Assembly: GCA_016235245.1 (NCBI GenBank)
Contig: JACRLO010000003.1
Location: 6,362-48,866, forward strand
Origin: Nitrospirota bacterium
GTDB lineage: Bacteria; Nitrospirota; Thermodesulfovibrionia; Thermodesulfovibrionales; UBA6898
Reading direction: 5' to 3'
DNA: 42,505 bases
Under the pieces are notes generated by a model. That model was not told the origin of the DNA, searched no databases, and was given only the letters and a program-made list of their open reading frames with translations. Every line of letters begins with the position of its first letter. The stretch's first letter is position 1. The translations under genes and the position numbers were made by a program. This document shows, piece after piece, positions 1-42,505 of the stretch.

Positions 1-162
1 GCCGGCCATATATCGTTCGACAAGCCGAATATCATCATCCATCTGTATTCTTAGACCCCTCAGACAGGAAAAGGTTTAAACAAATAAAGCGGCCTTCTCA
101 GAGACCTGCTATAGCTGTTATTGTTTATGGGACGCGGCAGGAAACATCTTGAAAAAATAAAA

Positions 163-200
163 GGCAGGGGAAAGACTGGATAAACAGCCTTTCCCCTGCC
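163..200 (-). terminator. Rho-independent terminator of the hem/ppi/ydcH gene run
   Basis: A perfect 12-bp stem (163-174 paired with 189-200, starting GGCAGGGG) encloses a 14-nt loop. On the minus strand it is followed by a U-rich tract (151-162, mostly T on that strand). It lies about 28 bases past the stop of the ydcH-like gene and so closes the minus-strand run of genes. Confidence 0.85.
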
Positions 201-227
201 TCGATACGATCACGTTTTTTTGATGAT

Positions 228-458
228 CTAACTGTCCGGATGGGCCTTCTTATAATCCCTCACCATTTCAGCCATCTTATCTTTAAGGTGAAGCTTTCTC
301 TTTGCCAGCTTCTTGCGATCGAGGTCTTCCTCAGGCGTCAGGTAGACTTTCTTGTCAACTTCTATAAGCTGCATATCAAGGTCGTGGTGCTCATCACTCA
401 CTTTTCTGAACTCCTCGTTCTCCTGCGAAAGCTTAGCCATGATCTCCTGTTCTTTCAC
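228..458 (-). CDS. YdcH/DUF465 family small protein
   Basis: A 76-residue, highly charged, all-helical protein matching the DUF465/YdcH pattern: an N-terminal helix with a 'DEHHDL' segment, a short turn with 'TPEED', then a Lys-rich helix 'KKLAKRKLHLKDKM'. Family members are short two-helix proteins of unknown function. The start is GTG (456-458), preceded on the minus strand by a strong GGAGG about 7 nt upstream. It lies 12 nt after the cytoplasmic cyclophilin gene and is the last gene before the terminator at 163-200, so it is probably cotranscribed with the cyclophilins. No signal peptide or membrane segment is seen. Confidence 0.8.
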   Translation of the reverse strand: MKEQEIMAKLSQENEEFRKVSDEHHDLDMQLIEVDKKVYLTPEEDLDRKKLAKRKLHLKDKMAEMVRDYKKAHPDS

Positions 459-470
459 CTTTGCCTCCTC

Positions 471-956
471 CTATTTCTCTATGATTTTGACCGTCATCTC
501 CACTCTTTCATTAGGGTTGTCTCTCGCATCCCTGGGCTGGTTCACGATCTGATCGACAACATCCATGCCGGATACTACCTCGCCAAATACGGTGTACTGT
601 CTGTCAAGAAACGAAGAATCCTTCACACAGATAAAAAACTGGGAACCTGCGCTATCAGGATTTGCTGACCGGGCCATCGAGAGGACGCCGCGTTTGTGAG
701 GCTTATCACTAAATTCGGCCTTGACCGTATGGCCAGGGCCTCCCATGCCATGACTGGATTTATCAAGATTCCTGGAGTTCGGGTCTCCGCCCTGGATCAT
801 GAACCCCGGAATTACGCGATGAAAGGTCGTATTGTCGTAAAAACCCTTCCGGGCAAGCTCGATAAAATTGTTCACATGATTTGGGGCTATCTCCGGGAAG
901 AACTTCAATTCAACTGCACCAAATTTTGTTTCAATAACTGCATGCGTATCTGCCAT
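471..956 (-). CDS. Peptidyl-prolyl cis-trans isomerase, cyclophilin type (cytoplasmic)
   Basis: A 161-residue single-domain cyclophilin that catalyses cis-trans isomerisation of Xaa-Pro bonds. The active-site signature is present: 'FHRVIPGFMIQGGDP' carries the catalytic Arg and Gln, and 'SAGSQFFICV' the hydrophobic pocket. The length is that of a bare catalytic domain, and there is no signal peptide, so it should act in the cytoplasm. It follows a paralogous exported cyclophilin by 40 nt; the two share a 28-bp exact nucleotide repeat over the SAGSQFFIC region, which points to tandem duplication. The ATG at 954-956 has a strong AGGAGG site upstream. The generic symbol ppi would apply, but the exact orthologue is not resolved. 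Confidence 0.93.
   Translation of the reverse strand: MADTHAVIETKFGAVELKFFPEIAPNHVNNFIELARKGFYDNTTFHRVIPGFMIQGGDPNSRNLDKSSHGMGGPGHTVKAEFSDKPHKRGVLSMARSANPDSAGSQFFICVKDSSFLDRQYTVFGEVVSGMDVVDQIVNQPRDARDNPNERVEMTVKIIEK
628..655. repeat. 28-bp direct repeat, copy 1 (inside cytoplasmic cyclophilin)
   Basis: Identical over 28 bases to 1175-1202. It encodes the conserved cyclophilin segment around AGSQFFIC, so it is paralogous coding sequence and not a mobile repeat. Confidence 0.9.
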
Positions 957-996
957 TCCTTCTTCTCCTCCTACTCAATCGTTAGCCTCTCTGGTA

Positions 997-1614
997 TCAG
1001 GGCTTTTCCTCGATCACTTTGATTTTGATCTCTACCCGTTCGTTCGGATTGTTGGTACGCCGATCCTGGGGCAGCGTTGCGATCTTGTCCGCCACTTCCA
1101 TGCCGCTCAGGACCTCGCCGAAGACGGTATATTGTCCGTCAAGTATAGCCTGCTGCCTCGGGTCCATATCAAAGCAGATAAAAAACTGGGAACCTGCGCT
1201 ATTTGGATCGCTCATCCGGGCCATCGAAACGATGCCGCGTTTGTGAGGTTTCTTATTGAATTCAGCCTTGATCGTATATCCCGGCCCTCCTGTACCGTAG
1301 GCTGCACGCCTCGCCGGGTCCTTGCTGATCGGATCGCCGCCCTGGATCATAAAGCCTGCCATGACACGGTGAAATACTGTCCCGTCATAAAATCCGCTCT
1401 TTGCGAGTTCAAGAAAATTCTTTACATGCCCGGGCGCAACATCGGGGAAAAACTTCAGGGTCATATTGCCGAATTTTGTCTCGATGACCACCCTGGTTGC
1501 GGCCATTTTCTTTACTTCCTCTTTCGTAGCCGTGACAGATTTCACCTCTGCCGACACGGCTGCGGCATACATGCAGACGCAGAAAACCACCAATACATAC
1601 AAAACTCTTTTCAT
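997..1614 (-). CDS. Peptidyl-prolyl cis-trans isomerase, cyclophilin type (exported)
   Basis: A 205-residue cyclophilin with an N-terminal signal peptide: 'MKR', a hydrophobic core of about 15 residues, then a probable AxA-type cleavage site near residue 22 ('VSAEV'). The catalytic domain starts near residue 42 and carries 'FHRVMAGFMIQGGDP' and 'SAGSQFFICF'. The product should help fold proteins in the periplasm. It is the upstream partner of the cytoplasmic cyclophilin gene. A promoter-like pair (1676-1704) overlaps the end of hemG, so the cyclophilin/ydcH genes may be expressed apart from the heme genes. The ATG is preceded by AAGGAGAG. Confidence 0.93.
   Translation of the reverse strand: MKRVLYVLVVFCVCMYAAAVSAEVKSVTATKEEVKKMAATRVVIETKFGNMTLKFFPDVAPGHVKNFLELAKSGFYDGTVFHRVMAGFMIQGGDPISKDPARRAAYGTGGPGYTIKAEFNKKPHKRGIVSMARMSDPNSAGSQFFICFDMDPRQQAILDGQYTVFGEVLSGMEVADKIATLPQDRRTNNPNERVEIKIKVIEEKP
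1175..1202. repeat. 28-bp direct repeat, copy 2 (inside exported cyclophilin)
   Basis: Exact match to 628-655. Both copies encode the same conserved active-site stretch in the two tandem cyclophilins. Confidence 0.9.
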
Positions 1615-1675
1615 GCGAATTGCTCTCCTTGTCCAGATAGTCCTGAATAATGCAGAAAATTCATATAGTGTCCCT

Positions 1676-1704
1676 ATTGTAGCTCATTCAGGCAGATTCC
1701 TCAA
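1676..1704 (-). promoter_or_regulatory. Predicted promoter of the cyclophilin-ydcH genes
   Basis: On the minus strand, TTGAGG (1699-1704) is separated by 17 bases from TACAAT (1676-1681). The -35 box lies inside the last codons of hemG. The predicted start leaves an untranslated leader of about 55 nt before the exported cyclophilin. Confidence 0.5.
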
Positions 1705-3058
1705 TAATCTTTTCTGCAAGCTTTGCCGAGTTCTCAATGCAGTCATTGACACTGATGCCGCGGTAGGCATTGCCCGTCAGGTAAAGGTTCTTCTGCTTTG
1801 CCAGTATCGCGTCAATGTTCCTCAGCCGCTCGGTATGTCCCACGGTGTACTGGGGGATTGCCATCTCGTGCCGGTATATGCGCACAAAATCAGGAGCAGC
1901 GGTGATCTTGATGATATCAGACAGTTCCTTTCTGATCGTCGCCAGCAATTGCGGTTCGGGCTGCATGGCAAGGTCAGAGGCCCTCGCACCACCAACCATG
2001 ACCCGTAAAAGCGCATATCCTTCCGGCGCCCTGTTTTGGAAGATGCTGGAGTCATAGAGCGTACCCAGAATCTTCCGTTTTTCGCGGGATGGAATGAGAT
2101 ACCCAAAGGCATCGAGGTCTGCCGTGAACTTATCTTTCTTATATCCGAGACAGGCAACGGAGACCGAGGGATACGGTATTTCAGATAACGTGTTGGAGAG
2201 TTTTTTGTCGATATTTTTCATCATCTCTGAAGCCGCATATGCGGGTGAGGCAACAATGACCGTCTCTGCCTCAAAGGAAGAGCTGTCGGCAAAATGAATG
2301 GTATAACTGCTGCCTTTTTTTTCGATCGAGACCGCCCGGTAACCGAGACGGAGCCTGTCACCGAGAACCGCCTTGAGAGTTCGGATCAGTTCTCCCATAC
2401 CGTCAAAGAATGAAGTAAGTATGCCGGCCGGCCCAGCTCCGACCTTTTCAGATGATCCCTGTTTTTTCTTTTCCTGCTGGAGTTTCAGCATGCCCCGGAT
2501 GAGACCGCCGTATTTCTTTTCCAGGTCATAGACTCTGGGAAAGCATGCCCTGAGGCTCAGGGTCTCAGGATTTCCGGCATAAATGCCGGACGCCATGGGA
2601 TCGATCAGTTTCTCATAGGCCTCTCTGCCCAACCTTCTCCGCGCAAACTCTGCAAGGGTCTCTTCTTCCTTTGCATTCCCTGCAATGAACGGTTCAGCCA
2701 TGACCCTCAACCTGCCCGGCAGACTCAGGAGTTTCGAAAAGAGAAATGCCGGCGGAGACTCAGGCAGCCGATGAAGCACTCCGTTTGAGAAGATAAACCG
2801 CTTCCGTGATGCATCGTTGCTGCGCATGGGCTCAAGAGCCAGTTTCTTTGAAAGTTCGAGCGTCTTCGGCTTATTGTCAAGAAAACCGTTCACCCCCCAT
2901 TCACAGAGAAAACCCTCTGCCTTGTCCGACCATATTTTCCCGCCGGGCCGCTGCTCAGCTTCAAAAATCGTTATATCAGCTTCGGCGTCTTTTTCAAGAA
3001 GAAACCAGGCAAGCGAAAGCCCTGATATGCCGCCACCGATAATCGCTATTCTTTCCAT
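1688..3058 (-). CDS. hemG: Protoporphyrinogen oxidase (HemG/HemY flavoprotein type)
   Basis: A 456-residue flavoprotein of the oxygen-dependent PPOX family, oxidising protoporphyrinogen IX to protoporphyrin IX. An N-terminal Rossmann FAD motif 'IAIIGGGISGLSLAW' (residues 4-18) is followed by an acidic strand end and 'GGKIWS'. The C-terminal FAD-contact segment 'LYLTGNAYRGISVNDCI' is typical of HemY-type PPOX. Databases often call this bacterial type hemG although it is not the flavodoxin-like E. coli HemG. The start overlaps the end of hemH by 13 nt and has a good GGAGG site. It is the last heme gene of the cluster. Although the family is called oxygen-dependent, members occur in anaerobes with other electron acceptors, so no oxygen requirement can be read from the sequence. 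Confidence 0.93.
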   Translation of the reverse strand: MERIAIIGGGISGLSLAWFLLEKDAEADITIFEAEQRPGGKIWSDKAEGFLCEWGVNGFLDNKPKTLELSKKLALEPMRSNDASRKRFIFSNGVLHRLPESPPAFLFSKLLSLPGRLRVMAEPFIAGNAKEEETLAEFARRRLGREAYEKLIDPMASGIYAGNPETLSLRACFPRVYDLEKKYGGLIRGMLKLQQEKKKQGSSEKVGAGPAGILTSFFDGMGELIRTLKAVLGDRLRLGYRAVSIEKKGSSYTIHFADSSSFEAETVIVASPAYAASEMMKNIDKKLSNTLSEIPYPSVSVACLGYKKDKFTADLDAFGYLIPSREKRKILGTLYDSSIFQNRAPEGYALLRVMVGGARASDLAMQPEPQLLATIRKELSDIIKITAAPDFVRIYRHEMAIPQYTVGHTERLRNIDAILAKQKNLYLTGNAYRGISVNDCIENSAKLAEKIIEESA

Positions 3059-4071
3059 CCTGCCTCCTCCATTCCGTGAACAACAATATCAGCCAGAGCT
3101 GAAATAAACGTCGGCGAGAGGTTCAAAGATTCTGCCCGCTCAAGCCGTATGCCAAGCAATGCTGCCATCTCCCGGTAAAGCATATCAATTTCATACAGGG
3201 TCTCAATATGGTCAGAAACAAAGCTGATCGGGACCGCAAGGACGTTCTTTATCCCCTTTGAGGCCATCTCCTCAAGCATCTGCTCGGTAGAGGGCTCCAG
3301 CCAGGCCACAGGTCCGCTCTTTGACTGATACGAGAGTTTCCAGGGATTGCCGAACCTCGCGGTCACCGCTTTTATCGTTGCCATGATATGGTCTACATAG
3401 GGATCACCTTCATCCACAAACTTCTTCGGAAGACTATGTGCGCTGAAAAGCAGATGCACGTCTGTTGGCTTGATCCCAGGAGTCAGGGATGAAGAACAAA
3501 ATAGTGCCAGCCCCTTCGCTATCTTTTCTGCAAGCGCATCGATATAACGCGGCTGATCGTACCAGGACATGATATGATGGGTTCTGATCGACGGGTAGGC
3601 GGTCAAAACCCTCCTGAGTTCAGAAAGCGACGATGCGGTAGTTGCGACAGAGTAGTGGGGATAGAGACTGAGAACCACGACCTTATCAATACCTTCTGCA
3701 GAAATACGACTGACCGCATCTTTGGTAAAGGGATGCCAGTATCGCATGCCGACAACGACCTTGAATTCTGTCTTACGGCCATGGGAGGCTGACTCCTCAT
3801 TCAACGATGTTTCAAGGGCCTTTGCCTGATCATCCGTAATTTCCCTGATCGGTGATTTTCCCCCAATGAGCGCATAGGCAGCCTTTGTCTTGGCTGACCG
3901 CAGGGAGGAGATCAAAAAAGCAAGAGGCTTCTGAAGAAACACCGGACCAAGTCTTATGATCTCTCTGTCGGAAAAGAGGTTGTACAAAAAAGGCTGAACA
4001 GCCGCAAGTGAATCAGGGCCACCGAGATTGAGGAGCAGAACTCCAATGGAACGCTTCGTAGCCGCTTCCAA
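3046..4071 (-). CDS. hemH: Ferrochelatase
   Basis: A 341-residue protein that inserts Fe2+ into protoporphyrin IX. It shows the N-terminal 'VLLLNLGGPDSL', the 'VGMRYWHPF' segment, the catalytic-histidine motif 'LFSAHSLPKKF' and the C-terminal 'PISFVSDHIETLYEID' with the conserved His and Glu. Length is normal for bacterial ferrochelatases. The start is TTG (4069-4071), two bases after the stop of the HD-GYP regulator, so translation is probably coupled. Its end overlaps hemG. With hemE and hemG it gives the classical protoporphyrin route to protoheme, but it is separated from hemE by a two-component system. Confidence 0.95.
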   Translation of the reverse strand: MEAATKRSIGVLLLNLGGPDSLAAVQPFLYNLFSDREIIRLGPVFLQKPLAFLISSLRSAKTKAAYALIGGKSPIREITDDQAKALETSLNEESASHGRKTEFKVVVGMRYWHPFTKDAVSRISAEGIDKVVVLSLYPHYSVATTASSLSELRRVLTAYPSIRTHHIMSWYDQPRYIDALAEKIAKGLALFCSSSLTPGIKPTDVHLLFSAHSLPKKFVDEGDPYVDHIMATIKAVTARFGNPWKLSYQSKSGPVAWLEPSTEQMLEEMASKGIKNVLAVPISFVSDHIETLYEIDMLYREMAALLGIRLERAESLNLSPTFISALADIVVHGMEEAGWKE

Positions 4072-4073
4072 GG

Positions 4074-5168
4074 TCAGTCTTGATATCCTTCAAATATTCG
4101 GTCAAATTCGTCTGCAGCTTCGGCAAAGACATCGAGAATCCTGGGGTCAAAATGCTCAGGTTTCGTCCGGCCATCACCTTTCACGATAATGTTAAAGGCC
4201 TGTTCATGACTGAAGGGCGGCTTGTAGGGACGCTTGGACCGAAGCGAGTCATACTGATCGACGATATTCATGATCCTTCCCATAAGGGGAATATCCTCAC
4301 CCTTGAGCCCTCGCGGATAACCGGTCCCATCCCATCGCTCATGATGCGTGAGAGCCACCACCTCTGCAGCAGAGAGGAATTCAGAAGAAGACTTTGAGAG
4401 TATCCTGGCGCCGATGGTCGTATGCGACTTGATAATTTCGAACTCCTCAGGCGTCAGCTTTCCCGGTTTCAGAAGAATATTGTCCGGAATTCCGATCTTG
4501 CCGATATCGTGCATAGGGCCTGCGTAAAAAATGGTCTCGCAAAAATCGCCCGCCTGCCCCAACTGCTCGGCCAGGATCCTGCAATAATAACTTATGCGTT
4601 TGATATGCGTTGCAGTATCCTCGTCCTTGAACTCGGCAGCAAGAGTGAGCCGATGGATCGTCTCGATATAGCTGCTTTTTATCTCCTGGTGGGCAGATTC
4701 GATATCGTCCATTGCAATCTGCAGCTCATAGGTCCTGTTCCTGACTTCCTGCTCAAGCCGCTGATTATGGCTGAGCATGAAGTCCTCATAATCCTTGATT
4801 CTCAGCAGATTTTTTACCCGGAGGATCAATTCGATTCTATCGATCGGTTTGGTCAGAAATTCATTCGCCGAGACCTCAAGCCCCCTCAGCTTTGATTCTC
4901 TGTCACTGAGTGCGGTAACGATCACAACCGGGATGTTTGCCGTTTCAGCGTCGTTCTTGATCAGACTGCAGGCCTCGTATCCGTCCATGTCGGGCATCAT
5001 GATGTCCAGCAGCACCAGGTCAGGGAAAAGAGCCTTTACCTTCTCGACCGCCTCCCTGCCGTTTGAGGCTGTTTCGGCCTCATATCCCTCTGCCCTCAAG
5101 AGGGAACTGAGCAGCTTGACATTCTGCTCTTCGTCGTCGACCACCAGAATTTTCTTTTTATCTCCCAT
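4074..5168 (-). CDS. Response regulator with HD-GYP domain (predicted cyclic-di-GMP phosphodiesterase)
   Basis: A 364-residue RpfG-like protein. The receiver domain (about 5-120) has the acidic pair DD near residue 11, the phospho-acceptor Asp55 in 'LVLLDIMMPD' and Lys108. A coiled linker (about 125-165) leads to an HD-GYP domain with His188, the His220-Asp221 pair in 'GPMHDIGKIGIPD', the 'HHERWDGTGYP' signature (275-285) and 'DQYDSL' near 304. All the metal-binding and GYP residues expected for c-di-GMP hydrolysis are visible. It lies 53 nt downstream of the sensor kinase and 2 nt before hemH, so it should be made together with heme enzymes. No output DNA-binding domain is present. Confidence 0.93.
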   Translation of the reverse strand: MGDKKKILVVDDEEQNVKLLSSLLRAEGYEAETASNGREAVEKVKALFPDLVLLDIMMPDMDGYEACSLIKNDAETANIPVVIVTALSDRESKLRGLEVSANEFLTKPIDRIELILRVKNLLRIKDYEDFMLSHNQRLEQEVRNRTYELQIAMDDIESAHQEIKSSYIETIHRLTLAAEFKDEDTATHIKRISYYCRILAEQLGQAGDFCETIFYAGPMHDIGKIGIPDNILLKPGKLTPEEFEIIKSHTTIGARILSKSSSEFLSAAEVVALTHHERWDGTGYPRGLKGEDIPLMGRIMNIVDQYDSLRSKRPYKPPFSHEQAFNIIVKGDGRTKPEHFDPRILDVFAEAADEFDRIFEGYQD

Positions 5169-5221
5169 AGACCATGCCTTCCTTCACGCCGCATCTCCCC
5201 GATTCTTCTAAGCCTACCATG

Positions 5222-7378
5222 TCAGGGCCGCTGTGGCAATACGAAAATAAACCTGTTGCCGGCGGACAATCCATCATCAGGGGACTCTGCCGGCACCCCC
5301 TCGGCCCATATCCTGCCCCCATGGAGTTCCACATACCTTTTGCTCAGGAGAAGTCCTACATTGTCCTGTTTTCTCTCAATCGTGGTATCAAATTGTTTAT
5401 AGGGATCAAAGAACCTCACGCGCTCTGTATCGGTTATAGCCGGACGAGAATCCGTGATCGCGACCTTAATGCAATCCCGCTCAGGAAGCAACGGCAACCG
5501 ATCGGCCGTCGCAGATGCTTCCTGATTGCCGGAAATATCAGCAGGGCTGCAGCTTACCCGGGCAGTCTCTATCAGGATAGTCCCCTTGTCAGGCGTTGCA
5601 TTAATAGCATCCGTAAGCAGGTTTACAAAGACCTGTTTGATTTTGCTTTCGTCAACGGTCAATAATCGTGCATCCTCGGCGACGGTTACGGATATGTCTA
5701 TCCGGTGTTTTTTTGCCTTCTCCCGAAAGATATAGAGGGCATTGTTCATGATATCGCTGATATTGTATTCGCCATAACAAAGCTCTATACCGCCCGTCTC
5801 CATCTTGCTCAGATCCAGGACCTCATTAATCAGCTTCAGGAGCTTCAGGCCGCTTTGATAAATGTATTCAAGGTATTCCTTGTGGTCAGCCCGAATCTCA
5901 CCATAAATGCCCTGGGACATTGCTTCGGAAAACCCGATAATTGCGTTCAGAGGAGTCCGCAGGTCATGGGACATATTCGCCAGGAAGGCGGACTTTGCCA
6001 TATTAGCGCTCTCGGCAAGCAATTTTGCATCTTCCAGCTCCCGGGTTCTGCTCTTGACCTTGGCGTCAAGGTCTGTCAGCAGCGTCAGATTTTCGATCGC
6101 GATCGCCGCCTGGTTTGCATAAACCTGGCATAGTTCCACCTTGTCGGGTGTAAAATAGCCGAGCTTATCACTGTAAAAATTCAGAACTCCGATAACTGCC
6201 GTGCCGCCGCAGATAAGGGGTACGGACAACATGGAGCCATATTCTTTTTTCCCCGCATCACTGAGCCACGGCGTAAATATCGGATCGTTCTTTATATCGT
6301 TGATGATCTGAGGGATATTGAGCCGGATCGCTGTACCGATTGCCCCTCTGCCGGTAGGGGAATCATCCCACGTAATGGTACTATTGTTAAGGCAGCCTTC
6401 TTCAAAGCCGGCATACGCAACCGGTGCAACACTATAATTGCCCTCGTGAAGCAGTCCGAGCCAGACCATCCTGAAGTCAAAGAGTGCCCTGGCATTTTCG
6501 CAGATCGCCTTATACAACGGCAATTCATCAGTAAACCCGACAATGGCGTTCGACGCATTATTGAGCGCCAGGACATTGTCAGAGCGCTGCCTGATTTCAT
6601 GAAAAGCGTCCTTCAGCCTGGCAGTCATCTCATTGAACCGTTCGGCAAACTGACCCATCTCGTCCTGGTTTGTCACCTCTATGCAGACATCAAAATTCCC
6701 CTTCCTGATTTCGTGCGCCGCATGGGCAAAACTTCTCAACGGTTTGACAATATTCTGCCTGATATACATGATTGTGATGATGGTTGCGGCACAGAATATT
6801 CCGAGAACGTAGAGCCTGAAAATATCGAACTTCCGGATATCTTCCTCATAATTTGCAAGAAGAAAACTCACCAGACGGTCAACATGGGCATTATACTGAT
6901 AAATCTTAGAGTCATATAAACGCAATAAATCCCTGGCATCGCTTTCAGAAACAGTGGAGGGCAACTCAATGATCTTCACAACCAGGGGTTTCATCTCACC
7001 CTGCCATTTATCGGTCACTGCATTAAAAAGGGCAAGGATTTCAGGGCTTATTAGCGGCTTCAAATCCAGTTTCTTATTGCCTTCCTTCAGGTAACGGGCA
7101 GTAGTGTCATAATTATCCAGAATCGATCTGAGTTCGTTGACAAAATCCGTCCGTTTTTTTTCATCGAGCCTTTCGACATCCCGCTCGACCAGGCGTTCGA
7201 GCATCCATGCGATCTCAAAGGGTTTGGATTTAAACTGGCCGGCAAGGTCGATACCAGCTGCTTTGCCTTTCATGTTGTGGGTAAAAACAAAGTCAGAATA
7301 GGTATCAATGGCAAGAAAGAGAAGCAGAATTATGCTGATGACAACAAACTGCCGCGTCAGCGTTCCGAAGAAATTCAT
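5222..7378 (-). CDS. Membrane sensor histidine kinase (HAMP-GAF-HisKA) with degenerate ATPase domain
   Basis: A 718-residue protein. Membrane segments lie at about 8-26 and 187-206, with a helical extracytoplasmic region between them, followed by HAMP (about 206-260), GAF (about 275-430), HisKA with His471 in 'ANMSHDLRTPLNAI', and a C-terminal HATPase-like region. The phospho-accepting helix is intact but the nucleotide-binding part is not: the N-box reads 'NLLTDAINATP' with Asp590 where Asn is expected, the G1 box reads 'DSRPAI' instead of DxGxGI, and the G2 box reads 'DNVGLLL' instead of GTGLGL. It may be an impaired kinase, a phosphatase or a scaffold. It sits between hemE and the HD-GYP regulator, its likely partner. 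Confidence 0.9.
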   Translation of the reverse strand: MNFFGTLTRQFVVISIILLLFLAIDTYSDFVFTHNMKGKAAGIDLAGQFKSKPFEIAWMLERLVERDVERLDEKKRTDFVNELRSILDNYDTTARYLKEGNKKLDLKPLISPEILALFNAVTDKWQGEMKPLVVKIIELPSTVSESDARDLLRLYDSKIYQYNAHVDRLVSFLLANYEEDIRKFDIFRLYVLGIFCAATIITIMYIRQNIVKPLRSFAHAAHEIRKGNFDVCIEVTNQDEMGQFAERFNEMTARLKDAFHEIRQRSDNVLALNNASNAIVGFTDELPLYKAICENARALFDFRMVWLGLLHEGNYSVAPVAYAGFEEGCLNNSTITWDDSPTGRGAIGTAIRLNIPQIINDIKNDPIFTPWLSDAGKKEYGSMLSVPLICGGTAVIGVLNFYSDKLGYFTPDKVELCQVYANQAAIAIENLTLLTDLDAKVKSRTRELEDAKLLAESANMAKSAFLANMSHDLRTPLNAIIGFSEAMSQGIYGEIRADHKEYLEYIYQSGLKLLKLINEVLDLSKMETGGIELCYGEYNISDIMNNALYIFREKAKKHRIDISVTVAEDARLLTVDESKIKQVFVNLLTDAINATPDKGTILIETARVSCSPADISGNQEASATADRLPLLPERDCIKVAITDSRPAITDTERVRFFDPYKQFDTTIERKQDNVGLLLSKRYVELHGGRIWAEGVPAESPDDGLSAGNRFIFVLPQRP

Positions 7379-7430
7379 GAATCGTATCTATCCTCTGCCC
7401 CTGCTCACGATACAGGAGACGTTGTGATCA

Positions 7431-8456
7431 TTACTCTTTTCTGCCGTATTTGTGCACAGCCTCAACCATAGCGATTGCATTTTCAACCGGCGTTTCTGGC
7501 AAAATACCGTGTCCAAGATTGAAAATATGCCCTCTCGCAGGTTCTGCCTTGAAAAGAATATCCTTTACCCGCTCCTCGATATGCTCCTTAGGCGCAAAGA
7601 GCACCAGAGGGTCAAGGTTTCCCTGGATCGAATATTTCTTGCCCAGTTTCTTTGCAGCCTTCGCCATGTCAACGCGCCAGTCAATACCGATGACATCAGC
7701 CCCGCATTTCTTGACGATCTTGAGCAGTCCGGAGCAGTCGTTCACAAAATAGATGACCGGCACGTCGAATTTCTTCAGCGCCTTGATCGCCGACTTCACA
7801 AACGGAAATATCATATTTTCGTAGTCATAGGGCGCAAGAATACCTGCCCAGGAATCGAAGAGCTGCACCGCCTGAGCACCTGCATTGATCTGTGCCGAGA
7901 GATATTCAATGACCGTAGCAGTAATCTTTTCCATGAGGGCCTTGAAGAGACCGGGGTTCTGATACATCATCTTCTTCGTATGCATGAAGTTCTTTGAACT
8001 GCCGCCTTCTATAATATACGTAGCAAGCGTCCAGGGCGCGCCGGAAAAACCGATAAGCGGCACCTTCAGTTCCTTCCGCAGGAGCTTTATGGTATCGAGC
8101 ACAAAAGGCATGCTGTCTTCCGTGTCAGGGATGACCAGCTTGTCAACACCTGCCTTGGTCCTGACCGGGTCTGCAAGGATAGGCCCTTTCTTGTCATGAA
8201 ACTCAAGCGGCATGCCCATCGCCTCCACCGCAATAAGGATGTCGGAAAAAAGGATCGCGGCATCAACACCAAGGATATCGACCGGCTGAAGTGTCACCTT
8301 GGCTGCAAGTTCCGGGGTTTTGCAGAGAGTCAGGAAGTCAACCTTGGAGCGCACCTCCTGGTATTCCGGCAGATACCTGCCGGCCTGTCTCATAAGCCAT
8401 ACCGGCGTATAGTCAACCTTCTCTCCACGGCATGCCCTTAAAAATGTATCGTTCAT
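7431..8456 (-). CDS. hemE: Uroporphyrinogen decarboxylase
   Basis: A 341-residue protein that decarboxylates uroporphyrinogen III to coproporphyrinogen III. The N-terminal signature '[15 protein letters not shown]' carries the substrate-binding Arg residues, followed by '[10 protein letters not shown]' with the conserved Asp and '[16 protein letters not shown]'. The C-terminal '[15 protein letters not shown]' is also typical. Length is normal. The ATG overlaps the stop of the radical SAM gene (ATGA, 8453-8456), showing translational coupling. The next gene, the sensor kinase, starts 52 nt downstream. Coproporphyrinogen oxidase (hemF or hemN) is not in the window. Confidence 0.97.
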
Positions 8457-9172
8457 TTTTCCACCTTTTCCCTTTCAAGTCTTTTCGGTTTATAACTGCA
8501 GAATGGTTCTTCTTCGAGATAGTCTCCGTACACAGAATATGCCCGGGCCCTGCATCCGCCGCAGACATTCACATATTCACAGGCGCCGCACCTGCGCTTG
8601 TATTTCTTGAAATCACGGAGGGCCTTGAAGAGTTCAGAACCCTCCCAGATCTCCTTGAATGATTTTTCTCTGACGTTGCCTGCAGGCAGGTTGAAGTAGC
8701 TGCAGGGCAGGACATTGCCGTCAACATCGATCAGGCAGATGAGCTGGCCGGCAAGACATCCCTTGGACCCGCCGGTCGAAAATTTAAGGGTCCTCTTCTT
8801 GAACTTCTCGCCGTCCTCTTTTGCCCTCTGGAGCGTCACGCGGTAATAATGAGGTGCACAGGTAGGTCTGACCAGAAGAAGGTCCTCTTCCTTTTCCATG
8901 TCATAGTGCCAGTCCAGGATCTTGTCATAATCCTCTTTGGAGATGAGTTCGTTCATGATCTCCTCGCCCCTGCCTGTCGGAACGATCATGAACATGTACC
9001 ATGCGGTGGCGCCAAGCTCCTTTGCAAGTTTATATACCTGCGGGATCTGTTCCTGGTTCCTCTTGGTGAATGACGAGTTGATGATGAACTCGATACCGTG
9101 TTTTTTGAAAAGCTTTGCAGCGTTAATAGTCCCTGCAAACGCGCCTTTTTCATTCCTGAAATCGTCATGCAC
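8453..9172 (-). CDS. Radical SAM/SPASM heme-pathway-like protein, C-terminal part (frameshifted)
   Basis: This frame holds the C-terminal two thirds of a radical SAM protein that begins at 9530. It contains the rest of the TIM-barrel ('[19 protein letters not shown]') and a SPASM-type auxiliary cluster region with '[17 protein letters not shown]', 'GNVLPCSY' and '[19 protein letters not shown]'. That last Cys pattern is characteristic of the AhbD/NirJ group acting on heme precursors. The nominal GTG start at 9170-9172 is only the first start codon after the frame change; the frame is open further upstream and reads '[12 protein letters not shown]', the expected continuation. Removing one G at 9209-9210 joins both parts into a 358-residue protein of normal length. 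The stop overlaps the hemE start. Confidence 0.85.
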
Positions 9173-9188
9173 AGTCGCGTCAGCACCG

Positions 9189-9530
9189 TCAAGACTGAGA
9201 GAGACAATCCTGAATTCCGGACTGTTTGATCTTATCGCAGATCTCGTCAGTCACGAGCGTGCCGTTCGTTGCAAGGCACATTCTGAGACCTTTGCCGGTG
9301 CCGTACTGCGCGATCTCAAAAACATCTTTTCTCGTAAGAGGCTCTCCGCCAGAAAGAACGACAACCGGCTTGGCATAGCTTACGATATCATCCAATACCC
9401 GGTAGGCCTCTTCAAGAGAAAAATCCGGATGACCCTTTATCTCCATTTCCGATGCAGAGCGGCAATGCACACAGCGCAGGTTACATCTGCGCGTAATCTC
9501 CCATGCTATCCATTTTGGGCTGAATTCCAT
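9189..9530 (-). CDS. Radical SAM/SPASM heme-pathway-like protein, N-terminal part (frameshifted)
   Basis: The N-terminal part of the same gene. It carries the SAM-cluster motif '[10 protein letters not shown]' (CxxxCxxC), '[17 protein letters not shown]' (the SAM-binding GGEP) and '[13 protein letters not shown]'. After 'IKQSGIQ' the frame runs into 'DCLSQS' and a stop, whereas the neighbouring frame continues with the conserved barrel strand. The cause is one extra G in the GG at 9209-9210. ATG at 9528-9530 has a GGAGG site 5 nt upstream, and a promoter lies at 9565-9593. By family it belongs with AhbC/AhbD/NirJ proteins, but which reaction it performs beside hemE cannot be decided here. The break may be a real mutation or a base-call error. 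Confidence 0.85.
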
Positions 9531-9564
9531 CTATCCTCCGGGGAATAACCTGTTTTATCTGAAT

Positions 9565-9593
9565 ATTATACCCCTGATTGAGGCAATTTTTCA
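9565..9593 (-). promoter_or_regulatory. Predicted promoter of the radical SAM-hemE cluster
   Basis: A perfect minus-strand TATAAT lies at 9565-9570, with TGAAAA (9588-9593) 17 bases upstream. It overlaps the end of hflX and sits about 35 bases before the radical SAM start codon. It would allow expression of the heme cluster independent of hflX. Confidence 0.6.
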
Positions 9594-11227
9594 TCAAAGA
9601 TACGCTCGGCAACAACACCAAGGAGCCGGGGGAAGGTCTTGCGGTCAAGGGCAGAGATCGTGACAGCATCAAAACGGAGCAGGAGGTTTGCCTCTTCCTC
9701 CCTGCTTATGCGGTCGATCTTGTTGAAGAGATAGAGACGCTGCTTGTCAAGAAGATTGAGATCAGAGAGTATCTTTTCGACCGAGGCTATCTGCTGTTCA
9801 AACCGCGGGTTCGATGCGTCTATGACATGCAGGAGCAGGTCAGCGTCCTCGAGTTCCTCAAGCGTTGCCTTAAATGCTGCCATGAGGTCCTTCGGCAGAT
9901 CCCTGATAAAGCCTACCGTATCGGTAATAATCACTTCGCGGTCGCGCGGAAATTTAAGCCTTCTGCTTGCCGTATCCAGGGTCGCAAAGAGTTTATCCTC
10001 AACAAAGGTGTCACTCTTCGTAAGCGCATTGAGGAGCGTTGATTTGCCGGCATTCGTATACCCGATGATCGAGACGATCGGCAGTCTGTTTTCGAGCCTT
10101 CGCGCCTTTCTCTGTCTCCGTGCCTCGCTCAGCATCTTCAGTTCTTTTTCAAGAAGGTTGATACGCTCCCGGACACGCCGTCTGTCTATCTCGAGCTTCA
10201 TCTCTCCAGGCCCTCTGCCTCCCACACCGCCCATAAGACGCGACATGGCAGTGCCTTTCCCCGCAAGCCTCGGCAGCCGGTATTTGAGCTGGGCAAGCTC
10301 GACCTGAACCTTGCCATCCCTACTATGGGCACGGCGGGCAAAGATGTCGAGGATGAGCTGCGACCGGTCAATTACCTTCAGTTCGGTCATTGCGCTGATT
10401 GTTTTGATCTGCGAAGGCGACAGGTCCTGGTCAAAGACCAGAAGCGTAGCACCCCTGTTCATGGCGTTGATAACCAGTTCCTTTATCTTGCCTTCCCCCA
10501 TGAGGTGACGGGAGCTGATCTCACGGGGACGCTGGATAACCGTATCGAGGACGACAACATCACTTGATTGCGCAAGCTCCCGGAGTTCGTCCATAGAGTC
10601 TTCCTGTTCATACTTCGGCATTTTCGATACGCTCACCAGAATGGCCCGCTCTTTCAGTCCGCCCGCATCCGGCCTGCCGGATGTTGAGCCGACATCGAGT
10701 ACGCGGACCTTTTCGGCCTCTTCCTCAAAGGAACTGACAAAACCGTCAAAATCAAAGTCCAGGGAATGGATATCCTCAGACGGCAGTACGCTGTAGGGCT
10801 TTGCGCCGCTGCCAGGGTCGAGATGGGCGATATAGAGCTTATCCGGCTGTCCAGCCTTAAGACCTATCGCAGCGATCAGGTCGAACCGGAGCAGAGAAAG
10901 GTCAGTCAGGTCATCATGGCTCAAAGGTTCATTATTAAGATGCGTATGGATGAGTCTAAGGCCGCGCAGATGCTTCCTGCCAAGCGGATAGTCATCAAGG
11001 TTCGGCAGGAAAAGGCCCTTTGCCTCACCGACGATAACATGGCTTATTTCTCCCTTCCTGGTCACGAGTATGCCTATCTGTCTTTTAAGCTCGGCGGATA
11101 TGCCTGCGATGTATTTGGCAAGCTCGATGCTTACAATTTCGTTATGCATGCGCCGGCGGTAGATCCTTTCGAGGGCATGGATCTGGCCGCCCTTCAAACC
11201 TGAGAGATGACCGTAAAGTTGCGGAAT
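9566..11227 (-). CDS. hflX: GTPase HflX (ribosome-associated), probable ATT start
   Basis: A 553-residue HflX GTPase, a family that binds 50S subunits and splits or rescues stalled ribosomes. From the proposed start, the HflX glycine-rich linker 'GGVGGRGPGE' is near 333-342, G1 'GYTNAGKST' near 389, G3 'DTVGF' near 436 and G4 'NKID' near 502. It is longer than E. coli HflX because of an N-terminal domain ('SGLKGGQIHALERIYRRR'), as in Geobacter-type HflX. The frame is open to an ATG at 11362, but that start would overlap the divergent macro-domain gene and add 45 non-conserved residues. The only start with a good ribosome site (GGGAGG, 5 nt spacing) is ATT at 11225-11227. It probably leads the heme cluster. 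Confidence 0.9.
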   Translation of the reverse strand: MPQLYGHLSGLKGGQIHALERIYRRRMHNEIVSIELAKYIAGISAELKRQIGILVTRKGEISHVIVGEAKGLFLPNLDDYPLGRKHLRGLRLIHTHLNNEPLSHDDLTDLSLLRFDLIAAIGLKAGQPDKLYIAHLDPGSGAKPYSVLPSEDIHSLDFDFDGFVSSFEEEAEKVRVLDVGSTSGRPDAGGLKERAILVSVSKMPKYEQEDSMDELRELAQSSDVVVLDTVIQRPREISSRHLMGEGKIKELVINAMNRGATLLVFDQDLSPSQIKTISAMTELKVIDRSQLILDIFARRAHSRDGKVQVELAQLKYRLPRLAGKGTAMSRLMGGVGGRGPGEMKLEIDRRRVRERINLLEKELKMLSEARRQRKARRLENRLPIVSIIGYTNAGKSTLLNALTKSDTFVEDKLFATLDTASRRLKFPRDREVIITDTVGFIRDLPKDLMAAFKATLEELEDADLLLHVIDASNPRFEQQIASVEKILSDLNLLDKQRLYLFNKIDRISREEEANLLLRFDAVTISALDRKTFPRLLGVVAERIFDEKLPQSGV

Positions 11228-11243
11228 ACTCGCCTCCCTGAAA

Positions 11244-11272
11244 TTAAAATAACCGGCAAAAGAACATATAAT
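11244..11272 (+). promoter_or_regulatory. Predicted promoter of the macro-domain gene
   Basis: TTAAAA (11244-11249) is followed after 17 bases by a perfect TATAAT (11267-11272) on the plus strand. It gives a leader of about 58 nt before the TTG start at 11337. It overlaps the upstream region of the divergent hflX gene, so the two units share control DNA. Confidence 0.6.
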
Positions 11273-11336
11273 GTGCAGCTTTGCTGTATCATTGTAGCAT
11301 ACAGTGCCGCTGCGAATATAAGAAGGAGTAACTATT

Positions 11337-11879
11337 TTGAAGATGATAGCCCACCACACCATTGCCGGAAAGACCCTGCGACTGATTCAGGGTGACATTA
11401 CACATCGGGATGTCGATTCCATTGTCAATGCAGCAAATTCCTCCCTGCAGCATGGCGGCGGCGTAGCAGGTGCTATCGTGCGCAAGGGCGGCAAGGTCAT
11501 CCAGGACGAAAGCGACAGGATTGCCCCGGTGTCTGTAGGACATGCGGCAATGACCGGCGCCGGCAAGTTGCCGGCAAAGTTCGTTATCCATGCGGTGGGG
11601 CCGAGGATGGGAGAAGGGGATGAAGAGAACAAGCTGAAGAGTGCGGTAGCGAACAGCCTCAGACTCGCCTCTGAAAAAAAACTTTCGACCGTATCCTTTC
11701 CTGCCATAAGTGCAGGTATCTTCGGTTTTCCAAAAAACAAGTGCGCAAAGCTGCTTGTGGGAGAGGCCGTGAACTTTCTCAAAAAACATAAAGAAAGCAG
11801 CCTTGCGGTTGTGGAGTTCTGCATTTACGATGACGAGACGCTCGATTATTTCAAAAAGGAATTTGATAAGCTGAAATAG
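11337..11879 (+). CDS. Macro-domain protein (predicted O-acetyl-ADP-ribose deacetylase / ADP-ribose hydrolase)
   Basis: A 180-residue single macro domain. The ADP-ribose-binding features are visible: 'LIQGDITHRDVDSIVNAANSSL' (the string is the classic Asp/Asn face), the 'GGGVAGAIVRKGG' loop, 'GAGKLPAKFVIHAVGP', and the second loop 'SFPAISAGIFGFPK'. MacroD/YmdB-type proteins deacetylate O-acetyl-ADP-ribose or remove mono-ADP-ribose from proteins. The start is TTG at 11337 with AAGGAG 9 nt upstream; the internal ATG two codons later is too far from that site. It is the only plus-strand gene in the first 28 kb and diverges from hflX. No partner ADP-ribosyltransferase is next to it. Confidence 0.93.
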   Translation: MKMIAHHTIAGKTLRLIQGDITHRDVDSIVNAANSSLQHGGGVAGAIVRKGGKVIQDESDRIAPVSVGHAAMTGAGKLPAKFVIHAVGPRMGEGDEENKLKSAVANSLRLASEKKLSTVSFPAISAGIFGFPKNKCAKLLVGEAVNFLKKHKESSLAVVEFCIYDDETLDYFKKEFDKLK

Positions 11880-11988
11880 TGACTTGCTGAATCCCCGGGA
11901 GCAAACATTCCTGATACCCCCCCATTAAGCGTAGTGTTAGGTATGATTGGATTTTCTCCACTTTCTGAGTCGCCTGGTAATCCCCTCA

Positions 11989-12735
11989 TCACCGCGTCAT
12001 CAGTGCGAACACGCCCCAGCCCAGGTATTCACGCGTGTAAGCGGCGTAGCGCTCGGGTTCCGAGGTTAGTTTGGCTCGAACATCTTTCGCAAACTCGTCG
12101 TCGGGATTGTCTTCAAGCCATCGGCGCATGGTGAGCCACTTGGCCGCCTCGTATCTGTCCCAGCTGTCTTGGTCTGCCAAAACCATTTCCACGACGTCGT
12201 AGTTGAGGTGGCCGAAAGACGCGAGAATTTGCGGAAGCATGAGAAAGTCGGAGATCGAGTTGGCAAGACACTCCTTGGCAACATCTTCCGTCGGCGGTAA
12301 CTGCCGCCAGTAGGGCTCGCCGATGAGGATGATCCCTCCACTGCGCAGGCTCCGCGATAGAAGCTCGATCGTGCCGGTGACTCCCCCGCCGATCCAGGTG
12401 GCACCGACACAGGCTGCAACACCGACCTTCATGTCTGAGACATAGCCGGCAGCATCGCCATGGATGAACTTGACGTGATCGGCAACACCGAGTTCTACAG
12501 CACGGAGTTTCGCTTGCTCGGTGAATAACTGACTCATATCGATGCCGGTGCCGATGACGCCGTGATCGCGTGCCCAGGTGCACAGCATCTCGCCCGAACC
12601 GCTGCCGAGGTCGAGCACTCGGGTCCCCGATTCCAGACGCAGCGCCGCGCCGAGAGTGGCGAGCTTTTCGGGTGTGATCGGGTTATGGATGCGGTGAGCA
12701 CTTTCGGTAATGTTGAAGATCCGTGGAATATCCAA
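11989..12735 (-). CDS. SAM-dependent class I methyltransferase, YjhP-like
   Basis: A 248-residue methyltransferase with the motif I 'VLDLGSGSGEMLC' after a 30-residue N-terminal helix region, motif II near 'GTGIDMS', 'HGDAAGYV', and motif IV 'AACVGATWIGGG'. Text and order, including the opening 'MDIPRIFNITESAHRIHNP' and the closing 'REYLGWGVFALM', recall the enterobacterial YjhP family; the substrate is unknown. The start is TTG (12733-12735) with AAGGAG 10 nt upstream. Codons here are richer in CpG and G/C third positions than in the flanking genes, which suggests transfer. It is convergent with the macro-domain gene. The gap 11880-11988 shows no gene or clear terminator. Confidence 0.88.
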   Translation of the reverse strand: MDIPRIFNITESAHRIHNPITPEKLATLGAALRLESGTRVLDLGSGSGEMLCTWARDHGVIGTGIDMSQLFTEQAKLRAVELGVADHVKFIHGDAAGYVSDMKVGVAACVGATWIGGGVTGTIELLSRSLRSGGIILIGEPYWRQLPPTEDVAKECLANSISDFLMLPQILASFGHLNYDVVEMVLADQDSWDRYEAAKWLTMRRWLEDNPDDEFAKDVRAKLTSEPERYAAYTREYLGWGVFALMTR

Positions 12736-12818
12736 TGCAGAAAATCTCCTTATGGGTGTGAATAGATTCAGTCACTGCAAGCAGGCTAATATATCATGCT
12801 TTGTGCCGGAAAAAGAAG

Positions 12819-12850
12819 GCCCCGGAAAACGTCCTGGCGTTTTCCGGGGC
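12819..12850 (-). terminator. Rho-independent terminator after the YeeE/YedE gene
   Basis: A perfect 13-bp stem (12819-12831 with 12838-12850, GCCCCGG...) and a 6-nt loop, followed on the minus strand by a T-rich tract at 12810-12818. It isolates the transporter gene from the methyltransferase gene. The plus side has only a short TTTAT. Confidence 0.85.
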
Positions 12851-12877
12851 TTTATCAGTCTTACACGATAAAGCGTA

Positions 12878-13969
12878 TTATTCGTCCATATCCTGCATCG
12901 GTTTGATGAACTTGAAATAGACCATGGTCCAGTTGCCTAAAATTATTGCGATCGTCGCGGCGATGCTGCCGATCGAAAGCGTCGAAGCGCCCGTCAGCGC
13001 CTGACCTACATTGCAGCCGCCAGCACAGGCAGCTCCGAAGCCCATAATAAAGCTTCCGCCCAGCACCGTCAGCAGCTCCTTTGCATCACGCGGAGTCTTC
13101 CAGATGAACTCCTTTAATAATTTGGCGCTGAGGAAAGATCCAAGAGGGACACCGATAATGAAGAAGATCGCCCAGGTAACCTTGATATTTTCGCCGATTG
13201 CAAACATCGGGAAGAACTTGGAGCGCGCATCTCCGGTCAAAAAGGTAAAGAAGAGTTCTCCGGTCGGGGTAGTGAAATTGAGGCCCCTGGCAAACCCGGG
13301 CGACCCGAAAAACTCAGACGCCCAGAAGGTGAGCACACCGGCAAGGCCGACCAGCAGCGCGGTAACAGACCAATAGAACCCTTTGGACTTCCTTATCGTA
13401 AATGGCTTGCTTTTGGAGGCGAAAAACAGGCAGACCGCGCTTATCACCGCGATTGCGATCCATTTTGCAGCAAGGGAGTCTCCGAAAAAACCATGTATCG
13501 TAAGTGCGCCTTCTCCAACCTTAACGCTCCTCAGCAGGTCATAGAGCGGCCTGAGCACTCCGTTTGTCGTTGAACCGATACCAAGGAAAAAACCGAATAC
13601 GGCAAACCAGGAGGCAAGCTGCCCTTCGCCGACCCTGTACACAATACCGCTGCCGCAGCCTCCGGCCAGTACGATGCCAAGTCCGAAGATATACCCTCCC
13701 ACAATGTTGGCCAGAGGATAAAAAGACTGAGCCTTGAGATGGATTATCTCCATGTCATGCAGCAGGTTGGAACCGACCAGCATAACAACCAGGGCAACGA
13801 GATACGCATGAAAAAGGGTGAAATCCTTGATAAAGATGGTATCTCTGAAGGCGCTGTTCATACAGAATCTGCCCTTCTGAAGGATATACCCGAACAACCC
13901 TCCAACCAGAAGACCTGAAATGACGAACCCCAACGTTATCTGCGGCAAACTTTCTGCGACACCTTCCAT
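12878..13969 (-). CDS. YeeE/YedE (TsuA-type) sulfur-compound membrane transporter
   Basis: A 363-residue, very hydrophobic protein with about ten membrane segments in two homologous halves, as in YeeE/YedE (DUF395). The three cysteine motifs that line the thiosulfate path in TsuA are present: 'GRFCMNSAFRD' (Cys36), 'AGGCGSG' (Cys105) and 'CAGGCNVGQALTG' (Cys315/319). The family imports thiosulfate or supplies sulfur for selenium/sulfur-relay metabolism; which compound is moved here is inference. The gene is a single transcription unit, with a TTGACA promoter at 14003-14029 and a strong terminator. No TusA/YeeD-like gene is adjacent. Confidence 0.92.
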   Translation of the reverse strand: MEGVAESLPQITLGFVISGLLVGGLFGYILQKGRFCMNSAFRDTIFIKDFTLFHAYLVALVVMLVGSNLLHDMEIIHLKAQSFYPLANIVGGYIFGLGIVLAGGCGSGIVYRVGEGQLASWFAVFGFFLGIGSTTNGVLRPLYDLLRSVKVGEGALTIHGFFGDSLAAKWIAIAVISAVCLFFASKSKPFTIRKSKGFYWSVTALLVGLAGVLTFWASEFFGSPGFARGLNFTTPTGELFFTFLTGDARSKFFPMFAIGENIKVTWAIFFIIGVPLGSFLSAKLLKEFIWKTPRDAKELLTVLGGSFIMGFGAACAGGCNVGQALTGASTLSIGSIAATIAIILGNWTMVYFKFIKPMQDMDE

Positions 13970-14002
13970 ATTTACCCCCCGATAAAAAATTTAGTGTGTT
14001 AA

Positions 14003-14029
14003 ATTATCACAGCAGGGGTGTTTTGTCAA
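14003..14029 (-). promoter_or_regulatory. Predicted sigma-70 promoter of the YeeE/YedE gene
   Basis: A perfect TTGACA (14024-14029, minus strand) is followed by GATAAT at 14003-14008 (15-base spacing, preceded by TGT) or TAATTT at 14001-14006 (17-base spacing). It lies about 35 bases before the ATG, which has a G-rich ribosome site. Confidence 0.65.
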
Positions 14030-14060
14030 CGCAGGGTTACTATAAAAAAAGCTTATAAAT

Positions 14061-14615
14061 CTATGAGTTAAACCTGTTCATCGCCTTGTCAGCGCCAGCA
14101 TCAATTATACAGGAAACAGCGTCAACTGCCCTTGCCACAGACTCATGTATCAGGTCCTGTTCTTCTTTTCTGAACCTGGACATGACATAGTCTTCTGTCG
14201 GAATAAACGGATCACGCCCTATCCCAATTCTGATCCTGATAAAATCCTGAGTGCCGAGATTCTGAATCATTGATTCTATGCCCTTATGGCCTCCCGAAGA
14301 ACCCTTCTTTCTGATCTTCAGTTTGCCGGCCTCAAGGTCAAGGTCATCATGGACAGCAATAATATGCTCAGGAAGCACCGTATATTTCGAAAAGACCTTC
14401 CTGACTGCGCTGCCGCTCCTGTTCATAAACGTCAACGGCTCCATCAGGACGACCTTATGGCCGCTGATGGAGCCGCTGCATGATCTATAATCCATCTTTT
14501 CCCTGAAGTCCAGGCCCAGATTCTTGGCGAGCCTGTCCAGAACCATAAAACCGATATTATGCCGCGTCTTTGCGTACCGGGTGCCCGGATTGCCAAGACC
14601 GACAAGAAGCCACAA
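14061..14615 (-). CDS. pth: Peptidyl-tRNA hydrolase
   Basis: A 184-residue Pth1 enzyme that frees tRNA from peptidyl-tRNA dropped by ribosomes. Signature elements are 'LVGLGNPGTRYAKTRHNIGF' (with the catalytic His), 'TFMNRSGSAV', 'VHDDLDLEAGKLKI' (catalytic Asp) and 'GSSGGHKGIES'. Length is normal. The start is TTG (14613-14615), three bases after the stop of rplY, with a GGGG ribosome site inside the end of rplY. The rplY-pth pairing, following prs, is a very common bacterial arrangement. The AT-rich stretch 13998-14060 after the stop has a T-run but no convincing stem. Confidence 0.97.
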   Translation of the reverse strand: MWLLVGLGNPGTRYAKTRHNIGFMVLDRLAKNLGLDFREKMDYRSCSGSISGHKVVLMEPLTFMNRSGSAVRKVFSKYTVLPEHIIAVHDDLDLEAGKLKIRKKGSSGGHKGIESMIQNLGTQDFIRIRIGIGRDPFIPTEDYVMSRFRKEEQDLIHESVARAVDAVSCIIDAGADKAMNRFNS

Positions 14616-14618
14616 AAA

Positions 14619-15287
14619 CTATTTCCCCTTCTTCTCAGGTGCAGCTGCGCCTTCATCCTCTTTTTTGCCCTTCTTGGCAATTTCAGGTTCAGCTACTGCA
14701 GGTGCGGCCGCTGCAACAGGTGCGGTTTCCTCAACAGACTCAACGATATTCACAATGACATCATGAGGATCCGTGAGGATCTTGATTCCTTCCTCAAGCT
14801 TCAGGTCGCTCACATGGATCGACTGGCCAATCTCAAGCTTTGAGATATCGATATCGATCTTGCCCGGGATCTTGTCAGGAAAACACTCGATCAGTATTTC
14901 CCTGAGCGGATGCTGGAGAATGCCGCCGTCTCTCTTAACACCGACAGGCTCTCCGTGGGTTGCAACGTGGACCGTAATCTTGATTGACTCGGTAAGTGAA
15001 ACTTCAAAGAAATCCGTATGCAAAAGCTCGCTTCTGACCGGATCAACCTGGAAGTCCTTCAGAAGTGCAAGCTTATTGACGCCGTCAGCGAACTGAAGGT
15101 CCACCATAACCTGCTCACCTGCCACCGAGTTGATCAGCTTTGCCAGTTCTTTCCTTACGAGCTGGATCGACTGCGCATTGCCTGCCCTGTACAGCGTAGC
15201 CGGAACCTTGCCGCTCCTCCTGAGTGAACGTGCAGCGCCCTTGCCCTGCCCTGACCGTATTTCTGCCTGTATGCTCATTTTCTCCAT
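14619..15287 (-). CDS. rplY: Large ribosomal subunit protein bL25 (general stress protein CTC form)
   Basis: A 222-residue protein of the long L25/CTC form that binds 5S rRNA. The N-terminal L25 domain has 'GKGAARSLRRSGKVPATLYR' and a later 'LLHTDFFEV'; the C-terminal TL5 beta domain has 'IEVSLTESIKITVHV'-like strands and 'VSDLKLEEGIKIL'. The last 35 residues are a low-complexity Ala/Glu/Lys tail ('AAAAPAVAEPEI', 'KKGKKEDEG'), as often in this form. The ATG has a strong AGGAGG site 6 nt upstream. It lies 9 nt after prs and directly before pth. Confidence 0.95.
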   Translation of the reverse strand: MEKMSIQAEIRSGQGKGAARSLRRSGKVPATLYRAGNAQSIQLVRKELAKLINSVAGEQVMVDLQFADGVNKLALLKDFQVDPVRSELLHTDFFEVSLTESIKITVHVATHGEPVGVKRDGGILQHPLREILIECFPDKIPGKIDIDISKLEIGQSIHVSDLKLEEGIKILTDPHDVIVNIVESVEETAPVAAAAPAVAEPEIAKKGKKEDEGAAAPEKKGK

Positions 15288-15296
15288 CGTATCCTC

Positions 15297-16241
15297 CTAT
15301 ACAAATAGTGTACTTAACGTTGTTTCTTCGTGTATTCTCTTAATCGCCTCGCCAACAATGGGGGCAATGCTCAGCACTTTGAGCTTACTGCATTGCTCCT
15401 TCTTGCTGTCAAGGGCAATGGTGTTCGTGACGATCAGATGCTCAATAGGAGAATTGTTGATCCTCTCCACCGCAGGTCCTGAGAGTACCGCATGTGTACA
15501 GGCAGCCGACACCCTTCTGGCGCCCTTTGACATAAGCGCGGATGCTGCCTGGGCCATGGTGCCTGCGGTATCAACCATGTCGTCAAGGAGCAGAGTGTCC
15601 TTGTCCTGCACATCACCGATCACATTCATGATCTCGCACTCATTCGCTTTCTCGCGACGTTTGTCGACAATTGCGATCGTGCAGTTCAGCCTTTTGGCAA
15701 ATGCCCTTGCCCTTTCAACACCTCCCGCGTCAGGTGAGACAATAACCAGATTGTCCGTATCGAACTGCTCGTTCATATAGTCGAGCAATACCGGCGCAGC
15801 ATATAGATTATCCACAGGGATATTAAAGAAACCCTGGATCTGTCCGGCATGCAGGTCAACCGTAAGGACCCTGTTCGTGCCGACCGCATTAATAAGGTCT
15901 GCAACCATCTTTGCCGAGATCGGCACCCTGGGCTGGACCTTTCTGTCCTGCCGCGCATAGCCATAATAGGGGATAACAGCAGTTATCCTGCCGGCAGACG
16001 CACGCTTAAGGGCATCGACCATCAGCAGGAGTTCAACCAGATGGTCGTTTACCGGAACTGACGTTGACTGTATAACGAAAACATCCGAGCCGCGCACATT
16101 TTCGTTGATGCGGACCATGATCTCTCCGTCACTGAACGTTGACAAAGTCACATCTGCCAATGGGGAGTTCAATTTGCCGGCAACTTCAGTTGCCAGCTCC
16201 CGGTTCGACGATCCAGAAAAAATCTTTAATCCCTTCAGCAT
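15297..16241 (-). CDS. prs: Ribose-phosphate pyrophosphokinase
   Basis: A 314-residue PRPP synthetase that makes phosphoribosyl pyrophosphate from ribose-5-phosphate and ATP for purine, pyrimidine, His, Trp and NAD synthesis. The motifs are '[19 protein letters not shown]', the ATP loop region '[20 protein letters not shown]', the divalent-metal motif '[18 protein letters not shown]', '[18 protein letters not shown]', and the PRPP loop '[16 protein letters not shown]'. Length is standard for the class I enzyme. The ATG has GGGAGAAAG upstream. It follows tRNA-Gln by 86 bases and precedes rplY. Confidence 0.97.
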
Positions 16242-16327
16242 ACTTTCTCCCTGTTATTATTGAACCCTTCAGTGAGGCTGCATCCTTCAGCGCTTCACCT
16301 TTCACTAACCGCAATATTGATACCAAA

Positions 16328-16402
16328 TGGCTGGGGCGGGAGGATTCGAACCTCCAAATGGGAGCTCCAAAAACTCCTGACTTGCCGTTTGTCGACGCCC
16401 CA
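16328..16402 (-). tRNA. tRNA-Gln (anticodon TTG)
   Basis: The minus strand gives a complete cloverleaf of 75 nt including an encoded CCA. The acceptor stem is TGGGGCG/CGCCCCA, the anticodon arm is GGAGT-TTTTGGA-GCTCC with anticodon TTG, and the T arm is GGAGG-TTCGAAT-CCTCC. The discriminator is G, as in tRNA-Gln, and the first pair is the weak U-A typical of glutamine tRNA. It lies 12 nt after ispE and before prs on the same strand, so it is probably excised from a polycistronic transcript. Confidence 0.95.
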
Positions 16403-16414
16403 ACAAGACCAAGA

Positions 16415-17305
16415 TCAATTCTTTTTAACCGTAAGCGTTTTGACGGCCCGGCACCAGTATCCGCCCATGCTTTTCGATGCGTTCCGTGCGTCTTCTTCTG
16501 TCCTGAACACACCAAAGACCGTTGAACCGCTTCCACTCATTGCAGAGATGACCGCCCCCTGTCGAAGAAGCAGTTCTTTGATCCTGCCGATCTCGGGATA
16601 TGCCTTCAGAACCGGCAATTCAAGATCATTATTTTGCAAGGAACGCAAAGCGACAAAATCTTTTCTGACAAGACATTGACAGAATAGTTTAATATCAACA
16701 GGCTGTTTTGTCAACCCAATGTGCAGTCCCGCATAAGCCCATGCAGCGGATACCGGGATACCCGGATTAACCAGAAGCAGCGGTATTTCGCTGGCATCCC
16801 GGACAGATGTGATAACCTCACCCCTTCCCTGCACAAGCGCGAAGGTGTCCTCGATAAAAAAAGGGACGTCTGATCCAAGCTCTGCACCCATATGCCTGAG
16901 ATTTTCCGTATTCAGATTTAATCCCCATAGCCTGTTAAGGCCGATGAGCGTATAAGCAGCGTCGCTGCTTCCTCCTCCCATTCCGGCTGCAAGCGGAATA
17001 TCTTTCTTCAGCGTTATCCGCGCTCCGGCCCTCACACCAGCCCGGGCCCGCATGAGAACCGCAGCCTTGAAGACCAGATTATTTTCAGCCGGAAGATCAG
17101 CAATGTCCGTTATGACCTCCAGCTGTTCACTCTCTTCAAACAGGAGCGTATCAAAGAGACTGACACGCTGCATGAGGCTCACGATATTGTGATATCCGTC
17201 CTCTCTTTTGTTCAGGACAGAAAGAAACCAGTTGATCTTTGCAGGCGCTTCAAGGACAAATGACATACCGTAATGAGATGAACGAAAAGCAGGGACAAAC
17301 GTCAC
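16415..17305 (-). CDS. ispE: 4-diphosphocytidyl-2-C-methyl-D-erythritol kinase
   Basis: A GHMP kinase of about 296 residues that phosphorylates CDP-methylerythritol in the non-mevalonate isoprenoid pathway. It has 'LEAPAKINWFLSVLNKREDGYH' near the N-terminus (substrate-binding Lys and His), the glycine-rich ATP loop 'PLAAGMGGGSSDAA', and 'SGSGSTVFG' near the C-terminus. The GTG start at 17303-17305 overlaps the stop of the TPR gene (GTGA), suggesting coupled translation. An internal ATG at 17266 would start nearer the conserved region but has no ribosome site. Next downstream are tRNA-Gln and prs. Confidence 0.95.
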   Translation of the reverse strand: MTFVPAFRSSHYGMSFVLEAPAKINWFLSVLNKREDGYHNIVSLMQRVSLFDTLLFEESEQLEVITDIADLPAENNLVFKAAVLMRARAGVRAGARITLKKDIPLAAGMGGGSSDAAYTLIGLNRLWGLNLNTENLRHMGAELGSDVPFFIEDTFALVQGRGEVITSVRDASEIPLLLVNPGIPVSAAWAYAGLHIGLTKQPVDIKLFCQCLVRKDFVALRSLQNNDLELPVLKAYPEIGRIKELLLRQGAVISAMSGSGSTVFGVFRTEEDARNASKSMGGYWCRAVKTLTVKKN

Positions 17306-19002
17306 TTTTTCGGTTCTTTTTCGAGACCGCTCAACTTCTTTTCGACCCGCTCCTTCAACCCCTCCTCTTTTTCATGGAGCTGGAGAGATTGTCTCCAGGC
17401 CCCGACTGCCAGATCCTTGCTGCCCATCGCATGATAGACATCGCCAAGATGTTCGTAAAGCACCGGGTCATCCCCAGCAAGGCTCACAGCTTTCTTTATC
17501 GCCTCCAGCGCCTGCTCAAACTTGCCCTGTTTAAAATAGACCCAACCGAGACTGTCGATATAATATCCGTTGCCGGGTTTAAGCTCCATAGCGCGTTGTA
17601 TCAGAGACAGCGCCTCATCCAGATTAGCGCCCTTGTCAGCATAGGAATACCCGAGATAGTTCAATGCCTCGGTATTCTTGGGATTAACCTCAATGGCCTT
17701 GCGGAGTTTAATAACCATGTCATCAAAACGGCCGGTCTTTTCATACACAACCGCAAGCGTAAAAAGCAGTCCGTCATTATCCCCGAATTTCACAAGGGCC
17801 TCATGAAGGACCGCTTCGACTTTCTGATAGTCCTTATTCTGCATAAGCTCATTGGCATAGTACAGATAGATCTCAGGCTTCTCTTTCTCAAAACTCAGTA
17901 TTTCCTCGTAGACCCTTATCGCCTCATCATTTTTCTTCTGTTTCCCGTAGATATACGCAAGGTGAAGAAACGCGCTGATATTGGAAGGTTCCTGCCTGAT
18001 TACCGACTTCAATGTCGCAAGCGCCTCATCATATCTGCCGGTCTCCTCAAGCACCAGTGACAGGTAATACAGGATCATGGTGCTGTCAGGTTTAATCGAC
18101 AACGCGATGTTCAGCTCCTCCAAAGCCTTTTCATACTGTTTCTCCTCTATAAAAAACATGCCCATGCGGGCATGGACGTCAGCATCTCCAGGCGATTGTC
18201 TGCTGATGATCGTAAGCTCATCAAGCGTTTTTCCCGATGTCCTTAGTCTCATGTAGGCCTGGGCAAGCCGCTGCCGCATCTGGCCGTTATAAGGGTTGAT
18301 CCTGACCGCCTCTTCAAAATTCTTAATGGCATTTTCAAGGTCATTCCTGGTTTCAGCAATAATGCCCAGCTTGAAATAGGCAGTATCCGCATCCGGGTTG
18401 AGCTCGATCGCATTCCTCAGATATTCAGCAGCTTTGTCATAGTCCTTCTTGTCGATGTATACAGAGCCAAGAAGGTCAAAAGCCTTGTATGATGCATCGG
18501 GGTCCTTCCGTATCAGTTCCGCCAGCACGTCACTGGCACGATCATACTGATCAAGATAGTAATACAGAAAGCCAAGCATCAGGAGGTTATCACTATTGTC
18601 AGGCTGCAGCTTCGATAGTCTCTCAAGCACCTCGATGGCGTCCTGATATTTCTTCTGCTTCCTGAGAATTTCGGTCTTCAGTTTCAGCGCATGAATATCG
18701 TCAGGCTCTGCCCTCAGCAGCGAATCCATAATGGAAAGGACTTCATCAGACTTCTCCAGACGGTTCAGCACATACCCCAGCTGCACCCTGATGTACCGGG
18801 ACAAGGGGTCTATCACCAGGGCCTTTCGATAGAGCGTTTCTGCTTCGCGCCAGTTGTGCGCAAGTTCAGCTTCGTATCCCCTGATAAAGAAAAAAGCCGC
18901 ATCAGGATCAGGCATTTTCGTTTCAACGGAGGTCTTGGGCTTTTGCGAAGCACACGACGATAGCAGGGCAAAAAAGAGGACAAAAAGGAGCAGTTTCTTC
19001 AT
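17302..19002 (-). CDS. TPR-repeat lipoprotein
   Basis: A 566-residue protein with a lipoprotein signal peptide ('MKKLLLFVLFFALLSSC', lipidated Cys17) and then an almost continuous array of about 14 tetratricopeptide repeats to near residue 540. The repeat pattern is easy to see, for example 'YFKLGIIAETRNDLENAIKNFEEAVRINP' split over two helices (given here as pattern, Ala/Gly at 8 and 20). Such envelope TPR lipoproteins act as scaffolds for secretion, assembly or polysaccharide machines; no specific partner is evident here. It follows the M16 peptidase by 31 nt and overlaps ispE by 4 nt, so it is in the same operon. Confidence 0.9.
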   Translation of the reverse strand: MKKLLLFVLFFALLSSCASQKPKTSVETKMPDPDAAFFFIRGYEAELAHNWREAETLYRKALVIDPLSRYIRVQLGYVLNRLEKSDEVLSIMDSLLRAEPDDIHALKLKTEILRKQKKYQDAIEVLERLSKLQPDNSDNLLMLGFLYYYLDQYDRASDVLAELIRKDPDASYKAFDLLGSVYIDKKDYDKAAEYLRNAIELNPDADTAYFKLGIIAETRNDLENAIKNFEEAVRINPYNGQMRQRLAQAYMRLRTSGKTLDELTIISRQSPGDADVHARMGMFFIEEKQYEKALEELNIALSIKPDSTMILYYLSLVLEETGRYDEALATLKSVIRQEPSNISAFLHLAYIYGKQKKNDEAIRVYEEILSFEKEKPEIYLYYANELMQNKDYQKVEAVLHEALVKFGDNDGLLFTLAVVYEKTGRFDDMVIKLRKAIEVNPKNTEALNYLGYSYADKGANLDEALSLIQRAMELKPGNGYYIDSLGWVYFKQGKFEQALEAIKKAVSLAGDDPVLYEHLGDVYHAMGSKDLAVGAWRQSLQLHEKEEGLKERVEKKLSGLEKEPKK

Positions 19003-19033
19003 TTTTTATTATTACATAAAGGGGAAGGAATGT

Positions 19034-20278
19034 TCAAAAAATGCCGTCTAATACATCTTTTTCCGCAGGGCCATATACGACGGCAGAGAAGAGGGACTTC
19101 CTGATCAATCGTTCCGCAAGATCAGCGATCTGATTCATGGTAACGCGGTCAACCGCCCTGATAATTTCATCCGGTGAAATATATTTTCCGAAATACATCT
19201 CCTGCCTGGCTATATTATTCATGCGGCTGTTTGTCGACTCCAACGCCAGCAGCATGTTTCCCTTGAGATGCCTCTTCGACTTATCAAGCTCTTCCTCCGT
19301 TATGGTCTCCTTAAGCCGCATCATTTCCCGGACAATGAGGTCCGACACTTCACTTACCCTTTTTCTGCTGACGCCGGCATATACTGCCCAAAGCCCCGAA
19401 TCGAGATACGATGAGGTAAATGAAAAGACTGAATAGGCAAGTCCGCGGTTTTCACGAATTTCCTGAAAAAGCCGGGAACTCACGCTTCCGCCAAGGATCG
19501 AGTTCAGAATGAAAAGTGCATAGCGTTCATCGCTCGCCTGCGAGATTGCCGGAACACCGATACAGATATGGGCCTCTGCAAGATCTTTGGAAACAACCCT
19601 TGTTTCAGAGTGGAATACCGGAACAGCACCTATCTTCGGTTCAGAACCCTGTCTCAGACCTCCAAAACGATGGTTGAGTATCTTCATCATCTCTGTGTGG
19701 TCGAAGTTGCCCGCACAGGCAATAACAATATCTTTTGTTCCATAGTAACGCCGGATATGAGAAAGAATATCTTCCCGCCCGAAAGAGGCAATAGTCTCCC
19801 TGGTGCCCAGGATGGACTGGCCAAGACCCTCACGGCCCCATACGGTTTCGTTAAAGAGATCATGGATAAAGTCATCCGGCGTGTCCTCAACCATTTTGAT
19901 CTCTTCCCTGATGATCTGCTTCTCTTTTTCGAGCTCGTCCTCAGGAAACGTTGAATGGACGAAGATCTCCGAAAGAAGATTAACCCCCTTTTCGAGATAC
20001 TCGTCAAGCACCTTCACATAAAAAGCGGTGTTCTCACGTGACGTATAGGCATTCAGGTCTCCGCCCATGGTATCTATCTCGACGGCAATGTCCTTGGCCG
20101 TATATTTCTTCGTGCCTTTGAAAAACATATGTTCAAGAAAATGAGAGATACCATTTTCAGTTCTGGATTCATAGCGGGAGCCGACCTTCACCCATACACC
20201 CACAGCAACTGCGCGAACTGTTTTAAATGATTCCATCACCACCGGAATACCGTTTTCGAGATGTTCTTTTATAAACAT
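19034..20278 (-). CDS. M16-family zinc peptidase (processing-peptidase-like)
   Basis: A 414-residue protein with the inverted zinc motif HxxEH ('HFLEH', residues 46-50) in the context 'ENGISHFLEHMFFKGTKKYT', followed by 'NAYTSRENTAFYVKVL' and 'EKGVNLLSEIF'. The second half has 'GLAYSVFSFTSSYLDSGLW', the conserved Arg/Tyr segment of the non-catalytic half. Size and order match the YmxG/PqqL-like processing-peptidase subfamily, which is often found next to pnp. No signal peptide is visible. The ATG has GAGGT upstream. A terminator separates it from pnp; it opens the run M16-TPR-ispE-tRNA-prs-rplY-pth. Confidence 0.93.
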   Translation of the reverse strand: MFIKEHLENGIPVVMESFKTVRAVAVGVWVKVGSRYESRTENGISHFLEHMFFKGTKKYTAKDIAVEIDTMGGDLNAYTSRENTAFYVKVLDEYLEKGVNLLSEIFVHSTFPEDELEKEKQIIREEIKMVEDTPDDFIHDLFNETVWGREGLGQSILGTRETIASFGREDILSHIRRYYGTKDIVIACAGNFDHTEMMKILNHRFGGLRQGSEPKIGAVPVFHSETRVVSKDLAEAHICIGVPAISQASDERYALFILNSILGGSVSSRLFQEIRENRGLAYSVFSFTSSYLDSGLWAVYAGVSRKRVSEVSDLIVREMMRLKETITEEELDKSKRHLKGNMLLALESTNSRMNNIARQEMYFGKYISPDEIIRAVDRVTMNQIADLAERLIRKSLFSAVVYGPAEKDVLDGIF

Positions 20279-20336
20279 GGTTACCTCAATGTATCAGAAT
20301 TTGCGCTCAAAGAAAACGTTGTCTCCAGAAAATAAA

Positions 20337-20358
20337 AAAGGGGATTGCCATCCCCTTT
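20337..20358 (-). terminator. Rho-independent terminator after pnp
   Basis: A 9-bp stem (20337-20345 with 20350-20358) with a 4-nt loop; the arms are AAAGGGGAT and ATCCCCTTT. It is followed on the minus strand by TTTATTTT. It is located 25 bases past the pnp stop. Confidence 0.85.
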
Positions 20359-20383
20359 CCCTTAATTCTTTTTCCGCAGGAGC

Positions 20384-22480
20384 CTATTTATCTTTACTTT
20401 CCTGCTCCTTCATTGCCTCTTTACGGCTCAGCCGGATCTTGCCCATCTTGTCTATTTCTAAAACCTTTACCAGTATCTCGTCGCCTTCGTTGACTTCGTC
20501 GGTCACATTCGCAACTCTCTTGTCCGACAACTGCGATATATGGCAGAGCCCCTCGGTACCGGGCAGTATCTCGACAAATGCCCCGAAGTCCATGACTTTC
20601 TTCACCTTGCCCAGATAGATCTTTCCGATCTCGGCTTCAGCAATGATCCCGTTGATAATATCAATCGCCTTCTGTGCAGCTACCCCATCAGAAGCAGCGA
20701 TACTGATGAGACCGCTGTCGTCGATATTTATCTTTACGCCGGTCTTCTCAATAATGCCGCGTATGACCTTGCCGCCTGTGCCGATGACCTCGCGGATCTT
20801 GTCCTGCTTGATCTGCATGGTATATATTCTGGGGGCGTGGCTTGCAAGTTCTTTCCTTGGCTCAGTCATGGTCTCTTTTATCTTGTTCAGAATAAAGAGT
20901 CTCCCCTGTCTGGCCTGCTCAAGCGCCTTTTCCATTATTGCACGTGATATGCCGCCGATCTTTGTGTCCATCTGGAACGCAGCAATACCGTTTTCCGTTC
21001 CGGTAACCTTGAAATCCATATCGCCCAGATGATCTTCCAGGCCGAGGATGTCCGTAAGCACGACAACGCGGTCACCCTCTTTTATCAGTCCCATCGCAAT
21101 GCCGGCAACAGGAGCCTTGATCGGAACACCCGCATCCATCAATGCAAGAGTCCCTCCGCATACTGAGGCCATTGACGATGAACCGTTGGACTCAAGGGTA
21201 TCAGATACAATTCTTACCGTATAAGGGAAGTCTGTCTTGGAAGGCATGATAGCCCTGATCGACCTCTCGGCAAGAATCCCGTGCCCGATCTCGCGCCTGC
21301 CGGGAGACCTGAGCGGTTTCACCTCGCCAACGCTGAACGGCGGGAAATTGTAGTGCAGCATAAATGACTTCGAGGTCTCACCCTCAAGGGAATCGATCCT
21401 CTGCTCATCATCTGTTGTTCCCAGTGTAACCACGGCAAGGCACTGGGTCTCGCCTCTGACAAAAAGGGCAGAACCATGAGTCCTCGGCAGAAGGCCGACT
21501 TCTGCGCTGATAGGCCTGATCTGCTCCGGAGTCCTTCCGTCAGCACGGACATTCCTGGTCAGAATCATGTCCCTGACAAGGTTCTTCTCTATATCATTAA
21601 ACGCAGCAGCGATATCCTTGGCAATATCTTTTTCCCCTGTGTTTAACAGTTTTATGATCTCCTTGAGGATCTCATCAAGCGCTGACTGTCTCCTCAGCTT
21701 GTCCGGAATGACAATAGCTTCGGTAATCTTTCCGAGCGCCAGTTCTTTCACTTTATTCTTAAGGTCCTCGTCTTTGACCGGGACCGTGAAACTTCTCTTT
21801 GGCTTGCCGACTATTTCTCTGAACTCGTTCTGGACAGCGCAGAGCTTCTTTATCTCCGCATGCGCCAGATCAATGGCTTCAAGCAGGTCGGACTCGCTCA
21901 TCTCCTGCGCACTGCCCTCTACCATGGCAACCGCATCCACCGTTCCTGCAACAACCAGATTGAGGTCGCACTCCTCCACTTCCTTAAGGTCTGGATTAAT
22001 GATGAACGCACCATTGACCCGTCCTATCCTGACTGCGGCCACAGGGCCGTCAAAGGGAATGTCAGATATATGGAGCGCCGCAGACATGGTTGTTATGCCA
22101 AGAACATCGGCAATATTCTCTTCACCATATGAAAGCACATTGACAATCCCCTGGGTTTCACAGCTGTAGCCCTTGGGGAAAAGCGGCCTGTGAGGCCGGT
22201 CAATAAGCCGGGAGGTCAGCACCTCTTTTTCAGTAGGTCTGCCCTCTCTCTTGAAAAAACCGCCCGGTATCTTTCCGGCAGCATACGTCTTTTCGAGGTA
22301 ATCGATCGTTAAGGGGAAAAAGTCTATCCCTTCTCTCGGCGTCTTGCTGCTCACCGCAGTTGCCAGCAGTACCGTGTCGCCGTACCGGGCAACAACCGAG
22401 CCGTCAGCCTGCCGTGCCATCTTTCCTGTCTCTAAATTTAATTCCTTGCTGCGAAGTTCAATTGCAACAGTCTTAATCAT
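20384..22480 (-). CDS. pnp: Polyribonucleotide nucleotidyltransferase
   Basis: A 698-residue PNPase, the phosphorolytic 3'-5' exoribonuclease of the RNA degradosome. It has two RNase PH-like domains (the second with 'GRTPEQIRPISAEVGLLPRTHGSALF' and 'GETQCLAVVTLGT', motif in parts), a KH domain with 'DKIREVIGTGGKVIRGI' and a C-terminal S1 domain with 'YLGKVKKVMDFGAFVEI'. The frame is open eight codons upstream (22504), but that would run into rpsO; the ATG at 22478-22480 has GGAG just upstream and gives the conserved 'MIKTVAIEL' start. It lies 7 nt after rpsO, the classic rpsO-pnp pair. Confidence 0.97.
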   Translation of the reverse strand: MIKTVAIELRSKELNLETGKMARQADGSVVARYGDTVLLATAVSSKTPREGIDFFPLTIDYLEKTYAAGKIPGGFFKREGRPTEKEVLTSRLIDRPHRPLFPKGYSCETQGIVNVLSYGEENIADVLGITTMSAALHISDIPFDGPVAAVRIGRVNGAFIINPDLKEVEECDLNLVVAGTVDAVAMVEGSAQEMSESDLLEAIDLAHAEIKKLCAVQNEFREIVGKPKRSFTVPVKDEDLKNKVKELALGKITEAIVIPDKLRRQSALDEILKEIIKLLNTGEKDIAKDIAAAFNDIEKNLVRDMILTRNVRADGRTPEQIRPISAEVGLLPRTHGSALFVRGETQCLAVVTLGTTDDEQRIDSLEGETSKSFMLHYNFPPFSVGEVKPLRSPGRREIGHGILAERSIRAIMPSKTDFPYTVRIVSDTLESNGSSSMASVCGGTLALMDAGVPIKAPVAGIAMGLIKEGDRVVVLTDILGLEDHLGDMDFKVTGTENGIAAFQMDTKIGGISRAIMEKALEQARQGRLFILNKIKETMTEPRKELASHAPRIYTMQIKQDKIREVIGTGGKVIRGIIEKTGVKINIDDSGLISIAASDGVAAQKAIDIINGIIAEAEIGKIYLGKVKKVMDFGAFVEILPGTEGLCHISQLSDKRVANVTDEVNEGDEILVKVLEIDKMGKIRLSRKEAMKEQESKDK

Positions 22481-22487
22481 TATTCTC

Positions 22488-22757
22488 CTATTTTCTGATG
22501 CCAAGTCGAGCGATTATCTTCTCGTACCGTTCTTTGTTTGTCGTTTTGAGGTAGTCAAGGAGCTTTCTTCTCTGACTTACGAGCATGAGCAGTCCTCTCC
22601 TTGAGTGATGGTCCTTCGTATGGGTCTTGAAATGCTCGGTCAGATACGTTATTCTGTCGGTCACAATTGCTATCTGAACCTCGGGAGAACCAGTATCCTT
22701 CTCATGCATCTTGTAATCACCAATAATTCCTTCTTTTCTTACCTTGTCAAGTGCCAC
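22488..22757 (-). CDS. rpsO: Small ribosomal subunit protein uS15
   Basis: An 89-residue S15 that binds 16S rRNA helices 20-22. The recognisable core is '[22 protein letters not shown]', with '[20 protein letters not shown]' after it; the length is standard. The start is GTG (22755-22757) with an AAGGCGGTG ribosome site. It is transcribed with pnp. A promoter-like pair is found 28-56 bases upstream. Confidence 0.97.
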
Positions 22758-22784
22758 GCTTTCACCGCCTTTTCACATAAAAGT

Positions 22785-22813
22785 ATATTAAGGTATCAAT
22801 TCTAACACAGCAA
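22785..22813 (-). promoter_or_regulatory. Predicted promoter of rpsO-pnp
   Basis: On the minus strand, TTGCTG (22808-22813) and TAATAT (22785-22790) are 17 bases apart. The match is moderate. It is the best pair in the 111-base gap before rpsO. Confidence 0.4.
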
Positions 22814-22868
22814 CTAATACTCTGTAAAGACAGAGAGTTTGAGTTTCCCGCCGCGGATATCCGGACAT

Positions 22869-24014
22869 TCAGCTCTCAGGATTACGCACCAGATCAATCA
22901 CCGTTACCTCAGGCGGGGAAAGAAAACGAATGGGAGGCCCCCACGTGCCCGTTCCCCTGCTGACATAAAGACGCGAGCCGAGGTCAAGGCGCGCCAATCC
23001 GGCATGCACCGGGTAATACAGCTTCGTAAGAAGGCTGAAGGGAAAGATCTGGCCATGGTGAACATGACCTGAAAGCTGCAGGTCGAAGAGGCCAATAGAC
23101 CCCCCGTCCACAAGAGGCCGGTGCTTCAGGAGCAGGGTAAATTTTTCCTGCGGGAGCCGTGCGAGCATCTCTTTTTCAGCACCATCGCCTGCACCTGCCC
23201 ATGGCCTTACTGCCCTGTCATCCACACCGGCAATACTCAAAACACCATCGAGATCAACCGCTTCATTGCGCAGGACCCTGAAGCCAGACTTCCTGGTAAA
23301 CGCAAGGGCCTGCTCAAGCCCTGCGTAGAATTCATGGTTTCCTGTGACGGCATATTTGCCGTATCGCGGATTGATCCTGCTGAACATTTCAGCCAGTCCC
23401 GGCATGCCGTTGATCTGACCGTCAACAAGATCACCGGTAGATACGACAATATCCGGAGAAGCCTCCCTGACAAGGTCCAGTATCCGTGCGAGCCGTTCTT
23501 CCCTGATGATCAGGCCGAGATGAACATCAGATATCTGAACGATCCTTATAGTTCCGATTGCCGCAGGGATCTTTGACGTTGTTATGGTTATTGTTTCTGT
23601 CCTGATGTTCCTTGCCTCTCCATAACCGTAGGCCGCAATAAGCAGCGAAAGGATCAGGGGCAGAAAAAACAGGACGCCGGCAGTTGGCTTGAGATTCGCG
23701 TACTCGGTTTTCCCCATGAGTTCAAGAGACCGGAGCAGCAACCGGTACAGATCAAGGAGCAGGGATGACGATGAAAATAAAAAGAGTATGCCGAGCCAGG
23801 TATAACCGAAATAGGAGAGCATGCGCGCAGACTGCTCCAGCCCCTGCTTTTCCGCCTGCCTGATAAAAAAAGGGGCAAAGAGCATCAGCGTCATAAAAAG
23901 CGATAGTGCCGTGCCTGGAAGCAATCCGAAATGGAGCGCTGCCCGCGCCCGGACAAAAGCGTACAGGTGCATACCTCCGTATGCAAGAAAAAACGTGATA
24001 AAAAAGAGAGACAT
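22869..24014 (-). CDS. Membrane-anchored metallophosphoesterase
   Basis: A 381-residue protein with about four N-terminal membrane segments (within residues 1-135) and a calcineurin-like phosphoesterase domain from about 150. All metal motifs are present: 'ISDVHLG', 'STGDLVDG', 'VTGNHEFYAG', 'LLLKHRP' and 'LSGHVHHGQ'. This is the YkuE/YaeI-like group, some of which act on lipid or UDP-linked substrates; the true substrate is not known. The ATG lies 19 bases after the DoxX gene. The gap to rpsO holds a 6-bp hairpin (22820-22835) without a T-run, too weak to call a terminator. Confidence 0.9.
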   Translation of the reverse strand: MSLFFITFFLAYGGMHLYAFVRARAALHFGLLPGTALSLFMTLMLFAPFFIRQAEKQGLEQSARMLSYFGYTWLGILFLFSSSSLLLDLYRLLLRSLELMGKTEYANLKPTAGVLFFLPLILSLLIAAYGYGEARNIRTETITITTSKIPAAIGTIRIVQISDVHLGLIIREERLARILDLVREASPDIVVSTGDLVDGQINGMPGLAEMFSRINPRYGKYAVTGNHEFYAGLEQALAFTRKSGFRVLRNEAVDLDGVLSIAGVDDRAVRPWAGAGDGAEKEMLARLPQEKFTLLLKHRPLVDGGSIGLFDLQLSGHVHHGQIFPFSLLTKLYYPVHAGLARLDLGSRLYVSRGTGTWGPPIRFLSPPEVTVIDLVRNPES

Positions 24015-24033
24015 GGCCCGCCTTAGAACAACG

Positions 24034-24477
24034 CTACTTCTTCACAATCATTCGATCAATCGAAAACGCACCGCCGCCCCTTGCTGCAAGAGCAAGGGCA
24101 ATGCCTACAACAAGGACATGAAACTCAAACCCTTCACCCTTCTGGTTACCCATCCAGTTCATAAAAAAGCCGTTTTGCAGGTGATTGCCATACGCGCAGA
24201 CTGCCATGGCAAAACCGATGGCAAGCGCAAAGACACGAGTGAAAAATCCCCCAATCAGACAGAGCGCACCGATGAACTCAGTTATCATGAGAAGTATTAC
24301 CGCAAACAGGGGCAGATGCACCTTTGTCGTGAATATCTCTATGGTTTTTGCATACCCCGGGCCGCCAAACCATCCGAGCACTTTCTGGGCACCATGCGGG
24401 AACATGACAATACCGAGAGCCAGCCGCAAGAATATGCTTCCTTTGTTGTTATCTGTCCTCAAAAGCGCCTTGAACAT
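24034..24477 (-). CDS. DoxX-family membrane protein
   Basis: A 147-residue protein with four membrane helices and the DoxX signature 'RLALGIVMFPHGAQKVLGWFGG', followed by 'TEFIGALCLIGGFFTR' (acidic residue in helix 2) and 'GFEFHVLVVGIALALA'. DoxX proteins are linked to thiosulfate:quinone oxidoreduction, redox stress complexes or unknown roles; nothing here fixes the function. The start ATG has GAGGAGG 7 nt upstream. A perfect TATAAT lies about 40 bases upstream, so it probably begins its own transcript, running into the phosphoesterase gene. Confidence 0.88.
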   Translation of the reverse strand: MFKALLRTDNNKGSIFLRLALGIVMFPHGAQKVLGWFGGPGYAKTIEIFTTKVHLPLFAVILLMITEFIGALCLIGGFFTRVFALAIGFAMAVCAYGNHLQNGFFMNWMGNQKGEGFEFHVLVVGIALALAARGGGAFSIDRMIVKK

Positions 24478-24517
24478 GATGACCTCCTCGTTTCTGTCTG
24501 GTTCCGTTCTTTGCTAT

Positions 24518-24523
24518 ATTATA
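24518..24523 (-). promoter_or_regulatory. Predicted -10 box upstream of the DoxX gene
   Basis: TATAAT (minus strand) in the sequence CTATAATATAG; the -35 region (about 24541, TGCTGA) is poor. The predicted leader is about 35 nt. Confidence 0.45.
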
Positions 24524-24540
24524 GCTCAGTTATCAGGACT

Positions 24541-25299
24541 TCAGCAGTCCGTCACCTTTTCCGTGCCGATACTCGTTTTGATTCGGGTCCTGATCTCTTC
24601 GGCAAAACTCTTGTCGAGCCATTGCATCATTCCAAGTTTTTTGAACAAATGGGCAGTTTTGTTTGCGTAGTTCATCCTGCTGATCAGGATGGAATCTGCG
24701 TATTTGCCGATCTTTCCGCTCAGGACCTCCGGGTTCATTGGCAGCATCGGCCCGATAAACACATAGGTTTTTACACCACTCTCCTTCAATTTCCTGAGCG
24801 TATTTATGCGGGCCTCAATCGGAGGGGCGCCCGGTTCAAAAATCTTTCGCATTACTTCATCGTCAGTTGATATCGTGATACCGACTTCAATCTCATCGAA
24901 TCCTTTAATAATATCAAGGTCTCTGAGCACCAGCGGAGACTTGGTAAGGACACCCACAGGGAATTGATGCTCAAACAGAATTTCGAGACATTGCCGGGTT
25001 AAACGATATTTGACCTCTATCGGCTGATATGCGTCCGTCACGGAACTGATCATCACATGACCCCGCTTCGCTTTTTGCAGCTGTTTTCTGAGGAGTTCAG
25101 CGGCATTGACCTTAACATCAACAAAAGCCCCCCACGGCTCTGTGTGGCCGGTATATTTCTTCATGAAGGTCGCATAGCAGTATACACAGGCATGGGAACA
25201 GCCGACATACGCATTAATACAATAGTCAGTACCAGGGATACCTGACTTTGAGAGTATGGACTTGGCCTGTATCTCTCTGATGATAGGGCCATTATTCAT
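24541..25299 (-). CDS. Radical SAM protein, SPL-like (Rv2578c/PA0069 type)
   Basis: A 252-residue radical SAM protein. The cluster motif is in 'INAYVGCSHACVYCYATFM' (CxxxCxxC with a following Tyr), with an upstream Cys. 'HVMISSVTDAYQPIE' and 'LTKSPLVLRDLDII' are typical of the spore-photoproduct-lyase-like family (COG1533), as is 'EVGITISTDDEVMRKIFEPGAP'. Functions of this non-sporulation branch are unknown; DNA repair has been suggested for relatives. It is shorter than most members (about 280-350), lacking only part of the C-terminal region. It follows the DEAD helicase by 34 bases on the same strand. Confidence 0.88.
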   Translation of the reverse strand: MNNGPIIREIQAKSILSKSGIPGTDYCINAYVGCSHACVYCYATFMKKYTGHTEPWGAFVDVKVNAAELLRKQLQKAKRGHVMISSVTDAYQPIEVKYRLTRQCLEILFEHQFPVGVLTKSPLVLRDLDIIKGFDEIEVGITISTDDEVMRKIFEPGAPPIEARINTLRKLKESGVKTYVFIGPMLPMNPEVLSGKIGKYADSILISRMNYANKTAHLFKKLGMMQWLDKSFAEEIRTRIKTSIGTEKVTDC

Positions 25300-25333
25300 G
25301 AAGAAAAAGCCGTTATCCGTTCATATAAAATCG

Positions 25334-27022
25334 TTAATATCTCTTTTTGTCCTTTTTAACGCTTTTCATGTCGTAGTCTTTTCTGGAGAACTCTTTTTTG
25401 GGATATTCTTTTTTAGGGTACTCTTTTCTGCCGCTTCTTCCATCGAACTCTTTTTCAGAGAATTCTTTCCGCGCATTCGCCGGTTTGATCTGCACCCGCT
25501 TGCCCATAACCATCATATCGTCAAGGGCATGAATGACCATGTCTGCCAGATCAGCAGGCACTTCAACGAACGTAAATGAATCGTGCAGTTCGATCTTGCC
25601 GATCCTGCTGCCCGGTATGCGCGCACCGGAGGCAATGGCCTTCACGATCTCGGCTACCGTTATCTTGTCCTTTCGTCCGATCGTCATGAAGAGCCGCGCC
25701 ACATTGCCGCGCTGCTCAGGGGCTGCCGATTCATTGACATGTGCAACCTTCGGCTCGCCATAGGCAATGCAGAGCGCTGCTGCTGCGATCTCGGCAACGC
25801 TGGATTCTGCAGCCAATACTTCAATCATTTTCAGATAACCTTCATGTTTATTCTCGCTGATCATTGAGGCAATATCTTTGGCAATGCCCTTTTCCTTTGC
25901 CTTAAGCACCTCTTTGGACGTGGGCAGACTTTTCTTGTCGATCGTTGTCTTTGCAGTCCGCTCGATCAGCTTCAGATGCCGGTATTCCCTCGGCGAGACA
26001 AGGGTTATGGCAATGCCTGACTTTCCTGCCCTGCCGGTCCGTCCGATTCTGTGGATATAACTTTCGGGATTCTGGGGAATGCTGTAGTTGATCACGTGAG
26101 TGACATTTTTGATATCAAGACCGCGGGCTGCAACATCGGTCGCTACAAGGATATCAAGCTTTCCCTTCTTGAACTTCTCCATAACCTCATCCCGGTGCGC
26201 CTGTGTGAAATCACCATGCAGCGGACTGGCGCTGTACCCCATCTGCTGCAGTTTCATGGCCACATCGTCAACATCTCTTTTTGTATGGCAAAAAACGATC
26301 GCAAGCTGAGGGTCCTCCACATCAATGAGCCGGGTAAGGGCATTGAGCTTGTCAGCATCCCTCACCTCATAAAAGACCTGTTTGATCTCAGGGACAACGA
26401 CATCTTTCGGATTGATCCTGATCTTCTCGGGGCTGCGCATGAATTTTTTCGTGATATTCAGTATCGGCAAAGGCATAGTTGCAGAAAAGAGAAGCGTCTG
26501 GCGCTCTGCAGGCGTTGTCTTGAGTATCGTCTCGATATCTTCGATAAAGCCCATATCGAGCATCTCGTCAGCCTCGTCAAGCACAACGATCCTGATGTCA
26601 GACAGGGAGAGCGTCTTCCTCTGAATATGGTCAATGATCCTTCCGGGCGTACCGACAACTACATCGACACCTGCCCTGAGCGTTCTAATCTGGATATCGA
26701 TGGATTTCCCGCCGTACACAGGAAATGCATTAATCTTCTTGCCGCTGCCGATTCTGTTCATCTCCTGGGCAACCTGTACGGCAAGTTCACGCGTAGGTTC
26801 AAGGATAATCGCAAAAGGCTTTTTGCCCCTCTTGGCCATTTCTACGATAGGGATTCCAAAGGCAGCGGTCTTTCCTGTACCGGTCTGCGCCTGTCCGATA
26901 ACATCCTTCCCCTCCATGATAAGGGGAATAGCTGACACCTGTATAGGCGTCGGCTCCTCAAAGCCTATCTCCGAAACAGTACGTAATGTCTCCTTGCTGA
27001 TTGAAAAATCTTCAAATTTCAT
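25334..27022 (-). CDS. deaD: DEAD-box ATP-dependent RNA helicase (DeaD/CsdA type)
   Basis: A 562-residue helicase with all core motifs: Q motif 'FEEPTPIQVSAIP', motif I 'AQTGTGKTAAFG', Ia 'PTRELAVQ', II 'VLDEADEMLDMGF', III 'SATMP', and VI 'HRIGRTGRAGKSG'. After the two RecA domains comes a DbpA-type RNA-binding domain with 'LFMTIGRKDKITVAEIV' and 'IPGSRIGKIELHDSFTFVEVP'. The last 45 residues are a basic Tyr/Phe/Lys tail of near repeats ('KEYPKKEYPKKEFSRKDY'). It unwinds structured RNA in ribosome assembly and cold adaptation. The ATG at 27020-27022 has AGGA 8 nt upstream and is preferred to the TTG at 27028. Confidence 0.95.
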   Translation of the reverse strand: MKFEDFSISKETLRTVSEIGFEEPTPIQVSAIPLIMEGKDVIGQAQTGTGKTAAFGIPIVEMAKRGKKPFAIILEPTRELAVQVAQEMNRIGSGKKINAFPVYGGKSIDIQIRTLRAGVDVVVGTPGRIIDHIQRKTLSLSDIRIVVLDEADEMLDMGFIEDIETILKTTPAERQTLLFSATMPLPILNITKKFMRSPEKIRINPKDVVVPEIKQVFYEVRDADKLNALTRLIDVEDPQLAIVFCHTKRDVDDVAMKLQQMGYSASPLHGDFTQAHRDEVMEKFKKGKLDILVATDVAARGLDIKNVTHVINYSIPQNPESYIHRIGRTGRAGKSGIAITLVSPREYRHLKLIERTAKTTIDKKSLPTSKEVLKAKEKGIAKDIASMISENKHEGYLKMIEVLAAESSVAEIAAAALCIAYGEPKVAHVNESAAPEQRGNVARLFMTIGRKDKITVAEIVKAIASGARIPGSRIGKIELHDSFTFVEVPADLADMVIHALDDMMVMGKRVQIKPANARKEFSEKEFDGRSGRKEYPKKEYPKKEFSRKDYDMKSVKKDKKRY

Positions 27023-27059
27023 AATCAATATCCTTCCTTTATATCTATTGTGCAGTGGT

Positions 27060-27929
27060 TCATAATTTCAGCTTCGCAAATGATACAGGGTTCACACTCA
27101 ATTGTTGTGCCTTTATCCCAAAGTGCAGATGGGGTCCTGTTGATCTTCCTGTTGAACCGACAAAGCCGATGACATCGCCTTTTGAAACGCCCTCCCCTGA
27201 CTTCCTGTTAAAACCCGACAGATGCATATATACGGAAAATATCCCCATGCCGTGATTCAGCACAACGGTATTGCCGCCATAAAACAGTTCCTCCGCAAAA
27301 ATAACCTTTCCGCTGTTTGAGGCCCGGACATCTTCCCCTTCGCTCCCCCTGATATCAATGCCGCGGTGGATGCTCTCATTGGTATTGTTGATGATCCGCT
27401 TAACACCATACTGCGTCGAAATCTCATTGCCCAGAGGCAGACTGAAGCTGCCCTGCCACATCTTTTCCGACTGCTGCGACCAGAAGGATTTAAGAAGCTT
27501 GTCCTCCCTGTCAGCACGATCGCTATCCTCCTGGCTCAACGTCACTTTTCCCGGTGGCAGGGTAAGTTGAATCACCGGGAAAACATGGCGCTTTACGGTT
27601 ATCGGCAGGCGCTTCTTTTTTGCGCCGACCTGTATCTCTACGGTGCGTTTTCCCGGAGCTGTTTTTGGATCAGCTGCTCCGACTGCAAAAAAACAGCCGT
27701 CTCCGCAGGAAGCAAAAAAAAGCGGCCTGCTGTCAAACGCCCCCTCAGGAAGCGCCATGGCGTTGGCGCCTGATATCTTCACGATGAATGCATCGCCCGG
27801 CATGATCGCTGCCGGTTCTGCCTGGACCTTAAATGCATGCACAGAAGGAACCATAACGAATGAAACCAGCAAAAAGAGAAATAACACCCGGTATTTTCTC
27901 ATCTTAACAGGTAAGCGCAAACCCCTCAT
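27060..27929 (-). CDS. M23-family (LytM) peptidase, exported
   Basis: About 289 residues. A signal peptide ends near 'VPSVHA'; an N-terminal beta region of about 120 residues follows, then a LytM domain with the zinc-site motifs 'IHRGIDIRG' (HxxxD) and 'GPHLHFG' (HxH), plus 'GNTVVLNHGMGIFSVYMHL'. It should cleave peptidoglycan cross-bridges, or, if inactive, activate amidases; all catalytic ligands are present, so cleavage is likely. The ATG at 27927-27929 has GAGGG 5 nt upstream. The start at 27941 lacks a site, and the ATG at 27902 would lie one base after the dus stop. It overlaps the 3' end of dus and precedes deaD by 37 bases. Confidence 0.92.
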   Translation of the reverse strand: MRGLRLPVKMRKYRVLFLFLLVSFVMVPSVHAFKVQAEPAAIMPGDAFIVKISGANAMALPEGAFDSRPLFFASCGDGCFFAVGAADPKTAPGKRTVEIQVGAKKKRLPITVKRHVFPVIQLTLPPGKVTLSQEDSDRADREDKLLKSFWSQQSEKMWQGSFSLPLGNEISTQYGVKRIINNTNESIHRGIDIRGSEGEDVRASNSGKVIFAEELFYGGNTVVLNHGMGIFSVYMHLSGFNRKSGEGVSKGDVIGFVGSTGRSTGPHLHFGIKAQQLSVNPVSFAKLKL

Positions 27930-28914
27930 AATATCCCTCATGGTGACTGTACGTATAGGTTCGCACAGACTCCATGAGGCCCTGCATCTGCAGCCGGGTC
28001 TCTGCCTTAAATGCCTGATCCTTCAATTGTCTCACCTCATGGAGTCCTTTCACATACCAGGCGAAAAGCTTGCGGAAAAGGATCACACCTCTGTTATCGC
28101 CAAAAAAATCACAGTTAAGCTCCAGATGGCGGAGCATGGTATCTGCCAGTTCATCCGGGCCCGGCCGCTCAGGAATAACGCCTTTTTCGAGATATGCCAT
28201 TGTGTCCCTGAATATCCAGGGATTGCCGAGAGAGCCGCGGGCAATGGCAACCGCATCGCAACCTGTCTCGTCGAACATCTTCTTTATGAGCTGGGGCGAA
28301 AGTGCATCACCGCTTGCAATGACAGGAATCGAAACCGCTTCTTTCACCCGCCTGATGATGTTATAGTCAACTCTTCCGCTGTAACCCTGCTCCCTGGTCC
28401 TTCCATGCAATGTCAGACCGCTGATACCCGCATCCTCAGCATAACGGGCGACTTCGCAGGCATTGACCGAAGTACTGCTCCAGCCGGCCCTTATCTTTAC
28501 GGTAACAGGCAGATCAGCATGCTTCACCATCGCCTCAAGCAGGGTCTTCACTTTTTTCGGATCCCTCAACAGGCTTGCACCCTTTCCTTTATTGGTAACC
28601 TTATCGACCGGGCAGGCCGCATTAAGATCCAGGACCTCATACCCTCCGGACAGAATCCTGTCCATGGCCTTAAGGAGAGATTCGGGCTCATGTCCGAGCA
28701 ACTGTGCGCCCAGAGGTCTGTCTTCCTCGCAGGAGTTGAGCATACGGCCTGTCTTGCCTGACTGATGGACAATCGAACGGGCTGATATCATCTCGAGAAA
28801 TGCGAACTCGCATCCAAGGGAACGGGTAATAAGCCGGAACGGAAGGTCTGTTATCCCTGCCATGGGAGCAAGAAGCAGGCGTGACTTGAGCGTTATAGCG
28901 CTGTTTTTTACCAC
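27904..28914 (-). CDS. dusB: tRNA-dihydrouridine synthase (DusB-like), predicted leaderless
   Basis: A flavoenzyme of about 336 residues that reduces uridines in the tRNA D-loop. Family marks are 'LLLAPMAGITDLPFR', 'VLDLNAACPVDKVTNKGKGASLL' (catalytic Cys, in parts), 'VKIRAGW', 'LHGRTREQGYSG' and 'AIARGSLGNPWIF'. The frame is open to an ATG at 29001 (365 residues), but the extra N-terminus is not conserved and no ribosome site precedes it. A GTG at 28912-28914 fits the family start, and a good promoter (28922-28951) has its -10 box just 7 bases upstream, implying a leaderless mRNA. It is the first gene of the dus-M23-deaD run. Confidence 0.93.
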   Translation of the reverse strand: MVKNSAITLKSRLLLAPMAGITDLPFRLITRSLGCEFAFLEMISARSIVHQSGKTGRMLNSCEEDRPLGAQLLGHEPESLLKAMDRILSGGYEVLDLNAACPVDKVTNKGKGASLLRDPKKVKTLLEAMVKHADLPVTVKIRAGWSSTSVNACEVARYAEDAGISGLTLHGRTREQGYSGRVDYNIIRRVKEAVSIPVIASGDALSPQLIKKMFDETGCDAVAIARGSLGNPWIFRDTMAYLEKGVIPERPGPDELADTMLRHLELNCDFFGDNRGVILFRKLFAWYVKGLHEVRQLKDQAFKAETRLQMQGLMESVRTYTYSHHEGYYEGFALTC

Positions 28915-28921
28915 TTTGTCT

Positions 28922-28951
28922 ATTGTAACCGACTGACGCCACTCCTGTCGA
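28922..28951 (-). promoter_or_regulatory. Predicted promoter giving a leaderless dus transcript
   Basis: On the minus strand, TCGACA (28946-28951) is 18 bases from TACAAT (28922-28927). Transcription would begin about 7 bases further, at the GTG start codon at 28914. Confidence 0.55.
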
Positions 28952-28988
28952 TGCAAAAAAGAGTTGAAACTTTTCTTTTTGCGCAGAG

Positions 28989-29016
28989 TTGAAATAACCA
29001 TAGAGTGTGATACTCT
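28989..29016 (+). promoter_or_regulatory. Predicted promoter/operator of the small secreted protein gene
   Basis: TTGAAA (28989-28994) and TACTCT (29011-29016) are 16 bases apart. A small inverted repeat AGAGT-GTGAT-ACTCT (29002-29016) overlaps the -10 box and could be an operator or a short RNA hairpin. The back-to-back dus promoter lies within 70 bases. Confidence 0.4.
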
Positions 29017-29042
29017 AAAAGAAAATCGTAAGGAGGAGTTAC

Positions 29043-29579
29043 ATGAACAGGAAATATTTCATCTCGTTTCTCGTCGTACCCCTGCTGCTTATCATGGCAG
29101 GACTCAGCATGGCACGCGTAAATGTCGATGTCAACATCGGCTTGCCACCAGTCTATACGTTTTCCGAAGCGCCTGAACTGGTCGTAATACCGAACACCTA
29201 TGTCTATTTCGCACCCGGAGTAGATATGGACATCGTTTTTTATCACGGCTTCTGGTACCGGCCTTATAACGGATATTGGTATAGAAGTTCAAGTTATAAC
29301 GGCCCATGGCGTCACCTTGGCAGGGATAGAGTTCCCCGCCATATCCTCAATCTGCCGCCCGATTATCGGAGCATCTATCGGGACAACCCCCGCATTCCTC
29401 ACCGCCATGTCCACAGCAACTGGAACCGGTGGGAACGGGAGCGGTACTGGCATAACAGGCAGTGGAAACACGACCGTAATGATTGGCAGCATGAACGCCG
29501 CGAAGACAGGCGGGAACACCGTCAGGACATGAGGGAGCAAAGACATGAGCGGCGTGAGGACAGACGGGAACATCGGTAG
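29043..29579 (+). CDS. Small secreted protein with Arg/His/Glu-rich tail
   Basis: 178 residues. A signal peptide (about 1-24, 'VVPLLLIMAGLSMA') is followed by a compact region rich in Tyr, Trp and Pro ('FYHGFWYRPYNGYWYRSSSYNGPW'-type pattern, split here), then a tail from about 135 of low-complexity Arg, His, Glu and Asp with near repeats ('RREDRREHRQDMREQ'). Similar short periplasmic or outer-surface proteins with a Tyr/Trp 'YR-x-Y-x-G-x-W' core occur widely, without known function. The ATG has GGAGGAG upstream. It is convergent with the DAHP synthase gene and shares its terminator. Metal or heme binding by the His/Arg tail is only a guess. Confidence 0.8.
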   Translation: MNRKYFISFLVVPLLLIMAGLSMARVNVDVNIGLPPVYTFSEAPELVVIPNTYVYFAPGVDMDIVFYHGFWYRPYNGYWYRSSSYNGPWRHLGRDRVPRHILNLPPDYRSIYRDNPRIPHRHVHSNWNRWERERYWHNRQWKHDRNDWQHERREDRREHRQDMREQRHERREDRREHR

Positions 29580-29627
29580 AGCAAAAGGAAATCTGAAAAC
29601 TCCATACGCTCCACCGCTTCTGAACGG

Positions 29628-29665
29628 GAAACTGGCAGACCGCGAATCAGCGGTCTGCCAGTTTC
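29628..29665. terminator. Bidirectional hairpin terminator overlapping the end of the DAHP synthase gene
   Basis: A perfect 16-bp stem (29628-29643 with 29650-29665) with a 6-nt loop. The right arm encodes the last residues of the DAHP synthase and its stop codon (29647-29649) lies within the loop. It is 48 bases past the stop of the convergent secreted-protein gene and can serve both transcripts, although neither side has a long T-run. Confidence 0.7.
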
Positions 29666-30675
29666 GCTCTCATAAACCCAATCAATGTATCCATCTGCTG
29701 CTTCAGCTTTTCGAACCCCTTAAACGTTAACGATTGGGGCCCGTCTGACAGTGCATGTTCAGGGTCAGGATGGACTTCAACCATAATGCCGTGAGAACCG
29801 ACAACAGCAGCTGCAAGTGACAGGGGGCTTACCAAACTCCGCTTTCCGGTAGCATGGCTGGGGTCAAAGATAACCGGCAGATGACAACTCTCTGCAACAA
29901 GCGGAATGACCGAAAGGTCCGACGTATTTCTCGTAGCAGTTTCAAAAGTCCTGATGCCCCGCTCGCAAAGAATTACGTCCGGGTTCCCTTCAAGAAGAAT
30001 ATACTCGGCAGAAGCGAGCCATTCTTCAACGGTTGCAGACAATCCGCGCTTAAGGATCACCGGCTTTTTTATTCTTCCCACTTCGCGCAGCAGGTCAAAG
30101 TTCTGCATATTGCGTGCGCCGATCTGGAGGATATCAGCTTTCGATGCAGTCAGCTCAACCTGTTCAGGGCTCATCACCTCTGTTGCGACAAGAACGCCGA
30201 CTTCCTTCCTGACCTCGTCAAGAATTTCTATGCCGACCTCACGCAGCCCCTGAAAACTGTGCGGGCTCGTACGGGGTTTGTACGCTCCGGCCCGCAGGAC
30301 AGGAACTCCAAGTTTCTTGATGAACCTGGCTGTCTTGAATATCTGCTCTCTGCTTTCTATGGCACAGGGGCCGGCGATAAACAGAAAGGGCGATCGCCCG
30401 CCAGTCTTCACCTCTTTTGAAAGCCTGACGACGGAGTCTGCCGGATGAAAATCCCTGCTCACCAGCTTATACGGCTTGGTCACATGAATAATCTCAAGGA
30501 TGCCCTTCAGGGTCCTGATCGGTCCATCATCGATCCACGACTGGTTTCCGATAATGCCGATGGCCGTACGTTCAGCGCCCGGTATGGCAACAGGCTGAAG
30601 CCCCATATTACTGATCGTGCTTTTTACCTTCTCTATGTCCTTGTCTGTTGCAGAATGATGCATTACGATAAGCAT
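29647..30675 (-). CDS. aroF: 3-deoxy-7-phosphoheptulonate synthase (DAHP synthase, type I beta)
   Basis: A 342-residue enzyme condensing PEP and erythrose-4-phosphate, the first step of the shikimate pathway. An N-terminal ferredoxin-like regulatory domain (1-75) precedes the barrel, as in the Thermotoga-type enzyme that is feedback-inhibited by Tyr/Phe. Barrel motifs are 'FIAGPCAIESREQI', 'LRAGAYKPRTSPHSFQG', 'QIGARNMQNFDLL', 'PVILKRGLSATVEEW' and 'PVIFDPSHATGKR'. The ATG has AAGGAG 9 nt upstream, with a good promoter at 30702-30731. The 3' end forms one arm of the terminator at 29628-29665. No other aro genes adjoin it. Confidence 0.95.
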   Translation of the reverse strand: MLIVMHHSATDKDIEKVKSTISNMGLQPVAIPGAERTAIGIIGNQSWIDDGPIRTLKGILEIIHVTKPYKLVSRDFHPADSVVRLSKEVKTGGRSPFLFIAGPCAIESREQIFKTARFIKKLGVPVLRAGAYKPRTSPHSFQGLREVGIEILDEVRKEVGVLVATEVMSPEQVELTASKADILQIGARNMQNFDLLREVGRIKKPVILKRGLSATVEEWLASAEYILLEGNPDVILCERGIRTFETATRNTSDLSVIPLVAESCHLPVIFDPSHATGKRSLVSPLSLAAAVVGSHGIMVEVHPDPEHALSDGPQSLTFKGFEKLKQQMDTLIGFMRAKLADR

Positions 30676-30701
30676 GGTTGAATCTCCTTCCGATGATCTC
30701 T

Positions 30702-30731
30702 ATTCTATGAAATGGCAGTTCCAAAGATCAA
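30702..30731 (-). promoter_or_regulatory. Predicted promoter of the DAHP synthase gene
   Basis: On the minus strand, TTGATC (30726-30731) is 18 bases from TAGAAT (30702-30707). It leaves a leader of about 20 nt before the AAGGAG-preceded ATG. The divergent promoter at 30731-30758 touches it. Confidence 0.6.
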
Positions 30732-30758
30732 TGAGGCGCCTCCTTCCTATGGTATACT
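30731..30758 (+). promoter_or_regulatory. Predicted promoter giving a leaderless transcript of the TPR/SurA-like gene
   Basis: TATACT (30753-30758) lies only 6 bases before the ATG at 30765; the -35 (ATGAGG, 30731-30736) is weak. No ribosome site precedes the ATG. Confidence 0.4.
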
Positions 30759-30764
30759 TTACCG

Positions 30765-31136
30765 ATGTCAATGAAGCGGTTTTCCCTTCTTATTATCGTT
30801 TTGACGGGCTTTGTGTTCATTCTCCGGCCGGCTAAGGGGATGGCATCAGCTCCTGAACTCGAAATTAAACTTTTCAACAAAGGGTATGAATATCTTTTCT
30901 CCTATAAGCCGGAGCAGGCAGCCGAAACATTCAGAATATTTCTCAAGGAATTTCCGGAAAGTTCTATTCGGGACGCTGCCATGTTCTGGCTCGGCAAGAC
31001 CCTCATCAGCACGAAACACTATAGCGAGGCAGAGCTGACTTTTCGGACAATACAAAAGGAATTTCCTGACAGTCCATTCATGGATTCAGCAGGCAGGCGT
31101 CAAAGAGCAGCAGAACCGCTCGCAGGTTGTGCATGA
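30765..31136 (+). CDS. Exported TPR protein, N-terminal part of a probable frameshifted gene
   Basis: 123 residues in this frame. A signal peptide ('FSLLIIVLTGFVFIL', cleavage near 'GMASA') is followed by two helix-turn-helix repeats of the BamD/YbgF sort: 'AAETFRIFLKEFPESSIRDAAMFWLGKT' (in parts) and 'AELTFRTIQKEFPDSPF'. After 'SPF' this frame ends in Arg/Ala-rich residues with no family sense, whereas the +1 frame continues with 'WIQQAGVKEQQNRSQ' and on into the next ORF without a stop. I think both are one 363-residue gene broken by one extra base at about 31075-31128. The function is probably in the envelope, but unknown. Confidence 0.7.
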   Translation: MSMKRFSLLIIVLTGFVFILRPAKGMASAPELEIKLFNKGYEYLFSYKPEQAAETFRIFLKEFPESSIRDAAMFWLGKTLISTKHYSEAELTFRTIQKEFPDSPFMDSAGRRQRAAEPLAGCA

Positions 31137-31857
31137 GGCTCCGTCCTCACCGCAGCTTGATCCCGAAGCGGTTGTCAGAATCGGAAACAGGGCTTATCGC
31201 CTTACACAGATCATCGAGTATCACGTCACCGCTTCAGCGGTCTTCAAGCGGTTTGGGATAATGGATATTGCGTGGAGAACCGGCAATCCTCTCGATGATT
31301 TCATAGCCGAAGAGCTTCTGTTTATGGAGGCAAAAAAGGCTCAGGTCACCATAGACGCAAAGAAACTGAAGGAGATGGCTGAAAGTCAGAAGCTTGGCGC
31401 TGCAGAGGCCGACTATCTCGATAAGGTTATGACCATTGCCAGATACATTGACATGCAATATGCCGACGATCCGACTGAAAAATGGATAGAGCTTATATCG
31501 GTTGACTACAAACCCGGAGATGCGGCAGCAAAGACCGTTCTTGCCACCGACCTGCAGAAGGCTGCAAGGGAGGGAACATCCTTTGAAGAAATCGGAAGGA
31601 TGCATCCCGACGCGGTTAAATTTTCCCGCCTGAGCCTCGGGGATTTCAGCACAAAATACCGCGAAAAAAGTCAGATCATCCAGAAGCTCAATTTTCTGAA
31701 TGAAGAGACCGTTGTCATCTGGTCGGAAAAAGGCTTTATGCTGATAAAGCCGATCTCGGTCCGCGTCCACTTCAGTCCCTTTGAGGAGTTGTCCACTCAG
31801 AAAAAAGAGAGGCTGAAAGCATTTCTCAGGCAGTGGTTCTCTGAGCACCGGAAATAA
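31129..31857 (+). CDS. SurA/parvulin-like protein, C-terminal part of a probable frameshifted gene
   Basis: 242 residues in this frame from a GTG that overlaps the previous stop by 8 bases; it has no ribosome site or signal peptide of its own. It resembles the SurA/PpiC layout: 'AVVRIGNRAYRLTQIIEY' looks like the usual 'VA-x-VNG-x-x-I' opening, helices follow, and 'AAREGTSFEEIGRMHPDAVKF' is placed where a parvulin domain has its 'ADFAELA..S'. Key catalytic parvulin residues are not clear, so it could be a chaperone without isomerase activity. It is convergent with the DUF5661 gene, with only 8 bases between stops. Assigning it to SurA is inference. Confidence 0.7.
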   Translation: MHEAPSSPQLDPEAVVRIGNRAYRLTQIIEYHVTASAVFKRFGIMDIAWRTGNPLDDFIAEELLFMEAKKAQVTIDAKKLKEMAESQKLGAAEADYLDKVMTIARYIDMQYADDPTEKWIELISVDYKPGDAAAKTVLATDLQKAAREGTSFEEIGRMHPDAVKFSRLSLGDFSTKYREKSQIIQKLNFLNEETVVIWSEKGFMLIKPISVRVHFSPFEELSTQKKERLKAFLRQWFSEHRK

Positions 31858-31865
31858 CGAAAGGG

Positions 31866-32303
31866 CTATTTCATCTTCAATGCTTCAAGCGCATTCAGCT
31901 CGATCTTCGCCTTTGAGAGCCGCTTAAAATACTTCTTCACCTTCTCAAGGTCCCCCGCCTTCAGAGCCTTGAAGATGTCGCCCTCGAGTTCGGCAACTTC
32001 AAGCCGCTCATAGTAGTCCATCATCTCTTTTAGATGCGCAAGTACAATCATCCCGGTGATCATTGGATGGTTATTGGTGACGTTCGCATCCTTAAACCGC
32101 AGGCCATGTTCAAGCTCCACTTCAAGGCCGCGTCGGAACTCCTCAAGAGGTATTGCCATCTTCTCGGTGTTAACATGGGACAGAATGATCCTGGCCTCTT
32201 TGACGGTAACCTTATCGTCCCTGATTTTGGTCCAGTCCCTCAGTTTCAGTTCCTTGCAGACCCTTCTTACTTCTTCAAGCGTGATATAGTGCGGCAGTTT
32301 CAT
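31866..32303 (-). CDS. DUF5661-like conserved protein
   Basis: About 145 residues, soluble and mostly helical. The centre 'EFRRGLEVELEHGLRF' followed by 'NVTNNHPMITGMIVLAHLKEMMDYYERLE' (in parts) matches the pattern I know as DUF5661: a His-Gly after an acidic helix, an 'NVT', and a His-Leu-x-Glu helix. No function is known. The ATG at 32301-32303 lies 6-7 nt from AAGGAGG and is preferred to the ATG at 32309, which touches that site. The secreted coiled-coil gene is 38 bases upstream on the same strand. Confidence 0.75.
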   Translation of the reverse strand: MKLPHYITLEEVRRVCKELKLRDWTKIRDDKVTVKEARIILSHVNTEKMAIPLEEFRRGLEVELEHGLRFKDANVTNNHPMITGMIVLAHLKEMMDYYERLEVAELEGDIFKALKAGDLEKVKKYFKRLSKAKIELNALEALKMK

Positions 32304-32340
32304 ATCCATCCTCCTTCAATCCGTTATCAGATAGCAGTCG

Positions 32341-32793
32341 TTAATCCTTAAACTTTGCAGCCGTGCGATGATAGGAACGCTCAAGGTCACTGAGCATGGT
32401 GTCAAGCTCAGCCTTGGCCTTGTCCCACTTTTCCTCACCTGAATCTTTTAAATCACTAAGCTTATTCTTTGCCGCTTCGCTCTTTTTTCTGAGACGATCA
32501 GCTGCACGCGAGATCTTTTCCCTGGCAGCTGCACTCTTTTTCTCTGCCCTGACATAAAGCCGCGTCACTTTCGCCTCAAAGCGGTGCAGTTTCTCCTCGG
32601 TCTTCTTTTGGTACTGCTCCTTCTTTTGCTGAAGGTATGTGCCGGTAGTCTTTGCAGATTCTTTGATATCCGGCTTTCCCTCTGACGATGTCATTTCCTT
32701 CTTCTTTTCCGTGGATTGGTTTTGACCAAAAACAGGGGTACAGATCAGGCCCAATGCAATGACTACAGTAACAAGATATCGTAATTGTCTCAC
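32341..32793 (-). CDS. Exported Lys/Glu/Ala-rich coiled-coil protein
   Basis: 150 residues: a signal peptide ('YLVTVVIALGLICTPVFGQ', cleavage after 'VFG') and then an almost uninterrupted charged helix rich in Lys, Glu and Ala, with heptad-like spacing from about 50 to 145. No Cys remains in the mature part. I do not recognise a family. Such proteins are common in this type of genome as periplasmic helical proteins. The start is GTG (32791-32793) with AGGAGG 5 nt upstream. It diverges from the DUF3786 gene. Confidence 0.75.
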   Translation of the reverse strand: MRQLRYLVTVVIALGLICTPVFGQNQSTEKKKEMTSSEGKPDIKESAKTTGTYLQQKKEQYQKKTEEKLHRFEAKVTRLYVRAEKKSAAAREKISRAADRLRKKSEAAKNKLSDLKDSGEEKWDKAKAELDTMLSDLERSYHRTAAKFKD

Positions 32794-32882
32794 GTCAGCC
32801 TCCTGCCTATTCGTTTGAAGTATTTTACCAGTTCAGCTCCGATAGTGCGATTGCTATTTTCTGCCGGTATGCTCAATTCTGC

Positions 32883-32888
32883 TATAAT
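32883..32888 (+). promoter_or_regulatory. Perfect -10 box placing transcription start at the DUF3786 start codon
   Basis: TATAAT (32883-32888) is 8 bases before the ATG at 32897, and no ribosome site is seen. The -35 region is weak. This suggests a leaderless mRNA. Confidence 0.45.
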
Positions 32889-32896
32889 TATTTTGG

Positions 32897-33682
32897 ATGT
32901 CCATGAACGCCATAGAACTGTACAAGAAGCTCCCGAAGAAGAACTGCGGCCGATGCAGCCAAAAGACCTGCATGCCCTTTGCCCTTTCCGTGATAAAGGG
33001 TGAGGCGACCCTGTCAGACTGTCCCCTGCTTACCGCAGATGAGATAGGGGAAATGAAGAATTCCATATCGCGGGCCGACTGGCAGGAGGAGCTGATCCAG
33101 TCTCTGCGTCTGAAGATACAGGATGTTGACCTCGCCGCCCTTACCGCGGATCTTGGCGGTGTTTATCGCAACAACAGGCTCTCCATGCTTTGCCTGGGCC
33201 GGGAATTCGAGATATTCCCCGGGGGAGACATACGGACTCAGGGTCACATTACGCAATGGATCAAAATTCTCCTGCTCCACTATATCAACACCCATGGAAA
33301 AGCTGATCTTTCGGGCAGATGGGTCTCGTTTAGCGAACTCAAAAGCGGAATGGTAAAGGCAACGTCCTTTTTACGCGAGGCTGAAAACCCCTTAAAGGAG
33401 CTGTTTGAAACCAATTATGAAAAGACAGCAGCAGGGATCAGGAAACTCGGTGCAGCGCAGTCAGGCGACTTTCCGACGCCGAACGCCTGGATCCTTTTTC
33501 TTCTTCCCAAGGTCCCGGTCGTAATCCTCTACTGGCCTGAAGAGGACGAGTTCACTGCAAAGGTGAAGATACTTTTTGATAAGACCGCAGACAAATTCCT
33601 TGATGTCGAATCTCTTATGTTCCTTCTTGAGGGACTCGTGAAAAATATCGAGCGGGACCTTTCCCTTGACAACCGTGGATGA
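32897..33682 (+). CDS. Four-Cys cluster / DUF3786 protein
   Basis: 261 residues. The N-terminal 45 residues hold a cysteine cluster 'NCGRCSQKTCMPFA' with a fourth Cys at 42 ('SDCPLL'), the same pattern that binds a 4Fe-4S cluster in the large subunit of the corrinoid Fe-S protein (AcsC/CdhE). The rest matches DUF3786 ('IFPGGDIRTQG', 'WILFLLPKVPVVILYWPEEDEF'), found mostly in anaerobes next to corrinoid or one-carbon genes. Neither part has a proven activity; electron transfer or corrinoid handling is a reasonable guess. No acetyl-CoA pathway gene is in the window. It is probably leaderless and precedes DUF1189 by 40 bases. Confidence 0.85.
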   Translation: MSMNAIELYKKLPKKNCGRCSQKTCMPFALSVIKGEATLSDCPLLTADEIGEMKNSISRADWQEELIQSLRLKIQDVDLAALTADLGGVYRNNRLSMLCLGREFEIFPGGDIRTQGHITQWIKILLLHYINTHGKADLSGRWVSFSELKSGMVKATSFLREAENPLKELFETNYEKTAAGIRKLGAAQSGDFPTPNAWILFLLPKVPVVILYWPEEDEFTAKVKILFDKTADKFLDVESLMFLLEGLVKNIERDLSLDNRG

Positions 33683-33722
33683 CTGACATAAAATCCCATC
33701 TTCGGAACAGGCGTTTGAAACC

Positions 33723-34535
33723 ATGACACAGAATAAGACAACAGGGATCTATTCCTCTATTCAGGCAGTCTATCTTTCCTTTTATTCGAGAGAGCTGTAT
33801 CAGGACGTTGCGAGAAACTGGAATGGGCTCTGCCTCCCCTATCTCTTTTTTACCCTGATGCTCTTCTGGATTCCGGAGACCATGAATATGCACCGCACGG
33901 TTTCTGACTTTCTTGCCGACGAAGGTCCAAACTATGTTGAGCAGATACCGGTGATAACCATTGCAAAGGGAGAGGTCTCGATCAAAGAAGAGATGCCCTT
34001 TACGATTTACGACAAGAAAAATAAGACCCCTTTCGCCATAATTGATACGACAGGAAAAACAACATCTCTGGACAACTCCCCCGCACACGTACTCGTGACA
34101 AAAAATGCGCTTATCGTAAGAAAGGATGAAAAAGAGGTGCGCTCTCTGCCCCTTTCCGACGTCGGGGACACGACCATAACCAAAACGCTTATCTATGAAT
34201 GGATTGAGATCATCAAGAACCTCATCCTTGCCGTGTTCTTCCCTCTCATTCTGCTTTTATCATTTGGATTCCATATTATGCAGGTGATCCTTCTGTCGTT
34301 TCTGGGCGGGAATTTCGCAAAATATTTCCATGTCAACCTTGGGTTCAGGACGTTGATACGCCTCTCAGCGGTTGCCTTCACCCCGCCGCTGCTCCTTGAG
34401 GCAGTGCATGCCATTCTCGATATCGCGTATCCCTACAGTTCGCTGATGTCCTTCATCATCGCCGCAGGGTATCTCTATTATGCTGTGGGGTCAAACTCGG
34501 AAAAGATGCTCAATCCGATCAGAAATAAACCCTGA
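33723..34535 (+). CDS. DUF1189-family membrane protein
   Basis: A 270-residue membrane protein: one segment near 35-52, an external region of about 100 residues with beta-rich 'PFTIYDKKNKTPFAIIDTTG' and a downstream 'VLVTKNALIV', then about four segments from 165 to 260. This layout and the central 'IIDTTG' motif match DUF1189, of unknown function; members often co-occur with envelope genes. The ATG has only a weak ribosome site. It lies 40 bases after the DUF3786 gene and is convergent with the MFS gene (18 bases between stops). Confidence 0.85.
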   Translation: MTQNKTTGIYSSIQAVYLSFYSRELYQDVARNWNGLCLPYLFFTLMLFWIPETMNMHRTVSDFLADEGPNYVEQIPVITIAKGEVSIKEEMPFTIYDKKNKTPFAIIDTTGKTTSLDNSPAHVLVTKNALIVRKDEKEVRSLPLSDVGDTTITKTLIYEWIEIIKNLILAVFFPLILLLSFGFHIMQVILLSFLGGNFAKYFHVNLGFRTLIRLSAVAFTPPLLLEAVHAILDIAYPYSSLMSFIIAAGYLYYAVGSNSEKMLNPIRNKP

Positions 34536-34553
34536 CCTCTCTGGCCCATACGT

Positions 34554-35699
34554 TCAGGATGACGGCTTGCCATGAGGGACAAATTTGGTCATTACGGCAG
34601 CAGCTATCAGCACCATGACCAGGGCGTTCATCGCAGAGAAAAGACCAAAACTGTCCGCCATAAGTCCCGTGATCATCACACCCATGCCGCCTATGCCGAG
34701 TGCGAACCCGATCATGATCCCGGAGGCCATGCCGATATGCCTGTGCATAATCTCATGCATCATCACCATCGTAACAGAGAACGATCCCATGACGGAAAAA
34801 CCGAAGCAGAAAAGAAACACCAGGGCAACAGGACCGGTGGTATGGAGAAAGGCATACAGCAGCGGCGCTGCCAGCAGAAGAGAAGCCAGCGTAACCTGTT
34901 TTCTGCCAAAGCGGTCAGAAAGAGTGCCGCCCGCAAACTGCCCGGCAACGCCGGCAAGAAGCATGAGCGAAAGCAGAGAGTTGGACCGCAGCACAGAACT
35001 GCCGGCCTGAACGAAATAGCTCGGCAGATAGCTCAGAACAGAGAAATAGACCCATGACCGCAAAACAGCAACCATGATAAGAACGACCGCAGGCCTGAGA
35101 TCGTTGAAACTGAAGGGATGCATCTCCCGAATGCTGCCTCTGACCAGATCTGAGGAAAGCCTCCAGATAAGAGCCCCCATTAAAATACCGGGGACCGCGA
35201 TATAGAACATGCCCGCCTGCCCCAAAGACGAGGTAAGCGCTCCTATCAGCACAGGGCTTATCGCAAAACCGATATTACCGCCTATGATAAAAACAGACAT
35301 GACCCTCCCCCTTGCGCCGGTTGAGATACCGGAGATGGCCGACAACGCCTGAGGATGGAACATGGCGGGACCGAGGCCGGCAAGGGTTGCTAAAGCAAGC
35401 AGCATCTCATAGCTCTTTGCCATGCCCATGAGCCCAACGAAGACGCCTGCCCAGATCAGACCCAGTGCTCCAACCCATCTCGCCCGGTATCTGTCGATTG
35501 CATAGCCCAAAAACGGCTGGGAAACAGATGAGGTAAGCGTGAAAAAAGTGACCAGCAATCCGGCTGAAGCATACGACAGGCCGGAACCAGCAATCAGCAC
35601 CGGCAGAAACGGCGGCAGTGCGTTCATATAGATGTCATCGACAACGTGGCCTGCGGTAAACGTAGCAAGGATGCTACGGTCTGATAACTGCCGCTTCAT
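34554..35699 (-). CDS. MFS transporter, fosmidomycin-resistance (FSR)-like
   Basis: A 381-residue protein with 12 membrane segments. The N-terminal 'FTAGHVVDDIYMNALPPFLPVL' is close to the FSR family ('GH-x-x-D-x-x'), and the loop 2-3 motif 'GYAIDRYRARW' is the MFS motif A; a second copy 'GTLSDRFGRKQ' is in the second half. It probably exports a drug or metabolite by proton antiport; fosmidomycin itself is only the family name. The ATG follows the stop of the methyltransferase gene without any gap, so they are cotranscribed from the promoter at 36299-36327. Confidence 0.88.
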   Translation of the reverse strand: MKRQLSDRSILATFTAGHVVDDIYMNALPPFLPVLIAGSGLSYASAGLLVTFFTLTSSVSQPFLGYAIDRYRARWVGALGLIWAGVFVGLMGMAKSYEMLLALATLAGLGPAMFHPQALSAISGISTGARGRVMSVFIIGGNIGFAISPVLIGALTSSLGQAGMFYIAVPGILMGALIWRLSSDLVRGSIREMHPFSFNDLRPAVVLIMVAVLRSWVYFSVLSYLPSYFVQAGSSVLRSNSLLSLMLLAGVAGQFAGGTLSDRFGRKQVTLASLLLAAPLLYAFLHTTGPVALVFLFCFGFSVMGSFSVTMVMMHEIMHRHIGMASGIMIGFALGIGGMGVMITGLMADSFGLFSAMNALVMVLIAAAVMTKFVPHGKPSS

Positions 35700-36236
35700 C
35701 TACGGTTTTCTCAGGAGTGCAGACCGCGTGAAAATAGTGTCATGATTCTTTTCAAGGCTGAACCCCAGGGACCGGAAGATCGATACGGTCGCCTCCATAG
35801 CCCTGCGGTTCACCTCGACTGAAGGTTCATAGATAGAAAGTACTCCGCCACTCCTGAGGGTTTCGGCAATAATGGAAGCCGCCTCTTTCTTGCGCGCTAT
35901 TTCATGAAAACTATAATAGAGCAGACAGACATCTGCCATATCATGAGGCAGGTCAACTGAGGCGATATCCTCCTGTACGATCTCTACCGCACCGGCAAAC
36001 CTCTGCGCTCTCTTCCTGAGCTTTCTTACCATGCCCGGCTGAAGTTCGACCGCGATCACTTTTTTCGCCCGCTTTGCAATGGCTTCGGTAAAAAAACCAT
36101 TTCCCGCGCCGATCTCAAGGACAACCGATTCCGGTGTTATACAGGATTCATCAAGCACCCTGCTCCGGTCAGTGAAGGCTTTCCTGACCGGGTTGTAGAG
36201 GATAAAAGAAAACCATGAGGGGCAGACAAAGGACAT
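35700..36236 (-). CDS. Class I SAM-dependent methyltransferase
   Basis: 178 residues from the ATG at 36236, which has GAGGG 6 nt upstream; the frame is open to a TTG at 36284 but that start has no site. Motif I is 'VVLEIGAGNGFFTEAIAKRA', motif II 'VIAVELQPGM', and the post-I acidic 'QEDIAS'. The region 'LLYYSFHEIA' takes the place of motif IV, a pattern seen in UbiE-like and arsenite-type methyltransferases. The substrate is unknown. It is coupled to the downstream exporter gene, so a role in making or modifying the exported compound is possible (inference). Confidence 0.85.
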   Translation of the reverse strand: MSFVCPSWFSFILYNPVRKAFTDRSRVLDESCITPESVVLEIGAGNGFFTEAIAKRAKKVIAVELQPGMVRKLRKRAQRFAGAVEIVQEDIASVDLPHDMADVCLLYYSFHEIARKKEAASIIAETLRSGGVLSIYEPSVEVNRRAMEATVSIFRSLGFSLEKNHDTIFTRSALLRKP

Positions 36237-36298
36237 CAGATGCCCTCTGCAGCGCGTGATGAGATTAACCGGACATGTTGGCAATACATGATACGTTA

Positions 36299-36327
36299 AG
36301 AATAGATTCTTTTCTCCGCAAATGCAA
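36299..36327 (-). promoter_or_regulatory. Predicted promoter of the methyltransferase-MFS pair
   Basis: On the minus strand, TTGCAT (36322-36327) is 17 bases from TATTCT (36299-36304). It lies in the 111-base gap between the GGDEF-like gene and the methyltransferase. Confidence 0.5.
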
Positions 36328-36347
36328 CAACACTACAGAGAGGATGA

Positions 36348-36962
36348 TTAATCAGTGCAGAGCATGTCTTTGGTCATAATGACGATCTCATCGTCCGCGC
36401 TTTCGATCGCGTCGCAGACCCGTGCCATATTAAGCACAAGGTCGCTCTTCTTGACCGGCAGTTTCTTATCTGCCACGACGCAGACCAGCTTCATCAGCCC
36501 TATCGTGATGGCCTTGCCATCGCTCTTTTTGAAAGAGAGGGTCTCCTTCTTTTTCATGTCATCCTTGGAATAAAAGTCGGCGATGCGCTTTGTAAACAAT
36601 GCAGAAGCCTGCTCCATCAGCTTCGGCATCTCCCGGCAGTCGCAGATGACCATAAAATCATGAGTGCTCAGTGTGCCGGCAAAGCCGTTTTTGCGGGAAT
36701 CGGCAGAAGTCTTCAGAATGGCAGCCGCCCACTGGATAATATCCGCATGCCTGTTCGGACCGTACTTGATGAGGTATGACTGGATGTTTGATATCCGCAC
36801 ATAGGCGACAGAGTATTTGCCCATCCTGGGATATATCTCCTCAAGCTTCCTGAGGATCGCTGATTTGTCCGGCAGACCGGTCAGGTAATCAGGCCAGAGA
36901 TACGGATTGTTCTGCCTCTTGCGAAGGTCTGCGATATATTTTCTTGCCTCTGAAAGCCCCAC
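36348..36962 (-). CDS. Degenerate GGDEF-domain protein
   Basis: 204 residues. The first part has the GGDEF-family opening 'WPDYLTGLPDKSAILRKLEEI', then 'VAYVRISNIQSYLIKYG' in the place of the 'DiDxFKxiNDxyG' strand-helix. Where the active GGDEF signature belongs the sequence reads 'GTLSTHDFMVIC', and the catalytic Asp/Glu pattern is lost. It therefore should not make c-di-GMP; it may bind GTP or c-di-GMP or only partner proteins. The start is GTG (36960-36962) with GGAGG 7 nt upstream, and a TTGACA promoter lies at 36997-37026. The 161-base gap to the hybrid kinase gene holds only this promoter. Confidence 0.8.
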   Translation of the reverse strand: MGLSEARKYIADLRKRQNNPYLWPDYLTGLPDKSAILRKLEEIYPRMGKYSVAYVRISNIQSYLIKYGPNRHADIIQWAAAILKTSADSRKNGFAGTLSTHDFMVICDCREMPKLMEQASALFTKRIADFYSKDDMKKKETLSFKKSDGKAITIGLMKLVCVVADKKLPVKKSDLVLNMARVCDAIESADDEIVIMTKDMLCTD

Positions 36963-36996
36963 GGGTCACCTCCATTATTTCTTTTATCTTCAATAG

Positions 36997-37026
36997 GTAA
37001 TACCGCATTTTCAGGCAGCTTGTCAA
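36997..37026 (-). promoter_or_regulatory. Predicted promoter of the degenerate GGDEF gene
   Basis: A perfect TTGACA (37021-37026, minus strand) is followed after 18 bases by TATTAC (36997-37002). The leader is about 28 nt. Confidence 0.55.
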
Positions 37027-37123
37027 CTTGAAGTTCCATTTATCAGGTAGGCTCGCCGAGACGATCACCTGCATATAAATATGGTCTGTCCAGCGATGCC
37101 ATACTCAGCATTCAATAAGAGCC

Positions 37124-39766
37124 TTATCCTCGTTGACATTTGTTTTGATCCAGCGTTTCACGGACTTTCTTCAGAAGATCCATGGGAGATATCGGTTTAT
37201 AAACGATAGCAGCGTCGCTGAGAGATATTTTGTCCCTGACCGTGTCAGGGGAATATCCGCTCGCAAAGATGACCTTGATCGCGGGCTTAATCTTCTTAAG
37301 CTTATCATAGACCTCTTTGCCGCTTTTCTTCGGCATAACGAGATCGGTAAGCAGCAGGTCGATCCTGTCTTTATTGTCCTGAAACTTGTGAATAGCATCT
37401 TCGCCGTCAAAAGCCACAATTACGGTATAGCCGAACTCCTCGAGCACTGAGCCTGACAACTTTCTCAGTATCTCATCATCTTCAGCCAAAAGTATTGTCT
37501 CGGTGCCTCCTTCCGGGCAGTCCGGCTCTTCGGTAATTGCCGTCTCCTGCAGCGCAGCGGCCGCAACCGGCAGATACACCTTAAAAGCGGTCCCCTCCCC
37601 AGGCTCACTATATACGTCGATAAACCCGCCGTGCTGCTTGATAATGCCATAGATAATGGCCAGGCCAAGTCCTGTACCTTTACCAACCTCTTTTGTTGTA
37701 AAAAAAGGCTCAAATATCCTCTGTCTGGTCTCTTCGTCCATGCCAATACCGTTGTCGGTAACAGTGATCATGCCATAACGCCCGGGCGTCCCATACCCAT
37801 GCCGTTTTGAAAAGCCCTCGTCAAGCCGCACCTGATCTGTCGTAACCGCAAGGATACCACCGTTGGGCATGGCATCTCTGGCATTTGTGGCAAGGTTCAT
37901 CAGGATCTGCTCTATCTGATTGGGATCAGCAGATACCATAATGGAGTTTTCGTGCAGATTCGTCCGGAACTCGATATCCTCGCCAATTACCCTGCGCAGG
38001 AACATCTCGCTTTTATTCAGAAGCGTATTCAGGTCCACCTGCTTTCTTATGCTCATCTGTCTTCTGCTGAAGGAAAGAAGCCCCTGCGTAAGATAGGCCG
38101 CCTTGTCCGCAGCAACAAGCATATTTTCAACATTCTTTCTGAATGGGTTATCCGGTTCCATCTTCATGGCCGCAAGCTGGCCGTACCCGATGATAGCGCT
38201 CAGTATATTATTGAAGTCATGGGCAATGCCGCCGGCAAGGGTGCCGACCGATTCCATCTTCTGGGACTGTCGGAGCTGCTCTTCAAGCTTTTGGTGTTCC
38301 GTGATGTCCCTGCCTACCCGTATTACATTGACCACCCCGTCCGGACCCATTACCGGCACAGTCCGGACCTCAAGTTTTCTGGCTTGCATAAGTACATGTT
38401 TTTCAACCGTATGGCCGGACTGGAAGCTTTTCCTGGCTGGGCAATCCTCACATATCTCATCACGATTAAACCAGAGCCGATAACAATATTCTCCCTCCAT
38501 CGCAAGCGGATCGAGTGCAATTCTTTCACCCGCAACGCGGTTTGCCCAGAGTATTTTGTAATCGGAAGAGAGGAGCGTAATGCTGTCCGGAATAGCATTG
38601 AGCAGGGCGGTAAACTGACTGGACATAATGCGAAACATCTTTTCGCTATCTGTCAGGTTTTTCTCTGCCTGCTTGCGAGCGGTAATATCTTCCGTAATTC
38701 CCAGGAGCTTTTCGACAACGCCCTGTTTGTTTATGATCGGGACAAAACATGACTTATAGATCTGTCCCTGCGACCCATTAGACTTAAATTCAAAATAACC
38801 GTTTTCCCCTTCATACGCGCGCTGGAGAAGCCCCCCTATACGCTCTCTGTCTTCAGGGCTTACCGCATCAAGATATAATAATCCCTGCACGTCTCTTTCA
38901 GCATGGAACCCCATCATCGAAAGCCCCGCACTGTTCATGGAAATAATCCTGCCGTTTATGTCTATCTCATGGATACAGACCGGGGAGTTATTAACCATGG
39001 TACGATATCGCTCTTCACTCTGTCTCAAGGCTATGGCGTTTTTCTCCTGCCTCTGTGACCGCGAAAGGATCAGCCCGGCCCCTGCCAGCCAATAGATAAA
39101 ATACAGAAAACCCTCTTTTGCCATCGATTTATACATGCCGGCATAAAAAGGCTGCATGGGGATTGATGCACTTATCGCACCCCTGATATCACCTTCCTGA
39201 TATCCCTGAAAGGCATGACACTTCAAGCAGGCCTTATCAGTCCTGAGAGGATGCATGGCCCTCAAATATTTTTTCCCTCCCAAAACTTCCACTGAAGCTA
39301 CTTCGGTCGCCCCCCGCTCAAACGCCTTGAGCGCTCCAATCTCCCAGTCATCAGCCCTGTTTTCGGGACGCAGCAGCTTAAGGCTCGTTATATGGCCCCG
39401 TATGCCGGTTTCGGCGTTTTCAAGTTCGTGTATCTGACGGGTCATGTACGCAGGATTGATAAGGGTAAGTTTCTTCCCGGAAGGGGTTTCGATGTCCCTT
39501 TCCGGTATCTGCGTCAGATAGGGATTTGGCGGAGTCTTTTCTGTAACCAGCGCATATACGCCGCCATGCTGCGCATTCCACTTGCGGTAGGTGATATCTT
39601 TTTCGATCAGAGAACGGCCGGCAATGAGAGCGCTCTCCTCGGCATCTTCCCAATGATCGTACGCTTCATAGGAAAACATGACAAGGAGCAGAACAGTCCA
39701 TGCAAATAGAGCACGTCTGCTCTTGCTGATCAGGGACCCAAAGCCTAAGAAGTTTTCTTCTGTCAT
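37124..39766 (-). CDS. Hybrid sensor histidine kinase with periplasmic c-heme (DUF3365-like) domain
   Basis: 880 residues. A membrane segment at about 18-34 precedes a periplasmic DUF3365/Tll0287-type domain with the c-heme site CLKCH (Cys180-Cys183-His184), then a second segment near 209-234. Two PAS domains follow (about 250-365 and 380-490; the second has a Cys-rich 'CYRLWFNRDEICEDCP'), then HisKA with His516, a complete HATPase domain (N-box near 624, 'DNGIGMDEE' near 671, 'GTGLGLAI' at 697-704) and a receiver domain with Asp808 and Lys857. It should sense redox state or a small ligand through heme. It lies 35 bases after cheB, in the same direction. Confidence 0.93.
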   Translation of the reverse strand: MTEENFLGFGSLISKSRRALFAWTVLLLVMFSYEAYDHWEDAEESALIAGRSLIEKDITYRKWNAQHGGVYALVTEKTPPNPYLTQIPERDIETPSGKKLTLINPAYMTRQIHELENAETGIRGHITSLKLLRPENRADDWEIGALKAFERGATEVASVEVLGGKKYLRAMHPLRTDKACLKCHAFQGYQEGDIRGAISASIPMQPFYAGMYKSMAKEGFLYFIYWLAGAGLILSRSQRQEKNAIALRQSEERYRTMVNNSPVCIHEIDINGRIISMNSAGLSMMGFHAERDVQGLLYLDAVSPEDRERIGGLLQRAYEGENGYFEFKSNGSQGQIYKSCFVPIINKQGVVEKLLGITEDITARKQAEKNLTDSEKMFRIMSSQFTALLNAIPDSITLLSSDYKILWANRVAGERIALDPLAMEGEYCYRLWFNRDEICEDCPARKSFQSGHTVEKHVLMQARKLEVRTVPVMGPDGVVNVIRVGRDITEHQKLEEQLRQSQKMESVGTLAGGIAHDFNNILSAIIGYGQLAAMKMEPDNPFRKNVENMLVAADKAAYLTQGLLSFSRRQMSIRKQVDLNTLLNKSEMFLRRVIGEDIEFRTNLHENSIMVSADPNQIEQILMNLATNARDAMPNGGILAVTTDQVRLDEGFSKRHGYGTPGRYGMITVTDNGIGMDEETRQRIFEPFFTTKEVGKGTGLGLAIIYGIIKQHGGFIDVYSEPGEGTAFKVYLPVAAAALQETAITEEPDCPEGGTETILLAEDDEILRKLSGSVLEEFGYTVIVAFDGEDAIHKFQDNKDRIDLLLTDLVMPKKSGKEVYDKLKKIKPAIKVIFASGYSPDTVRDKISLSDAAIVYKPISPMDLLKKVRETLDQNKCQRG

Positions 39767-39801
39767 ATCTTATCGCTGACAAGCAGCGTACGTTTCGCTC
39801 A

Positions 39802-40875
39802 TTACTGACAATTTCTGATCACGTCGTAACTTATCCGGTCAAGGGGAAGGACCTTATCGACCCCACCCATTTTAATAGCCTCTTTTGGCATACCGAAAAC
39901 CACCGACGTTGCCTCGTCCTGGGCAATCGTGTAAGCACCGGCATCCTTCATCTCCCGCATACCCTTTGCACCGTCGTCCCCCATGCCGGTCATGATGACG
40001 CCAACCGCGTTTTTGCCTGCATACCGTGCCGCTGATCTGAAAAGTACATCGACAGACGGGCGATGACGACTGACAAGAGGGCCTTCTTTTATCTCGACAT
40101 AGTATCTCGCACCACTGCGTTTCAGAAGCATATGAAAATTGCCCGGCGCAATGAGCGCGCGCCCGCGGATGACCGTATCATTGTCTTCCGCTTCTTTCAC
40201 GGTAATCTGACAGAGCGAATCGAGACGCTTTGAAAATGCGGTGGTAAAGTGCTCAGGCATATGCTGCACGATAACGATACCCGGACTGTCAGCAGGAAAC
40301 GATTCAAGGAAGACCCTGAGCGCCTCTGTACCGCCGGTGGATGCGCCGACAACAACCACTTTTTCGGTCGTCTGGATCATGGACTTCGAGGATGCCTTTT
40401 CGATAACAGCATCAGCGGTAAGCTTGGGTGTCACTTTCATCGGAGTCTTTGATATGAGCTTAACGCGAGCCACTGAAGCAGCCCTGACAGCATCGCAAAT
40501 ACGCAGGCGTGATTCCTCGATAAACTGCTTGGTCCCCATTCGGGGCTTCTGAATGATCTCGACTGCGCCGTATTCCATCGCCCTGAGCGCTGTCTCCGAA
40601 CCTTGTTCCGTCAGGCTCGAGCACATGACTACCGGTATCGGATGCTGGCTCATCAGTTTCTGCAGAAAGGTCAACCCATCCATGCGGGGCATCTCTACAT
40701 CAAGCGTAATAACGTCGGGTATCTCATCGCGCATCCGCTCCGCGGCAATAATCGGATCTGCTGCGGTTGCCATGATCTCGATGCCGGGGTCTGACGACAG
40801 TATCTCTGAAAGCGTCTGGCGAACAACAGCAGAGTCATCCACGATAAGTACTTTTATTTTTTTATTTATACCCAT
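39802..40875 (-). CDS. cheB: Chemotaxis protein-glutamate methylesterase/deamidase
   Basis: 357 residues: a receiver domain (Asp58 region in '[14 protein letters not shown]') linked to the methylesterase domain with the catalytic triad Ser ('[12 protein letters not shown]'), His ('VQHMPEHFT') and Asp ('[12 protein letters not shown]'). It removes methyl groups from, and deamidates, chemoreceptor glutamates when phosphorylated by CheA. The ATG has TAGGAG upstream. It follows cheD by 28 bases in the order cheW-cheR-cheD-cheB. No chemoreceptor, cheA or cheY is in the window. Confidence 0.96.
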
Positions 40876-40903
40876 TCGCTCCTACCTCAGTATTTATCGA
40901 CAC

Positions 40904-41428
40904 CTATACGTTCGATTCTTCAAGCTCAGTCCTTCTGACCCGTTTCAGGAATACTTCTCCTGTATGGGTATAAAACAGGATCTTCCGGCCCTGCATGCCG
41001 CCTATATCGGCCTTCAGGATCTGCAGCTTCTCTGCATCGAGTATCCTGATGGCAGCCTGAATGTTCAGATTGCCGATCGTGTTAGCTTTTCGGCCTTCGT
41101 CCAGCGGTGAAAACATATCGGCACCACCAAAGAGCTTGACCTCCATTTCATGGTCGCCGATCCCATATCCTCTGATTTTGCCAAGCATAAGCCTTATGGA
41201 ACAATCAACGTATCTGAAAGCATTTCCGCAACTGTTGTCACAAGGCTTGTCATCCTTGCAGTTTGGAAGAAGACCGTGGCATATCGCGCCTATTTTCAGC
41301 CGGGGACAGAACATGGTCACCGATACGCATGACCCGAGCACTGTCGTGACAACCGTCGGGCTGTCAGTGATATATAATTCTCCGGGCTTGAGATATACGG
41401 CAGGAAGATCAGTTACCGGCGCCTTCAT
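40904..41428 (-). CDS. cheD: Chemoreceptor glutamine deamidase
   Basis: 174 residues. The catalytic Cys is in 'VLGSCVSVTMF' and the His in 'GAICHGLLP'; 'CGNAFRYVDCSI' and 'VKLFGGADMF' are conserved family segments. CheD deamidates receptor glutamines and, in many bacteria, is held by CheC-type phosphatases; no cheC is visible here. The ATG overlaps the stop of cheR (ATGA), so translation is coupled. Confidence 0.95.
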   Translation of the reverse strand: MKAPVTDLPAVYLKPGELYITDSPTVVTTVLGSCVSVTMFCPRLKIGAICHGLLPNCKDDKPCDNSCGNAFRYVDCSIRLMLGKIRGYGIGDHEMEVKLFGGADMFSPLDEGRKANTIGNLNIQAAIRILDAEKLQILKADIGGMQGRKILFYTHTGEVFLKRVRRTELEESNV

Positions 41429-42300
41429 AACGGCTTTCTGTAGACCGTGCTGCCGACAGAAACGAGCGGCACATTCAGTCCATTTAATGTCTCTGAATGG
41501 CCCATGAAGAGGTATCCCCCTGGCGCCAGATGTTCGCAGAAGCGGTTTATCAGCTTTTCCTGTGTCTGCCGGTCAAAATAGATGATGACATTTCGGCAGA
41601 ATATGACGTCCATCGGCTCCCGCATGCCAAAATCACCCTCCATAAAATTCAGTCTCCGGAATCTGACCAGAGAGCGCAGTTTCGGTGACATCCTCACCAG
41701 ATCACTGCTTTTGTTCCTGCTCCTCAGGAGATATTTCTTCTTCATCTCCAGCGGAACGGTCTCGACCCTCTCCATCTCATATACTGCCCTGACCGCCTTC
41801 TCAAGGACCTTGGTCGAAATATCTGTCGCAAGAATCATAAAGCTCAGTCCCGGATACTGCAAAACCGCCTCACTCATGACCATCGCCAGGGTATAGGGTT
41901 CTTCTCCTGTTGAGCAGCCTGCAGACCAGATATTCAGACTGCGACGGGTTCTGAGATCGGTCATACGTAAAAGCTCAGGCAGCACCGTATTTACGAGATA
42001 TTCGAAATGCCTCGGCTCCCTGAAAAAATCGGTCTTGTTTGTAGTGACCTCATTGATCATCTGAAAGAGCTCATTTTCGATACCCTTCGGGCTGAGCAGA
42101 TAGTCACAGTATTCTGCAAAGGATTTCATGCAGAGTTCTCTCAGCCTTTTCCTGAGCCTTGCCTCAAGCATGACCTTTTTGGCATCGCTCATCTTTATGC
42201 CGCATTCATGATAGATGACCTCGCTCAGACGGCTGAAGTCACGGTTCGACATGACTGCCGTAAAGGTCTGCGGATTGTATTCTGTATTCTGCTCTTTCAT
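41425..42300 (-). CDS. cheR: Chemotaxis protein methyltransferase
   Basis: 291 residues with the CheR layout: a helical N-terminal domain ('DFSRLSEVIYHECGI'), then the SAM domain with 'NIWSAGCSTGEEPYTLAMV', 'ILATDISTKVLEKA' and 'DVIFCRNVIIYFD'. It methylates receptor glutamates. There is no TPR extension. The ATG (42298-42300) lacks its own ribosome site; a five-codon ORF with a good site ends on it (42297-42314), suggesting coupled re-initiation. A hairpin lies between it and cheW. Confidence 0.96.
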   Translation of the reverse strand: MKEQNTEYNPQTFTAVMSNRDFSRLSEVIYHECGIKMSDAKKVMLEARLRKRLRELCMKSFAEYCDYLLSPKGIENELFQMINEVTTNKTDFFREPRHFEYLVNTVLPELLRMTDLRTRRSLNIWSAGCSTGEEPYTLAMVMSEAVLQYPGLSFMILATDISTKVLEKAVRAVYEMERVETVPLEMKKKYLLRSRNKSSDLVRMSPKLRSLVRFRRLNFMEGDFGMREPMDVIFCRNVIIYFDRQTQEKLINRFCEHLAPGGYLFMGHSETLNGLNVPLVSVGSTVYRKPL

Positions 42301-42314
42301 AACATAATTATCAT
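42297..42314 (-). CDS. Five-codon leader ORF overlapping the cheR start
   Basis: On the minus strand, an ATG at 42312-42314 follows AGGA by 4 bases and encodes MIIML before a TGA (42297-42299). That stop overlaps the cheR ATG. Ribosomes ending here would be placed at the cheR start, which has no site of its own. Whether it is translated is untested. Confidence 0.4.
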   Translation of the reverse strand: MIIML

Positions 42315-42323
42315 GGTATCCTG

Positions 42324-42345
42324 CCCCCTTCCACCAAGAAGGGGG
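42324..42345 (-). promoter_or_regulatory. RNA hairpin in the cheW-cheR gap
   Basis: An 8-bp GC-rich stem (42324-42331 with 42338-42345) with a 6-nt loop, no T-run after it. It lies between the cheW stop and the cheR leader ORF. It may stabilise the cheW part of the mRNA or slow readthrough into cheR; it does not look like a normal terminator. Confidence 0.5.
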
Positions 42346-42357
42346 GCTGAACAGTTA

Positions 42358-42505
42358 CTACGCACCCTCTTTTGCACCCTGGACCATAGCGAGTTCTTCT
42401 GATGAGAATATCTTGTCGATATCAAGGATCATGATAAAGTGGTCGTCTTTCTTGCCCATCCCTTTTATGAACTCGGTCCTGAGCCTCGTCCCGATCCTCG
42501 GCGCA
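42358..42505 (-). CDS. cheW: Chemotaxis coupling protein CheW (partial, C-terminal end)
   Basis: The last 49 codons of a gene that continues beyond the window edge. The frame reads 'APRIGTRLRTEFIKGMGKKD', then 'HFIMILDIDKIFSSEEL' and stops at 42358-42360. This is the conserved C-terminal end of CheW ('-xGmgk-x-d-x-iiLDidkvLs'). CheW links chemoreceptors to the kinase CheA. It heads the visible part of the che operon. Confidence 0.88.
   Translation of the reverse strand, partial: APRIGTRLRTEFIKGMGKKDDHFIMILDIDKIFSSEELAMVQGAKEGA

Follow-up and report, generated by a model that had tools for sequence, protein, structure and literature searches.

Sequence comparison supports an AUU start codon for hflX in a Nitrospirota genome and points to a near-cognate start retained across several phyla

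Organization of the hflX locus

We analyzed a 42,505-nt stretch of DNA from a Nitrospirota bacterium, referred to here as the window, in which hflX lies on the minus strand and diverges from a gene encoding a macro-domain protein (Table 1). The HflX product passed the curated model TIGR03156 with a score of 438.4 bits against a cut-off of 216.75, and its Pfam domains (GTP-bdg_N, GTP-bdg_M and MMR_HSR1) are preceded by a long N-terminal extension. Judged by family membership, the protein would be a ribosome-splitting GTPase; in the available text of PMC9067457, HflX is described as splitting 70S ribosomes under stress and IF3 as an anti-association factor on free 30S subunits. Five Nitrospirota genomes (G068, G085, G109, G128 and G179) also carry a second HflX homologue with a shorter match, 44-46% identical over approximately residues 258-546.

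Table 1. Coordinates of hflX, its candidate signals and the divergent gene within the window.
Feature	Position	Strand	Remarks
hflX coding sequence from ATT	9566..11227	-	553 aa and a stop codon; form with a long N-terminal domain
Start codon ATT of hflX	11225..11227	-	ATT, ATC or ATA (AUH) in 243/325 orthologs, 219/243 at the exactly aligned codon
Shine-Dalgarno GGGAGG, 5 nt before ATT	11233..11238	-	anti-SD duplex energy -11.1 kcal/mol, equal in the window genome and in G002
Upstream in-frame ATG, rejected hflX start	11360..11362	-	sole ORF-caller start in the hflX frame
In-frame TTG (codon 11), rejected hflX start	11195..11197	-	within conserved N-terminal motif
Extended -10-like TGCTACAAT, probable hflX promoter	11291..11299	-	read by eye; congeners share a -10-like box
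Divergent macro-domain (ADP-ribose-binding) gene, TTG start	11337..11879	+	Pfam Macro 1.1e-38

The original prediction placed the start of hflX at an ATT behind GGGAGG with a 5-base spacing, and placed the upstream ATG (11362) within the divergent gene. Both were confirmed in the window, and an AUH codon is kept in relatives. On the minus strand the start region reads ...TTTCAGGGAGGCGAGT ATT CCG CAA CTT TAC GGT..., with the ATT opening the hflX frame and CGAGT (11232-11228) as the spacer. The TTG start of the divergent gene has an anti-Shine-Dalgarno (anti-SD) energy of -8.3 both in this genome and in its congener G002.

Because the hflX frame stays open for 54 codons upstream of the ATT and contains one GTG as well as the ATG, the start could not be settled from the genome's own sequence alone. 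We rejected the ATG because the divergent gene contains it, because the -10-like element lies downstream of it, and because in-frame stops intervene in G002-G005. We also rejected the TTG at codon 11, which has an anti-SD energy of -2.4, compared with -11.1 at the ATT, and which is a leucine codon, often CTN, in relatives. The -10-like TGCTACAAT is the probable hflX promoter and would yield a leader of about 55-60 nt; TATGYTACAATGATACAG of this region is common to L002-L007. When 11150-11500 was scanned for the sigma-70 consensus, the hflX strand gave no match, TGCTACAAT included. A DNA search of a plasmid collection gave no match.

Start codons in close relatives

The nucleotide alignment of close relatives that had been proposed along with the prediction was carried out, and it placed ATT at the same position in G003 and ATC in G002, G004, G005 and G007. 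An in-frame stop lies 17, 19, 16 and 16 codons upstream of the AUH in G002, G003, G004 and G005, respectively; the interval between stop and AUH holds no ATG, GTG or TTG in G004 and G005 and a single TTG in G002 and G003. The G007 frame is open for 65 codons upstream and includes two ATGs.

Within the order of the window, all 61 genomes had an hflX match at E 0.001 or better, although the best match was weak in G011, G013 and G043, where it is probably another GTPase, and the gene was in pieces in a few genomes. Among the 30 order loci listed, which comprise the window genome and 29 relatives, the aligned start codon was ATT, ATC or ATA in all 30 and ATG, GTG or TTG in none. Several of these loci, such as L018, L025 and L028, show an in-frame stop only a few codons before the AUH, and the short distance from a -10-like box to the AUH in L021 and L027 leaves hardly any room for another start in the leader.

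Start codons in the wider ortholog set

We assembled 339 hflX loci and set aside one that had no upstream sequence; 13 of the remaining 338 were duplicates, which left 325 distinct loci. Loci were fetched by match score or hand-picked from match lists without regard to start codon. In the phylum Nitrospirota, 277 of the 295 genomes searched had an hflX match at E 1e-60 or better, and the loci of this phylum included 10 new ones from that search, 100 start regions obtained through hand-picked coordinates and 30 from a further search. By scanning named genome contigs and aligning N-termini we kept the best 80 of 579 hflX loci; among these 80, 12 carry the names Nitrospirae, Nitrospira or Nitrospirales, and nine of the 12 were identical at the start to loci from the window's phylum, which identifies that phylum as Nitrospirota, and were dropped as duplicates. 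A search of Acidobacteriota from a Blastocatellia genome found 56 matches in 60 and added 19 readable starts, with 11 of 30 loci (L343-L353) excluded because the match begins after the N-terminal domain. The corresponding search of Desulfobacterota (Thermodesulfobacteriota at NCBI), which began from a Desulfofervidaceae genome, found 88 matches in 99 and added 70 readable starts.

By a fixed rule, 243 of the 325 distinct orthologs have an AUH start (87 ATT, 80 ATC and 76 ATA), five have ACG only, 75 have a canonical start (52 ATG, 14 TTG and 9 GTG) and two are ambiguous (L162 and L448); the AUH calls at codon +2 or +3 (L132, L138; L073, L116, L389) are less sure, and L116 may be ACG. Since sampling follows match scores, the shares per phylum do not represent unbiased frequencies: the 172 Nitrospirota starts consist of 155 AUH, 3 ACG, 13 canonical (GTG or TTG in four) and 1 ambiguous, the 68 Desulfobacterota starts of 53 AUH, 2 ACG, 12 canonical and 1 ambiguous, and AUH is found in 19 of 20 Acidobacteriota including Blastocatellia, in the single Nitrospinota record, and in 15 of 58 other named records, which are mostly deltaproteobacterial. 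The start was canonical in all 29 named Desulfuromonadales and in all six Myxococcota-like loci, five of them assigned by name and one, a Deltaproteobacteria record, by resemblance. ACG was the only plausible start in L113, L114, L394, L426 and L428, and perhaps in L116; these loci come from two phyla, and a strong Shine-Dalgarno site precedes the ACG in four of the five.

In most relatives the sequence before the AUH offers no alternative start. Reading from the upstream in-frame stop down to the AUH, 191 of the 243 AUH loci contain no ATG, GTG or TTG, and in 58 the stop is no more than 5 codons away. Downstream of the start, an N-terminal G-x3-[GS]-[LIM] motif occupies the same register in 328 of 338 aligned rows. 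The ATT at 11227-11225 is almost certainly the start of hflX, and we regard the call as strongly supported, about as firmly as sequence comparison permits.

We then followed codon changes on a FastTree tree of 96 N-terminal HflX residues from which the start columns were left out. On this tree, which is short and rough, a minimum of 66 changes occurred within AUH compared with 21 between canonical and non-canonical codons (37 and 9, respectively, in the Nitrospirota part), which indicates that the third base varies freely between A, C and T and rarely becomes G. Counting ACG against all other starts required at least 2 changes on the same rough tree, so that the second base may also change. 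An internal isoleucine codon lying behind stops and a Shine-Dalgarno site would hardly become ACG, ATG or GTG in relatives.

Shine-Dalgarno strength

The predicted near-cognate starts mostly sit behind a strong Shine-Dalgarno site. The anti-SD duplex was at or below -6 kcal/mol for 220 of the 243 AUH starts, and a GGAGG, GGAG or GAGG core ended 5-9 nt before the AUH in 180, while 35 had no such core within 20 nt. Median anti-SD energies were -9.5 for AUH and -4.1 for canonical starts (Mann-Whitney p 8e-28, with relatedness ignored), and part of this contrast may stem from the calling rule, in which the Shine-Dalgarno site settles loci that hold both kinds of codon. Among 8 independent pairs on supported branches, the canonical start had the weaker site in about 6; the median p was 0.03 at a threshold of -6 kcal/mol and not significant at -7 (0.06) or -5 kcal/mol (0.13). 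A strong site accompanied a canonical start in 16 of 75 loci, for example L388 and L404. The pairing of weak codons with strong sites and vice versa suggests that the output of hflX is held at a certain level.

Control genes

We compared hflX with der, another gene for a ribosome-associated GTPase, whose home codon was ATG in 29 of 30 relatives; in the remaining locus, L464, the motif had matched elsewhere. In many of these relatives (L454-L483) the der ATG lies only a few bases after a -10-like TACAAT or TAAAAT, as if the transcript were leaderless or nearly so.

A gap-aware survey of 215 ortholog pairs between the window genome and G002 flagged 29; in the others a canonical start is conserved, behind a strong site in 98 and behind a weaker one in 88. 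Six of the flagged genes, hflX included, had an AUH (or AUH/canonical) candidate with a strong Shine-Dalgarno site. Of the five besides hflX, we rejected three because a conserved canonical codon precedes the AUH, one because an ATG/GTG is taken once the gap is allowed for, and one because the candidate is a 92-aa frame antisense to a longer frame. The 23 others, which were partly inspected, showed neither kind of start by the rule and mostly stay unassigned. By that rule, hflX was the only one of the 29 flagged genes whose conserved AUH comes with a strong site and faces no competing canonical codon at the N-terminus.

Another gene with an odd N-terminus is rimM, which in the window's family (L270-L299) often lacks an ATG, GTG or TTG where the protein should begin. 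In the window genome (L282, G000:C21:101593-102111, minus strand) and in G002, a GGAG is followed at 8 nt by a TTA codon overlapping the stop of an upstream frame. Reinitiation, a frameshift or a very odd start are candidate readings.

The comparison with infC, which the original prediction had also drawn, proved apt, as infC in these genera and phyla also begins with AUH. All 17 motif-readable main-copy loci among 30 fetched from Nitrospirota have an AUH start (ATA or ATC after a GGAGG-like site), and ATA, ATT or ATC was found in 21 of 24 loci from other phyla, Desulfobacterota among them, the exceptions being two Myxococcota and one incomplete locus. In the window genome infC is cut by a contig end and its start is missing; in the congeners G002 and G003 it is ATC. 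Both genes had AUH starts in 9 genomes and both had non-AUH starts in two Myxococcota, yet infC was AUH in all 12 genomes outside Myxococcota that had a canonical hflX and in which infC was read, so that the two genes need not go together. Some relatives have a second infC, which seemingly begins with ATA in L036, L041, L042, L048 and L050 and with ATG in L043, from the window's genus.

Comparison with known non-canonical starts

Very few bacterial genes use ATT, ATC or ATA as a start, and to our knowledge those with a conserved non-canonical start amount to a handful (infC, pcnB, ccpN and cvfC1). The closest likeness to hflX is infC, encoding IF3, which also combines an AUH start with a strong Shine-Dalgarno site across phyla and whose product also acts on subunit association. 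Autoregulation of infC by IF3 was reportedly described by Butler in 1987, and it follows from the fact that IF3 itself discriminates among starts; we know of no such reading of start codons by HflX, for which control by IF3 is a hypothesis. The E. coli gene pcnB also has an AUU start, which Binns and Masters are said to have found in 2002 to limit its translation; pcnB encodes poly(A) polymerase which, unlike HflX, is not known as a ribosome factor.

In S. aureus, cvfC1 (AUU) and ccpN (AUA) resemble hflX in their conserved non-canonical start, extended Shine-Dalgarno site and low output; they are other genes, with starts shown by Ribo-Ret and reporters, and the AUA start of citZ in the same study is limited to one strain lineage (PMC13009471). 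The available text of that study contains no mention of hflX. Another translational GTPase has been assigned an AUU start, in two genomes, in which AUU was inferred to restore the full length, and the available text describes no conservation beyond these two (PMC1780047). The control of hflX described in the available text of PMC9067457 is transcriptional (heat-shock promoters, WhiB7 and rli80 attenuation) and not based on the start codon. A literature search of titles and abstract openings, with partial journal coverage, found no report of a non-canonical hflX start.

The start of hflX would therefore rank among the most widely conserved non-canonical starts after infC, and would tie ribosome splitting to start-codon discrimination. 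Gene callers restricted to ATG, GTG and TTG, such as the one used here, mis-place the N-terminus of HflX in these phyla.

A weak start and its possible sensitivity to IF3

Among the genomes sampled, a near-cognate hflX start (AUA, AUC, AUU and sometimes ACG) is held in most from Nitrospirota and Acidobacteriota, in many from Desulfobacterota and in one Nitrospinota record. Conservation of this codon across several phyla suggests throttling or sensing at translation initiation; the AUH start likely makes for low HflX output, and initiation may be kept weak and perhaps sensitive to IF3, as for infC. We consider fairly probable the combined reading in which hflX is translated from AUU, the start has been held near-cognate across phyla, and its output would respond to IF3. 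The third base pair of AUH with the initiator anticodon is weak, and such codons would engage the initiator tRNA poorly and be rejected by IF3. Abundant IF3 on 30S subunits would then keep HflX output low, and a shortage of IF3 relative to ribosomes, such as might accompany a build-up of idle 70S ribosomes, would raise it. With IF3 holding subunits apart and HflX splitting 70S ribosomes, one start-codon check on both genes could act as a homeostatic loop for the free subunit pool. Weak third-base pairs such as AUU/CAU are disfavored by IF3: when IF3 was raised in vitro, the full-length share fell for AUU/CAU and for other weak pairs (PMC10158994).

We put forward more tentatively, as an idea that is rather doubtful, that hflX and infC make up an ancient two-gene translational regulon common to several phyla, in which ribosomes lacking IF3 accept AUH behind a strong Shine-Dalgarno site. 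Such ribosomes, whether idle 70S or excess 30S, would make the two factors that split 70S ribosomes and separate subunits.

The main rival to the IF3 link is plain throttling, in which the weak start only keeps HflX scarce, since an excess that splits ribosomes would be harmful, and the level of IF3 has no regulatory part. This is a serious possibility, with a chance somewhat short of even. A strong site with AUH and a mostly weak site with ATG look like two routes to one low output, into which the ATG and weak site of the Desulfuromonadales hflX would fit, and S. aureus reporters with an AUU or AUA start reached about 10% of the AUG output in poor medium, with a maximum of 30% for ccpN when the medium was rich (PMC13009471). 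If weakness were all that mattered, however, the common weak starts GUG and UUG might be expected, and they are rare in Nitrospirota (the four of 172 noted above), while ACG has replaced AUH at least twice; together these favor a codon class over mere weakness, though not strongly. The weak sites at most canonical starts fit plain low expression as well as they fit IF3 sensing, and the canonical starts with strong sites fit both poorly. We propose IF3-dependent start-codon discrimination as a hypothesis that suits the pattern, which allows the simpler low-output reading too.

The other alternatives question the start itself. It is very improbable that the ATH is an internal isoleucine codon and that translation begins upstream at a canonical codon or by frameshifting. 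The open upstream frame in the window genome, with its GTG and ATG, would permit this, as would some ATG, GTG or TTG after the stop in 51 of the 242 AUH loci with a visible upstream stop; against it stand the 191 loci that have none, the 58 with a stop close by, the replacement of AUH by ACG and canonical codons in some relatives, the Shine-Dalgarno core at 5-9 nt, and the short leaders after -10-like boxes in loci such as L021 and L027. A start at a downstream canonical codon, with the AUH and its Shine-Dalgarno site as decoration, seems even less probable: the in-frame TTG is available as codon 11 in the window genome, but its anti-SD energy is far weaker, it is often CTN in relatives, and initiation there would cut into the conserved N-terminal motif. 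That the ATT is an artefact of metagenome assembly or a base error can practically be dismissed; the source genome is indeed a 41-contig assembly, but the same codon class occurs in three quarters of the distinct orthologs (243 of 325), from many assemblies that include the single-contig G014, G038, G040 and G047.

Two adjacent frames

In the window, two adjacent minus-strand frames (8453-9172 and 9189-9530) carry SPASM and Radical_SAM domains. They match residues 120-358 and 1-107, respectively, of one 358-codon frame in G002, and are one gene split by a frameshift, through either assembly error or decay.
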